Positions 1 to 51,018 of a stretch of DNA of 51,018 nucleotides are shown piece after piece. Origin of the DNA: Nitrospinaceae bacterium UBA3496 (GTDB lineage Bacteria; UBA8248); the NCBI GenBank assembly GCA_002377645.1, contig DFQF01000091.1, positions 11,779 to 62,796 on the forward strand, written 5' to 3'. Under the pieces are notes generated by a model, which searched no databases, was not told where the DNA came from, and was given only the letters and a program-made list of their open reading frames with translations. The position numbers were made by a program, and so were the translations under genes. The first letter of the stretch is position 1, and each line of letters opens with the position of its first letter.

Positions 1-627
1 GATGTAATTATGGCGTTAGGTAAAATTTATGTAACACGCGCCGTTGGAGAAGCTGTAGCACGCCGGTCTCCTAATACTACTCCGTCAATAAACACTCTAA
101 CATATATGGTAGATTTAATTTTGTGGTATATGGAAGGAAAAAAACCAGTTGAGGTATATGCTCGTTCAGCAAGCAAAGTATTTGAAAAGTATAATCGTGA
201 CGATTTTCAATGGCTAATAGTTACTTTCGATGATGGAAGTGTGGCTACTCTTGGTACAAGTTGGCTTCCTCCTCATCACTGGCCTGCATATACTGCTACA
301 ATGGAAATAGATCTTCAAGGAACAGGTGGTTCTCTAAATATAGATGATTCCCATAGGGACGTAGTTCTAGCACCTGCCGAACCAATTCCATGTCCATATA
401 CTCCTGAACACGAAGTAAATGTTGCATTTTTAGGATCTGCCATGCCTGGAGATTTTGCATTAGGTGAATTCTTTGGACCAATGAAAGAAGAAACCGATTC
501 GTTCGTTAGGCATATACTTAAAATAGGAGGCGTGGGTCTCGCTACTGCAGAACATGCTAGAGGTGTTCTTGCATTAACGATGGCGGCCGATAAATCATGT
601 AAAGAAAAAAAACCAATTAGTATTTAA
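1..627 (+). CDS. Gfo/Idh/MocA-family oxidoreductase, C-terminal part (5' end outside window)
   Basis: The frame is open to the first base of the window, so the N-terminal Rossmann domain lies outside. What remains (about 208 residues) looks like the C-terminal alpha/beta substrate domain of NAD(P)-dependent sugar or inositol dehydrogenase-like proteins. It has a DLILWYM segment, a 'TFDDGSVATLGTSW' beta strand pair, and the family-typical ending in which a helix with 'SFVRHIL' precedes 'AEHARGVLALTMAADKS'. The substrate cannot be inferred. A Cys-rich hypothetical gene follows on the same strand after about 50 bases. Confidence 0.75.
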   Translation, partial: DVIMALGKIYVTRAVGEAVARRSPNTTPSINTLTYMVDLILWYMEGKKPVEVYARSASKVFEKYNRDDFQWLIVTFDDGSVATLGTSWLPPHHWPAYTATMEIDLQGTGGSLNIDDSHRDVVLAPAEPIPCPYTPEHEVNVAFLGSAMPGDFALGEFFGPMKEETDSFVRHILKIGGVGLATAEHARGVLALTMAADKSCKEKKPISI

Positions 628-675
628 ATTATTTTTTTTAGATACTAATTGTACGAATTTCGAAAATGGAGATTT

Positions 676-1062
676 ATGCGATATCTGATAAAAGCAAGAT
701 TAAAAGAGCAAAAGAAAAAAGCCTTATTAAAGGCAATTGACGAACAAACATTAGGATATGGTTCAATAGCTTATCCCACTTTCACAAAATGCATGAAAAG
801 TGCACGAATACTTGATAATGGAGAAATTCATTGGATTGAAGTTTGTTATTGCAGGGAAGCTTTTGGACCCGGAAACGAATTAATTGAAGAACTACCTTAC
901 TGGGAGGAATATTTTAAAAATATCAAAATCAAGATGGCAAGAGACCCAAATAAATGCGATGGATATCCAGTATGTGGAGATTGCGACTGCACAAATAAAT
1001 TAGAAAGAAAATTAAGTTATAAAGGAAAACATTTCTTGAGTAGACTTAGGAATACCTTTTAA
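676..1062 (+). CDS. Hypothetical Cys-rich protein
   Basis: This protein of about 128 residues is not recognised. ATG at 676 is preferred because GGAG lies 4 bases upstream; the frame also offers a TTG at 649. The N-terminus is very basic (RYLIKARLKEQKKK) and could lie along a membrane or nucleic acid. The C-terminal third holds a cluster, CDGYPVCGDCDC, with four cysteines in 12 residues, and further cysteines occur earlier (FTKCM, EVCYC). Such spacing could bind zinc or an iron-sulfur cluster, but no named domain is evident. It follows the oxidoreductase on the same strand and ends 8 bases before the convergent acyltransferase gene. Confidence 0.5.
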   Translation: MRYLIKARLKEQKKKALLKAIDEQTLGYGSIAYPTFTKCMKSARILDNGEIHWIEVCYCREAFGPGNELIEELPYWEEYFKNIKIKMARDPNKCDGYPVCGDCDCTNKLERKLSYKGKHFLSRLRNTF

Positions 1063-1070
1063 TTTCCAAC

Positions 1071-2009
1071 TTATTTAATCTTCCAACGATCATGTGCCCA
1101 TAAATATTGTCCTGGAAATTGAAGAATAAATTTTTCTAATTCTTCATTCAATTTTATCGTCATTTCTATGATTTCTTTTCTTCTAGAACTCACCTCCTTA
1201 CTAGGATAAATAGGATTTCCAATCATTAAAACAAACTTCTTATCTTCTACTGATCTGCAACATGCAAGTGGAACTATTGCTCGATTTAAATTTAAAGCAA
1301 AAAAAGCAGGGGTAATGGTAGTACTAGCATTCTTTCCAAAAAACGGAATATTCTCTCCCGATGAACCCACATTTTGATCTGCAAGTAAAGCTACTGAACG
1401 ACCCTTCTTGAGAGAAGAACGAATATTCAAAAGAACTCCTCTTTTTGAAACAATTTCTTGACCAGAATTTGAACGAATTTTATGCAGACTCTTCTGCAAA
1501 TATGGATTATCTAAATTTCTAACAGGTACCGTTAAAGGTATTCCTGCAATTGTTCCAGCGTGGAGCAGAAATTCCCAATTTCCAAGATGTGGGACTATAA
1601 AAATACATCCGTCGCTTTCTCTATGAAAAAAATTGACACGTTCATTAAAAACATCAAAATTACAAAAGTTTTCTTGAATAAATGGCAATGCTTTAGGACC
1701 ATTTAGAATTTTATTATATTTAAGGGACTCCACCGCAGTCATAACAAATGATAAAGTGCTTTGTTTGCCCGTGAAGATTATTTTTTTTCTATCCCATTTC
1801 GGAAAAACAACGGATAAATTGTCTAATGTAATTTTCCTTCTTCCTTTTGCAAATCTAAAAATCATAAAACTTATAGACAAGGCCAAAGTTTTACATATGA
1901 AAGAAGGAATCCATGGAATGAGTTTTAAAAAAGGGATAAATAAAAAAAATTCCATCCTTTGGAACAATCTACTTCTATCCTTAGTTCTTTTCTTTTTTTT
2001 TTTAGGCAT
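1071..2009 (-). CDS. Lysophospholipid / lipid A biosynthesis acyltransferase (LpxL/HtrB family)
   Basis: This is a 312-residue protein of the LpxL/LpxM family, which transfers acyl chains to Kdo2-lipid IVA at the inner face of the cytoplasmic membrane. It has a strongly basic N-terminus (PKKKKKRTKDR), a hydrophobic segment around residues 20-55, and the catalytic HX4E motif within 'PHLGNWEF' near residue 140. 'ALLADQNVG' and 'FFGKNASTTITPAFFAL' match conserved blocks II and III, and it ends with the family-like 'QYLWAHDRWK'. Length is usual for the family. It is the last gene of a minus-strand lipid operon after fabG and acpS. Lauroyl- or myristoyl-transferase specificity cannot be told apart here. 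Confidence 0.85.
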   Translation of the reverse strand: MPKKKKKRTKDRSRLFQRMEFFLFIPFLKLIPWIPSFICKTLALSISFMIFRFAKGRRKITLDNLSVVFPKWDRKKIIFTGKQSTLSFVMTAVESLKYNKILNGPKALPFIQENFCNFDVFNERVNFFHRESDGCIFIVPHLGNWEFLLHAGTIAGIPLTVPVRNLDNPYLQKSLHKIRSNSGQEIVSKRGVLLNIRSSLKKGRSVALLADQNVGSSGENIPFFGKNASTTITPAFFALNLNRAIVPLACCRSVEDKKFVLMIGNPIYPSKEVSSRRKEIIEMTIKLNEELEKFILQFPGQYLWAHDRWKIK

Positions 2010-2060
2010 AATATTAAGAATTTAAAATGAAAAAATTAGACTCTACAGGAACGAATACTA

Positions 2061-2450
2061 CTAGTTCATACTCATTAGGAAAACCGAAGCTATTGCTAAT
2101 TCAAATGTATGACTTAAAGATACTGATATTTGAGTTACTGATTTTTCAATTGTCAATTTTTTGACCGACCCTGATAAACATAAGACTGGTTGTCCAGTTT
2201 CCTCTGACTTTATTTCAATTTCTTTTAATCTATTTACTCCACCAAACCCACCTAATCCTATTCCAAGAGCCTTTAAACATGCTTCTTTTGCAGCAAAACG
2301 CGCCGCAAAATGCGGAAATGGATTGTAACGATTAGAACAAAATGATGCTTCATAACTAGTAAAAACTTTATTTTTAAATGACTTCCGCCTATTCATAACA
2401 TCTTTAATTCTTAAAATATCTACAATATCGACACCTTGCGAAATAAGCAT
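2061..2450 (-). CDS. acpS: Holo-[acyl-carrier-protein] synthase
   Basis: The enzyme transfers 4'-phosphopantetheine from CoA to acyl carrier protein. The sequence has the AcpS signatures 'GVDIVDI' at the start and 'FAAKEACLKALG' with the metal-binding Asp and Glu, giving about 129 residues. ATG at 2450 is chosen because a GGAGG lies 8 bases upstream; the ATG at 2465 sits inside that same ribosome-binding site. It starts about 15 bases after the fabG stop, so the two are almost certainly cotranscribed. Confidence 0.92.
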   Translation of the reverse strand: MLISQGVDIVDILRIKDVMNRRKSFKNKVFTSYEASFCSNRYNPFPHFAARFAAKEACLKALGIGLGGFGGVNRLKEIEIKSEETGQPVLCLSGSVKKLTIEKSVTQISVSLSHTFELAIASVFLMSMN

Positions 2451-2465
2451 AAAATATGCCTCCAT

Positions 2466-3218
2466 TTACATCGTTAACAGACCACCATCTACAGGGATAG
2501 CAGAACCATTAATATAATCTGAATAAGGAGATGAAAGAAAAAGAACTAAATCTCCAATTTCAGATGGTTCACCAAATCTTCCAGCAGGAATTTTTTTCAA
2601 AATATCTTCACCAGCGATTTCACGTACTTTACTACTCATATCTGTGACAATCATTCCAGGTAAAATTGTATTAAACTGAATTCCACGTTTTCCCATCTCA
2701 ACCGCACAAGCTCTTGTAAAGGAAATAATACCAGCCTTTGCAGCAGCATAATTAGCTTGACCGGCACCACCAGATAGCGCAATTACCGAAGAGATATTAA
2801 TAACTTTACCTTTCTTTTTTCGAATCATAATTTTGGTAGCTTCTCTAGTACAATTGTAAACTCCACCTAGATTTATATCGATTACTTTATCCCAAGCTTT
2901 TGAGGTCATCGAAATAAGTAAAGAATCAGCAATAACACCTCCATTATTAACTAAAATATCTATAGTACCAAACTGATCTTTAATTTCTTTAAACATATTA
3001 CTTACTTCCTCTTCAGAAGAAACATCAGCTTTAAAAATTGCTGATTTTCCACCAAATGATTCAATCTCACTAACAGTTTTTTTTGCCTCTTCAACCGAGT
3101 TGTTATAGTTCACTGCAACAAAAGCACCTGCCTTTGCTAAAGCAAGACATGAAGCTCTCCCAATACCTCTGCTACCTCCTGTCACAAGTGCAATTTCTCG
3201 ATTTAAATCTATTTTCAT
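2466..3218 (-). CDS. fabG: 3-oxoacyl-ACP reductase, SDR family (FabG-like)
   Basis: This short-chain dehydrogenase/reductase has about 250 residues. It shows the NADPH-binding TGGSRGIG motif at residues 14-21, NNGG (the NNAG position), the catalytic Ser in 'INISSV', and YAAAK as the catalytic Tyr-x-x-x-Lys. The C-terminal 'GSAIPVDGGL' is typical of FabG. ATG at 3218 has AGAGG 9 bases upstream and gives the standard N-terminus; a longer frame to 3287 has no family support. Placement before acpS supports a fatty-acid elongation role, although SDR substrate calls from sequence are never certain. Confidence 0.85.
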   Translation of the reverse strand: MKIDLNREIALVTGGSRGIGRASCLALAKAGAFVAVNYNNSVEEAKKTVSEIESFGGKSAIFKADVSSEEEVSNMFKEIKDQFGTIDILVNNGGVIADSLLISMTSKAWDKVIDINLGGVYNCTREATKIMIRKKKGKVINISSVIALSGGAGQANYAAAKAGIISFTRACAVEMGKRGIQFNTILPGMIVTDMSSKVREIAGEDILKKIPAGRFGEPSEIGDLVLFLSSPYSDYINGSAIPVDGGLLTM

Positions 3219-3329
3219 ATTTTCAACCTCTTTATATCTTATTTTTCCAAAAGGGCTTTCTAAAAAGAACTTTGAAATATTAAACAATAAGATATAATAC
3301 TAATTGATTTAGTTTAAAGCCATATATTT

Positions 3330-4244
3330 ATGCAAGAAATCATCTTTTCAAATAAAAGAGAGGCCATGTTGAAATTTCTTTCTTACAATAAAAAGCTACA
3401 ACTCAGAAACCCAGTACTTATTATGTCTTTTTCCGGATGGAATGATGCTAGTAGTTCGGCAACCTCTACTAGTGATTTCATCGTAGATCAAATAGGTGGG
3501 GAAAACTTTGCCGAGATTGAGGCTGACCCATTCTATAATTTTCAACAAACAAGACCTTTGGTCTATTTGAATAAACTAAAAGAGAGAGAAATTTCTTGGC
3601 CAGAGAATACATTTTATGCATGTTTAACTCCTGATCTAGATCACGACTTGATCATCCTTCAAGGTGTAGAACCCAATTATCATTGGCGAAATTTTTGCGA
3701 TACGATTCTCGCTCTAATTAAAGACCAATCTGTAAGTAAAGTAATTAGTATAGGATCCCTAATTGCAGATGTCTTCCATGGAGACCCAATTTCAGTTAGT
3801 GGAAGTACAACTGACCCTGATTTTGCTTCATTTCTTGGTATTAGCAAATCACGTTACGAAGGACCAACTGGGATTTTAGGAATACTAAACGACAAATTTA
3901 AGAAAAAGAATATTCCAGCTGTTAGTATTTGGGCGAATATCCCTCATTATGTAAATTTTTCACCCAACCCCAAAGCTGTTCTTGCACTAATGGCAAAAGT
4001 CTCAAGAATTTTATCTTTAAAATTTAATACTTCAGAACTAGAGAAAAACGTCTTAGAATTTGAAGAAAAAGTTGATATTGCAATAAGCAAAAACAAACCT
4101 GTAAGAGAGTATGTAGACCGATTGATTGAGAGCAGGAATTCTTTAACTGATGAAGAACTCCCTTCGGGAGAGAATTTAGCTGACGAAGTAGAAATGTTCC
4201 TAAGACAAAAAGATCAAAATAACAAGAAAAAAGATGAAAAATAA
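3330..4244 (+). CDS. PAC2 family protein
   Basis: This 304-residue protein belongs to the PAC2 (proteasome assembly chaperone-like) family, recognised by 'NPVLIMSFSGWNDASSSAT' near the N-terminus, the central 'VISIGSLIADV' strand, and 'GPTGILGILNDKF' with 'IWANIPHYV' further on. The bacterial function is not established. The start could also be ATG at 3366, which would begin directly before the conserved domain; neither start has a well-spaced ribosome-binding site. The last 25 residues are highly charged and Lys-rich. It is divergent from fabG, with only about 110 bases between the two starts. Confidence 0.8.
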   Translation: MQEIIFSNKREAMLKFLSYNKKLQLRNPVLIMSFSGWNDASSSATSTSDFIVDQIGGENFAEIEADPFYNFQQTRPLVYLNKLKEREISWPENTFYACLTPDLDHDLIILQGVEPNYHWRNFCDTILALIKDQSVSKVISIGSLIADVFHGDPISVSGSTTDPDFASFLGISKSRYEGPTGILGILNDKFKKKNIPAVSIWANIPHYVNFSPNPKAVLALMAKVSRILSLKFNTSELEKNVLEFEEKVDIAISKNKPVREYVDRLIESRNSLTDEELPSGENLADEVEMFLRQKDQNNKKKDEK

Positions 4245-4268
4245 AACTTAATTTAATTTATTGATTAC

Positions 4269-4856
4269 TTAATTTTCATATATAGAATCCGACAAATTTT
4301 CCATTAACTCACTAATTTCTTCTGGCACATTAAATACCCTAAAAGAGGTTAAATTTGCAATAGAAGAAAATGATTTCTGTGTTTTCCCAGAGTTTATAAC
4401 CATAATTCTAACTTTTTCAGAAACACTATTTTGCGTGATTTCTTCATAAACCTGTATAAAATCCATTTCAGGAAAAGAGAGATCAATAATAACCAAACTA
4501 GGCTTATATGAACCAAAGAGAAAACCCGCACTAAAGAGATTTTCTACGACTTTAACATCATAAATTTTTGAACGAGAAATTAGGTGTAAACGGATCAAAT
4601 CAGATATGTTTTTATCATCTTCTAAAATTAACACTTGCAATAAACCACTATTCACACCACTGTTTATTGGTATCTTCTTTGAATTTAAAAATTCAGAAAG
4701 ATGTTCTCTTTCAATCCTCCTGTGCCCTCCCGCAGTTCTATAAGCTTTTATCCACCCTTTTCTTATCCAGTTCTGGATAGTAACATGAGTTACATTGCTT
4801 ATTTCTGCTGCCTCAAAAGTTGTAAGAGTTTTTTTTTCCAAATCAGAAAATACCAA
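4269..4856 (-). CDS. Excisionase-type HTH domain fused to a response-regulator receiver domain
   Basis: Residues about 10-62 form a MerR/excisionase-type winged helix ('TFEAAEISNVTHVTIQNWI' then 'YRTAGGHRRIEREHLSEFL'). Residues about 72-190 resemble a CheY-like receiver, with acidic pocket residues in 'LILEDD' and the predicted phospho-acceptor Asp in 'LVIIDLSFPEMD'. The usual C-terminal Lys-Pro is replaced ('VFNVPEE'), so the receiver may be atypical. No ATG opens the frame; TTG at 4856 or a TTG five codons in is the likely start. No histidine kinase lies nearby. A DNA-binding regulator is the reasonable role; its targets are unknown. Confidence 0.75.
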   Translation of the reverse strand: MVFSDLEKKTLTTFEAAEISNVTHVTIQNWIRKGWIKAYRTAGGHRRIEREHLSEFLNSKKIPINSGVNSGLLQVLILEDDKNISDLIRLHLISRSKIYDVKVVENLFSAGFLFGSYKPSLVIIDLSFPEMDFIQVYEEITQNSVSEKVRIMVINSGKTQKSFSSIANLTSFRVFNVPEEISELMENLSDSIYEN

Positions 4857-4951
4857 AAAATAGAATAAGATAAAGGTAGATTAAATGTTTTTTAATTTTT
4901 AGTAAAACGTCTATTTATTTACAATATCCTAATTAATTTCAAAGGTAAGAA

Positions 4952-5398
4952 ATGAAAATTGTTCTGCAAAGAATTAAAAGGTGTTCGGTTTTCTCTAATG
5001 GAAATTTAATAAATAAAATAGGCAAAGGAGCACTTATTTTATTGGGAATTTCAAAGAAAGATACTTTAGATGATGTAGTGAATATCACAAAAAAAATTCT
5101 AAATCTAAGAATTTTTACATCAGGGGGAAAAGAAGTCACTATAAAAGAAATAAGTGGTGAATTAATGGTAGTAAGTCAATTCACACTTCATGCAAAAACC
5201 GATAAAGGGAGAAGACCATCTTTTGATTTAGCAGCAAAAAGGGAAATGGCAAAAATAATGTATGATGCATTCGTTGCAGAATTAATAAGAAATAATATTA
5301 CTACCAAGACTGGATGTTTTGGAAAGGAGATGGAAATTACATTAACGAATGATGGACCTTTCACTCTAATTATAGATACGGAAAATGAACTTAACTAA
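4952..5398 (+). CDS. dtd: D-aminoacyl-tRNA deacylase
   Basis: This 148-residue protein hydrolyses D-aminoacyl-tRNAs in the cytoplasm. The family signature 'SQFTLHAKTDKGRRPSF' carries the SQFTL element. The C-terminal 'LTNDGPFTLIIDT' has the Gly-Pro cross-subunit motif, although Phe replaces the more usual Val after the Pro. ATG at 4952 is preceded by AAAGG. The reading frame overlaps the next gene by 14 bases, indicating translational coupling. Confidence 0.92.
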   Translation: MKIVLQRIKRCSVFSNGNLINKIGKGALILLGISKKDTLDDVVNITKKILNLRIFTSGGKEVTIKEISGELMVVSQFTLHAKTDKGRRPSFDLAAKREMAKIMYDAFVAELIRNNITTKTGCFGKEMEITLTNDGPFTLIIDTENELN

Positions 5399-6302
5399 GA
5401 ATCAATACCAGAACGTTGAATTAATTAAGAGAAAACTCGAAATTATTTTCAAAAAGTACAATCAAAATATTTTTTTAAATAGTGACCCACTTGGAATAGT
5501 ACACGAATATAAAAACTCTAAAGACCAAGAATTGGTTGCATTTGTCTCGTCCACTTTCGCTTTTGGAAACATAACCTATATCCGAAAAACACTTAAAGCA
5601 ATTTTCTTCGAATTAGGTAAAAGTCCCACTAATACTTTATTTAATATGGGCTCTAATTTGGATAACACACTATTTAGAGATTTTAAGTATAGATGGATCA
5701 ACAGTAGTGCGATAAGAACCTTTATGTTGATCTTATCTTCTATCCTTAAGAAATACGGTTCATTAGAAAATTGTTTCCTTGAAAATTATAAAAAAGATGA
5801 AGAAACTTTGAGAGACTCACTCATCCATTTCAGAAATAAACTAATAAACGAAGGAAAAAATAGAAAAATCGATGAAAAAGGTAATCAGGGTCTACAATAT
5901 TTACTCCCTGATCCTTCTAAATCTAGTCCATGCAAACGCTTTAATCTTTTTCTACGTTGGGTCATTCGCCCATCAGATGGAATAGATTTAGGACTTTGGC
6001 GTTCAATTCATACAAATCAATTAACTATTCCATTAGATACACATATGGCCAAAATTTGTGTACAAATCGGTCTAACAAAAAGAAAAATAACAAATTATCT
6101 AACGGCAGAAGATATTACAAATTCATTAAAAGCAATTGACCCTATCGATCCAACTCGTTTTGATTTCGCAATCTCCCGACTTGGCATACTAAAGCACTGC
6201 CCCAAGAAATGTATAGTGGAAATTTGCTGTGAATGTCCTATAAAAGAACTCTGTATCAACTGGGAAGAATCAAAAATCCAATCAAATCTCAATAAAAAAT
6301 AA
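5385..6302 (+). CDS. TIGR02757-type protein with endonuclease III-like C-terminal half
   Basis: The 305 residues match the conserved TIGR02757/DUF2400 type of protein, with N-terminal 'DPLGIVHEYKNSKDQELVAF' and central 'LPDPSKSSPCKRFNLFLRW'. The C-terminal half reads like an HhH-GPD DNA glycosylase. 'IPLDTHMAKICVQIGL' (Asp at residue 218) lines up with the VDTH active-site strand of endonuclease III. A cysteine cluster at residues 272, 276, 281, 282, 284 and 290 resembles its iron-sulfur loop. A DNA-repair role is my inference, not an established function. It overlaps dtd by 14 bases, so the pair is coexpressed. Confidence 0.8.
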   Translation: MNLTKNQYQNVELIKRKLEIIFKKYNQNIFLNSDPLGIVHEYKNSKDQELVAFVSSTFAFGNITYIRKTLKAIFFELGKSPTNTLFNMGSNLDNTLFRDFKYRWINSSAIRTFMLILSSILKKYGSLENCFLENYKKDEETLRDSLIHFRNKLINEGKNRKIDEKGNQGLQYLLPDPSKSSPCKRFNLFLRWVIRPSDGIDLGLWRSIHTNQLTIPLDTHMAKICVQIGLTKRKITNYLTAEDITNSLKAIDPIDPTRFDFAISRLGILKHCPKKCIVEICCECPIKELCINWEESKIQSNLNKK

Positions 6303-6397
6303 TTAATATTTTTAAGTTTCGACTTTAAGAAACAGTTGCAGTAATTGATATTTTTAAGATACCCTTCCCCTCTTAATTGTTCTAAAGGATGTTTTTT

Positions 6398-7294
6398 ATG
6401 GCTTTTAAAAGAATAGGTCTTTCAAGTTGGTCTTCAGGACAAAAATCGACATTTGATTTCAGTAAAATAATCAATTGGCTCTGTGAAAAAAATATCGATG
6501 TTATATTAGATGAAACTTTCTCTAATGTTTCTGGTTCATTGACTACAGTTCCAAGAGAAGAAATAGGGAAAAAAACAGATTTGTTGATAGTATTTGGTGG
6601 TGATGGTTCAATTTTACGAGCAGTTCATGAACTTTCCAATGAGGAACCTCTTATTTTAGGTGTAAATACTGGGCATCTTGGCTTCTTAGCTGACATTCCA
6701 ATTTTCGAATTACTACCTGCATTAGAAAGAATTCTTTTGAAAGACGAATATGTTGTTGAATCAAGAATGAGACTTAGTACTAGTGTTTTCAAGGAGTCGA
6801 AAGAACAAAAAATTCATGACGCACTTAATGACTTAGTCCTAACTGCTGGACCTGTCGCACACATGATTGAAACTGAAATTAGCGTTAATGGAAATCAAAT
6901 GGGGAATTTTAGATCTGACGGATTAATTATAGCTACTCCTACTGGATCTACTGCTTACTCATTATCTGCAGGAGGTCCTTTGATTATTCCTGATATGGAT
7001 GTCATGGTAATAAATCTTATTTGTCCACATACTTTAAGTAATAGACCTATAGTTGTATCTGCTGACTCCGAAATTGAAGTGATATTTTCTTGCAGAGAGG
7101 GTCAATCTAAGGAAAACGCACTTTTGTCACTAGATGGTTTTCCAGGCATTGGACTTGAATCTGGTAGTAAAATTCGAGTAATCAAAAGCCCCCACGGAAT
7201 TAAAATGGTAAGGCCCAAAGGTGCAAATTTTTTCAACACTCTCAGAGATAAATTAAACTGGGAAACAGATCCAAGAAAAAACAGCCAACGCTAA
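6398..7294 (+). CDS. nadK: NAD(+) kinase
   Basis: This protein phosphorylates NAD to NADP using ATP or polyphosphate. The GGDG motif with its catalytic Asp is at residues about 67-70 ('VFGGDGSILRAV'), followed by 'NTGHLGFLAD' and the second conserved block 'DGLIIATPTGSTAYSLSAGG'. ATG at 6398 is chosen because AAAGGA lies about 8 bases upstream; an ATG 9 bases earlier overlaps that site. About 298 residues, normal length. It converges with acs across a 12-base gap. Confidence 0.92.
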   Translation: MAFKRIGLSSWSSGQKSTFDFSKIINWLCEKNIDVILDETFSNVSGSLTTVPREEIGKKTDLLIVFGGDGSILRAVHELSNEEPLILGVNTGHLGFLADIPIFELLPALERILLKDEYVVESRMRLSTSVFKESKEQKIHDALNDLVLTAGPVAHMIETEISVNGNQMGNFRSDGLIIATPTGSTAYSLSAGGPLIIPDMDVMVINLICPHTLSNRPIVVSADSEIEVIFSCREGQSKENALLSLDGFPGIGLESGSKIRVIKSPHGIKMVRPKGANFFNTLRDKLNWETDPRKNSQR

Positions 7295-7306
7295 ACTAAA
7301 ATTTCA

Positions 7307-9262
7307 CTATTCATCTTGATATTCCTGTAGACTTTGTAAAACAGAAACATCTTCCAATGTTGAAGTATCTCCAATCTTATCGGATCCTTTCGCAATATCA
7401 CGGAGCAAACGACGCATTATTTTACCACTTCGAGTTTTAGGAAGAGCATCGGTAAATCGCATATAATCTGGTCTTGCAATAGCACCAATTTCTTTAACAA
7501 CCCAGTCAGAAAGTTCCTTTTCTAGTTTGCGATTCTTTTTATTTTTACCTTTTAGTGTAACGAATGCTCCTATAGATTCTCCTTTTATTTCATGAGGAAT
7601 TCCAACACACGCGGCCTCTGCAACAAGAGGATTAGCTACAAGTGCACTTTCTACTTCCATAGTACCAAGACGATGTCCAGATATATTTATTACATCATCT
7701 ACGCGACCCATAATCCAAACGTAACCATCTTTATCTTTTCGTGCACCATCTCCTGTAAAATAACATCCTTTTACATCACTCCAATATTGTTTTTTATATC
7801 TCTTATCATCTCCCCAAATAGTTCTAAGCATTGATGGCCATGGTTTTCTAATAACCAAAAGTCCACCACCTTCAGATCCAACAGATACCCCATTTTTATC
7901 AACAACATCAGGAATAACACCAAATAAAGGAAGTGTTGCAGTACCAGGTTTAAGCGGAGTTGCTCCGGGCAATGGTGAAATCATGATTGACCCTGTTTCA
8001 GTCTGCCACCATGTATCAACAATTGGACAGTTCTTTTTTCCTATTTTTTCATGATACCATATCCAAGCCTCTGGATTTATTGGCTCTCCGACTGTACCTA
8101 ACAGACGTAAAGATGACAAATCTCTACTCTCAGGATGTTCGTCCCCCCATTTCATAAAAGCACGAATTGCAGTAGGTGCCGTATAAAAAATATTTACTTT
8201 ATATTTCTGAACTATATCCCAAAAGCGTCCTGAATCCGGAAAATTTGGTGCTCCTTCGTACATGACTGTAGTAGCACCATTAAGGAGTGGTCCATAGATA
8301 ATATAACTATGCCCTGTAACCCAACCAATATCTGCCGTACACCAATATGTGTCATCGTCTTTTAAGTCAAAGACATATTTAGTAGTCAAGTATGTACCAC
8401 ACATGTAACCACCAGTTGTGTGAACGATACCTTTAGGTTTTCCAGTAGTCCCACTAGTATACAAAATATACAATGGATGTTCAGAATCCAATTTTGCAGC
8501 ATCACATTTTTCAGAGGTATTTGACATTAAGTCGTGCCACCAATAATCCCTTCCTTTCTTCATCTTGACTGTATTTTCGGTCCTCTTTAAAACAACCACA
8601 CTTTTTACAGATGGACATTTTTTTAGCGCTTCATCAGTACTTTCTTTTAAAGGTACAACCTTGCCTCTTCTCCAACCACCATCTGCAGTTAAGACTGCTG
8701 TTGCCTTCGCATCTTGTATACGATCTCTTAAAGAATTAGCACTGAATCCTGCAAAAACGACACTATGAGGAGCGCCTATACGTGCACACGCAAGCATAGC
8801 GATTGCGGCCTCAGGGGTTTGTGGCATATAGATAACAACTCTATCTCTTTTTTTGATTCCTATTTTTTTTAAACAATTTGAAAACTTACAAACTTCGCGA
8901 TGAAGTTCTTGATAAGTTAAAGTCCTTGAGTCACCTGGTTCACCTTCCCAAATAATAGCCGCTTTATTTTTTTTCCATGAGGTTAGATGACGATCAAGAC
9001 AATTGTAAGCCAAGTTTGTTTGTCCACCCACAAACCATTTCGAATGGGGTTCTTTCCATTCAAGAACTTTTTTCCAATTTTTAAACCAGACAAATTCTTT
9101 CGCAACTTTAGACCAAAATTTACCTGGTGTTTTAACTGACTCGTTGTACATTTCTTTATATTCAGACATTGAACTTACATGAGCCTTTTTAGAAAATGAA
9201 CTTTTAGGCTTAAAAACACGATTTTCTTTAAGTAAAGTGTCTAATTGTTTTTGCTCAACCAT
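7307..9262 (-). CDS. acs: Acetyl-CoA synthetase (acetate--CoA ligase)
   Basis: This AMP-forming acyl-CoA synthetase has about 651 residues and converts acetate, ATP and CoA to acetyl-CoA. It shows the N-terminal ACS domain with '[17 protein letters not shown]', the ATP-binding loop '[19 protein letters not shown]', '[11 protein letters not shown]' (the conserved Trp of acetate-specific enzymes), and the C-terminal '[14 protein letters not shown]' with the lysine commonly regulated by acetylation. ATG at 9262 has GGAGG close upstream; a start four codons earlier overlaps it. It is monocistronic and allows growth on acetate. Confidence 0.95.
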
Positions 9263-9323
9263 GACTTCCTCCATTACAGAAAAGCTATTTATTTATAAAA
9301 CAAATAAAATTTAATAAAAAATT

Positions 9324-9953
9324 TCAATCCGAAACAGTCTTTAAAATTTCCTTAGTAGAATGAAATGGATCATCGGAACCTAAAATAGAACCTACTACTG
9401 CAACTCCATACGCTCCAGCATCTATGCAATCGTGTGCATTTATAGAGGAAATTCCCCCTAAAGCATAAACATGACCTGAAACTTTATCAATTTCATCTCT
9501 AAAAATCTCAAGACCTAAATTCTGCACCGATTTCGTTTTGCTTACGGGTTGAAAAACAGGACTTAAAGTCACGTAATCCGCCCCGAACTTAAAGGCTTCT
9601 TTTGCTTCATCTACCGTATGTGCAGAATAACCGATAATGCCTTCAAACTTCAACTTGTTCTTTACAACTTGAATCGGCAGAGTACTCCTTCCAAGATGAA
9701 CACCAACCGCATTAAGAGCAAGAGCAAGAGAAGGATCTCCATTCACTATTAATTTAACTCCATATGAATCCGCAAGTTTTTTTACTTCTTTACCAAGCAA
9801 GAATCTCTCCTGATTTGGCAAATCTTTTTCTCTAAATTGGAGTAAACGCAAGCCCGCCGAGAAAGAAGCATCTAAAGCTGCTAGAAGATCAGATCCTTGT
9901 ATCACCAATCTATCAGTTATTAATAAGAGACGTTCTATTATATAATCTCCCAA
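9324..9953 (-). CDS. thiE: Thiamine-phosphate synthase
   Basis: ThiE joins HMP-PP and thiazole phosphate to make thiamine phosphate. The TIM-barrel protein shows 'LLITDR' at the start, 'LLQFREKD' (pyrophosphate binding), 'LIVNGDPSLALALNAVGVHLG' split by its normal loops, 'IGYSAHT', 'YVTLSPVF' and 'VYALGGIS'. About 209 residues. No ATG opens the frame; TTG at 9953 is the first start, while GGGAG just inside the frame leaves the exact start uncertain. It is the last gene of the riboswitch-controlled thiS-thiG-thiE operon, 4 bases after thiG. Confidence 0.92.
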   Translation of the reverse strand: MGDYIIERLLLITDRLVIQGSDLLAALDASFSAGLRLLQFREKDLPNQERFLLGKEVKKLADSYGVKLIVNGDPSLALALNAVGVHLGRSTLPIQVVKNKLKFEGIIGYSAHTVDEAKEAFKFGADYVTLSPVFQPVSKTKSVQNLGLEIFRDEIDKVSGHVYALGGISSINAHDCIDAGAYGVAVVGSILGSDDPFHSTKEILKTVSD

Positions 9954-9957
9954 AAAT

Positions 9958-10731
9958 TTAAGACCCTATAATCCCTTCAAGTGGACTGGAAGCTTCAGCA
10001 AAAAGTTTAGTTGGAATTCTCCCAGCTTCAAAAGCAAGTCTTCCGGCTTCAATTCCGTTTTTCATCGCAAGGGCCATCTTCACAGGATCATCCGCACCTG
10101 CAATTGCAGTCTGCATTAAAACAGCTGTTGAACCTAGCTCCATAGCAATAGCAGCATCTGATGCAGTCCCAACACCCGCGTCTACAATCACTGGAATTGA
10201 TATTTTTTGAAGAATAATTTTCAAATTAAATGGGTTACGTATTCCTAGACCAGAACCTATTGGTGCAGCAAGAGGCATAACTGCATGACAACCTAGGTCC
10301 TCAAGTTTCTGACATATAACAGGATCGTCAATACAATATGGAAGCACTATAAAGTCATCTTTTAATAATATTTCACAAGCTTCTAAAAGACCTTCATTAT
10401 CAGGGAAAAGTGTAGATTCATCTCCAATCACTTCAACTTTTACCATGTCAGAACCTGTAGCTTCTCTAGCAAGTCGAGCAGTAGTAATTGCACTTTTCAC
10501 ATCAAAACAACCAGCGGTATTTGGCAGAATGGTATATTTTTCACGATCAAAAAAAGCCCAAAACCCTTCTTTACTATCATCACTAAGATCTACTCTTCTA
10601 ACCGCAACAGTAACAATCTCTGCTCCACTAGCATCAAGAGCATCTTTCATAACACCGAAATTTGGATATTTACCTGAACCAACCCATAAACGGGATGAAA
10701 ATGTCCTCCCTGCTATTTCATATGTACTCAT
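9958..10731 (-). CDS. thiG: Thiazole synthase
   Basis: ThiG condenses deoxyxylulose phosphate, dehydroglycine and the ThiS thiocarboxylate to the thiazole phosphate. Conserved elements are '[13 protein letters not shown]', '[11 protein letters not shown]', 'LPNTAGC' and '[20 protein letters not shown]' in the C-terminal phosphate-binding half. 257 residues, full length. The ATG at 10731 has an excellent AGGAGG ribosome-binding site 6 bases upstream. It lies between thiS and thiE in the same transcription unit. The glycine oxidase or ThiH that makes dehydroglycine is not in this window. Confidence 0.96.
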
Positions 10732-10759
10732 TTGTTCCTCCTAAATTGAAATTCAAAAC

Positions 10760-10960
10760 TTATCCACCTCCCACCGCACGCACTATTTCTATTTCATCCC
10801 CATCATTTAAAATTGTTTCATCGTATTGATTTCTAGCAACTATTTCCATATTAATGGCAACTGCTACACCATTTACCTGTACTTGTAAAATCTCAAGTAA
10901 TTTTGATAGATTGATAGAGTTTGCGAAGTCTTTGGTTTCGCCATTAATACTTAATCTCAA
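10760..10960 (-). CDS. thiS: Sulfur carrier protein ThiS
   Basis: This 66-residue ubiquitin-fold sulfur carrier ends in 'IVRAVGGG', providing the C-terminal Gly-Gly that is adenylated and converted to a thiocarboxylate (one more Gly than usual). The start is TTG at 10960 with AGGGGA six bases upstream, giving the normal N-terminus 'RLSINGE'. It is the first gene of the thi operon, immediately downstream of the riboswitch terminator. Confidence 0.93.
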   Translation of the reverse strand: MRLSINGETKDFANSINLSKLLEILQVQVNGVAVAINMEIVARNQYDETILNDGDEIEIVRAVGGG

Positions 10961-10971
10961 TAAAATCCCCT

Positions 10972-10998
10972 AAAAAAAAACCGCACGAAAAATGCGGT
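10972..10998 (-). terminator. Riboswitch-controlled intrinsic terminator upstream of thiS
   Basis: On the minus strand, ACCGCA-(7-nt loop)-TGCGGT is followed by a run of nine T. The 5' half of this stem is also part of ATACCGC (11000 down to 10994), which can instead pair with GCGGTAT at 11023 down to 11017. The two pairings are mutually exclusive, which is the layout of a transcription attenuator. It lies between the aptamer and the thiS start. Confidence 0.88.
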
Positions 10999-11023
10999 AT
11001 AAGAAATATTCATGTCATACCGC

Positions 11024-11103
11024 TTCCCTTCGCTGGAATTATCCAGATCAGGTTCTAAGGGTTGCCAATACCTAGGCTCTCAGAAGAAACACCCCTAGCG
11101 AAA
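11024..11103 (-). promoter_or_regulatory. TPP riboswitch (THI element) aptamer
   Basis: The minus strand carries the THI-box consensus: 'GGGGTGTTTCTTCTGAGA' in the 5' half, then 'ACCCTTAGAACCTGATCTGG' and 'ATAATTCCAGCGAAGGGAAG' in the 3' half. Helix P1 can form between TTTCGCT near 11103 and AGCGAAG near 11028. TPP binding should stabilise the aptamer and let the downstream terminator form. Position directly upstream of thiS-thiG-thiE fits thiamine feedback control. Confidence 0.95.
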
Positions 11104-11115
11104 GTTATTAAACAA

Positions 11116-11143
11116 ATCATACCTTTTAAAAAAATTGTGTCAA
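11116..11143 (-). promoter_or_regulatory. Probable sigma-70 promoter of the thi operon
   Basis: On the minus strand a perfect -35 TTGACA (11143 to 11138) and a -10 TATGAT (11121 to 11116) are separated by 16 bases. The predicted transcription start falls a few bases before helix P1 of the riboswitch, as expected. This is read from the sequence; no experimental start is known. Confidence 0.7.
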
Positions 11144-11214
11144 ATTGATTATAATTTAAACATAGGCAAATTTATGTAATAATGTATTATCTTTAAATTA
11201 TTTTTGAGGATAAT

Positions 11215-12315
11215 ATGAAAGCTGCAATTCTTGTTGAAACAAACAAGCCGTTAGAAATTCATAATATAGAACTTGAATCTTTAAAAGAGGGTGAAGTCCT
11301 TATTAAAATGGTGGCTGCAGGTGTTTGTCACAGCGATCATCATGCAATGGTAGGACACTTTCCAACGCGTACTCCTATTATTCTAGGCCATGAAGGCGCA
11401 GGCATTATTGAAGAAGTTGGTCCAAACGTAAAATCGCTAAAAAAAGGAGACCATGTCGTCTCTGTATGGAGATATAGTTGCGGAGAATGCGAGCCATGTA
11501 TGTCTGGTAGACCAGCTACTTGTGGCGAGGGTGCTAGGATGAGAGCAGATGGAACTCTCTCAGATGGAACAACAAGATTTAAATTAAAAAATGAAAAAGT
11601 GCATCACTTTCTAGGTGTTTCCACATTCAGTTCCCACTCTATAGCTTCAGAAAAATCCGTTATGAAGATTAGAGAAGATATGCCACTTGAAAAGGCAGCA
11701 CTTGTCAGTTGTGGAGTTATTACAGGCTTTGGCGCGGTGAAAAATGCAGCAAAAGTTCAACCTGGAGAAAGCGTTGCTGTCTTTGGCACTGGAGGAGTTG
11801 GACTGAACGCTATACAAGGAGCTTCTATAATGGGAGCGGAACCAATAATTGCTGTTGACCTACTTCAAAACAAACTAGAATTTGCTAAAAAATTCGGGGC
11901 TACGCACACTATCAACTCATCAGATGAAAATGCAGAAGAAAGAATTCTAGAAATCACTAATGGACTTGGCGTTCACTATGCATTCGAAATGATTGGAGTA
12001 CCTCAAGTTATGTCAACAGCATTTAACAGTTTAAGAACAGGAGGAACGGTTGTAGTAAGTGGTCTTGCACAGTTTGAATCTGAAGTTTCAATTCCATCTG
12101 TTCCACTAGTTCTTCAAGAAAAAAAACTAATGGGTTCTCTTTATGGTTCGACAAATCCAAGGTTAGAAGTCCCTAGATTGATTGACCTTTACCTTGCAGG
12201 AAAACTCAATCTTGATGACTTATTAACTAGAAGCTATCCTATTGAAGAAATCAATGATGCTTACGATGCGTTAATCAAAGGAGAAGTTGCAAGAAGCATT
12301 ATTAAACATGATTAG
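11215..12315 (+). CDS. Zinc-dependent alcohol dehydrogenase
   Basis: This medium-chain dehydrogenase has 366 residues. The catalytic zinc ligands are in 'GVCHSDHHA' and 'LGHEGAGIIEEVG'; the structural zinc site is C-x2-C-x2-C-x7-C within 'CGECEPCMSGRPATC'. The nucleotide-binding loop is 'VFGTGGVGLNAIQGA'. It oxidises a primary alcohol or reduces an aldehyde with a nicotinamide cofactor, but the substrate is unknown. It resembles the class III-like and NDMA-dependent branch. ATG at 11215 has GAGGA upstream. It is divergent from the thi operon. Confidence 0.87.
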   Translation: MKAAILVETNKPLEIHNIELESLKEGEVLIKMVAAGVCHSDHHAMVGHFPTRTPIILGHEGAGIIEEVGPNVKSLKKGDHVVSVWRYSCGECEPCMSGRPATCGEGARMRADGTLSDGTTRFKLKNEKVHHFLGVSTFSSHSIASEKSVMKIREDMPLEKAALVSCGVITGFGAVKNAAKVQPGESVAVFGTGGVGLNAIQGASIMGAEPIIAVDLLQNKLEFAKKFGATHTINSSDENAEERILEITNGLGVHYAFEMIGVPQVMSTAFNSLRTGGTVVVSGLAQFESEVSIPSVPLVLQEKKLMGSLYGSTNPRLEVPRLIDLYLAGKLNLDDLLTRSYPIEEINDAYDALIKGEVARSIIKHD

Positions 12316-12362
12316 AAAGAATTTAATTACAAACTTTCATAAATTCCTCAAAAAGCATATAA

Positions 12363-13145
12363 ATGAAAACGCCAGAAAATCAAAGAGCAAAAGTTCAAGA
12401 AATCTACAATGAAGACTCTAAATTTTACGTTACTAGTTCATTCCATTCTGCTAGTAGTTCACTTACTAGATGTGTAGAGATTCTTAACCCCTCTAAAGGG
12501 ATTTTATTAGATATCGCAACCGGTGGAGGGCATGTTGCGATTAAAATGTCAGAACATTGTGATCTAATCATTGCGAGTGATTTAACAAGAGGCATGCTAG
12601 AATCGACCAGAGAGCATGCAACAAACAAAAAAATACAGAATATGTATTTTTTAAGAACTGATTCAGAAAGTATCTCAATTTCTGATTCTTCATTGGATTA
12701 TGTTTCTGTGAGGATTGCTTCTCATCACTTTTCAAAGATCAGTTCATTCGTAGAAGAAGTGTTTAGAGTTCTTAAACCCGGCGGAAAATTTATCTTCGTT
12801 GATAATATTTGTCCTGAAGAAGAGACAGAAGCAGAACTTTACAACACTTTCGAAAGAAAACGTGATCCAAGTCATAATATATGTTTATCGATGCCAAAAT
12901 TAAATAAAATTTTTCTAAATTCAGGATTTAAAATACTCCATACAGAAAAAATAAAAAAGAAAATGGATTTTCCTGAATGGGTAGATAGGCCTCATATAAA
13001 TGAAAAAATCATATTTGAATTAGAAAATTTATTATCAAATAGTTCTTTAACTCTAAAGAAATGGTTAAATCCAAGGACAGAAAAAGGGAAATTGTTCTTT
13101 GATGAAATTGAAGGCTTGATTCTTGCAGAAAAACCAACTCATTGA
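12363..13145 (+). CDS. Class I SAM-dependent methyltransferase
   Basis: A 260-residue protein with the SAM-binding motif I 'LLDIATGGGHVAIKM' near residue 50, the acidic 'IIASDLTRGML' strand and 'EVFRVLKPGGKFIFVD' (motif III-IV). This is the UbiE/Methyltransf_11 type, most like YcgJ-type proteins. The substrate is not known. It is followed by bioA after one base, which raises the question of a BioC-like role, but the motif I sequence is not a good BioC match, so I do not call it that. Confidence 0.8.
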   Translation: MKTPENQRAKVQEIYNEDSKFYVTSSFHSASSSLTRCVEILNPSKGILLDIATGGGHVAIKMSEHCDLIIASDLTRGMLESTREHATNKKIQNMYFLRTDSESISISDSSLDYVSVRIASHHFSKISSFVEEVFRVLKPGGKFIFVDNICPEEETEAELYNTFERKRDPSHNICLSMPKLNKIFLNSGFKILHTEKIKKKMDFPEWVDRPHINEKIIFELENLLSNSSLTLKKWLNPRTEKGKLFFDEIEGLILAEKPTH

Positions 13146-13146
13146 A

Positions 13147-14508
13147 ATGAAAACCAAACATAAATTAATAGAAGATGACCTTAAATATCTCTGGCATCCC
13201 TTTACACCAACGGAAGAATGGGAAAATGAAGATCCTCCATTAATTATTAAAGAAGGGAAAGGTTCCTATTTAATTGATATTGAGGGAAAAGAGTATTTAG
13301 ATGGAGTTTCTTCATTATGGGTTAATCTTCATGGTCACAGAAAAAACAAAATTGATACTGCTATCAAAAATCAACTGAAAAAAATAGCACACAGCACTCA
13401 ATTGGGTATGGGAAATGATATTACAATTGAATTAGCAAAAACATTGATTTCTATCGTCCCGAAAGGACTATCAAGAGTTTTTTTCTCTGACAATGGCTCT
13501 ACTGCTGTAGAAGCTGCCATGAAAATTGCTTTCCAATATCAATTGCAACGTTCAGAACCAAAACCCGAAAAATCGAATTTCTTAACATTAAATCTTGGAT
13601 ATCATGGTGATACTATTGGAGCAGTAAGCCTGGGAGGAATTGAATCATTTCATTTTAAATTCTCTCCTCTTTTATTCCAAACAATTCGAGTAGAAACACC
13701 TTATTGTTACTGGTGTCCAAGAGGCTCTACAAAACCGCCATGCTCGGTTTGCTCAGGAGAAGAAATAGTAACACACATATCGAATAATGCTGACAGAATT
13801 GCTGGAGTAGTCATAGAACCAATAATTCAGGGAGCATCTGGAATGATTATGCAAAAAAAAGGATTCCTTAAAAAAATTAGGAACGCATGCGATGAACATG
13901 ATGTGCTCTTAATTGCTGATGAAGTCGCTACAGGATTTGGCAGAACAGGTAAAATGTTTGCATGCGAACACGAAAATATTTGTCCAGATATTATTTGTTT
14001 AGCGAAAGGATTATCTGCAGGATACTTACCTATTTCTGCGACAATTACAACAGAAAAGATTTTTGACGCTTTTCGAGGAGAATACAAAGAAGGAAAAATG
14101 TTTGCCCACGGCCATTCTTATACTGGGAATCCTTTAGCATGTGCAGCTGCTTTAGCAAATCTTGAAATTTTTAAAAAAGAAAAAACCATAGATAAGATTC
14201 AGCCAAAAATCCATACTCTTTGGCAAGAAGCAAAAAAGCTGGAAAAACTAAATTTTGTAGGGGATGTGAGAGGAATAGGCTTAATGCTAGGCATTGAACT
14301 TATGAAAGACAAATTTAAAAAAATACCCTTTCAAGTACATGAAAGGGTCGCAAGAAAAATCACTTTAATGGTCAGGAAAGAAGGATTGGCAATTAGACCA
14401 TTAGGTGATGTATTAGTTTTTATGCCTCCATTTTCAATTTCAAAAAAAGAGATCAAATGGGCCTTAAAAACTATTGGAAATGCTATCAAGGAAATTCGAG
14501 TTAATTAA
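13147..14508 (+). CDS. bioA: Adenosylmethionine-8-amino-7-oxononanoate aminotransferase
   Basis: This class III PLP aminotransferase of about 453 residues makes 7,8-diaminopelargonate in biotin synthesis, using SAM as amino donor. Matching features are 'LWHPFTP' at the start, 'DGVSSLWVNLHGH' (substrate pocket Trp), 'YHGDTIGAVSLGG', the PLP-binding 'LIADEVATGFGRTG', the Schiff-base Lys in 'LAKGLSAG', and 'HGHSYTGNPLACAAA'. ATG at 13147 directly follows the methyltransferase stop. Its stop codon shares TTAA with the convergent GerMN gene. No other bio genes are in the window. Confidence 0.9.
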   Translation: MKTKHKLIEDDLKYLWHPFTPTEEWENEDPPLIIKEGKGSYLIDIEGKEYLDGVSSLWVNLHGHRKNKIDTAIKNQLKKIAHSTQLGMGNDITIELAKTLISIVPKGLSRVFFSDNGSTAVEAAMKIAFQYQLQRSEPKPEKSNFLTLNLGYHGDTIGAVSLGGIESFHFKFSPLLFQTIRVETPYCYWCPRGSTKPPCSVCSGEEIVTHISNNADRIAGVVIEPIIQGASGMIMQKKGFLKKIRNACDEHDVLLIADEVATGFGRTGKMFACEHENICPDIICLAKGLSAGYLPISATITTEKIFDAFRGEYKEGKMFAHGHSYTGNPLACAAALANLEIFKKEKTIDKIQPKIHTLWQEAKKLEKLNFVGDVRGIGLMLGIELMKDKFKKIPFQVHERVARKITLMVRKEGLAIRPLGDVLVFMPPFSISKKEIKWALKTIGNAIKEIRVN

Positions 14509-15263
14509 GGTTTTCTAGAAGGAATTCCAACTGGATTTATTTTCTCTTTTTCCTGCGTTCTTTTTTCTAATGAGATTTTAGGTACTCCAGCAGGACTGAT
14601 TTTTCTTTTCTCAAATATTTCTTCCCTCAATCCACGAACCGGCGAATCCTTAGTATTTAGAATTATAATTTCTCTCTCAGAAACCAAATCTTTCTTCATA
14701 GTCAAGGAGCCTAAGATCGAAATTGAACCTGAAAGTGTTAATGCTTCCTGTCCCTCAATAAGCAGAACTATTCTTGGAAACTTTCGTGAAATATTTTTGG
14801 AAATACTATATACGAGCGAATTAAGAGTAATCAATTCAGACAATGCTCCACCAATATGATTTTTAGATATAGAACGATCAAAATCTAAATATAAAACACC
14901 ATCCTCTCCCTTAAAAACGGATCTCAACTTCGTTTTCTTAGGAATCGTAGGAACAAATCCATCTCTTTCTGGCCCCTTCATTAAAAGTTTAATAATATTC
15001 TCTATGAATTCTATTTCATTTTTTCCTTTTGATATTTTAACGATATATTTTTTCAGAATATTTTTTTCAGAACTCCCAAAAAAAAGAGAAGCTCTAAAAT
15101 CTCCATTCTCAGAATCATTCTTATCTAAAGATGATTCTTTTTTTATTCCCTGATTTTCTCTCATAAAAGAGATAATTAAATCCCCATACGAATAGCCAAA
15201 GAAAACAGCAAAAAAAACTATCGCGATAAAAAAAAGAAAGTATGAAATTATCTTTTTCTGCAT
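14505..15263 (-). CDS. GerMN-domain membrane-anchored protein
   Basis: About 252 residues. An N-terminal membrane anchor ('YFLFFIAIVFFAVFFGYSYG') is followed by a charged linker and a GerMN domain at about residues 65-180, with 'LLMKGPERDGFVPTIPKKTK' and 'GGALSELITLNSLVYSI'. The tail holds two similar Pro-containing segments ('ISPAGVP' and 'INPVGIP'). GerMN proteins act in the periplasm near peptidoglycan; the exact function is unclear. ATG at 15263 has GAGAAG upstream. It follows the amidase gene by about 40 bases, an arrangement seen in deltaproteobacteria, so a cell-wall role is likely. Confidence 0.75.
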   Translation of the reverse strand: MQKKIISYFLFFIAIVFFAVFFGYSYGDLIISFMRENQGIKKESSLDKNDSENGDFRASLFFGSSEKNILKKYIVKISKGKNEIEFIENIIKLLMKGPERDGFVPTIPKKTKLRSVFKGEDGVLYLDFDRSISKNHIGGALSELITLNSLVYSISKNISRKFPRIVLLIEGQEALTLSGSISILGSLTMKKDLVSEREIIILNTKDSPVRGLREEIFEKRKISPAGVPKISLEKRTQEKEKINPVGIPSRKP

Positions 15264-15304
15264 ATCATTACTTCTCAAATATAATTTAGAGTTATGTATT
15301 ATAA

Positions 15305-16057
15305 CTATTGAAATTTAATATCAAAAAAAGTTAAAACTTCCGATACAATGGAACTAATATAGGAATTTTTTTCATTAATTTCCGACAACCTCGCCTCATC
15401 TTCTGGAGAAGAAATTACACCCATATTTATATAAACTGCAGGCATTCTTGCACCTTCAAGAATTTTTAAAGGTAGTATATGAAATTCTGCCTTTTTGCTC
15501 TTATCAATGCTATCAAATTGTTTCAGAAGCCTTTTTGCGAAACCGATACTTTTTACAAGATGGACATTTTGACCTCGTTCCCAACGATAACTTACAGCGA
15601 TTTGTGACTCTCCTTTTAGACGAGCAGGACGTTGTGGAGATGAAACAAAAACACTTGGACCTCTATCTCCTATTCTCCAAGAAGCATCAGCGTGGATAGT
15701 TAGGAAAAGATCAGCGTTGTTATAATTAGCAACTCCAGTTCGCTGTGAATTTGTCAGTTCTTTATCAGTTTCTCTTGTAAGAATTACCTTGATTTTTTTA
15801 TGTCTTGATATTTTATTTTTCAAAAGTCTTGCAACTTTTAGAGATAGTATTTTTTCATTTAAATTCACACCTTTACTTCCTGAATCTCTACCGCCATGCG
15901 CAGGGTCAATTACTACGACATAACTATTGGAATCATTTGAAGTCTTTTTTTCCAATGGATCATTGTGATTAATAGCAAAAGAAAAATCATGGGGGAAAAA
16001 GCAAAGAATTGAAACTACATGGAGAATGACAAAAATCTTGTAAATATTACATTTCAT
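15305..16057 (-). CDS. N-acetylmuramoyl-L-alanine amidase (Amidase_3)
   Basis: A zinc amidase that cleaves the amide between MurNAc and the peptide stem during cell separation. About 250 residues with a signal peptide (residues 1-28, ending near 'FSFA') when started at ATG 16057. The zinc ligands appear in 'VVIDPAHGGRDSG', 'LNEKILSL' (Glu) and 'LFLTIHADAS'. 'VYINMGVISSPEDEARLS' is the C-terminal conserved block; the catalytic Glu found there in many homologues ('VEtGF') appears as Asn-Met-Gly here, worth noting. It is cotranscribed with the GerMN gene. Confidence 0.88.
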   Translation of the reverse strand: MKCNIYKIFVILHVVSILCFFPHDFSFAINHNDPLEKKTSNDSNSYVVVIDPAHGGRDSGSKGVNLNEKILSLKVARLLKNKISRHKKIKVILTRETDKELTNSQRTGVANYNNADLFLTIHADASWRIGDRGPSVFVSSPQRPARLKGESQIAVSYRWERGQNVHLVKSIGFAKRLLKQFDSIDKSKKAEFHILPLKILEGARMPAVYINMGVISSPEDEARLSEINEKNSYISSIVSEVLTFFDIKFQ

Positions 16058-16198
16058 TTTTCGCTCATTTTTTATAGAAATTAAAAAATACACTATCAAA
16101 GAATGATATTTATGATTATACTTAATTAGCTCTTTTTATTAGTTTTTCAAGCTAATAGGAACAGATACTTATTCTCCTGTCCTCAATCATTCGAGAAA

Positions 16199-16672
16199 AT
16201 GAAAAACAAAAAAGAATTACACCCTATCAATAAGTTAATTGGAATACTACTTATCTTTCTTCTATCAACATCTATGATAAGTTGTCAAATTTTTCGTTTA
16301 AGTGGAGAAAATGACTCTGAAAAAAAGACAGAATTTCAAGAAAAACTTAATAAAAAAAACTATAGACTCAAAGATGTACCAGTACCAAGAAAATTTAAAC
16401 TTATTACAAAGAAATCCTTTATGTTTGAATCAACAGGCACCAGAGCAGGAAATCTAGTATATGTGGGAGAGGCTAATTATGTAAATGTTATAAATTTTTA
16501 TAAAGATAATATGCACTCCTACGGTTGGTCGATGGTAAGAACTTTTGAACAAAAATCAACTTTAATGACTTTCCAGAAAAAGGGTTGGATTACTCATATT
16601 CATGTGCAACCTGATGATTCATTTGTACAAATAGATATCAGTATAGGGCCAGATGAAAAAATAAAGAGATAG
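16199..16672 (+). CDS. Putative lipoprotein
   Basis: 157 residues. A basic N-terminus and hydrophobic segment end in a lipobox-like 'SMISC' (Cys about residue 29), so it is probably an envelope lipoprotein. After a Lys/Glu-rich spacer, the mature part carries 'VPVPRKFKLITKKSF', 'RAGNLVYVGEA' and 'VINFYKDNMHSYGW', then 'TLMTFQKKGWITHIHVQ'. I recognise this pattern as a conserved deltaproteobacterial type of hypothetical lipoprotein but know no function for it. It is divergent from the amidase gene and precedes pyrE by 39 bases. Confidence 0.7.
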   Translation: MKNKKELHPINKLIGILLIFLLSTSMISCQIFRLSGENDSEKKTEFQEKLNKKNYRLKDVPVPRKFKLITKKSFMFESTGTRAGNLVYVGEANYVNVINFYKDNMHSYGWSMVRTFEQKSTLMTFQKKGWITHIHVQPDDSFVQIDISIGPDEKIKR

Positions 16673-16711
16673 AAATTTTCACAATTAATCTAAGAATAGG
16701 AGTAAAACTTT

Positions 16712-17272
16712 TTGTCAGAAAGAAAAAAGGATTTAGAAAAGCTCCGAAGCCTTTTACTTAAGAAATCATACGAAAAAAAACAAGTCATTTTGGCTTCAGG
16801 AAAAGAAAGTGATTTTTATGTCGATTGCAGACAAGTTACCCTTCATGGAATCGGTTCAGTATTAGTCGGGAAACTTATTTATGAGATTTTAAAAGAAACG
16901 CAGTGTCAAGCCGTTGGAGGTCCTACTCTTGGTGCAGACCCAATGGTAACTGCGGTTTCTTTAACTGCCGCACTCAATGGTCAAGATCTACCAGCTTTTA
17001 TTATAAGAAAAAATGACAAACAACATGGTCTACAAAATAGGATAGAAGGTCTAAAGAATCTGGAAAAGGATATGAAAGTTGCTATAGTAGAAGACGTTGT
17101 TACTACCGCAAGTTCGACGATTATGGCTATAGAAGCGTCAGAAGCAAATAATCTCATAGTTCAAGAAATAATTTGTCTTGTAGACAGAGAAGAAGGTGGA
17201 AAAGAAATTCTTGCTGAGAAAGGGTATAAACTTAAATCGCTGTTCACAAAAACTACACTCCTCAAAGAGTGA
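16712..17272 (+). CDS. pyrE: Orotate phosphoribosyltransferase
   Basis: PyrE joins orotate to PRPP to give OMP in pyrimidine synthesis. The PRPP-binding signature is 'VAIVEDVVTTASSTI' at residues about 123-137, with 'GGPTLGADPMV' and 'IRKNDKQHG' (flexible catalytic loop Lys and His) before it. 186 residues, normal. The start is TTG at 16712 with AGGAG nine bases upstream; no in-frame ATG fits. It precedes the UGSC gene pair by about 50 bases on the same strand, so it may share a transcript with them. Confidence 0.93.
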   Translation: MSERKKDLEKLRSLLLKKSYEKKQVILASGKESDFYVDCRQVTLHGIGSVLVGKLIYEILKETQCQAVGGPTLGADPMVTAVSLTAALNGQDLPAFIIRKNDKQHGLQNRIEGLKNLEKDMKVAIVEDVVTTASSTIMAIEASEANNLIVQEIICLVDREEGGKEILAEKGYKLKSLFTKTTLLKE

Positions 17273-17322
17273 TAAAACTATTAAGTATTTTTTGATTTTA
17301 TAAATCGAAAGATTTTCAAAAA

Positions 17323-18366
17323 ATGATAGAGCCTATTGAATTTAAAGAAAATTTTTGGGAATCTATTGATTTTTATCATGAAAAAGGTTGGACAGACGGA
17401 CTGCCTGTAATTCCTCCAACCAAAGAAATGATAGAAAGTTTCCTTGATTCGGGTGGAATTACAGAAGGACAGATAGTTTTCGAAGTACCTGAAAGAAAAA
17501 GAAGTGTTAGTGCTGAAAAGATAGCAATCAATGCAATTTTGGCAGGTTGCCTACCAATTTATATGCCTGTAATTATCTCGGCACTCGAGGCAATGGCAGA
17601 CCCAGAATATAATATTCATTCAAGTGCATCTAGTACAGGTGGAGCAGCTCCTTTTATTCTTATAAACGGTCCAATCCGTTCTGAAATATCCCTTAATTCA
17701 GGAACAAATTTTTACGGACCTGGTACTAGAGCTAATGCATCAATTGGTAGAGCAATAAGATTGATTTTAATTAACTGTTTAGGCGCAAAGCCTGGTCTTA
17801 TGGATCGTTCTACACAAGGGAATCCCGGAAAATACAGTTTAACTTTTGGAGAAAATGAAGAACTGAGCCCATGGGAGCCACTAAGTATGGAATTAGGCTT
17901 TAAAAAAGAAGAAAGCACGGTAACACTACTAGCAACAGAAGGACCTCACAATATTCAAAACCATTATGGGCAGTCAAAGGGAATTTTAGATACTGCTTGT
18001 CATACCATGTCTTCTCTTGGGAGTATGAGTGAAGGACAAAGTTTCTTCGTTTTTTCTCCTGAACATGCAAAAATTATTAGTGAAGAATATAAGACTAAAC
18101 AAGAAATAAAAGAGTATATTTTTGAGAATGCTAAAATATCTGAGGATATTCTTATAGAATCTGGAAAAATTAATAATAACGGATGGGCTGATGAAAAAGG
18201 AAATGTGAGACATGCTCTTACTCCAGATGATATCTTTATTGTTGTTGCTGGTGGAGAAGCGGGCGGACATTCATCTTGGGTCCCCTCATGGAGCAGAAGA
18301 AGAAATGGAATAACAGTTACCAAAAAAATACTATCTTCAAAATCTCGACTTTTACAGACGTACTAG
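17323..18366 (+). CDS. Conserved protein paired with the UGSC selenoprotein
   Basis: A 347-residue protein without an assignable enzymatic family. Visible conserved-looking elements are 'GWTDGLPVIPPT' near residue 22, 'AEKIAINAILAGCLPIYMPV' (one Cys) around residues 65-85, a Ser/Thr/Gly-rich 'SSASSTGGAAPFILINGPI', and 'VVAGGEAGGHSSWVPSW' near the C-terminus. No signal peptide or clear membrane anchor is seen. The downstream UGSC gene starts 9 bases after its stop, and the intervening AGGAG overlaps this gene's end, so the two are tightly coupled. A joint redox function is inference from that arrangement only. Confidence 0.7.
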   Translation: MIEPIEFKENFWESIDFYHEKGWTDGLPVIPPTKEMIESFLDSGGITEGQIVFEVPERKRSVSAEKIAINAILAGCLPIYMPVIISALEAMADPEYNIHSSASSTGGAAPFILINGPIRSEISLNSGTNFYGPGTRANASIGRAIRLILINCLGAKPGLMDRSTQGNPGKYSLTFGENEELSPWEPLSMELGFKKEESTVTLLATEGPHNIQNHYGQSKGILDTACHTMSSLGSMSEGQSFFVFSPEHAKIISEEYKTKQEIKEYIFENAKISEDILIESGKINNNGWADEKGNVRHALTPDDIFIVVAGGEAGGHSSWVPSWSRRRNGITVTKKILSSKSRLLQTY

Positions 18367-18375
18367 GAGAAAAAA

Positions 18376-18909
18376 ATGAATGGAAATAAATTTCCTATAT
18401 TTGATCCAACAGTAGAAATGAATACAAATGAAGAGAACCCCGCAATAAGAAAATCCGATTTAAACAAAAAAAAATGCGGCCTTCTTTGGAATTCAAAAAT
18501 AGGCGGCGATAAACTCATGCATTTTGTCCTTGCGGAACTCGAAAAAAAGGGCATAACACCATCTGAAATAGTAGAATTAAAAAAAGAATACGATACACGT
18601 CCCGCTAAGAGAAAGATGTATGAAGAGATGGCAGAAAAATGTGATTTTGTAATCACAGCTGTCGGTGATTGAGGATCTTGCTCATCGTGCAGTGTGCACG
18701 ATGGAATAGAGCTAGAAAAACTCGGAATACCAACAGCTGTGATATGTACTGAACCATTTCGGAATACTGCGGAAGTAGTTGCAAAAATAAGGGGAATGGA
18801 AAACTATCCTATAGCATACATTCCACATCCTGTAGGGAGTTTAAATGAAGATCAACTAAGAGAACGTGCAAAAGAAGTCACTCCCAAAATTCTTAAAATA
18901 CTCACTTAA
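18376..18909 (+). CDS. UGSC-family selenoprotein (in-frame UGA read as selenocysteine)
   Basis: Reading TGA at 18670-18672 as selenocysteine joins two frames into one 177-residue protein with Sec at position 99, in the motif Sec-Gly-Ser-Cys followed by SCS. The frame is continuous on both sides of the UGA, and the downstream part ('EKLGIPTAVICTEPF', 'HPVGSL') is plainly the same domain. A 9-bp hairpin begins 10 bases after the UGA. The UGSC family is known from marine metagenomic selenoproteome surveys; its reaction is unknown, but Sec and Cys two residues apart suggest a thiol redox centre. ATG at 18376 has AGGAG upstream. Without Sec insertion the product stops at 98 residues. Confidence 0.9.
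18670..18704 (+). promoter_or_regulatory. Bacterial SECIS-like element
   Basis: The UGA codon (18670-18672) is followed after ten bases by CATCGTGCA-GTG-TGCACGATG (18683-18703), a perfect 9-bp stem, or 8 bp with the loop AGTGT. The apical loop contains the GU expected for SelB recognition and lies about 20 bases from the UGA, within the usual bacterial distance. The hairpin is inside the coding sequence, as required in bacteria. Confidence 0.85.
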
Positions 18910-18915
18910 ACCAAA

Positions 18916-19791
18916 TTATTTTCCAGAGCTTTTTTCAAAAAATTCTCTTATCGCTGCTTGATCATCATTACCAAAACCAAGTGCCGAGGTAGATTTAAAA
19001 ACTTGCCATGCAAGTGCAGCAAAATTAGTAGGCATGTTCACATGAGACGCCATCTCAGCCACCAAACCTAAATCCTTTTTCATAAGATCAACTTTAAACG
19101 TTGGAGTATAGTCTTTATTTGCAAGGGCATCCCCTTTCAAATCAAAAACTCTGGGATGAGAACTAGTTTTAAAGTAATCAATCATTTCCACTGGATCCAA
19201 GCCAGATTTCATTCCTAAAACTAATCCTTCAGAAATAGCACACATAAATATAGAAAATATTTGATTCGCTACCAGTTTCATCTTCAAGGCAGTACCATTT
19301 TCTCCAAAATAATGTACAGTTTTTCCAAGCGTTTCTAAAACATCCTTATTTTTTTCAAAAGCGTTTTTATCACCCCCAACCATAACGTGAAGATCCCCAG
19401 TAATAGCCTGTGGCTCACTTCCCCCTACTGGAGTATCTAGAAAAATGACTCCTCTTTTTTTAGCTTCCTCAGCTACTTCGCAACTTCCTTCAGGTGAGAT
19501 TGTAGAAAAATCAAAACAAACCGTCCCTTCAGATGCAGTCGATAATGCCCCACTACTTGAAAGATATGTCTCTTTGACATGTTCTGTTCTGGGAACAGAA
19601 CTACAAATCACATCAACATTTACAGCTGCTTCTCCTGCACTAGAAAAAACTTCGACACCAAAACTCGAGGCATTGTCTCTAGCTTTTTGAGCTGGATCAA
19701 ATCCATTAACAGTATAACCAGCATCCACTAAATTTCGTGCCATAGCTCTACCCATAGTTCCTAAACCTAAATATGCAATCTTTTTAGACAT
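18916..19791 (-). CDS. NAD(P)-dependent beta-hydroxyacid dehydrogenase (3-hydroxyisobutyrate dehydrogenase family)
   Basis: 291 residues with the N-terminal Rossmann motif 'GLGTMGRAMARNLVDAGY', the family substrate signature 'FLDTPVGGSEPQAITGDL', and the helical domain with the catalytic Lys region ('ALKMKLVANQ'). Members oxidise 3-hydroxyisobutyrate, tartronate semialdehyde or related beta-hydroxyacids; the substrate here is not decided. It is downstream of the ABC transporter operon on the same strand (122-base gap) and converges with the selenoprotein gene across 6 bases. Confidence 0.85.
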   Translation of the reverse strand: MSKKIAYLGLGTMGRAMARNLVDAGYTVNGFDPAQKARDNASSFGVEVFSSAGEAAVNVDVICSSVPRTEHVKETYLSSSGALSTASEGTVCFDFSTISPEGSCEVAEEAKKRGVIFLDTPVGGSEPQAITGDLHVMVGGDKNAFEKNKDVLETLGKTVHYFGENGTALKMKLVANQIFSIFMCAISEGLVLGMKSGLDPVEMIDYFKTSSHPRVFDLKGDALANKDYTPTFKVDLMKKDLGLVAEMASHVNMPTNFAALAWQVFKSTSALGFGNDDQAAIREFFEKSSGK

Positions 19792-19913
19792 CCACTAACC
19801 TTTCCATAAGAATGATATGAAAATGAAAAAAGAACTTTAAAATTATGAAAAATACTCTCTATTATCTTTAGAGAAAGTCTATACCAATAAAAAATATCTG
19901 TATTTACACTAGA

Positions 19914-20990
19914 TTATCTTACTCTAGCTCCATCAGAGTCAAAAACGTAAAGACGATCTTTAGGAAACTGAACAGCGACAAGATCTCCAGATTGAATTTC
20001 TGTCGAGCCTTCTACGACCGCTATTAGGTGACGATCAGAATCATGAGCAAAATATAATAAAGTATCTTTTCCCATAGGTTCTACCAAAGTAACAGATAAC
20101 TTAATATCAGAATCACTATCACTTACTTTAATACTTTCAGGCCTAACACCAATACAATGACTTCCCTCTCTTAGACCTTCTAATTGTGGCAAATCTAGAG
20201 ATAGACCACATCCTTCAAAAACAAAAGACTCTTGAGAGGAATTTCTTCTAATCTGTCCATCAATCAAGTTCATAGATGGACTGCCAAAAAAGTCAGCAAC
20301 GAAATAAGAACTTGGATCACCATAAATTTCCATAGGTGTCCCCTGTTGTTCAATTTCACCTGCACGCATAACAACAATTCTATCTGCAAGAGTCATCGCC
20401 TCTTCTTGATCATGAGTAACATAAACAAATGTTTTCTTAAGTTCCTGATGTAATCGGTCAATTTCTGCTCTCATTTCTCTCCGAAGTTTCGCATCCAAAC
20501 TAGAAAGTGGTTCATCTAGAAGAAATGATCCTGGCTCAGTAATTAATGTTCTAGCTAACGCAACTCTTTGTGCCTCACCACCAGAACATTGGGATGGTAA
20601 TTTATTAAGTAACGGTGTTATATGAACCATTTCGGCGACTTCCTCTACCCTTTTTTTTCTTTTGTCTAATGGCATTTTTTTCATACGAGGGCCAAATTCT
20701 ATATTCTCAAAAACCGTCTTATGTGGAAATAAGGCATGACTTTGGAAAACCATTCCTAAATTTCTATCCTTAGGATCTAGATCGTTAACTATGACATCAT
20801 CAATAATAACCTCTCCCGCAGTAGGCTCTTCAAAACCTGCAATCATTCTTAATGTTGTAGTTTTTCCACATCCAGAAGGTCCAACCAAAACTATAAACTC
20901 CCCTTCTTGAATAACTAAATCTAAATTTTTAACTGCTTCAATATTTTGCCCGAAAACTTTACGCAAACTTTTCAATTCTATCTGAGACAT
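19914..20990 (-). CDS. ABC transporter ATP-binding protein (MalK/UgpC type)
   Basis: 358 residues. It shows Walker A 'GPSGCGKTTTLRMIAGFEEP' near residue 37, a Q-loop in 'VFQSHALFPH', the signature as 'CSGGEAQRVALART' (CSGGE instead of the usual LSGGQ), Walker B 'FLLDEPLSSLDAKLR', and the H-loop 'VYVTHDQEEA'. The C-terminal 120 residues form the TOBE regulatory domain ('IGVRPESI') of the sugar-importer class. It energises the two adjacent permeases; the stop codon of the upstream permease lies within its ribosome-binding region. Confidence 0.92.
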   Translation of the reverse strand: MSQIELKSLRKVFGQNIEAVKNLDLVIQEGEFIVLVGPSGCGKTTTLRMIAGFEEPTAGEVIIDDVIVNDLDPKDRNLGMVFQSHALFPHKTVFENIEFGPRMKKMPLDKRKKRVEEVAEMVHITPLLNKLPSQCSGGEAQRVALARTLITEPGSFLLDEPLSSLDAKLRREMRAEIDRLHQELKKTFVYVTHDQEEAMTLADRIVVMRAGEIEQQGTPMEIYGDPSSYFVADFFGSPSMNLIDGQIRRNSSQESFVFEGCGLSLDLPQLEGLREGSHCIGVRPESIKVSDSDSDIKLSVTLVEPMGKDTLLYFAHDSDRHLIAVVEGSTEIQSGDLVAVQFPKDRLYVFDSDGARVR

Positions 20991-20994
20991 TGGA

Positions 20995-21906
20995 TTACCT
21001 CTTCACCATTCCAAAAGTAAAACCTCTAACGAGATGTTTACGAATAAAAATTCCTATTAGCATTAATGGAAATGTAATACCTACCGCAAGAGCAGATTGC
21101 GTTCCATACATCCTACCTTCAGTTGAACCCTCATATTTACTTAATTGAACAGGCAATGTCACTACATCAACTTTAGATAGAATAAATGACATTAAATATT
21201 CACTCCAAGTTAGAATAAGAATAAACATAAATGTGGCAACAACCCCAGAACGAACAAGTGGAAAAACAACCTCTACAATTGTCCTCCATCTAGTAGCCCC
21301 TAACAGTTCTGCTGCTTGTTCTATCTCTCTTGGCACTTCATCTATAAAACTTTTGGTCATCCAAACTGCATAAGGAAGAGTTGTAATGAAATAGATTAAG
21401 ACAAGGCCTGTAACACTATCCATAAGATTAAGAGTCGTATAATACAGAGTTAAAGGCGCAGCTACTACTATAGGCGGAATCATTCTGAGCATCAGCAACT
21501 GAAACATCCGAACTTCAGATAAAATTTGGAAACGAGAGACCCCGTAAGCGATAATCGTTCCAAAAGCAACTGTTAAAGAGGTAGAAATCAAGGCTATCAA
21601 AAGACTATTTCCAAAAGCTTTCCAAGCTTTATTCATTGAAACTGATTCAGGTCTGGCATCTTTCGCTTTATCGTAAATCTGTGTTGCCTCCTTAACTGTT
21701 TTTTCTCCGATGCCCCAAACTTCTCGATAATTTTCCAGTGTTGGCTCTTGTGAAACATAAACTACAGGCCAAGAAGTCCATTGATGTGCGGGTTTGAAAG
21801 AAGTTGCTACAATCCAAAAGATTGGGAACCCAGCAATTAACGTCCATATCCCTAACATAAAATATCGAAATATTGGATACCTCGACTTTTTGATGTACTT
21901 AATCAT
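20995..21906 (-). CDS. ABC transporter permease (MalG type)
   Basis: 303 residues with about six membrane segments and the EAA loop 'EQAAELLGATRWRTIVEVVFPL', the coupling site for the ATPase. An insert between the first two membrane helices carries 'LENYREVWG', typical of the CUT1 sugar transporter class. The gene follows the MalF-type permease with a 6-base gap and precedes the ATPase by 4 bases. Confidence 0.9.
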   Translation of the reverse strand: MIKYIKKSRYPIFRYFMLGIWTLIAGFPIFWIVATSFKPAHQWTSWPVVYVSQEPTLENYREVWGIGEKTVKEATQIYDKAKDARPESVSMNKAWKAFGNSLLIALISTSLTVAFGTIIAYGVSRFQILSEVRMFQLLMLRMIPPIVVAAPLTLYYTTLNLMDSVTGLVLIYFITTLPYAVWMTKSFIDEVPREIEQAAELLGATRWRTIVEVVFPLVRSGVVATFMFILILTWSEYLMSFILSKVDVVTLPVQLSKYEGSTEGRMYGTQSALAVGITFPLMLIGIFIRKHLVRGFTFGMVKR

Positions 21907-21912
21907 TAAATA

Positions 21913-22878
21913 CTAACTCCCGGAACTATGAACTGAATAAAGTGTATCCATCGACTGTTTTTCTTTTCTAAGAATTCTAATTGCAAAAAGAATCACAAAA
22001 ATCATTATTATCATAACAACATATGAAGTAGCAGCAGCTTTGGAAATATCAAAAAACTGCCATGTTATCAGATACAGATAAATAGGAATTGTTTCTGTAG
22101 CTGAGCCTGGTCCTCCTTGAAGTAAACCCCAAGTTTTTGGAAATTCAGCCATTGCTTCAAGAAATCTAAGAATTAAGGCCAAAAAGATCACTGGTCTTAA
22201 AAGTGGCAATTGGATTTCCATAAAGATTTTAAGACGATTAGCTCCAAGTATACGAGCCGCCTCCAAAGGTTCTTTTGGTATAGAAGATAAACCTGCGATT
22301 AATATAATAAATGTAAAGGGAGTCCAATTCCATATTTCTAGCATGACAACTGTAAAAATTGCAAAATCAGGATTAGAAAGCCAAGTAAATCTCATCTCAG
22401 TTCCAAAAATCGTACTTAAAAAACCATTGATAGGTCCAGCTCTATAAAGAAGCATGTCACAAGTGTAGGCGATTACTATAGGCACGGTTAACATAGGTAG
22501 AATGAAAACTATATAAAAGAACCCATGTCCGCGAAAAGGCCTATACATTAAAAGTGCAAGAATCAAACCAAAGACGAAACATCCTATGGTCGATAAACTC
22601 GCAAAAAGCAGAGATCTTGCAACAGCCCAAAAAAAACGCTTATCTTGGAGTGCCTCTTGAAAAAGCTCAATGCCTACGTATTCTGCAGCGGACCAACTTG
22701 AAAGATAAATTGTCCACGAATGAAACGCAAAATATAGCTGAAGAATAAAAACAGGCAACAAAAAAAGAGCGAGGCAAACTAAAGGACTTAAAAGTGTCCA
22801 CTTAAAAAGTCTTATTCCTGAGGAACGACTAGAAATTTTTTGAAGATCACTTGCCTGACCTGGAATTGATTGTGCCAT
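21913..22878 (-). CDS. ABC transporter permease (MalF/UgpA type)
   Basis: 321 residues with six predicted membrane segments. The EAA motif appears in 'PKEPLEAARILGANRLKIFM', and the C-terminal 'FPKTWGLLQGGPGSATETIP' is characteristic of this permease class. It is the first permease after the binding-protein gene, separated from it by 95 bases that contain a stable hairpin. Confidence 0.9.
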   Translation of the reverse strand: MAQSIPGQASDLQKISSRSSGIRLFKWTLLSPLVCLALFLLPVFILQLYFAFHSWTIYLSSWSAAEYVGIELFQEALQDKRFFWAVARSLLFASLSTIGCFVFGLILALLMYRPFRGHGFFYIVFILPMLTVPIVIAYTCDMLLYRAGPINGFLSTIFGTEMRFTWLSNPDFAIFTVVMLEIWNWTPFTFIILIAGLSSIPKEPLEAARILGANRLKIFMEIQLPLLRPVIFLALILRFLEAMAEFPKTWGLLQGGPGSATETIPIYLYLITWQFFDISKAAATSYVVMIIMIFVILFAIRILRKEKQSMDTLYSVHSSGS

Positions 22879-22904
22879 TTTAGATTCTTTATATTATCTG
22901 TGAT

Positions 22905-22934
22905 ATGTGTACCTGGTTTAAGCCAAGTACACAT
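22905..22934 (-). repeat. Intercistronic stem-loop between binding-protein and permease genes
   Basis: ATGTGTAC pairs with GTACACAT (8 bp), then after a C/A mismatch TGG pairs with CCA around the six-base loop TTTAAG. No T-run follows on either strand, so it does not look like an intrinsic terminator. In similar operons such hairpins protect the upstream binding-protein message from 3' decay; that role is inferred here. Confidence 0.65.
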
Positions 22935-22973
22935 ATTCAACAGAAAAAACTAGTCAAGAATTAATGCATCAGA

Positions 22974-24422
22974 TTATGATGGAACATTAACCTTAGGCAT
23001 CATTCCTTTGTAATAAGGAATTTCCTTTTTAATTGTTCGTTTTCCTATCTTACGAACAATTTTTGACCAACGGGATTGCATATCTTGTAGAGCTTGTTTC
23101 CCAGATTTTTGGCCGTTATAAGCTTCAGAGAGATTCTTGTCCACTGCTTCTTTAAATTCATGATATCCAGTCAAATAAGGAGGTGGAGTGGTCACTTGTA
23201 GACAATCATGTACTGCCTTCATCCCCTGTTTAGTGTATACGTCTAGCGTACTTTTAGCATTCATATGTCCAGGATGCCATGGATCGTGGAAAGTCATAGT
23301 TGGGTGACCAACAACACTTGTGCTATTTTTTAAGGTGCTCATATAAAGAGCCCAATGCGCTGCCTGTCTTTTTCTAGGACTATATTTATTAACCACAATT
23401 CCCATTACCGGTGCAGAAAAAGCTCTATGAATCAACTTTCCTGAAAATTTAGACCCTGGAACTAAACCATAATAAAATTTCCCGCGAGTTGGAGATTTAG
23501 CAGTTGGACTTTCTATTTTCGCAATTATTCCATCCCAATACTGACATGAGAATATTTTTCCACCAACTAATCTCGGTATCATCTGAGGCGAACCCCAAGC
23601 AGAGGCTTCTGGATGAGAAACTTGTTTAAGTGCAAGAAAAGTATCAATAGCATAATGCGCAGCAGGAGTAGTCAATTGAGGCTCTGCATCATCAGTAATA
23701 GGAAACCCGCCAGCAGCATATAAATACTGCCAAAACCAAAAACTACTATTAGCTTTATCTCTTAAACCACCCCAGCCATACAATTCTTTGTCTGGTCGGT
23801 GAAAAAACTTAGCCATTTCAAGCTCATCTTCAAACGTTACTGGCCATTTTAGTTCTTTCCCATGTTTATCCGCAAACTTCTTTCTTTCATCAGGATCATC
23901 AAAAAGATCTTTTCTTATAAAATGTGGACAAACGTTACCGTCAGTTGGCATAGCATAAGTAACACCTTTATACTGCATAAATTTTTCAAAGTTCCCCACC
24001 ATCTTTAAGTCAAAATTGGCATCCTTCATATAACCATCAAGAGGTTCAGCAAGACCAGCTGCTACAAGCGAAGGAATCATCATTGATTCAACATGGAAAA
24101 TGTCAAACTTTCCTGAACGACTTATTGCTTCAGCCATTGCACGCTGAGGAATAAGAAGATTTGGCACATCATTCACTTTTGCCATATAACTACCAGTTGC
24201 TTTTTGATATTCTTTATTTAATTTAGGATAGTTTCTCCAATACAAAGACCACATCATTCCATTCATTGCAGCCGGCTGTAGTCTCTTAGCTGAACTAATA
24301 ATTTTATCTTCCTCTGGTCCAGCTGAAGCCGTTCCTACTTTCCCAAGTAAACCTGAACCAACAGCGGCCGCCCCTAAACCTGCTTTTAAAATATTACGTC
24401 TTTTGATTTTTTTGTTTGCCAT
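22974..24422 (-). CDS. ABC transporter substrate-binding protein with Tat signal
   Basis: 482 residues. The N-terminus 'KRRNILKAGLGAAAVGSG' is a twin-arginine (Tat) signal with a hydrophobic stretch ending near 'TASAG', so the protein is exported folded. The mature part follows the family 1 sugar-binding fold, with 'YMAKVNDVPNLLIPQRAMAE' and 'WPVTFEDELEMAKFF' in typical places. The ligand is unknown. ATG at 24422 has GGAGG upstream. It heads the importer operon, as usual for the most abundant component. Confidence 0.87.
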   Translation of the reverse strand: MANKKIKRRNILKAGLGAAAVGSGLLGKVGTASAGPEEDKIISSAKRLQPAAMNGMMWSLYWRNYPKLNKEYQKATGSYMAKVNDVPNLLIPQRAMAEAISRSGKFDIFHVESMMIPSLVAAGLAEPLDGYMKDANFDLKMVGNFEKFMQYKGVTYAMPTDGNVCPHFIRKDLFDDPDERKKFADKHGKELKWPVTFEDELEMAKFFHRPDKELYGWGGLRDKANSSFWFWQYLYAAGGFPITDDAEPQLTTPAAHYAIDTFLALKQVSHPEASAWGSPQMIPRLVGGKIFSCQYWDGIIAKIESPTAKSPTRGKFYYGLVPGSKFSGKLIHRAFSAPVMGIVVNKYSPRKRQAAHWALYMSTLKNSTSVVGHPTMTFHDPWHPGHMNAKSTLDVYTKQGMKAVHDCLQVTTPPPYLTGYHEFKEAVDKNLSEAYNGQKSGKQALQDMQSRWSKIVRKIGKRTIKKEIPYYKGMMPKVNVPS

Positions 24423-24685
24423 TAAGAATCCTCCGGAAAAAAGTTGACTGGCATCTAAACCCGAGTAAAACTACTAATACGGATTTGTTAAAAAACATAA
24501 AAATATCTTCTATATTTTAAAGCGTATGTAAATCATAAAACGTAGTCAAGTATCTAAAATAACACCTAATTTTCAGAAATCCTGATGATAAATATCTTTC
24601 GCAAATCGTATAAATCGTCTAACATGCCTCAAAATATAAATATCTTAATTTAAATGTATAAAATCAAAATTACGAGGATTGAAAG

Positions 24686-25480
24686 ATGCCAAAAATTCAG
24701 GTCAATGATGTAGAGCTTTATTATGAAGAACACGGTCAAGGAACACCCGTTATTCTAATTCATGGTCTAGCTGGAGATTGCAGTGCATGGAACGCACAAA
24801 TAGAAAGACTCAAACCTCACTTTCGAGTTATTCCTTATGACAACCGCGGGGCAGGAAGGAGTTCAGCTCCAGATTATCCATATACAACAGCAAAATTTGC
24901 TGAAGATACCATAGGTTTAATGGACGCACTTGGTATTAGTGAACCCGCGCACATTATTGGAAGATCTATGGGTGGTGCTGTAGCACAAGAAATTGCACTC
25001 GGTTATCCAGAACGCACAAGAAGCATGATAATCACAGCATCATTTGGAAAGTTAGATAGGTATGGATATCAAATTTTGCACAATATAAATGAAGTTGTAA
25101 AAAATCAGGGGTATGCTCTTGCATCAAAAATTCAATCTTTATGTTTTTTCCCTCCTACTTATTTTAATGAGAATGAAGAACAAATGCTTAAATTTGAAGA
25201 AGGTCTAGCGATCACAGACAGACCTATTCATGGTTATACAAATTCAACTTATGCATGTTTAAATCATGATGCATTGGACAGACTACCGGAAGTTAAATGT
25301 CCTACTCTTGTAATGGCAGGTGGGCAGGATGTCTTATGTTCCACAGATGCTTCTAGAGAAATTGCAGAAAAAATTCCTAACTGCAAATTAAAGGTTTATG
25401 AAGAAGCTAGTCATTTCTTCTTAATTCAATGTTTTGAAGAGTCTATGAAAGATATAGAAGAATTCCTTTTAGAGAACTAG
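24686..25480 (+). CDS. Alpha/beta hydrolase
   Basis: 264 residues with an oxyanion-hole 'LIHGLAGDCSAW', nucleophile elbow 'GRSMGG' (Ser about residue 94), acid in 'MAGGQDVLCS' and catalytic His in 'EASHFFLIQ'. The sequence resembles the 3-oxoadipate enol-lactonase/esterase branch, but the substrate cannot be set. ATG at 24686 has GAGG upstream. It is divergent from the ABC importer over 263 bases of non-coding DNA in which I see no RNA gene, and it overlaps the convergent EamA gene by CTAG. Confidence 0.85.
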   Translation: MPKIQVNDVELYYEEHGQGTPVILIHGLAGDCSAWNAQIERLKPHFRVIPYDNRGAGRSSAPDYPYTTAKFAEDTIGLMDALGISEPAHIIGRSMGGAVAQEIALGYPERTRSMIITASFGKLDRYGYQILHNINEVVKNQGYALASKIQSLCFFPPTYFNENEEQMLKFEEGLAITDRPIHGYTNSTYACLNHDALDRLPEVKCPTLVMAGGQDVLCSTDASREIAEKIPNCKLKVYEEASHFFLIQCFEESMKDIEEFLLEN

Positions 25481-26358
25481 ATTAATTTCATAACAATCAA
25501 AATTCCACCTGAAACAATGAAAACGGTTCCAATTAAAATTGGAACCGTTACTCTTTCAACATCTCTTAGAAGAAGCCAACTCATAAATAGAGCAAAAAAA
25601 GGTGCCGTGGCCGAAAGTGGTGAAACGACTGTCAGATCTCCATAAACAAGTGCAGCATAATGACTCAAAAATGCGAGAGTATTAATTAAACCACTCATCC
25701 CATATAGCCACCACGATCTACCCCAAGAGAGATCAGGTTTATTTTCTTTACTTGAAAATAAACTTAAGAACCAAAGGAAGAACAACCCTGAGATACTAGT
25801 AATTGTTATTCCAAGAATTGGAGAAGGAACGATGTCTACACCTAATTTTCTAAAAATATTTGAGACCGAAAAACCAAGAACTGACATAATTGGCAGTAAA
25901 AGTGAAATTCTCCTCCACTCTATGTCCTTCTTAGTTTTCAATGAAAGAGTAGCACCACCAACAACAACTAGTAATGTTCCTAGCCAAATATAAGGTCCTG
26001 GTCTCTCTCCTAAAAATAAAAAAGCAAAAAAAGCAGAAAAGAGAGGATTCATCGAAAGCATTGGGGAAGCCCTTGAAACTCCCAACTGATGAATAGCTCT
26101 AAACATAAACAGACGACCAAGAGAAGGACCACTTAATCCACTTAAAGCAAATAGAAGAAAGGCTTTCGGATTCCACCAACTATCTTGCCACAATATAAAA
26201 GTTGCCAAGCATAACCACGGAATATTTACAATTAGTCCAATAACTACACCAGTAAATGCAGAACCGTGATTTTGTGCTCTTCTAACTATAAGACTAAAAG
26301 TCGCTGCGCCAACTGCAGTAGTTAGAGCATAAAAAACAGATAATAAATTATCAGTCAC
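25477..26358 (-). CDS. EamA-family (DMT) transporter
   Basis: 293 residues with about ten hydrophobic segments in two EamA repeats. The first repeat ends with 'WLGTLLVVVGGATLSL' and the second with 'ILIGTVFIVSGGILIV'. Such proteins export amino acids or other metabolites through the inner membrane; the substrate is unknown. The start is GTG at 26358. A perfect 13-bp inverted repeat sits in its last 75 bases. Confidence 0.82.
   Translation of the reverse strand: MTDNLLSVFYALTTAVGAATFSLIVRRAQNHGSAFTGVVIGLIVNIPWLCLATFILWQDSWWNPKAFLLFALSGLSGPSLGRLFMFRAIHQLGVSRASPMLSMNPLFSAFFAFLFLGERPGPYIWLGTLLVVVGGATLSLKTKKDIEWRRISLLLPIMSVLGFSVSNIFRKLGVDIVPSPILGITITSISGLFFLWFLSLFSSKENKPDLSWGRSWWLYGMSGLINTLAFLSHYAALVYGDLTVVSPLSATAPFFALFMSWLLLRDVERVTVPILIGTVFIVSGGILIVMKLI
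25522..25549. repeat. Perfect 13-bp inverted repeat at a convergent gene junction
   Basis: AACGGTTCCAATT and its exact complement AATTGGAACCGTT are separated by only AA. It lies inside the 3' end of the EamA coding sequence (the 'RVTVPILIGT' region) and 42 bases beyond the hydrolase stop on the other strand. The plus strand lacks a T-run after it; the minus strand has TTTCATTGTTT. It may serve as a 3' RNA hairpin for the hydrolase message, but this is not shown. Confidence 0.6.
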
Positions 26359-26435
26359 AGGATTTTTTCTTTCTTTCGAGAAAAAACATCAGTTCTAATT
26401 AAAAATAATAGGAAACACAGTCAGAACTTATTATG

Positions 26436-28487
26436 CTATAGACTCACATCACAAGGGGAGAAATTAAAAAATGTCATTACAAATGACCCGCGCCCTTGAG
26501 TTAAAGAACGAAGAACTGTTGTAAATCCAAACATCTGTCTTAGTGGAACAGTAACTTCTATAATTTTAAAGTGACCTTCACCTAGACCATCCTTTATATC
26601 AGAAACATTCCCATTTCTAGTATTTAATTCACTAATCACACCACCTAAGTGTTCTTCTAAAGTTGCAACTTCTACTTTCATAATTGGTTCAAGAAGTTGT
26701 CCCGATGCATTATTACAAGCATTATTAAAAGAAAGAGATGCAGCTGCAGAAAAAGCAAATTCACTGCTCTTTTCTGGAATATATTCCATATCGAGAATGT
26801 CAACTTTTATGTCAATTAATGGATATCCTGCGAGTATTCCGCCTGAACATGAAGATCTGATAGCCTCTTCCGTTGCATTAACAATACCTTCTGGAATCAA
26901 GGAGACATCATTCTCGAAATTAATTTGAATACCTTTTCCTGGTGTTGGCTCAACTCTAATATGTAATTTTGCGTATTGTGTTTTTCCTCCGATAATTTTA
27001 TTAAATACACATTCATCATCCGCTATGCTACAAAGTGTTTCTCTAAAAACGACCCTCGGTTCACCAACTCGTATTTGAAGACCAAATTCATCAATTAATC
27101 TTCTACTCAGAACATCTAAATGTAATTCCCCCATTCCACTCATAACTATCTGACCAGATTCGTTTTCTGATTCAACAATAAAAGTTGGATCCTCTAACAT
27201 TAATTTCTTAAGAGATTCGTGAAGTTTCTCTAAATCAATAGTCTCTTTTGGTTCAACTGCTATTGAAATCACAGGTTCAGGCGGGGAAATAGATTCAAAA
27301 GAAACAGGAGAATTTAAATCACAAAGCGTATCTCCTGTGAGAGTCTCTTTTAACCCTAAAACTGCAATAATATCACCAGGACCTATTTCCTCTACTCTCT
27401 CTCGTTTGTCTGAATACATTCTAAAAATTCTAGAAAATTTTTCTTTTTTTCTTCTTGTCGGATTCCAAACCAGATCCCCAACTTTTGCCTGACCACTATA
27501 AACACGGATAAAACTAAGGCGACGATTTTCGTGTAATGCAACTTTAAAAACTAATGCCGAGAAAGGTTCTTCAATCGAAGATAAACGAACTGCTTCTGAC
27601 AACTCGTCCTCTTCTGGAACAATACCTATAACTGGAGGTATTTCTTCTGGTGATGGAAGAAATTTCACGATACCATCCAATAGTGGTTGAATCCCCAAAC
27701 TTTTTAGTGAGGAACCTACAAAAACTGGAACTACTTCATTAGCGATCACTCCCTTTTTAATCGCTACCTCTATTGAATGATTTTCAACATCTTTCCCTTC
27801 AAGATAATTTTCTAAAATAGCTTCATTATAATCTGACGCGACTTCAATTATTTCATTTCTTAATTCAAAAACTTTTTCTTTCAATTCTTCATCAATAGGT
27901 CTATATTTAATTTTCTGAATTTCATTACTTTCCCAAGAGATAATCTGATTATTAAGAATGTCTATTTGCCCCCGAAAATCATCGGCTTCTCCATCTGGGA
28001 ATTGCATTAACACAAATTTTTTTGAAAATTTTTGTTTGACCATTTCTAACGTTCTTAAGAAATCTGCTCCAATCCTATCTATCTTGTTTATATATACAAT
28101 CCGAGGCACTTTAAATTTATCTGCTTGAGCCCAAACCGTTTCACTCTGCGCTTCTACGCCCTCAACACAACTAAAGATGGCAATTGCACCATCGAGAACT
28201 CTCAAACTCCTTTCAACCTCAACAGTGAAATCAACATGTCCAGGGGTATCAATTATATTAATTTCATGACCTGTCCAAATACATGAAATCGCAGCAGAAG
28301 TAATGGAGATTCCACGTTCTTTCTCTTGTATCATCCAATCGGTAGTGGCCGTGCCTTCATCCACTTTACCAATCCTATGAACTGCACCAGAGCAAAACAA
28401 CATTCGCTCTGTTGTTGTAGTTTTACCTGCATCAATGTGAGAAATAATTCCGATGTTTCTTCTATTTGATAGAATCGGTCTTTTCAT
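26436..28487 (-). CDS. fusA: Elongation factor G, stand-alone copy
   Basis: 683 residues with the GTPase motifs 'HIDAGKTTTTERM' (G1), 'DTPGHVDFTVEVERSLRV' (G3) and 'NKIDR' (G4), then domains II to V, ending 'VLRSLTQGRGSFVMTF'. It promotes ribosomal translocation or ribosome recycling. It is not beside rpsL/rpsG/tuf. Deltaproteobacteria, spirochaetes and planctomycetes carry two specialised EF-Gs (spdEFG1 and spdEFG2), so this is plausibly one of that pair, though I cannot assign which. The last residues ('FNFSPCDVSL') are not typical of canonical FusA. Confidence 0.88.
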   Translation of the reverse strand: MKRPILSNRRNIGIISHIDAGKTTTTERMLFCSGAVHRIGKVDEGTATTDWMIQEKERGISITSAAISCIWTGHEINIIDTPGHVDFTVEVERSLRVLDGAIAIFSCVEGVEAQSETVWAQADKFKVPRIVYINKIDRIGADFLRTLEMVKQKFSKKFVLMQFPDGEADDFRGQIDILNNQIISWESNEIQKIKYRPIDEELKEKVFELRNEIIEVASDYNEAILENYLEGKDVENHSIEVAIKKGVIANEVVPVFVGSSLKSLGIQPLLDGIVKFLPSPEEIPPVIGIVPEEDELSEAVRLSSIEEPFSALVFKVALHENRRLSFIRVYSGQAKVGDLVWNPTRRKKEKFSRIFRMYSDKRERVEEIGPGDIIAVLGLKETLTGDTLCDLNSPVSFESISPPEPVISIAVEPKETIDLEKLHESLKKLMLEDPTFIVESENESGQIVMSGMGELHLDVLSRRLIDEFGLQIRVGEPRVVFRETLCSIADDECVFNKIIGGKTQYAKLHIRVEPTPGKGIQINFENDVSLIPEGIVNATEEAIRSSCSGGILAGYPLIDIKVDILDMEYIPEKSSEFAFSAAASLSFNNACNNASGQLLEPIMKVEVATLEEHLGGVISELNTRNGNVSDIKDGLGEGHFKIIEVTVPLRQMFGFTTVLRSLTQGRGSFVMTFFNFSPCDVSL

Positions 28488-28632
28488 AAAGAAAGTAATC
28501 CAAAAAAATAAATTTTTCTAAGACTAAAAAGTTTTATACAATTTAATCGCTATAAAAATTTGCATGATAATTGATACTATCAGATAAAATAAAAAAAATT
28601 ATACTCTTTCTATTTAACAAGGTTTTTATCCA

Positions 28633-29487
28633 TTGTTTATGTACAACAAGAAATTTTTATTTTTGATCTCTGCTTTGCTACTGTTTCTTGTAAACTGTAG
28701 TTACTCTAGTTTACAAACACAGATCTCAGAGAAACAAAACATTAAAGAATGGTTCTTAAGTACAAAATATGGGTCAGTGGAGTCCTCTATTACTTGGCCC
28801 TCTGACAATAATCCTTATCCATCCCTTTTGATGATTCAGTCTTCTGATAGAGACAATCAGAAAAATACAAAAGAATTACTCTCATTAATAGGTTATCCGA
28901 TTATCGCTATGAGCATTTCTCTACCTGGCATTGGAAATTCTACAGGTCCTCATGATTTTGGAGGAATGAAAAGTGTAGAATCTATAAAAAAAGCTATTAA
29001 TTATTTAGTTAAAATTAATAACAATCAAAAAAAAATTATTTTTCTTTATGCCAATGGATTTGGAGCTAATGCTGCCATTATCGCGGCAAGCAAAGTTTCT
29101 AACGTTGAACTACTTATTTTAGAAAATGGGATTTTTGAACCCCAAAAAATTATAAAGAAAAGTCCTGAAAATATAAAAATCAGACTGAAAAAATTTTTAT
29201 TAGACAAAGAATACAAAACAATTTTTCGTTCTTCTTTACATGAAATAGACAAAAATCAAGCCCCTATCTTCATTATAAGAAATATTAGAGGAAAGAATTA
29301 CGAATTAGAACAACATAATGAACTCGTTAAATCTCTCAAAATGAAAAAGAAGAAATACAAAATATTAGATATTAGTGAAAAAAGTAAAAGTTTGATTTTT
29401 CAAAAATTGATTATCAAAAAAAGAGTTGTCCCGATAATAGAGAAATACTTTAAAAAAGAAATTAAATTTAATTATCAAAAAAATTAA
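28633..29487 (+). CDS. Lipoprotein with degenerate alpha/beta-hydrolase fold
   Basis: 284 residues. The N-terminus is a lipoprotein signal ('LFLISALLLFLVNC', Cys near residue 21). The rest resembles a serine-peptidase-like alpha/beta fold: 'SLPGIGNSTGPHDFGG' matches the usual 'D.RG.G.S.G' region. The nucleophile elbow reads 'YANGFGANAA', with Gly where Ser should be, and no clear catalytic His remains near the C-terminus. It may be a non-catalytic envelope protein. TTG at 28633 fits the AAGG ten bases upstream; ATG at 28639 is the alternative. Function unknown. Confidence 0.6.
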   Translation: MFMYNKKFLFLISALLLFLVNCSYSSLQTQISEKQNIKEWFLSTKYGSVESSITWPSDNNPYPSLLMIQSSDRDNQKNTKELLSLIGYPIIAMSISLPGIGNSTGPHDFGGMKSVESIKKAINYLVKINNNQKKIIFLYANGFGANAAIIAASKVSNVELLILENGIFEPQKIIKKSPENIKIRLKKFLLDKEYKTIFRSSLHEIDKNQAPIFIIRNIRGKNYELEQHNELVKSLKMKKKKYKILDISEKSKSLIFQKLIIKKRVVPIIEKYFKKEIKFNYQKN

Positions 29488-30605
29488 TCTTGCAAAGAAG
29501 TCAAACGATTAATTCTTTCTGAAAAAGGGGGATGAGTATAAAAGAAAATTTTTAAAAACAATGATGGACTTGGATCGCAATAGTTTCTAACACAAATCTT
29601 TTTCAAAATCGTGATTAAATACTTTGGTCGCGAGACATGCTTAAATGCAAAATAATCACAAGCAAATTCGATCTCTCTAGAAACTCTCAACAACATTGGT
29701 GAAATCAAGAAATTTAACACCGAAAAAAAAACTAGAAAAATTCCGACAGTATTTGCAGAAGAAATATCTGCTCCATTGCTATAAAAATAAAAGAACTCTG
29801 TACTTAATAAAAGTTTAAAAAAATAAACAAAAGCTACAAAACTTATTATCTTATAGATACAAAAAAATAAATTGTGTGAAAAAAATTGATGTGCAAGTTC
29901 ATGAGCTACAATACATTCAATTTCTTCAGGATCATATTCTAGTATGTTTTCAGTAATTACTATTTTACGAGTAGGACCAAACCCAGAAACGAATGCATTC
30001 GCATAATCCCCATGCTTTTTAGTCTTCATCACCCAAATATAATTTTGACCTTTAAATCCAACTTTTTTTTGTAAGGTCAATAATAAATTTTCAATTTTTG
30101 TATCAGACAATTTTTCAAAATTAAAGAACAAAGGAGCAATTATTGTTTGTCCAAACAAAAAGATAAAAACAAAAAAACAAGAAATCAAGATTGAAAAAAA
30201 TAACCACCAGTAATCAGGGGTTTCTTGAATACAAACTAAAAGAACCCCACTTGCAAGCGAACCAAATAATAAAACTAAAATAAAAGACTTAATCTGATTA
30301 ATAAACCAAAGAAAAAAAGTTTCATTAGAAATCCCAATTTTCCTAGGTAATTTGAAACTTTGTTTAATTTCAAAAGGAAAACTTAAAAATGTTCTCAAAA
30401 CAAAATAAATAGCAAAGTAGCATGCACCAGAAGAAAAAGGACCAAGTTCGAAAAGATTTTCATCTTGTTTAAGAAAAAAAAGAACAAAAAGAAGTGTATA
30501 AAAAAATAAAACTAACGATGAAATCAACGACAAAAACACCTTTTCATTTTGATACTTTTTGGCCAAAATTAATTTTTCACTTTGTTCATATATTCTGTTT
30601 TCCAT
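29484..30605 (-). CDS. M48-family membrane metalloprotease (Ste24/HtpX-like)
   Basis: About 373 residues. Four to six hydrophobic segments surround the zinc site: HExxH in 'CIVAHELAHQFFSH' near residue 235, and the third ligand Glu in 'EIEFACDYFAF'. 'ANAFVSGFGPTRKIVITENIL' upstream of it is typical of M48 peptidases. It degrades misfolded membrane proteins or processes C-terminal tails at the inner membrane; the true substrate is unknown. ATG at 30605 with AGGAAAG upstream is preferred over a start 23 codons earlier. Confidence 0.87.
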   Translation of the reverse strand: MENRIYEQSEKLILAKKYQNEKVFLSLISSLVLFFYTLLFVLFFLKQDENLFELGPFSSGACYFAIYFVLRTFLSFPFEIKQSFKLPRKIGISNETFFLWFINQIKSFILVLLFGSLASGVLLVCIQETPDYWWLFFSILISCFFVFIFLFGQTIIAPLFFNFEKLSDTKIENLLLTLQKKVGFKGQNYIWVMKTKKHGDYANAFVSGFGPTRKIVITENILEYDPEEIECIVAHELAHQFFSHNLFFCIYKIISFVAFVYFFKLLLSTEFFYFYSNGADISSANTVGIFLVFFSVLNFLISPMLLRVSREIEFACDYFAFKHVSRPKYLITILKKICVRNYCDPSPSLFLKIFFYTHPPFSERINRLTSLQD

Positions 30606-30741
30606 CTTATAAAACTTTCCTGAAAAATTGATGCAAAAGAAAAAATATTCACAAAAGATCGCGGAAACTTTCAATTAATAAATTTAATATATAATATTAG
30701 CGAATATGAAATGAAAAAATTAATTAATACCATTTATAAAT

Positions 30742-31527
30742 ATGATAAATAAAATTGCCAAAGTTATAGTTCTAGGTTGTGGGACCTCAACCGGTGTGCC
30801 TGCAATAGGTTGTGATGATCCGGTTTGTCTTTCTGACAATCCCCGTAATAAAAGATTACGACCAAGTATTGTAATACAAACAGATGTATCTACCCTTCTT
30901 GTAGATACAAGTCCTGATTTAAGACAACAGGCTTTAGAGCACAATCTAAAGAAGATTGACGCAGTTATTTACACACATTTCCACGCAGATCATACCTTTG
31001 GGATAGACGACTTAAGAGTTTTCAATATGATTATGAAAAAAACTATCCCATGCTATGCATATGACAATACGCTTAAGGTACTTAGACAAAATTTTGAATA
31101 TATATTCGGGGAAAATAATCAACACAAAGGATTCAAGCCTCGTTTAACTTTAAATCAAATTAACGATGAACTCTTTGAAGCTGCAAATTTTAGTATAATA
31201 CCAATAGAACTAGACCATGCAGGAACAAAAGTGATGGGAATACGAATAGGTGATTTTGTATATGCAACTGATTGCAGTAGTATCCCTCAATCTTCTTTAG
31301 AAAAAATGAAAGGTGTCAAAACTCTAATTATTGATGCTCTTCGCCATAGACCACATCCATCTCATCTTACGGTAGACCAAGCTGTTGAAATCTCAGAATT
31401 TCTCTCTCCTGAAAAAACCTATTTTACTCATACAAATTATGAACTCGAGTATGAGGAGACCAATAGAAATCTTCCTAATAATATAAAAATGGCTTATGAC
31501 GGTCTTTGTTTCGAGATTAATCTTTAG
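30742..31527 (+). CDS. MBL-fold phosphodiesterase (PhnP-like)
   Basis: 261 residues of metallo-beta-lactamase fold. The N-terminal 'LGCGTSTGVPAIGCDDPVC' is the signature of the PhnP group, where two cysteines help bind an extra zinc. 'THFHADHTFGIDDLR' is the HxHxDH motif; 'ELDHAGTKVMGIRIG' and 'YATDCSSIP' carry further ligands; 'HPSHLTVDQAV' closes the site. PhnP acts on phosphoribosyl cyclic phosphates, but many relatives differ and no phn genes are near. It overlaps the convergent membrane-protein gene by 11 bases. Confidence 0.83.
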   Translation: MINKIAKVIVLGCGTSTGVPAIGCDDPVCLSDNPRNKRLRPSIVIQTDVSTLLVDTSPDLRQQALEHNLKKIDAVIYTHFHADHTFGIDDLRVFNMIMKKTIPCYAYDNTLKVLRQNFEYIFGENNQHKGFKPRLTLNQINDELFEAANFSIIPIELDHAGTKVMGIRIGDFVYATDCSSIPQSSLEKMKGVKTLIIDALRHRPHPSHLTVDQAVEISEFLSPEKTYFTHTNYELEYEETNRNLPNNIKMAYDGLCFEINL

Positions 31528-32311
31528 TACCCACAGACTTCTCTTCTGCTAAATCAAAGAAAAGAGAATAACCAGCATAGCAGTATGGGACAAAAAGAAC
31601 TGAGATTAAGGTATGCAGAATTATTTGTGAGAAAAAAGAAGAGCCAATAATTGAAGAGAGGAATAACAATAAGAAAACAGTAAAAATATAATAAACGACA
31701 ACTAGCTTAAATATTTTAAGTTCGGAATTTTTAGATAAAAGTTTAGCTTGTTCAAAAGAATTCTTCAGATTTGTCTGCTTTAACAATACGTAAAATGTAC
31801 AAAAATAAAAGCGAATAAAAGGTACGATCGCAGCAAAAATAACTAAAGAGAACGAAAGGAGTAAAGTGAAACCGCTGATTCCCAAAAGAGAAGCTACAAG
31901 AAGATTAACAAAAATAAGTACTAAAACTATAAAAATTTGCAACCCAAAATAATACGCAAAATCAACTAAAACCACCTTTTTAAGACAAGTAAAACTTAAC
32001 GAGAAATCCCAGAAAATTTCCTCTCCTTTCCTTTGTAATTCTAATCTTAGAATTACAAGTATAAAAATATAAACCGAAACTACTCTTAATATCACTTGAG
32101 AAAAAAGCCATTTACAGATTAAAAAAAGAGAAATATCCGATCTGTCTCTAACAATAGATGCAATCTCTGGCTGAATGGAATATGCTACTATCGCAATTGG
32201 CAAAGTAATCGAAACCACCACCAAAGTTGTTTGATTGAAACTATCAAAAAATGCATTTAATCCAAATTTAAAATAATGTAGAATCTGATTTGTTTCTTTT
32301 TGATCTTGCAT
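31517..32311 (-). CDS. Multi-pass membrane protein of unknown function
   Basis: 264 residues with about six hydrophobic stretches (for example 'TLVVVSITLPIAIVAYSI', 'FIVLVLIFVNLLVASLLGI' and 'VVYYIFTVFLLLFL'). No family is recognised and there are no obvious catalytic residues. The layout, with a long helical connection ('LKQTNLKNSFEQAKLLSKNS') before the last pair of membrane segments, recalls DUF-type integral membrane proteins. ATG at 32311 has AAGGGA upstream. It is divergent from mlaE and convergent with the PhnP-like gene. Confidence 0.6.
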   Translation of the reverse strand: MQDQKETNQILHYFKFGLNAFFDSFNQTTLVVVSITLPIAIVAYSIQPEIASIVRDRSDISLFLICKWLFSQVILRVVSVYIFILVILRLELQRKGEEIFWDFSLSFTCLKKVVLVDFAYYFGLQIFIVLVLIFVNLLVASLLGISGFTLLLSFSLVIFAAIVPFIRFYFCTFYVLLKQTNLKNSFEQAKLLSKNSELKIFKLVVVYYIFTVFLLLFLSSIIGSSFFSQIILHTLISVLFVPYCYAGYSLFFDLAEEKSVGTKD

Positions 32312-32488
32312 ATAATCCCTTATTCATAACTCTTTTTAAAAACTCATAAGTAAGATATACAAAGTTGCCCTTAAACATATTACAAAGATACACTAGTGTT
32401 TGTTTTTTTTCAGCCTCATTTTTATTTTATGGGTTTTTAAAATATCTAGATTTTCTTTTGTTGAAGCTACTTCGAGACTAACATAGGA

Positions 32489-33280
32489 TTGAAAATAAAT
32501 TTGCAATTAATTCATTTAATAGAAAAAATAGGCAATAAATCCATTTATATCATTGAAAAAACTGGCAATTCAGTAATTTTTCTTTTTTTGGTGATTTCGT
32601 TTCTATTTCGTTCCAAATTTAAGACACGACTTTTTATTAAACAAATTTATGATATTGGTTTCGGTTCAGTTCTAATTGTTATGCTAACAGGTCTTTTTAC
32701 TGGAATGGTTTTAGCACTTCAGGGGTTTTATACACTCCAAAAATTTGGTTCTGAGAGCCTATTAGGTCCTGCAGTTGCACTAAGTCTTATAAGAGAATTA
32801 GGGCCAGTTCTTACTGCTCTAGTAGTAACTGGAAGAGCTGGTTCTGCTATGGCAGCCGAAATTGGAATCATGGTTATTACAGAACAGGTTGACGCTCTAA
32901 AAAGCATGGCTGTGGAACCACTTAAACAACTAGTTTTACCAAGAATTCTTTCTGGAGTCTTAGTTTTTCCGCTTCTAACCGCAATGTTCAATTTGATTGG
33001 AATTTTTGGTGGATACTTAGTTGGGGTGAAGTTATTAGGATTGAATTCGGGAGTTTATTTTGGTGAAATGGCCTCAAAAGTTGAGATGAGTGATTTGATG
33101 GGTGGTTTTTGGAAATCTCTTGCATTTGGTCTTTTAGTAGTATGGATATGCACCTATAAAGGTTATAACTGTGGGCACGGAGCCGAGGGAGTTAGTAAAG
33201 CAACAACTTCTGCAGTTGTAATGTCGTCTGTTATTATTTTGATTAGTGATTATTTTTTAACCTCAATGTTTTTCCGTTAA
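32489..33280 (+). CDS. mlaE: MlaE-family phospholipid ABC transporter permease
   Basis: 263 residues, five or so membrane helices. Family features are 'FGSVLIVMLTGLFTGMVLAL' and 'LGPVLTALVVTGRAGSAMAAE', followed by 'GIMVITEQVDALKSMAV' and the terminal 'YFLTSMFF'. It forms the inner-membrane channel of the Mla (MCE) system that moves phospholipids between membranes. The apparent start is TTG at 32489 with AGGA only two bases upstream, so the exact start is unsure. It is followed by mlaD and mlaC; no ATPase gene lies among them. Confidence 0.88.
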   Translation: MKINLQLIHLIEKIGNKSIYIIEKTGNSVIFLFLVISFLFRSKFKTRLFIKQIYDIGFGSVLIVMLTGLFTGMVLALQGFYTLQKFGSESLLGPAVALSLIRELGPVLTALVVTGRAGSAMAAEIGIMVITEQVDALKSMAVEPLKQLVLPRILSGVLVFPLLTAMFNLIGIFGGYLVGVKLLGLNSGVYFGEMASKVEMSDLMGGFWKSLAFGLLVVWICTYKGYNCGHGAEGVSKATTSAVVMSSVIILISDYFLTSMFFR

Positions 33281-33299
33281 TCAGTCAAGGGGGTTTAAA

Positions 33300-33743
33300 T
33301 TGAAACAACGTAAAATCGATTTATCTGTCGGAGTTTTTTTTATGATTGGGATAGCATCCTTGGTCTACCTCTCTGTACATCTAGGAGAACTGGATTTTTT
33401 TGTTTCAGACACCTACGTAGTCAAGGCAAAATTTGAAAGTGTTACTGGTCTAAGGAATGGCGCTGCGGTTGAAATGTCCGGAGTACCAATCGGCAAGATT
33501 ACAAAAATAGAACTTAAAGATGAGGAAGCTCTAGTAACTTTAAAGCTAAATAAATCAATTCAGCTTTCTGAAGACGCAATAGCTTCTATAAGAACAAAAG
33601 GAATTCTAGGTGCAAAATATTTAAGTATTAGTCAAGGTGGCGCTGAAAAAAGAATCAATGCAGGAGGAATTATTCGAGAAACTGAGCCTCCTCTTGATTT
33701 TGAGAAACTAATTGGAAAATTCATTTTTGGAAAAGTTAAATAA
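33300..33743 (+). CDS. mlaD: MlaD / MCE-domain protein
   Basis: 147 residues. One N-terminal membrane anchor ('VGVFFMIGIASLVYLSVHLG') and a single MCE domain with 'YVVKAKFESVTGLRNGAAVE', 'VPIGKITKIEL' and 'ILGAKYLSISQGG'. MCE proteins form the periplasmic hexameric ring that binds phospholipid and sits on MlaE. The start is TTG at 33300 with a strong AAGGGGG six bases upstream. It is 19 bases after mlaE. Confidence 0.9.
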   Translation: MKQRKIDLSVGVFFMIGIASLVYLSVHLGELDFFVSDTYVVKAKFESVTGLRNGAAVEMSGVPIGKITKIELKDEEALVTLKLNKSIQLSEDAIASIRTKGILGAKYLSISQGGAEKRINAGGIIRETEPPLDFEKLIGKFIFGKVK

Positions 33744-33803
33744 CTTATATAATTTCTTGACATGTTTCCAAGTTATTTTTTGTATAAAAATTAAAGGACA
33801 GAA

Positions 33804-34403
33804 ATGAAATCTTTACCTTTTATTTCAATATTAATTCCTATTCTACTAGTTTTTTCTGTTCCGAGTATTGTCTTTTCTGGTCAACCAAAGAATCAAATAA
33901 GAGGAAGTATTAATAATTTAAAGTTTGTCTTAGATAACCCATCATTAAAGGGCACCCATAATTCCTCCGAAAGAAGAAAACGATTAAGAATGATTTTTGA
34001 GGAACGATTTGACTTTAATGAGATGGCTAAAAGGTCTTTATCGAGAGCTTGGCGTAAGAGAACAAACAAAGAGAAAAAAGAATTTCTCTATTCATTTAAA
34101 TACCTTTTAGAAACTACATATATAGGAAAAATAGAGAGATATGATGGTCAAACAGTTCAATTTGTCAAGGAATCAATTGACGGCAACTATGCAAAAGTAA
34201 AAACTTTGGTTATTACCAAGGATCAACCTATAAGAGTTTATTATAAAATGCATAAGAAAAGAGAGAATTGGTTAGTATACGATGTAATAATAGAGGGAGT
34301 TAGTTTGATAAAAACATATAGAGATCAATTCAAATCAATTCTTAATAGATCATCCTTCTCCGATTTACTTGATAAAATGCGTGCAAAGCAATTTGAAAAT
34401 TAG
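33804..34403 (+). CDS. mlaC: MlaC-family periplasmic phospholipid-binding protein
   Basis: 199 residues with a signal peptide ('LIPILLVFSVPSIVFSG'). The mature domain shows 'RRKRLRMIFEERFDFNEMAK', 'SLSRAWRKRTNKEKKEFLYS' and 'VYDVIIEGVSLIKTYRDQF', which are the conserved MlaC/Ttg2D elements. It shuttles phospholipid through the periplasm to MlaD. It follows mlaD by 60 bases and converges with the MFS gene across 6 bases. Confidence 0.9.
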   Translation: MKSLPFISILIPILLVFSVPSIVFSGQPKNQIRGSINNLKFVLDNPSLKGTHNSSERRKRLRMIFEERFDFNEMAKRSLSRAWRKRTNKEKKEFLYSFKYLLETTYIGKIERYDGQTVQFVKESIDGNYAKVKTLVITKDQPIRVYYKMHKKRENWLVYDVIIEGVSLIKTYRDQFKSILNRSSFSDLLDKMRAKQFEN

Positions 34404-34409
34404 ATAGGG

Positions 34410-35603
34410 TTAAAAGTTTTCTAGTTTAGGTAACCTTAGAGCTAAGAGAAGCCCAAGAGTCCCAAAGAAAATGCAAGTAAAAGGCATAACCGTAAGTATT
34501 CCAAAGTAGTCTGCAATTACCCCAATAAATGGCATAGTCATACTTGAACAAAACCATACTACACCTAACATAAAACTACTTGCTAAGGCTGCATGTTCTG
34601 GAATCATTTCCTGTGCGTATGTTACAGAAACTCCCATCTGAGAGTAAAAAGCTGCTCCTGAAAGAATTAAAAAAAGTAATCGAACAAAAAAATCATCAGA
34701 GTAAAGTGAAATTCCTAAGCATGGTGTCCCTATTAAAAGTGATAGAATTATTACTAATCTTCGACCAAAAAGATCTGAAAAATAACCACCACAAATTCCT
34801 CCAATCGCAGCGGCAAACAAAAAGAAAGAAATAGAAAAACCACCATCTGCAAAAGAATTTCCCTTTTCTATTAAGTAAATTGACAAATAAAAAGAAATAG
34901 ACATAGTAACAACTGTACGAAAATAATTAATAAACCAAAGTCCCATTAAAGAACGAAAGACTGTCCCTAGAGATCTTAGATCAATCGGATTTTTCTCAGA
35001 TTTTTCTTTTTTAACATCCTGTCCCGTATCTAAATTTAAAAATAGCAATAAAAATCCAATTAAAAAAACAACAATACAAGTATAAGGTAGCCTTTCAACG
35101 CCAAATTTTGTGACTACAAAGGTGGCCATGGCAGCACCAAGACTAACTCCCATCCTCCCGCCGGCAATGTAGATAGAAACTCCTAGCCCTTTCCTTTGGC
35201 CTGAAAATTGCACTGCTCTAACTGAAGCTATGGGATGAAAACAGGCAGAGCCCAAACCTGCTATAAAAAGCAATAAAAATAATATCGGGATGCTATTAAC
35301 GGTCGTAGCAAAAGCAATTAATCCACCTAGAACGGGACCTATCGCTAGCAACCAATTCTTTTGAAATCTGTCTGCAATCATTCCAAAGATAGGTTGCCCA
35401 AGGGCACCCGTAGCTGCAAGAGTCGGACCAAGGAATCCGACTAAAGAGAGAGGAATATTTAGCATTTCTTTTAAAATAGGGATAATCGGAGATAAAAACC
35501 CAAAACAACTATCATTAGCAATATGCGCTATAACAAGAAAAGATAATTTTTTTCGTTGAAAAATAGGTTTTGTTTTTATAACTGCTGATTTATCAGGTTG
35601 CAA
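34410..35603 (-). CDS. MFS transporter (fosmidomycin-resistance-like)
   Basis: 397 residues with about twelve hydrophobic segments. 'IAHIANDSCFGFLSPIIPIL' near the start and 'GQPIFGMIADRF' are characteristic of the Fsr/FosR branch of the major facilitator superfamily; 'GGYFSDLFGRR' is the second copy of the loop motif. It is an efflux or uptake carrier of unknown substrate. The start is TTG at 35603, with AAGAGG upstream. It is immediately downstream of alaS (9 bases) and could be read from the same transcript. Confidence 0.85.
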   Translation of the reverse strand: MQPDKSAVIKTKPIFQRKKLSFLVIAHIANDSCFGFLSPIIPILKEMLNIPLSLVGFLGPTLAATGALGQPIFGMIADRFQKNWLLAIGPVLGGLIAFATTVNSIPILFLLLFIAGLGSACFHPIASVRAVQFSGQRKGLGVSIYIAGGRMGVSLGAAMATFVVTKFGVERLPYTCIVVFLIGFLLLFLNLDTGQDVKKEKSEKNPIDLRSLGTVFRSLMGLWFINYFRTVVTMSISFYLSIYLIEKGNSFADGGFSISFFLFAAAIGGICGGYFSDLFGRRLVIILSLLIGTPCLGISLYSDDFFVRLLFLILSGAAFYSQMGVSVTYAQEMIPEHAALASSFMLGVVWFCSSMTMPFIGVIADYFGILTVMPFTCIFFGTLGLLLALRLPKLENF

Positions 35604-35612
35604 AAAAACCTC

Positions 35613-38261
35613 TTATTCAGAATCATTCTTAATAAAGGTAGAAATACTTGAAAGAATTTGATCTATTTTACCTATATCACTACCTCCCCCCGCTTGCGCA
35701 AAATCAGGACGCCCTCCACCTTTTCCTCCAAGACCAGACGCAATTTTGCCAACTAATTTACCTGCATGGACACGATCCAAAATATCTTTTGTAACCCCTG
35801 CAGCAATGGATATTTTCTCATCCAAAACTGAAATAATAACTACAACTCCACTTTGAATTTTTGATTTCGAGAAATCAATCATCTTTCTTAGTTCTTTAGA
35901 ATCAATTCCATCATGACGAACTGCAACTAATCGAATTCCATCAATTTCTTGACAATTTTTAATTTGTTTCTCTAACTCAGATGTTGATTCTTTAGTCCTT
36001 ATAGAACTCAATTCTTTTTCAAGATATTTAGAACGTTCCAATAATTCTTCAACTCTTTTGATTTCTTCATTTGGTGAAGATTTCAGAATCTGTCGAATTG
36101 CATTTAACTTTTTTTGTTCATTCCTTGTATTTAAAAAAGCAGATTCTCCTGCCAATGCTTCAATTCTTCTTACACCTGATGCAACACTGCTCTCTTGAGT
36201 AATTCTGAAGAGACCAATCTGCCCAGTAGAACTTACATGAGTACCTCCACATAATTCTTTACTGAAATCCCCAATTGAAACAACTCTTACATTTTCACCA
36301 TATCTTTCCCCGAATAATGCAGTTGCACCAATAGAAAGTGCGTCATCTAAGATCATTTCCTGTGTTTCAACTTCTCTGTTTTTTGTTATGAAACCATTAA
36401 CAATATCTTCAACTTGTTCTTTTTCATGCTGAGAAAGAGAAGAAAAATGTGTAAAATCAAAACGCAGCCTATCCGGAGATAAATGAGAACCCGCCTGTTT
36501 AACATGATCTCCCAACACTTCTTTTAAAGCATGATGTAATAAATGAGTAGCAGTATGATTGACGGATAATTTAGTCCTTCTTAAATTATCTATTTTTGTC
36601 ATGATCTTTTCTTTTGGAGATAACTCTCCACGTTCTATAAGAATTTTAACAACATTTAAATTGGTAGAAGGTTTTTTCGTATCTAAAACTATAGCCGAAC
36701 CCGAACCCCAATCTATACGACCTTGATCACCTTCCTGACCTCCTGATTCAGCATAAAATGGAGTAGGATCTATCAAAACATCCACTTCCGATCCTCTTTC
36801 TGCTTTTTCCACCTCTATATTATCTTTAACTATTGTAAGCACTTGGGACGAAACAGAAAATTCGGAATATCCTTCAAAACGAATATCTCCAACAGTACTC
36901 TCTAATTTTTTCCAAATTTCCTCAACAGCAAGTTCTCCCGAACCTTTCCAAAAAGATCGGGCCCTCTCGCGCTGACCATTCATAGCCTGATCAAAAGATT
37001 TATGATCTATCTCTAATCCATGCGATGACGATGTCTCAATCGCTAAATCTAAAGGATATCCATAAGTATCAAGAAGAGTAAAAACATCCTCACCAGGAAT
37101 AATTTTCTTTTCAGATTCTTTAGCTTTTTCACATAATTCATCCATCCTTGGTTGCCCCTGTGACAAAGTTTTAGAAAATCTTTCTTCTTCAACAGTAGAT
37201 ATTTTAGAAATAAAGTTAAGATTATCGTGTAACTCTGGATAAGCAGAACTCATATTTTCAGACAAAACGGATGCAGTTTCTGATAAGAAAGGGTCTTTGA
37301 TACCAAGTACTCTAGCGTGCCTCATAGCACGACGAGCTATTTTTCTCAAAACATAACCTCTTCCTTCATTACTGGGTAAGATGCCATCGCAAATCAGAAA
37401 ACTTACAGCTCTACTATGATCTGCAATAACTCTAAAAGAAACATCTATGTCATTTTCACTTTGTTGATAAGATATCCCAGTTTTATTTTCACAAAATTTT
37501 ATCACTGGCATTAATAAATCAGTATGAAAATTACTGTTTTGATTCTGTAAGACAGATACAAGACGTTCCAGACCCATTCCAGTATCAACGGAAGGCTTTG
37601 GCAATAAATTCAAATTTCCTCCAGAATCACGATCATATTGCATGAAAACTAGATTCCATAATTCTAAGAATCGATCCCCATCATCATCATCATTTACACC
37701 TGGAGGAGAACCGTTAAGTTCTGGTCCTTGATCAAAAATTAACTCTGAACAGGGACCACAAGGTCCTGTATCACCCATCGACCAAAAATTATCTTTTTCT
37801 CCCATCCTCACAATACGATTCGAAGGAACTCCTATTCTTTTAGACCAAATTTCCTCAGCCTCATCATCCTCTAGAAAAACAGTTACCCAGATTCTTTCAC
37901 TATCGAGACCAATTTCATTTACCAAAAACTCCCATGCAAATTCAATAGCAGATTCCTTGAAGTAATCTCCAAAAGAAAAATTACCTAACATCTCGAAAAA
38001 AGTATGGTGACGAGCTGTCCTTCCTACATTCTCCAAATCATTATGTTTGCCACTAACACGAAGGCATTTTTGGGAGGAGGTGGCTCTTTTGTAGTTTCTT
38101 TTGTCTAATCCAGTGAAAACATCTTTAAATTGAACCATTCCAGCATTAGTAAATAAAAGAGTCGGATCACTTAATGGGATCAGAGAAGAACTCTTTACTA
38201 ATTGATGATTTTTTTTCGTGAAAAAATCCAAAAAAGCCGAACGTATTTGATTACCTGTCAT
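35613..38261 (-). CDS. alaS: Alanine--tRNA ligase
   Basis: 882 residues. The class II catalytic domain is marked by 'RSAFLDFFTKKNHQLVKSSS' and 'LLFTNAGMVQFKDVF'; the editing domain has the zinc-like HxxxH in 'VNHTATHLLHHALKEVLG' near residue 570 and 'CGGTHV' near residue 671. The C-terminal DHHA1-type domain ends in Gly-rich 'GGKGGGRPDFAQAGG'. All parts are present and the length is standard. It lies 35 bases after the mutase gene. Confidence 0.97.
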   Translation of the reverse strand: MTGNQIRSAFLDFFTKKNHQLVKSSSLIPLSDPTLLFTNAGMVQFKDVFTGLDKRNYKRATSSQKCLRVSGKHNDLENVGRTARHHTFFEMLGNFSFGDYFKESAIEFAWEFLVNEIGLDSERIWVTVFLEDDEAEEIWSKRIGVPSNRIVRMGEKDNFWSMGDTGPCGPCSELIFDQGPELNGSPPGVNDDDDGDRFLELWNLVFMQYDRDSGGNLNLLPKPSVDTGMGLERLVSVLQNQNSNFHTDLLMPVIKFCENKTGISYQQSENDIDVSFRVIADHSRAVSFLICDGILPSNEGRGYVLRKIARRAMRHARVLGIKDPFLSETASVLSENMSSAYPELHDNLNFISKISTVEEERFSKTLSQGQPRMDELCEKAKESEKKIIPGEDVFTLLDTYGYPLDLAIETSSSHGLEIDHKSFDQAMNGQRERARSFWKGSGELAVEEIWKKLESTVGDIRFEGYSEFSVSSQVLTIVKDNIEVEKAERGSEVDVLIDPTPFYAESGGQEGDQGRIDWGSGSAIVLDTKKPSTNLNVVKILIERGELSPKEKIMTKIDNLRRTKLSVNHTATHLLHHALKEVLGDHVKQAGSHLSPDRLRFDFTHFSSLSQHEKEQVEDIVNGFITKNREVETQEMILDDALSIGATALFGERYGENVRVVSIGDFSKELCGGTHVSSTGQIGLFRITQESSVASGVRRIEALAGESAFLNTRNEQKKLNAIRQILKSSPNEEIKRVEELLERSKYLEKELSSIRTKESTSELEKQIKNCQEIDGIRLVAVRHDGIDSKELRKMIDFSKSKIQSGVVVIISVLDEKISIAAGVTKDILDRVHAGKLVGKIASGLGGKGGGRPDFAQAGGGSDIGKIDQILSSISTFIKNDSE

Positions 38262-38296
38262 AACATCTGCGCCTATCCAAAATAGAAACTGCCATT

Positions 38297-39829
38297 TTAA
38301 ACAACAACCTGTTCTTTAAATAAACCAAAAACATTTCTAAGTTCATCAGAGATTTCACCTAAAGTAGCATGAGATTTCGCGGCATTCAAAATATAAGGTA
38401 TTAAATTATCATCATTTTTTGCTGCATCAGAAAGAGATTTTAAGGAATCCATTGTTTTCTTATTGTTTCTTGTTTTTTTGAGACTTCTTAATCTTCGGTT
38501 TTGTTCTTTCTCAATTTCTGGATTTATCTTCGTCAAAGGAACATCAAAATCATCATTTTTATTAAAACAATTGAGACCAATAATTTTGATGCTACCTTTA
38601 TCGATTTCTTTTTGATATTTAAATGCACTTTCCTGAATTTCTCTTTGAACCCATCCATTTTGAATAGAAGCAACCATCCCACCCATTGAATCGATTTTTT
38701 CAATCAAACTCAACGATTCATTTTGCAATTCTAAAGTCATTTTCTCAAGAATATAAGCACCACCACAAGGATCTACTGTGGCTGCAATATTAGTCTCTTC
38801 TGCAACTATCTGTTGAGTCCTTAGAGCCAAGCTAGCTGTTTCTTCTGTTGGAAGAGAAAGTGCTTCATCCCAAGAATTTGTATGTAAAGACTGAGTTCCC
38901 CCCAAAACGGCGGCTAAAGCTTGGTATGAAGTTCTAATTATATTGTTTTTTGGTTGTTGAGCTACCAAGGAACTCCCTGCAGTCTGTGCATGGAAACGAA
39001 ATTTACATGACTCTTCATCTTTACTTCCAAATCTTTCTTTCATTATTTTAGCCCAAAGTGTTCTTGAGGCTCTAAATTTTGCAATTTCTTCTAAGAAATT
39101 ATTATGTACATTCATAAAAAATGAAATTCGTTTGCCTATAACATCAGCATTCATTCCAGCATCTATAGCGGATTCAACATAAGTTATAGCATTCGATAAT
39201 GTAAATGCAATTTCTTGTATAGCATTAGAACCAGCCTCTCGAATATGATACCCGCTTATAGAAATTGGATTCCATTTGGGCATTTCTTTACTACAAAAAG
39301 AAATCGAATCAGATATAAGTCTCAGACTATTTTCTAAAGGGTATATATAAGTCCCACGGGCAATATATTCTTTGAGAGCATCGTTTTGAATTGTGCCTCT
39401 TAAATTACTTATCTCAAAACCCCTTTTTTCTGCTATAGCTATGTAAAAGCATAACAAGATTGCAGCTGTAGAATTTATGGTCATAGAAGTAGAAATTTTA
39501 TCAAGAGGAATATCCTTGAACAACAAATCCATATCATCAATTGAAGATATAGATACTCCTACACGTCCAACCTCTCCTTCAGATAAATGATTATCCGCGT
39601 CGTAACCAATCTGAGTAGGTAAGTCAAATGCAACTGAAATTCCCATTTGTCCCTTGGATAACAAATATTTATACCTTTTATTACTTTCTGATGCGGAACC
39701 GAAGCCTGCATATTGACGCATTGTCCAAAATCTTCCTCTGTACATATTTGTACGTATTCCTCTGGTAAATGGAAATTGACCAGGCATTGTATTTTCAAAA
39801 TTACCTATATAATCATCAGATTTCTTCAT
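38297..39829 (-). CDS. Methylmalonyl-CoA mutase large subunit, catalytic domain only
   Basis: 510 residues covering the TIM-barrel substrate domain and a short C-terminal extension, but not the B12-binding domain with its DxHxxG motif. Recognisable parts are 'FPFTRGIRTNMYRGRFWTMR', 'RQYAGFGSASESN', 'AFDLPTQIGYDADN', 'SISGYHIREAGSNA' and 'QSLHTNSWDEAL'. Tyr in RQYAGF and Arg in 'ENSLRLI' favour methylmalonyl-CoA over isobutyryl-CoA as substrate, from memory of family comparisons. A separate cobalamin-binding subunit must be encoded elsewhere. It follows ymdB by about 75 bases. Confidence 0.88.
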   Translation of the reverse strand: MKKSDDYIGNFENTMPGQFPFTRGIRTNMYRGRFWTMRQYAGFGSASESNKRYKYLLSKGQMGISVAFDLPTQIGYDADNHLSEGEVGRVGVSISSIDDMDLLFKDIPLDKISTSMTINSTAAILLCFYIAIAEKRGFEISNLRGTIQNDALKEYIARGTYIYPLENSLRLISDSISFCSKEMPKWNPISISGYHIREAGSNAIQEIAFTLSNAITYVESAIDAGMNADVIGKRISFFMNVHNNFLEEIAKFRASRTLWAKIMKERFGSKDEESCKFRFHAQTAGSSLVAQQPKNNIIRTSYQALAAVLGGTQSLHTNSWDEALSLPTEETASLALRTQQIVAEETNIAATVDPCGGAYILEKMTLELQNESLSLIEKIDSMGGMVASIQNGWVQREIQESAFKYQKEIDKGSIKIIGLNCFNKNDDFDVPLTKINPEIEKEQNRRLRSLKKTRNNKKTMDSLKSLSDAAKNDDNLIPYILNAAKSHATLGEISDELRNVFGLFKEQVVV

Positions 39830-39902
39830 TTTTAGAACTTTGCTTTCTAAAAGTAAAAATTAAAAGATTAGAAAAACTCAAAAAACATCTTAGAAAATAT
39901 TT

Positions 39903-40691
39903 CTATTCTTCTTTTTCTTCTATTATACAAATCCTTTCAATAGATTTAGCCCTTCTAGTAATAGAGTCAATATCAATTAAAACACCATTGAGTTGTCCAT
40001 TTCCTTTTGCAGGTTCCAATCTTCTAGGTATTCCCATAAGAAATTTTTCAAGTACTATAGATGTATCCATCCCTATAACTGAATTAAAGGGACCTGTCAT
40101 ACCTACATCAGTTATATAAGCAGTCCCTTTTGGAAGAACTTTATTATCTGCAGTTTGTATATGAGTATGAGTTCCAACAACCGCTGAAACTTTACCATCA
40201 AGGTACCATCCCATAGCAACTTTTTCACTAGTAGTTTCTCCATGAAAGTCAACAAAGATTACATATTCCTGTTCCTTCAGATTTGCTAATAATTTATCAA
40301 CTTTTCTAAACGGACAATCAACGGAAGGCATAAAAACTCTTCCCATAAGATTGATAACAACTATATTAGGAGAAAAACTCGAAGATATAAATATACCGCT
40401 ACCAGGATTGGACTCAGGGTAATTTGCAGGTCGAAGTAATCTTGGTTCCGTAAACATGAAATCTTTTATTTCTTTTCGATCCCAGACATGGTTCCCAGTG
40501 GTTATTACATCTGCACCGCACTCAAAAAGATGATCTGCGTTCTGAATATTTATACCAAAACCTCCTGCTGAGTTTTCTCCATTAATAACACAAAAATCCA
40601 CGGAATATTTTTGTTTTAAAAGAGGAACTCTCTCAACAGCCATCTTCCTACCAACTTTTCCAGTAACATCACCAATAAATAAAATTTTCAT
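39903..40691 (-). CDS. ymdB: TIGR00282-family metallophosphoesterase (YmdB-like)
   Basis: 262 residues when started at ATG 40691. The two-metal site shows in 'FIGDVTGKVGRK', 'NGENSAGG', 'TTGNHVWDRKE', 'FHGETTSEK' and 'GTHTHIQTAD'. This family acts as a cyclic-nucleotide phosphodiesterase in Bacillus and is nearly always next to rny. The rny stop is 7 bases upstream, so the two are translationally linked. A longer in-frame start 13 codons up overlaps rny and is not needed. Confidence 0.9.
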   Translation of the reverse strand: MKILFIGDVTGKVGRKMAVERVPLLKQKYSVDFCVINGENSAGGFGINIQNADHLFECGADVITTGNHVWDRKEIKDFMFTEPRLLRPANYPESNPGSGIFISSSFSPNIVVINLMGRVFMPSVDCPFRKVDKLLANLKEQEYVIFVDFHGETTSEKVAMGWYLDGKVSAVVGTHTHIQTADNKVLPKGTAYITDVGMTGPFNSVIGMDTSIVLEKFLMGIPRRLEPAKGNGQLNGVLIDIDSITRRAKSIERICIIEEKEE

Positions 40692-40698
40692 CGACTTA

Positions 40699-42273
40699 TT
40701 AATGGGCCGTAGCCATGTGACGAGTTTCACGAATAACAGTAACTATTATCTCTCCTGGGTAAGTTTGCTCAGATTCAATGCGTTTTGCTATATCCCTTGC
40801 TAAAAAATCGGCCTGAGAATCTGAAACACTTTCTGGCAAAACACTCACTCTTATCTCTCGTCCAGCCTGAAGAGCATAACATTTTTCAACACCTTTAAAG
40901 GAATTTGCTATACCCTCTAAGGCCTCTAGTCTTTTTACATAACTCTCTGCAATTTCACGTCTTGCCCCCGGTCTTGCTGCTGAGAGTGTATCTGCAGCTT
41001 TTACTAAAACAGACTCTATACAATTCGGTTCTTCATCTTCATGATGCGATACAATAGCATTAAGAACTTGTGAAGGTTCTTTAAATCTTCTTGCCATTTC
41101 ATAACCAATTTCAACATGAGACCCTTCTATCTCGTGCGTAGCAGATTTTCCAATATCATGAAAAAGACCTGCTCTTTTTGCCATATAAGGGTCTAAACCT
41201 AATTCATTTGCAAGAATTCCAGCTAAATGAGCAACCTCTTTAGAATGTTCAAGCGCGTTCTGACTATAGCTTGTTCGATATTTCATTCGACCAAGATATT
41301 TAATTAATTCTGGATGAACATCTTTTATTGAAAGTTCAATTACCGCGTCTTTTCCAGCTTGTAAAATCAGATTTTCTATTTCTTTAGTAGTCTTTTTTAC
41401 CACTTCCTCTATTCTACCTGGATGAATTCGACCATCTTCAACCAAGTATTCAAGGGACAATCTTGCTATTTCTCTTCTAACCTTATCAAAAGCAGAAACG
41501 ACTACAGCTTCAGGAGTATCATCAACTATGATATCGACTCCAGTTGCCATCTCAAGTGCACGAATGTTTCTTCCCTCTCGACCTATAATTCTACCCTTCA
41601 TCTCTTCACTTGGAATTGAGACTACACTTACCAAACTCTCTGCAACATAATCATTTGAAAATCTTTCGGCAGCACTTGCAATTAATTTTTGTGATTCCAT
41701 TGTTAGATTTTGCTTAACCTTTTCTTCATATTTTTTAATCTCTTCATGTATATCTTTTTTAGCTTCTTCTTCGTATTTTTCCATTAATTCTTTTTTCGCA
41801 TCTTGAGCAGTTAAACCTGAGATCCTTTCTAATTTCAAATTCTCTTCCTCTATTAATTCAGCATAATGTTTCTCATTTGCTTCTATCTGATTCTCCCGCT
41901 CTTGCATCTGTGAAATCCGTTTTTCAATTGAAAAATCTTTAGAATCAAGACTTTGTCTTCTTTTATCAAGAACCTCTTCTCTTTGAGTCAAACGATCTTC
42001 AATTTTCTGTAATTCATCAAATCTATCTTTGTTTTCATCAACCAATTTCTCTCTAAGTTGAAACATTTGTCCTTTATAATCGTTTTCTAAATCCTTGATT
42101 TTTTGATTTAATCTTTCCTCGGCATCTTGGTCTCTTGACTTTATTTTATCCTCAAAATCATTCCTAACTTTTGTAAGAGTTTTTTTTGAATTAAAGATTA
42201 GATAAAAAATAATCAAACAACTTAAGACCATTAGAAAAATAAGAATGATCAATAAATTAGGTATCGTTAACAT
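40699..42273 (-). CDS. rny: Ribonuclease Y
   Basis: 524 residues: an N-terminal membrane anchor ('LLIILIFLMVLSCLIIFYLI'), a long coiled coil to about residue 200, a KH domain ('GRIIGREGRNIRALEMATG') and an HD domain ('AGLFHDIGKSATHEIEGSH'). It is a membrane-bound endoribonuclease that starts mRNA decay. ATG at 42273 has AGGAGG six bases upstream. Found mainly in Gram-positive bacteria but also in deltaproteobacteria and relatives, which supports the lineage guess. Confidence 0.95.
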   Translation of the reverse strand: MLTIPNLLIILIFLMVLSCLIIFYLIFNSKKTLTKVRNDFEDKIKSRDQDAEERLNQKIKDLENDYKGQMFQLREKLVDENKDRFDELQKIEDRLTQREEVLDKRRQSLDSKDFSIEKRISQMQERENQIEANEKHYAELIEEENLKLERISGLTAQDAKKELMEKYEEEAKKDIHEEIKKYEEKVKQNLTMESQKLIASAAERFSNDYVAESLVSVVSIPSEEMKGRIIGREGRNIRALEMATGVDIIVDDTPEAVVVSAFDKVRREIARLSLEYLVEDGRIHPGRIEEVVKKTTKEIENLILQAGKDAVIELSIKDVHPELIKYLGRMKYRTSYSQNALEHSKEVAHLAGILANELGLDPYMAKRAGLFHDIGKSATHEIEGSHVEIGYEMARRFKEPSQVLNAIVSHHEDEEPNCIESVLVKAADTLSAARPGARREIAESYVKRLEALEGIANSFKGVEKCYALQAGREIRVSVLPESVSDSQADFLARDIAKRIESEQTYPGEIIVTVIRETRHMATAH

Positions 42274-42288
42274 TGGTACCTCCTATAA

Positions 42289-42885
42289 TTAACAAGAACA
42301 TCTGATCAACTCTTTATCGGTTATAATCCAATCTAGATGTTGATCCCATTCTCTTGATGGTAAATTCCGTTCCCAAAAAAACTGAAATGAAAAACCAACT
42401 CCTACTCTTATAGTTTTCAAATCTAGAATACTTAAAAACTTATCGTAAAAACCTTTCCCATAACCCAATCTAGTACCATTTAAATCAAATGCTAAACCAG
42501 GGATTAAGATTACATCAAAAACTGAAGAATCAACTTTAACACCACAATTATTCGGCTCTAAAATATTCGAATATCCAACTGAAAAATCTTCTCTGAGATT
42601 ATTTACAGAATAAAAATCTAGACTTTTACCATTCACTTTAGGAAAATAAAAAACTCTATTAGAATCTTTATGACCATCCCATATTAAAGAAATATCAATC
42701 TCCTTATTTTCATGAATTGGATGAAAAACAGCTATATGTCTTAGCTGAAAAATTGTTAAAAACACTTCCAATCTATTACAAAAATTAAGACTAGAGGTTC
42801 TCCTGTTGTTTTCAGATACTTCACTTCTAACTTTTTTTATTTTTTTTCTTAAAACACTTTTTTGTGTTAGATTTAAAATACTCAA
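42289..42885 (-). CDS. 5-formyltetrahydrofolate cyclo-ligase
   Basis: 198 residues. The family signatures are 'VLRKKIKKVRSEVS' at the start, 'FYFPKVNGKSLDFY', 'VILIPGLAFDLNGTRLGYG' and the ATP-binding loop 'GYGKGFYDKFL'. It converts 5-formyl-THF to methenyl-THF. No ATG opens the frame; TTG at 42885 is the likely start, without a clear ribosome-binding site. Its place directly behind 6S RNA is the classical arrangement (ssrS-ygfA in enterobacteria). Confidence 0.9.
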   Translation of the reverse strand: MSILNLTQKSVLRKKIKKVRSEVSENNRRTSSLNFCNRLEVFLTIFQLRHIAVFHPIHENKEIDISLIWDGHKDSNRVFYFPKVNGKSLDFYSVNNLREDFSVGYSNILEPNNCGVKVDSSVFDVILIPGLAFDLNGTRLGYGKGFYDKFLSILDLKTIRVGVGFSFQFFWERNLPSREWDQHLDWIITDKELIRCSC

Positions 42886-42918
42886 AGTTTAAATCCCATA
42901 AATAAAAGAAAACCCGTC

Positions 42919-43095
42919 GACCCCATCATTGTGCCGTGTGAGTTAAGCTATGAACCCAGCCTTGGCCAGGTGGGCATCCAAAATGGGGCTTTAGGTTCAA
43001 ATCCAATTGGAAATGACTCACCACCTCACGGAAGGATTCCCTTTTCAAAAATTACTGGGTCAAATGCTTTCGCCCATCACGTTCACGACAGGGTC
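42919..43095 (-). ncRNA. ssrS: 6S RNA
   Basis: The 279-base gap between zapA and the cyclo-ligase gene can be folded, on the minus strand, into a 6S-like rod of about 177 nt. GACCCTGTCGT at the 5' end pairs with ATGATGGGGTC at the 3' end (11 pairs with G-U wobbles). Inside, GACCCAG can pair with CTGGGTT, and 'TTGAACC' and 'ACGGCAC' resemble conserved 6S segments flanking the central bubble. Size and gene context are as expected. 6S RNA binds sigma-70 RNA polymerase in stationary phase. Ends are approximate. Confidence 0.82.
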
Positions 43096-43164
43096 TTTAA
43101 TAATAAATTTAATGGGAAAAACTACAAAGGGAAAAGAAAGAAAGATCAGAAATCAGACGTGAAT

Positions 43165-43440
43165 TTAAACAGCTTCCTTAATCAATTCAATTAGCTTATC
43201 TGCCTTTTGAGATACTGCTTCATTATTATCAATTAAGTTTTTTTGTTCACTAAAAAAATCATTAGCAATATTCATGGATGCCAATAAAACTACCTTAAGA
43301 GGGTCATTGCTCTGTCTAGAAACTTTCATAATTTGTTTATCAACATAATCTGCTAGCTTCTGAGCATACTCTGGATCAGCATCACTCTTTAAATTCAAAA
43401 CTTGTCCAAAAATCTTTAAAGTCAGTTTCTTCTCACTCAT
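43165..43440 (-). CDS. zapA: Cell division protein ZapA
   Basis: 91 residues with the ZapA pattern: 'LTLKIFGQVLNLKSDADPEY' at the N-terminus, then 'QKLADYVDKQIM' and a C-terminal coiled-coil helix. ZapA cross-links FtsZ filaments at the septum. It lies between a small coiled-coil gene and 6S RNA, the classical setting of the gene. Confidence 0.9.
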   Translation of the reverse strand: MSEKKLTLKIFGQVLNLKSDADPEYAQKLADYVDKQIMKVSRQSNDPLKVVLLASMNIANDFFSEQKNLIDNNEAVSQKADKLIELIKEAV

Positions 43441-43455
43441 TACTCATCCCATCAA

Positions 43456-43716
43456 CTAATTCACACATAAACTTGAAAGTACTTTTTCTACACGTTCTGT
43501 AGCATGTTTTTGTGTATCATTAAGTTTCTTATTTTCCGCTTCTAAATCTTGTAATTTTTCTCTATTTAATGAAATTTCATTATTCGCTTTTTCTAGATCG
43601 GTCTTTGTCTTTTCAATTAGAACACCCATTTCATCCACTGATCTTCTCAATATGACTACTTCTTCAAGTATTTTTTTTATGCTTAACTCAAGATTATCCA
43701 TTTTTTCCAAAACCAT
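43456..43716 (-). CDS. Small coiled-coil protein (ZapB-like position)
   Basis: 86 residues, almost entirely predicted coiled coil with hydrophobic heptads ('LSIKKILEEVVILRRSVDEM' onwards). Its size and its place 15 bases before zapA suggest a ZapB-like division partner, as is common in deltaproteobacteria. The sequence itself is too low in complexity to prove it. A second ATG five codons in is an equally possible start. Confidence 0.65.
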   Translation of the reverse strand: MVLEKMDNLELSIKKILEEVVILRRSVDEMGVLIEKTKTDLEKANNEISLNREKLQDLEAENKKLNDTQKHATERVEKVLSSLCVN

Positions 43717-43786
43717 AAAATAAACCTTTTCAGTTCAAATAAACATACTAATCATTGTATTGATCGCACACATAGAATGTCAAGGA

Positions 43787-46216
43787 TTATGATCTAAGGC
43801 GAGCACCATACTTTGAGCCTAAATTAGATACGATAGAGTCAAAAGCCTCATTAACTTCTTCGTCTGTTAGAGTTCGACTTGGATTGTTAAAAACAAGAGA
43901 ATAAGCAACACTCTTTTCATCAATATTTTCGATATTGGCCCCTTGGTAAATATCAAACAATTTGATTGATTTTAAAATATCCCCAGCTGCTCGAGAAATT
44001 TCCATTTCAATCGAGGAATTTGGAATTTTTTCATCCAAAACAATTGCTAAGTCTCTATAACTTGCTGGATAGCGATTAAGTTGTTCCATTCTTTTTAAAG
44101 AAAAATCCTCTTTAGCAAGAAGATCTAAATTTATTTCAAACGAACATAATTTATAATCAATTCCATAATTTTGAAGACATTCTCTTTTTATATATCCTAT
44201 TTCTCCAATTTCCTCTTTATTTAGAATTATCCTTGCATACGAACCAGTTTCATAAGGATTGGAAGAATCAGGAACTACATTTTCAAATTTTAGGGACGAA
44301 AAATTAAGAAATTCTAATGCTCTTTCTATAGAACCCTTTAGGGTAAAAATGTCTTTTGGTAATGGAGAATCTCCGCCTGGAGAGGTACCGTCATCCCAAA
44401 GTTCTAGATCATCAGCATCTATCAAAACTGCATTGATTTCAAGGAATTCTTTGGGTAATTTTACGTCTCTTACAAAAGTTTTTCCAATCTCAAAAAGTCT
44501 TATTGAACGCTGGCCATGGTTTAAATTTAGAGAAACATTTTGAAGCAATCCTGATAGAAGTGTAGTTCTCAAGGAAGACATTTCATTACTAAGAGGATTT
44601 TTCAAAGGAACTATTTTATTAGGATCTGCGCCTAACAATTCAAGATTCGATGAATTAACAAAGCTATAGTTAATTGCTTCATCAAATCCAGAGTGAATCA
44701 TAGCATCTCTAAGACCAGTTTCTATGCTTCTTCTTTTTGAAGTAGGATTTGGGGGTTTGGAGGTTCTAGGAAGTGAAGAAACAAAAGTATTATATCCCTT
44801 TCTCCTTGCGATTTCCTCAATTAAGTCTATTTCACGTGTAATATCTGACCTAAATGTTGGAACCTCACAATCAATAACTGACTCTTTGATTTCAGAACAA
44901 CTAATAGAAAGGGGTTCCAATAATCGTTTTATTTCTTCTAGAGTAAAACTAATTCCTAGTAGTTTTTTAATTCTATCAATACGAAGAGATATAACAACTG
45001 GGTTAAAAGGTACTGGATAAATGTCTAAAACTGTTTCAGAAATTTTTCCCTCTGTAAATTGACGAGCTAATTCAACAGCCATATTAACCGCCAAAATGGT
45101 TCCATTTGGATCAACTCCCCTTTCAAATCTGTATGAGGCCTCAGTATTCAAACCAATCTTACGTCTAGTTTTTCTAATGCAAGAAGGAGAAAAATGTGCA
45201 CTTTCAAATAAAATATTTTTGGTTTCCTTAGTAACCTCTGATTGAATACCACCAATTACTCCAGCCAAAGCAATAGGTCCTTCTGTGTCACATATCATTA
45301 GATCTTCATCAGACAAATCATATTTTTTTCCGTCCAAAGCAAGAAACGGTCCATCAGATTGTTTCCATCTTCTAATCAAAATTTTATCGCCCTTAAGATT
45401 ATCCATATCGAATGCATGAAGGGGTTGACCTAAAGTAAGCATAACGTAGTTAGTGATATCTACTACATTATTAATCGGACGCATTCCAGAAGATCTCAAA
45501 CGTGCTTTTAACCAATCAGGAGATTCTCCAATTTTTGTATTAAAAACAGTTCTTGCTGTGTATCTAGGACAATCTTTAACATTTACAATTTCAATAGTCT
45601 TGTTAACATTTATAGGTTCATCTTCGACTCTCACTTTTGGGATTTTTAATTTTTTCCCCAAAATAGCAGAACTTTCCCTTGCAACACCCAAAACAGAAAG
45701 ACAATCTGACCTATTTGGAGTTATAGATATGTCCAAAATTGGATCTCCATAACCAAGAACTTCTTTTGGAGATATTCCCAATTGTGCATCTTTTGTAAGA
45801 ACCATAATACCACTTTGGTCTTCTCCAATACCGAGTTCTTTTTCTGAACAAATCATTCCATCACTTGAAACACCACGAATTTTCGCCTTTTTAATCTTTT
45901 GTCCATCAGGAAAAACGAATCCGGGATTTGCTACTATGATTTTCTGACCAGGGGCAACGTTTTTTGCACCGCAAATAATCTGTCTTTCATTTGAACCATC
46001 ATTTACTATACACAAACTAAGACGATCAGCATTGGGATGATCCTGTACAGAAATAATTTCGGCAATAACGAGATTAGCACAATCTAATTCTTTTACTTCT
46101 GGGACTTCTGTCTCAAGACCAGATAGAAGCAATTCTTCCGCGAGTTGAACTGCAAAATGGTTATCACTTTTCTCTAATTCTAAAAATTCTGATAACCAAT
46201 TTAGGGTAATTAACAT
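43787..46216 (-). CDS. pheT: Phenylalanine--tRNA ligase beta subunit
   Basis: 809 residues with all usual domains: N-terminal tRNA-binding (EMAP-like) domain ('IISVQDHPNADRLSLC'), B3/B4 editing domain ('LKARLRSSGMRPINNVVDIT'), B5, the catalytic-like domain, and the C-terminal FDX-ACB domain ('NRYPASYRDLAIVLDE'). It forms the heterotetramer with PheS, whose gene is 24 bases upstream. Confidence 0.97.
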   Translation of the reverse strand: MLITLNWLSEFLELEKSDNHFAVQLAEELLLSGLETEVPEVKELDCANLVIAEIISVQDHPNADRLSLCIVNDGSNERQIICGAKNVAPGQKIIVANPGFVFPDGQKIKKAKIRGVSSDGMICSEKELGIGEDQSGIMVLTKDAQLGISPKEVLGYGDPILDISITPNRSDCLSVLGVARESSAILGKKLKIPKVRVEDEPINVNKTIEIVNVKDCPRYTARTVFNTKIGESPDWLKARLRSSGMRPINNVVDITNYVMLTLGQPLHAFDMDNLKGDKILIRRWKQSDGPFLALDGKKYDLSDEDLMICDTEGPIALAGVIGGIQSEVTKETKNILFESAHFSPSCIRKTRRKIGLNTEASYRFERGVDPNGTILAVNMAVELARQFTEGKISETVLDIYPVPFNPVVISLRIDRIKKLLGISFTLEEIKRLLEPLSISCSEIKESVIDCEVPTFRSDITREIDLIEEIARRKGYNTFVSSLPRTSKPPNPTSKRRSIETGLRDAMIHSGFDEAINYSFVNSSNLELLGADPNKIVPLKNPLSNEMSSLRTTLLSGLLQNVSLNLNHGQRSIRLFEIGKTFVRDVKLPKEFLEINAVLIDADDLELWDDGTSPGGDSPLPKDIFTLKGSIERALEFLNFSSLKFENVVPDSSNPYETGSYARIILNKEEIGEIGYIKRECLQNYGIDYKLCSFEINLDLLAKEDFSLKRMEQLNRYPASYRDLAIVLDEKIPNSSIEMEISRAAGDILKSIKLFDIYQGANIENIDEKSVAYSLVFNNPSRTLTDEEVNEAFDSIVSNLGSKYGARLRS

Positions 46217-46240
46217 GATCTTAATCCTTTAATAGGATAT

Positions 46241-47332
46241 TTAGAACTGCCTTATTGTTCTCAAGTCATTTTCAAAAAATAGTCTAATATCGCTTATTCC
46301 ATAGCGTAGCATTGTGATTCTTTCTACACCCAAACCCCAAGCAAAACCACTCCATTCTTCAGGATCATAGCCTACAGCCTCAAAAACTGCTGGATCAACC
46401 ATACCGGCACCTAAAACTTCCATCCAATTACCATTCGCAAGATGGTCACAAGCAATGTCTACTTCTGCACTCGGCTCAGTAAAAGGAAAAAAACTTGGTC
46501 GAAGTCTTACACGAAATTCAGGACCAAAAATTTCAGAAATAAAGGTTTCGATTGTACCTTTTAGATCTGAAAAGGTAACATTTTTATCAACGTATAAACC
46601 TTCTATTTGGTGGAACATAGGAGAGTGAGTTACATCTGCATCACAACGAAAAACTTTTCCAGGAGCAATAACTTTTACGGGTGGATTCTGAGATTTCATG
46701 ACTCTAATTTGAACTGGGGAAGTATGAGTCCTTAGAAGAACTTCTTCAGAAATATAGAAAGTATCTTGCATATCTCTAGCTGGGTGATCCTTAGGTATAT
46801 TTAATGCCTCAAAATTAAAATAATCAAGCTCTACTTCAGGCCCTTCAGCAACACTGTAACCAAGTCGAGTTAAAATTTGGATCAAATCCTCGGAAGTTTG
46901 AACAAGCGGGTGTTTATGGCCAATAGGAATTTTCTTGCCCGGAATTGTTAGATCAATGAATTCTTTTGGTTGAGTTTCCTCAAATGAATCAGTCAAAAGA
47001 TTTACAGAAACTTCAATTTTTTTAAATAAATAAGATTTGCCATCTATTAATTCAACATTAGACAATAGAACCTTTATAGCGGAAGTTCTTCCTTTTTTTT
47101 TGAATTCTTTCACAAATTCTTCTATTAGTGACCGTAAACTATTTACGAGTGGACCCAAAAAACGCCTCTGATCAATATCAATAGATTTTAAGTTTTTGGC
47201 CAATTTTGTTATTAAACCATCCTTACGACCCAGATATCGAAGTCGGACTTCATCTAAATCTGAAATATCTTCGGACGATGATAATGAATCAAAAACCTCT
47301 TTTCCTATTTTTTCTAAATGACTAATTTCCAT
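46241..47332 (-). CDS. pheS: Phenylalanine--tRNA ligase alpha subunit
   Basis: 363 residues: an N-terminal coiled coil, then the class II core with 'HPLVQTSEDLIQILTRLGYS', 'TSPVQIRVM', 'PMFHQIEGL', 'RLRPSFFPFTEPSAEVDI' and 'GLGVERITMLRYGI'. About 20 residues longer than the E. coli protein, due to a segment near residues 100-115. It follows rplT across a terminator hairpin. Confidence 0.96.
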   Translation of the reverse strand: MEISHLEKIGKEVFDSLSSSEDISDLDEVRLRYLGRKDGLITKLAKNLKSIDIDQRRFLGPLVNSLRSLIEEFVKEFKKKGRTSAIKVLLSNVELIDGKSYLFKKIEVSVNLLTDSFEETQPKEFIDLTIPGKKIPIGHKHPLVQTSEDLIQILTRLGYSVAEGPEVELDYFNFEALNIPKDHPARDMQDTFYISEEVLLRTHTSPVQIRVMKSQNPPVKVIAPGKVFRCDADVTHSPMFHQIEGLYVDKNVTFSDLKGTIETFISEIFGPEFRVRLRPSFFPFTEPSAEVDIACDHLANGNWMEVLGAGMVDPAVFEAVGYDPEEWSGFAWGLGVERITMLRYGISDIRLFFENDLRTIRQF

Positions 47333-47346
47333 TTAAAGAATCCCAT

Positions 47347-47377
47347 AAAAAAAAGCTCCACCTAATTAGGAGGAGCT
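47347..47377 (-). terminator. Intrinsic terminator/attenuator between rplT and pheS
   Basis: On the minus strand AGCTCC-T-CCTAATTAGG-T-GGAGCT forms a hairpin with one T/T mismatch, followed directly by TTTTTTT. It starts 17 bases after the rplT stop and 15 bases before the pheS start, so it should separate ribosomal-protein and synthetase expression levels. No Phe-rich leader peptide is visible. Confidence 0.85.
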
Positions 47378-47394
47378 CGATGTGAAAAGAAACT

Positions 47395-47748
47395 TCAAAT
47401 TTCTGCCCGAGCTAGCTCTACCAATTTCGAAAATGAGGATGGGTCAGATACAGCCAAATCGGCTAAAATCTTCCTATTTACATCAATTCCAGCCTTATTT
47501 AGTCCACCAATAAATTTGCTATAAGACAAACCAAATTCGCGGGCTGCAGCATTAATTCTTACATTCCACAATCTTCTAAATTCTCTTTTCCTAGTTTTTC
47601 TATCTCTAGTTGCATAAGCCATAGATCGCAGAAGAGTCTCTCTAGCTGATCTAAAACGCTTTGATCGAGCACCTCTAAAACCTTTTGCCTGCTTCAAAAC
47701 TCTCCGATGTCTTTCACGACTAGCTACATTTCCAGTTGAACGCGGCAT
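47395..47748 (-). CDS. rplT: Ribosomal protein L20
   Basis: 117 residues, highly basic, with '[20 protein letters not shown]', '[20 protein letters not shown]' and '[20 protein letters not shown]'. It is required for early 50S assembly and often represses its own operon. It follows rpmI by 102 bases, in which I see no clear structure. Confidence 0.97.
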
Positions 47749-47850
47749 TTAAAACTCCAAAAAGAACTTAAAAACTCAAACTTAAGAAGTCAGCGAATAT
47801 ATCTACAAGTAGTAAATAACGCAACCATTCACATCAAATTCTTTCAAAAA

Positions 47851-48048
47851 TCAGCTATATGGCAATAATCTTTTAATCATCTTCTCATCAATAGGATTTG
47901 CAATAGAACTATGTCTCAGTTCTCTTTTCCGTTTAGTAGATTTTTTAGTAAGAATATGTCTACGATGCGAATGATTAAATTTCACCTTCCCACTACTAGT
48001 TACTTTAAATCTTTTAGCTGCTCCCCTATTACTCTTAAGCTTAGGCAT
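47851..48048 (-). CDS. rpmI: Ribosomal protein L35
   Basis: 65 residues, very basic, with the family pattern '[20 protein letters not shown]' at the start and '[15 protein letters not shown]' in the middle. It stands between infC and rplT in the universal infC-rpmI-rplT order. Confidence 0.96.
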
Positions 48049-48090
48049 TTTACAATTCCTCTTCGACTTTCATTACTATCTTTTTAAATT

Positions 48091-48648
48091 TTAAGAGCCT
48101 TTTTTTGAAATCTTCGGTCCAATCACAACAGTCATGTTTCTGCCTTCCAAATTTGGTTCTTGTTCAACTACACCAAATTCATCAAGATCCTCAATCATTC
48201 TATCTATCAATTTTCTTCCTAATTGAGAATGAGTAACTTCTCGACCTCTAAACATGATAGTTATTTTTGCCTTATTTCCATCATTTAAAAATCTCTCGGC
48301 ATGTTTTTTCTTTATTTGGTAATCATGTTCTTCTATTTTTATCCGTAGTTTTACCTCTTTAACTTCTACAATTTTTTGTTTCTTCTTTGCCTCTTGAGCT
48401 TTCTTTTGTTGAATATACTTGTATCTACCCAGATCCATTATCTTACATACTGGTGGATCGGAATTTGGTGAAACTTCAACTAAATCTAAATCTCTCTCTT
48501 CCGCTGCATTAACTGCAGCCTCTAAAGAAAGTTCTCCCAATTGAGTTCCATCTTCATCTATAACTCTAACCTGTGCAGCAGAAATTTCCAAATTCGCCTT
48601 AGGTCCTGAGCGACTATTTTTTTCATTTCCACGAGATCTTTGAACCAT
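48091..48648 (-). CDS. infC: Translation initiation factor IF-3
   Basis: 185 residues. The N-domain begins at 'VRVIDEDGTQLGELSLEAAV', followed by 'LDLVEVSPNSDPPVCKIMD' and the C-domain with 'KKHAERFLNDGNKAKITIMF' and 'FRGREVTHSQLG'. It begins with ATG, unlike the rare AUU start used for autoregulation in E. coli, and lies 2 bases after the thrS stop. A basic, Asn-rich leader of about 25 residues precedes the N-domain. Confidence 0.96.
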   Translation of the reverse strand: MVQRSRGNEKNSRSGPKANLEISAAQVRVIDEDGTQLGELSLEAAVNAAEERDLDLVEVSPNSDPPVCKIMDLGRYKYIQQKKAQEAKKKQKIVEVKEVKLRIKIEEHDYQIKKKHAERFLNDGNKAKITIMFRGREVTHSQLGRKLIDRMIEDLDEFGVVEQEPNLEGRNMTVVIGPKISKKGS

Positions 48649-48650
48649 GC

Positions 48651-50522
48651 TTAATCAATCCTTGGTAAAGGTACTTTTAAATTTATATCTTCCGTAATTC
48701 TTTCAATCAATTCACTGATTATAAAGGAACCTTTATTCCCTTGTCCACGAACACGAACAGAAACATGAGAAGACTCCTCTTCCTTATTACCAATTACAAG
48801 CATATACGGGATTTTATCCGATTCTGCTTCTCTTATCTTATAACCAATTTTTTCATTTCTAAAGTCTACATCTGTTCTAATACCAGATTTTTTTAACTCA
48901 GAAAATACTTCTTCAGCATAAGATTTTTGATCCTCTCCTATACTCATAACCCGAGCCTGTACAGGTGAAAGCCAAGTAGGAAAAGCTGCGGAATATTGCT
49001 CAATCAAACCACCCACAAACCTTTCCATAGAACCCAAAACTGTTCTGTGTATCATAACCACTTTTTTTCGATCACCATCTTGTCCAACATAATTTAGATC
49101 AAAACGCTTAGGTAAATTAAAATCAAACTGTATAGTAGGTCCCTGCCATCCCCGACCTAAGGCATCAAGCATTTTTATATCAATTTTTGGTCCATAAAAT
49201 GCTGCTTCACCTTCAATACGTTTATAAGATATTTTTCTTTTCTCAAGTGCGTTAATTAGAGCTGTCTCAGCTATTTCCCAATCTTCCAAAACTCCAGCAT
49301 ATTTCCCAAAATCCTTGCTATCATGTACTGAAAGTTCGGTAACAAAATTTTTATATCCAAATGTTTCAAGCATGAAATGAGCTAAATCTATAACCGACAA
49401 TACTTCATCTTCCGCTTGTTCAGGTGTACAAAAAATATGCGCATCATCTTGGGTAAATCCACGAACTCGAAGCATCCCATGAAGAGTTCCGCTTCTTTCA
49501 TACCTATAAACTGTTCCAAGTTCTGCATATCTGATAGGCAAATCTCTATAGCTATGAATTTCTTGTTGATAAATTAGAATATGTCCAGGACAGTTCATTG
49601 GTTTTAAAACATATTCATTCGAATCAACATTTAAAACGTACATATTTTCACGATAATACTCATAATGACCGGAAGTATGAAACATTTGATCTTTAACAAT
49701 ATGCGGTACACTAACTAGCTCATATCCTCTACGCATATGCTCATCTTCCCAAAATCTTTCAATTGTTTTCCTGATCACTGTGCCCTTAGGTTGCCAGTAA
49801 ATAAGACCACTACCTGCCATCTCATCTGTCAAAAATAAACTATGTTGTTTACCGAGAACTCTATGGTCTCTCTTTTTTGATTCTTCTAACAAAGTTAGAT
49901 AGTCATTAAGTTCTTCTTTGCTAGGGAAAGAGGTACCGTAAATCCTTTGAAGCATCTTGTTATTTTCATCACCTCGCCAATAAGCACCAGCAACATTTAA
50001 AAGTTTGAAAAACTTTAAATATTTCGTAGAAGGCACATGTGGACCTCGGCACAGATCAATAAAATCACCCTGTTTGTAAACAGATAGCTTCTCATCCATG
50101 GGTAGATCCGTGATCATTTCAATTTTATAACTTTGTCCTAAATCTCTAAAAAGTTTTATTGCATCGTCTCTACTGATTTCTTCTCTAACGAACTTCAAAT
50201 TCCTTTTCGAAATTTCTTTCATCTTTTTCTCTATAATAACAAGATCATCTAATGAAAGAGATTTTTCTAAATCAATATCATAGTAAAAACCATTTTCAAT
50301 TGGTGGACCAATAGTAAAGAGTGCTTCAGGGAAAATTTCTAGAACGGCTTGTGCCATAATGTGAGCTGAACTATGACGAAGTATTTCATTCCCTTCATCT
50401 GAATCCAACATAATAAATTCTGCATTGTCATCGTCAGAAGTTATGAGATCTAAATCTACAACTACATTGCCTTTCTTAGCAGCAATTATTTTGTCAGTTG
50501 AATTATCCTTATCATTAGACAT
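48651..50522 (-). CDS. thrS: Threonine--tRNA ligase with shortened N-terminal TGS domain
   Basis: 623 residues. The editing domain shows HSSAH at residues 50-54 and 'DLCRGPHVPS'; the catalytic core has 'PMNCPGHILIYQ', 'RYERSGTLHGMLRVRGFTQD' and the C-terminal anticodon-binding domain. In E. coli the HxxxH begins at residue 73, so the N-terminus here is about 23 residues shorter and only the second half of the TGS domain remains ('AAKKGNVVVDLDLI'). Upstream, the frame meets a TAG within 30 bases, then a tRNA gene, so no longer start exists. Aminoacylation and editing centres appear intact. Confidence 0.95.
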   Translation of the reverse strand: MSNDKDNSTDKIIAAKKGNVVVDLDLITSDDDNAEFIMLDSDEGNEILRHSSAHIMAQAVLEIFPEALFTIGPPIENGFYYDIDLEKSLSLDDLVIIEKKMKEISKRNLKFVREEISRDDAIKLFRDLGQSYKIEMITDLPMDEKLSVYKQGDFIDLCRGPHVPSTKYLKFFKLLNVAGAYWRGDENNKMLQRIYGTSFPSKEELNDYLTLLEESKKRDHRVLGKQHSLFLTDEMAGSGLIYWQPKGTVIRKTIERFWEDEHMRRGYELVSVPHIVKDQMFHTSGHYEYYRENMYVLNVDSNEYVLKPMNCPGHILIYQQEIHSYRDLPIRYAELGTVYRYERSGTLHGMLRVRGFTQDDAHIFCTPEQAEDEVLSVIDLAHFMLETFGYKNFVTELSVHDSKDFGKYAGVLEDWEIAETALINALEKRKISYKRIEGEAAFYGPKIDIKMLDALGRGWQGPTIQFDFNLPKRFDLNYVGQDGDRKKVVMIHRTVLGSMERFVGGLIEQYSAAFPTWLSPVQARVMSIGEDQKSYAEEVFSELKKSGIRTDVDFRNEKIGYKIREAESDKIPYMLVIGNKEEESSHVSVRVRGQGNKGSFIISELIERITEDINLKVPLPRID

Positions 50523-50556
50523 TTTATATATTAATTTTATCCTTTCTAACTATTAG

Positions 50557-50631
50557 TGGTAGGCGCGGGCGGTTTTGAACCGCCGACCTCTTGCCTGTCA
50601 AGCAAGCGCTCTCCCCCTGAGCTACGCGCCT
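50557..50631 (-). tRNA. tRNA-Val (anticodon GAC)
   Basis: The minus strand folds into a complete cloverleaf of 75 nt: acceptor AGGCGCG/CGCGCCT, D-arm starting GCTCAGGGGGAGAGC, anticodon arm CTTGC-TTGACAG-GCAAG with anticodon GAC, T-arm GGCGG-TTCAAAA-CCGCC, and an encoded ACCA end. It reads GUC/GUU valine codons. It lies 22 bases after clpX and 34 bases before thrS on the same strand, with no terminator seen between them. Confidence 0.95.
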
Positions 50632-50652
50632 TCAAGAAAGATTTTGGAAAAA

Positions 50653-51018
50653 CTAACTTGCTCTTTTATAAATTAGATTAGGTTTTTCTTCTAAATTCAC
50701 TACTTTTTCGTTAATCAAAACTTCTTTAACGTCTACCATATTTGGCAAATCAAACATTGTATCTAGCATCATATTCTCAATAATTGATCTCAGACCACGT
50801 GCTCCAGATTTTTGCGAAAGGGCTTGAGACGCTATACAATCAAGAGCCTCTTTAGTAAAAGTAAGGGTTACACCTTCTAAATCAAAGAACTTTTTATACT
50901 GTTTTACCAAGGCATTTTTCGGACTCACCAAGATTTCAATTAGAGCCTCTTTATTAAGCTCACTTAAAGAAGCTACTACAGGCAATCGTCCAATAAATTC
51001 GGGAATTAATCCATATTT
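50653..51018 (-). CDS. clpX: ATP-dependent Clp protease ATP-binding subunit ClpX, C-terminal part
   Basis: The frame runs off the window end; 121 residues remain. '[20 protein letters not shown]' is the ClpX sensor-2 region (LIPEFIGR), followed by '[20 protein letters not shown]', and '[20 protein letters not shown]' with the sensor arginine. ClpX unfolds substrates for ClpP. It is the most upstream gene of the minus-strand block. Confidence 0.95.

Follow-up and report, generated by a model that had tools for sequence, protein, structure and literature searches.

A UGSC-family selenoprotein gene from an uncultured Nitrospinaceae bacterium, with a recurrent partner gene and a likely remote kinship to GrdB/PrdB reductases

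The window (the whole stretch of 51,018 nucleotides analysed here) contains an open reading frame that runs up to a TGA codon and continues beyond it in the same frame. This raises the question of whether the UGA is read as selenocysteine (Sec), and what the resulting protein might do. The initial annotation assigned the gene to the UGSC proteins and stated that these had been named in marine selenoproteome surveys. In the 2008 Global Ocean Sampling survey, the UGSC-containing protein counts 255 sequences and ranks among the most numerous selenoprotein families (PMC2398784). A 2026 review describes almost all selenoproteins predicted in this way as largely uncharacterized in their biological function (PMC13188914).

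The gene lies on the forward strand at 18376..18909. Its frame opens with ATG at 18376, meets the in-frame TGA at codon 99 (18670..18672, forward strand), and stays open for 78 further codons before the TAA at 18907-18909, giving 177 codons when UGA is counted as Sec. The TGA at codon 99, its place in a Sec-Gly-Ser-Cys motif, and the 78 open codons behind it were thereby confirmed on the sequence. The joined 177-residue protein carries the motif GD-U-GSCSSC, in which Sec99 is followed by Gly-Ser-Cys102-Ser-Ser-Cys105. When searched with this joined sequence, the UGSC family models PF24696 and NF041046 scored 178.6 bits (cut-off 25) and 152.7 bits (cut-off 125), respectively, which bears out the proposed family membership. 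The two halves also matched PF24696 separately, with 52.8 and 85.0 bits. The window gene is thus a new member of the known UGSC selenoprotein family; it resembles other members in its full-length match, its Sec-Gly-Ser-Cys motif, its marine uncultured host, and the existence of Cys homologues, and the gene itself shows no difference from the family of the 2008 survey. A split by standard gene callers into 98 and 71 residues had been predicted, and exactly these two fragments appear in the ORF listing. Short products are common in databases as well: 17 of 25 database matches were 98-113 residues long, and the residues VGD directly before the UGA formed the exact end of six of the seven short entries inspected. 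One database protein (P0010) has Trp at the Sec position (GDWGSC), where the UGA was probably rendered as Trp by the source's pipeline.

We then considered how UGA is used in this organism. Neither a lineage that reads TGA as Trp nor a UGA that serves simply as a stop fitted the window. TGA was the normal stop of three of the 42 non-overlapping ORFs of ≥150 codons, and a single ORF of ≥85 codons ending in TGA, the UGSC ORF, had ≥50 open in-frame codons behind it. The initial annotation had tied the Sec reading to the presence of sel genes, and selA (567.6 bits), selB (401.9 bits), and selD (337.9 bits), all over their model cut-offs, were present in the draft genome (completeness 91.6%, estimated contamination 5.5%) together with a tRNA-Sec. 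The tRNA-Sec scored 76.2 bits (gathering score 47) and was called by ARAGORN as tRNA-SeC with anticodon tca; a tRNA scan of the region beside selB found nothing. The selD gene (contig C31:29303-30262, locus L062) has an in-frame TGA of its own, so SelD is probably a selenoprotein itself.

The region behind the UGA is conserved. Comparison with three relatives gave 58/78, 48/78, and 40/77 identical residues after the UGA; before it, the corresponding figures were 54/95, 33/94, and 28/92. Homologues lacking conservation beyond the UGA would have spoken against Sec, and in all three relatives the post-UGA part was the better conserved one. In a survey of the phylum, UGSC genes were found in all 18 genomes, at 90 places; 89 of these have one in-frame TGA, and the remaining place holds a fragment that lies past the site. 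Cys in place of Sec, which the initial annotation suggested looking for in homologues, was found in actinobacterial relatives, which read GDCGSC instead of GDUGSC. For comparison of the motif and the following hairpin, 113 sequences were collected and reduced to 96 distinct Sec and seven distinct Cys forms. The Cys three places after the Sec or Cys was present in 96/96 Sec and 7/7 Cys sequences, with a search pattern that favoured Cys there. A UGSC paralogue outside that set (L147:1888-2403) reads UGSS and has no Cys three residues past Sec, so even Cys102 can be absent. The third motif Cys was present in 91/96 Sec forms and in 1/7 Cys forms; it is encoded within the hairpin stem, and its conservation may therefore partly serve the RNA.

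The SECIS-like hairpin (18683..18703, forward strand) begins 10 bases past the TGA and has arms at 18683-18691 and 18695-18703 with the loop GTG, matching the 9-bp hairpin with a GU-containing loop described in the initial annotation. Its perfect 9-bp stem holds for the window copy but not for the family, as relatives share a 5-bp core (18686-18690 / 18696-18700, forward strand) around a loop (18691-18695, AGTGT) of the form [A/U]GU[G/A/U]U, which is AGUGU in the window copy. A 43-nt fold had an energy of −16.2 kcal/mol (z −2.32), and 8 of 200 dinucleotide shuffles were as good. The 5-bp core was complete in 95/96 distinct Sec forms and in 0/7 Cys forms. Because four of the five core pairs are still kept in 4/7 Cys forms, this Sec-Cys contrast is small, and the case for the hairpin is carried by compensatory changes and by the AGT codon in the loop. 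At the top of the core, 90 of the 96 Sec forms have a C-G pair, five have G-C, and one has U-A. In the five G-C cases, the third motif Cys is changed to Trp and the partner base has changed too. Another core pair is A-U in a single form, the source genome's second UGSC copy (L008), and G-C in the other 95; in L008 the pair is restored by two synonymous changes, and a pair in L080 is likewise restored by two synonymous changes (Cys TGT and Val GTA). The loop Ser codon, codon 7 past Sec, was AGT in 82/82 sequences, whereas across the scanned contigs the UGSC and partner genes use AGT for 9.6% of their 2658 Ser codons. The conserved core, the compensated pairs, and the AGT bias speak for selection on the hairpin as RNA. 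Comparing folding energy with synonymous shuffles gave no distinction between Sec and Cys forms (mean z −0.72 vs −0.69), an eight-pair count reached p 0.05 in only 11/96 Sec forms, and Rfam gave no match over 18300-19000 at E up to 1.

On this evidence, insertion of Sec at UGA99, guided by the hairpin and by the genome's SelA, SelB, SelD, and tRNA-Sec, is well supported by sequence comparison. That the UGA is a true stop, arising from a pseudogene, a sequencing error, or programmed truncation and leaving a 98-residue product, is very improbable. Gene callers and most database entries do terminate at the UGA, and the draft state and estimated contamination of the genome would leave room for an error. 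However, an error or a decayed gene does not account for the identical TGA across the genomes of the phylum, the better conservation of the region past it, homologues with Cys at that position, the Sec machinery in the genome, or a hairpin with compensatory changes.

The initial annotation detected the UGSC gene, but it missed a gene just upstream and the resemblance to GrdB/PrdB described below. Together with a predicted fold, these are what is new for the known family. The upstream gene (17323..18366, forward strand) has 347 codons, belongs to the GWTDGLPVIPPT... family, and encodes a probable substrate-binding subunit; we refer to it as the partner gene. It ends 9 bases upstream of the UGSC ATG, and an AGGAG sequence resembling a ribosome-binding site for the UGSC gene (18365..18369, forward strand) overlaps its TAG stop (18364-18366), so the two genes are likely on one transcript. 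Searching Pfam and NCBIfam with the partner protein gave no useful model match. The family comprises 4309 database relatives, and an alignment of 28 of them contained many invariant residues.

The linkage of the two genes recurs widely. In the 18-genome survey of the phylum, at least 67 of the 90 UGSC places had a partner relative on the same strand no more than 350 bp away, a lower bound counted among the 150 partner matches listed. We also scanned GTDB genomes and took the best 80 of 315 loci, from Nitrospinota, Chloroflexota/SAR202, Rokubacteria, Acidobacteriota, Bacillota, Deltaproteobacteria, and Actinobacteria. At 63 of 82 UGSC places in these 80 contigs, the partner was again on the same strand and no more than 350 bp away; at the others it was within 2 kb (13 places), elsewhere (three), or absent from the locus (three). 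These counts include dependent events among related sequences: 11 of the 80 loci have Nitrospinota titles, belonging to the lineage of the window itself or close to it, and the 80 overlap the 18-genome set by at least one genome. In three genomes (L160, L161, L162; motif GDUGSCTSWLVRN), UGSC and partner form one polypeptide; in a fourth locus examined for fusion (L163), the script found no UGSC motif. The 2008 survey reports that UGSC also occurs fused to a domain named Unknown_1 (PMC2398784), which is perhaps the window's partner family. Partner genes outnumber UGSC genes, and tandem arrays occur, with four partner paralogues (L144:7418-11541) or three (L152:2124-5242) near one UGSC gene. A third shared gene was sought by clustering the 722 neighbours within 6 kb of the 80 loci; among the 30 clusters listed, none extended beyond four of the seven groups; the most widespread, at 13 loci, was judged by eye to be an ABC ATPase, a generic neighbour.

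The structural model of the partner had a pLDDT of 81.7, with low confidence at the invariant residues 24-26, 103-106, and 159-169; these stretches may be loops that become ordered in a complex. A PDB sequence search with the partner gave no convincing match. Two candidate identities were rejected by hhalign: a GrdE/PrdA-like pyruvoyl subunit (probability 0.16%, reciprocal matches absent) and the N-terminal part of GrdB (0.19%). As the partner bears no convincing resemblance to GrdE or to any solved protein, it should not be taken to share the pyruvoyl chemistry of GrdE/PrdA.

The UGSC protein itself showed a faint resemblance to GrdB and PrdB (PF07355, TIGR01917, TIGR01918, TIGR04483), which are the Sec-bearing proteins of the glycine/sarcosine/betaine reductases and of D-proline reductase, respectively. 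Against the window protein, the GrdB model TIGR01917 scored 24.2 bits (E 1.4e-5) and TIGR01918 scored 19 bits, far below the family cut-offs of 602.2 and 65.45. Among 76 UGSC members, TIGR01917 matched 35 and the PrdB model TIGR04483 matched 26 at E up to 0.01; the geranylgeranyl-reductase model TIGR02032 also matched 34 of the 76, so part of the GrdB-type signal can be generic. We then used reciprocal profiles on a test set of 6215 translated frames, including 124 UGSC and 25 GrdB. The four best non-UGSC matches of the UGSC profile were GrdB (E 0.018-0.077; next 0.92), 25 of the 31 non-GrdB matches of the GrdB profile were UGSC, and the best 40 non-GrdB matches listed for a combined GrdB and PrdB profile were all UGSC. 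In hhalign comparisons with GrdB/PrdB, Sec aligned on Sec, with a probability of only 10-14% against 0.1-0.2% for controls. The stretch after the Sec is similar too, as in a GrdB-like protein of the same genome (UGTGTRSGAALAKELEREDIPTVLIT) compared with UGSC (UGSCSSCSVHDGIELEKLGIPTAVIC). These comparisons suggest that UGSC is remotely akin to the Sec-bearing domain of the GrdB/PrdB reductases, which we regard as likely but not proven.

Differences accompany this resemblance. GrdB and PrdB have about 430 residues, whereas UGSC consists of about 177 and stands alone as a domain, and GrdB is encoded with GrdE and GrdA, whereas the neighbour of UGSC is not GrdE-like. The 2026 review, in its available part, ascribes a UxxCxxC motif to GrdB (PMC13188914), and this spacing equals that of the window protein; the GrdB-like proteins of this lineage that were inspected, unlike UGSC, do not carry the pair of Cys residues behind the Sec. 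The PDB yielded neither a GrdB nor a PrdB structure for comparison, sequence searches of it with UGSC and GrdB produced no convincing match, and the available open-access passages naming both UGSC and GrdB drew no connection between them. The same phylum also has stand-alone PrdB-like selenoproteins of about 160-220 residues (UPMC, UPLC; e.g. L053 and L054) without the full-length GrdB part.

The genome encodes Grd-type proteins as well, on a contig other than that of UGSC. GrdA (with TGA), a PF09338 protein (GrdE-type), and a GrdB-like protein (with TGA, UGTGTRSG) follow one another on one strand of contig C26 (20979-23811; L043, L157), so true reductase relatives occur in the same cell as UGSC. 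This row resembles a glycine/sarcosine/betaine reductase set, here in an uncultured marine lineage. UGSC appears to be independent of the glycine reductase complex, because it was found in 18/18 genomes while GrdA was found in 13/18, and both GrdA and PF09338 were absent from three (G003, G010, G012), all figures for draft genomes.

Genes of acid and acyl-CoA metabolism occur near the UGSC pair; these neighbours, which differ between loci, were chosen by eye without a chance control. In the relative G008, neighbours were examined at five of the eight UGSC loci, and each of the five adjoins a gene of one of four kinds (acyl-CoA dehydrogenase, enoyl-CoA hydratase, CoA-transferase III, luciferase-like oxidoreductase). 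The second UGSC copy of the source genome (L038:5456-5977, contig C11) belongs to another motif class (GGUGSCTLCSVHDT) and is preceded by its own partner gene and followed by genes for an enoyl-CoA hydratase and an acyl-CoA dehydrogenase.

The AlphaFold model of UGSC (pLDDT 93.7) is a doubly wound alpha/beta domain in which strand and helix alternate five times, with strands at 33-38, 64-69, 91-97, 120-125, and 147-149. Sec99 would lie between the third strand (91-97) and the helix 100-115. Structural matches were common doubly wound folds without a telling relative, and no thioredoxin was seen among the matches listed.

The reading we favour, and hold only tentatively, is a two-subunit Sec-dependent reductase for small-acid or acyl-CoA catabolism, made up of the Sec-Gly-Ser-Cys subunit and a substrate-holding partner. 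The recurrent linkage and the three fusions suggest that UGSC would be the smaller and the partner the larger subunit. In such an enzyme, Sec99 would stand at the helix start with Cys102 three residues on, and the partner may hold the substrate, a small organic acid or the CoA ester of one. This substrate would be attacked by the Sec selenolate, and a bond in it would be reductively cleaved or reduced; Cys102 could then resolve the selenium adduct to a selenenylsulfide, and a thiol reductant such as thioredoxin could reset it. UGSC would thus work as a GrdB/PrdB-type reductase module with a different substrate subunit. A bolder extension, which we consider possible but rather unlikely, is that the pair forms, alongside the glycine and proline types, a third class of Sec-dependent substrate reductases, in which a GrdB/PrdB-type Sec domain freed from Grd has joined a new, multiplied substrate subunit, so that one module serves several substrates. 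If true, a single selenoprotein module would act on several substrates in marine bacterial catabolism.

Two other functions were weighed against this reductase. The available passages of the 2008 survey guess UGSC to be "likely Trx-like" (PMC2398784), and a thioredoxin-like redox protein would suit a UxxC motif that opens a helix, where thioredoxin-like UxxC selenoproteins likewise have Sec and Cys three residues apart, as well as the CGSC kept by the Cys forms. However, the strand and helix order of the UGSC model differs from the thioredoxin order. With five predicted strand-helix alternations and Sec placed after the third strand, and with profile kinship pointing to GrdB/PrdB, we consider a thioredoxin-like protein unlikely; general redoxins, moreover, are not usually known to come with a dedicated partner gene. 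The other alternative is a pair that works on acids or CoA esters without reducing them, for instance as a lyase, hydratase, or transferase, with Sec or Cys as nucleophile or metal ligand and a partner remotely related to class I fumarases; this would be compatible with the enoyl-CoA hydratase, acyl-CoA dehydrogenase, and CoA-transferase III genes among the neighbours. The ten best Foldseek matches of the partner model were class I fumarate hydratases, with 7xky_A at the top (E 2.0e-3, probability 0.75), a faint hint at a class I fumarase subunit; overall, we find a non-reductive pair doubtful.

With a usual partner and a plausible kinship, the function of the enigmatic UGSC family becomes testable. 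UGSC can now be produced together with its partner, whose absence may have contributed to the earlier lack of an assay, and the GrdB/PrdB resemblance gives a hint as to what to assay. IclR-type regulators, likewise picked out by eye, were found near three Cys-type pairs. The Cys forms of cultured actinobacteria (e.g. Pimelobacter simplex, Amycolatopsis sacchari, Saccharopolyspora flava) offer a selenium-free route.
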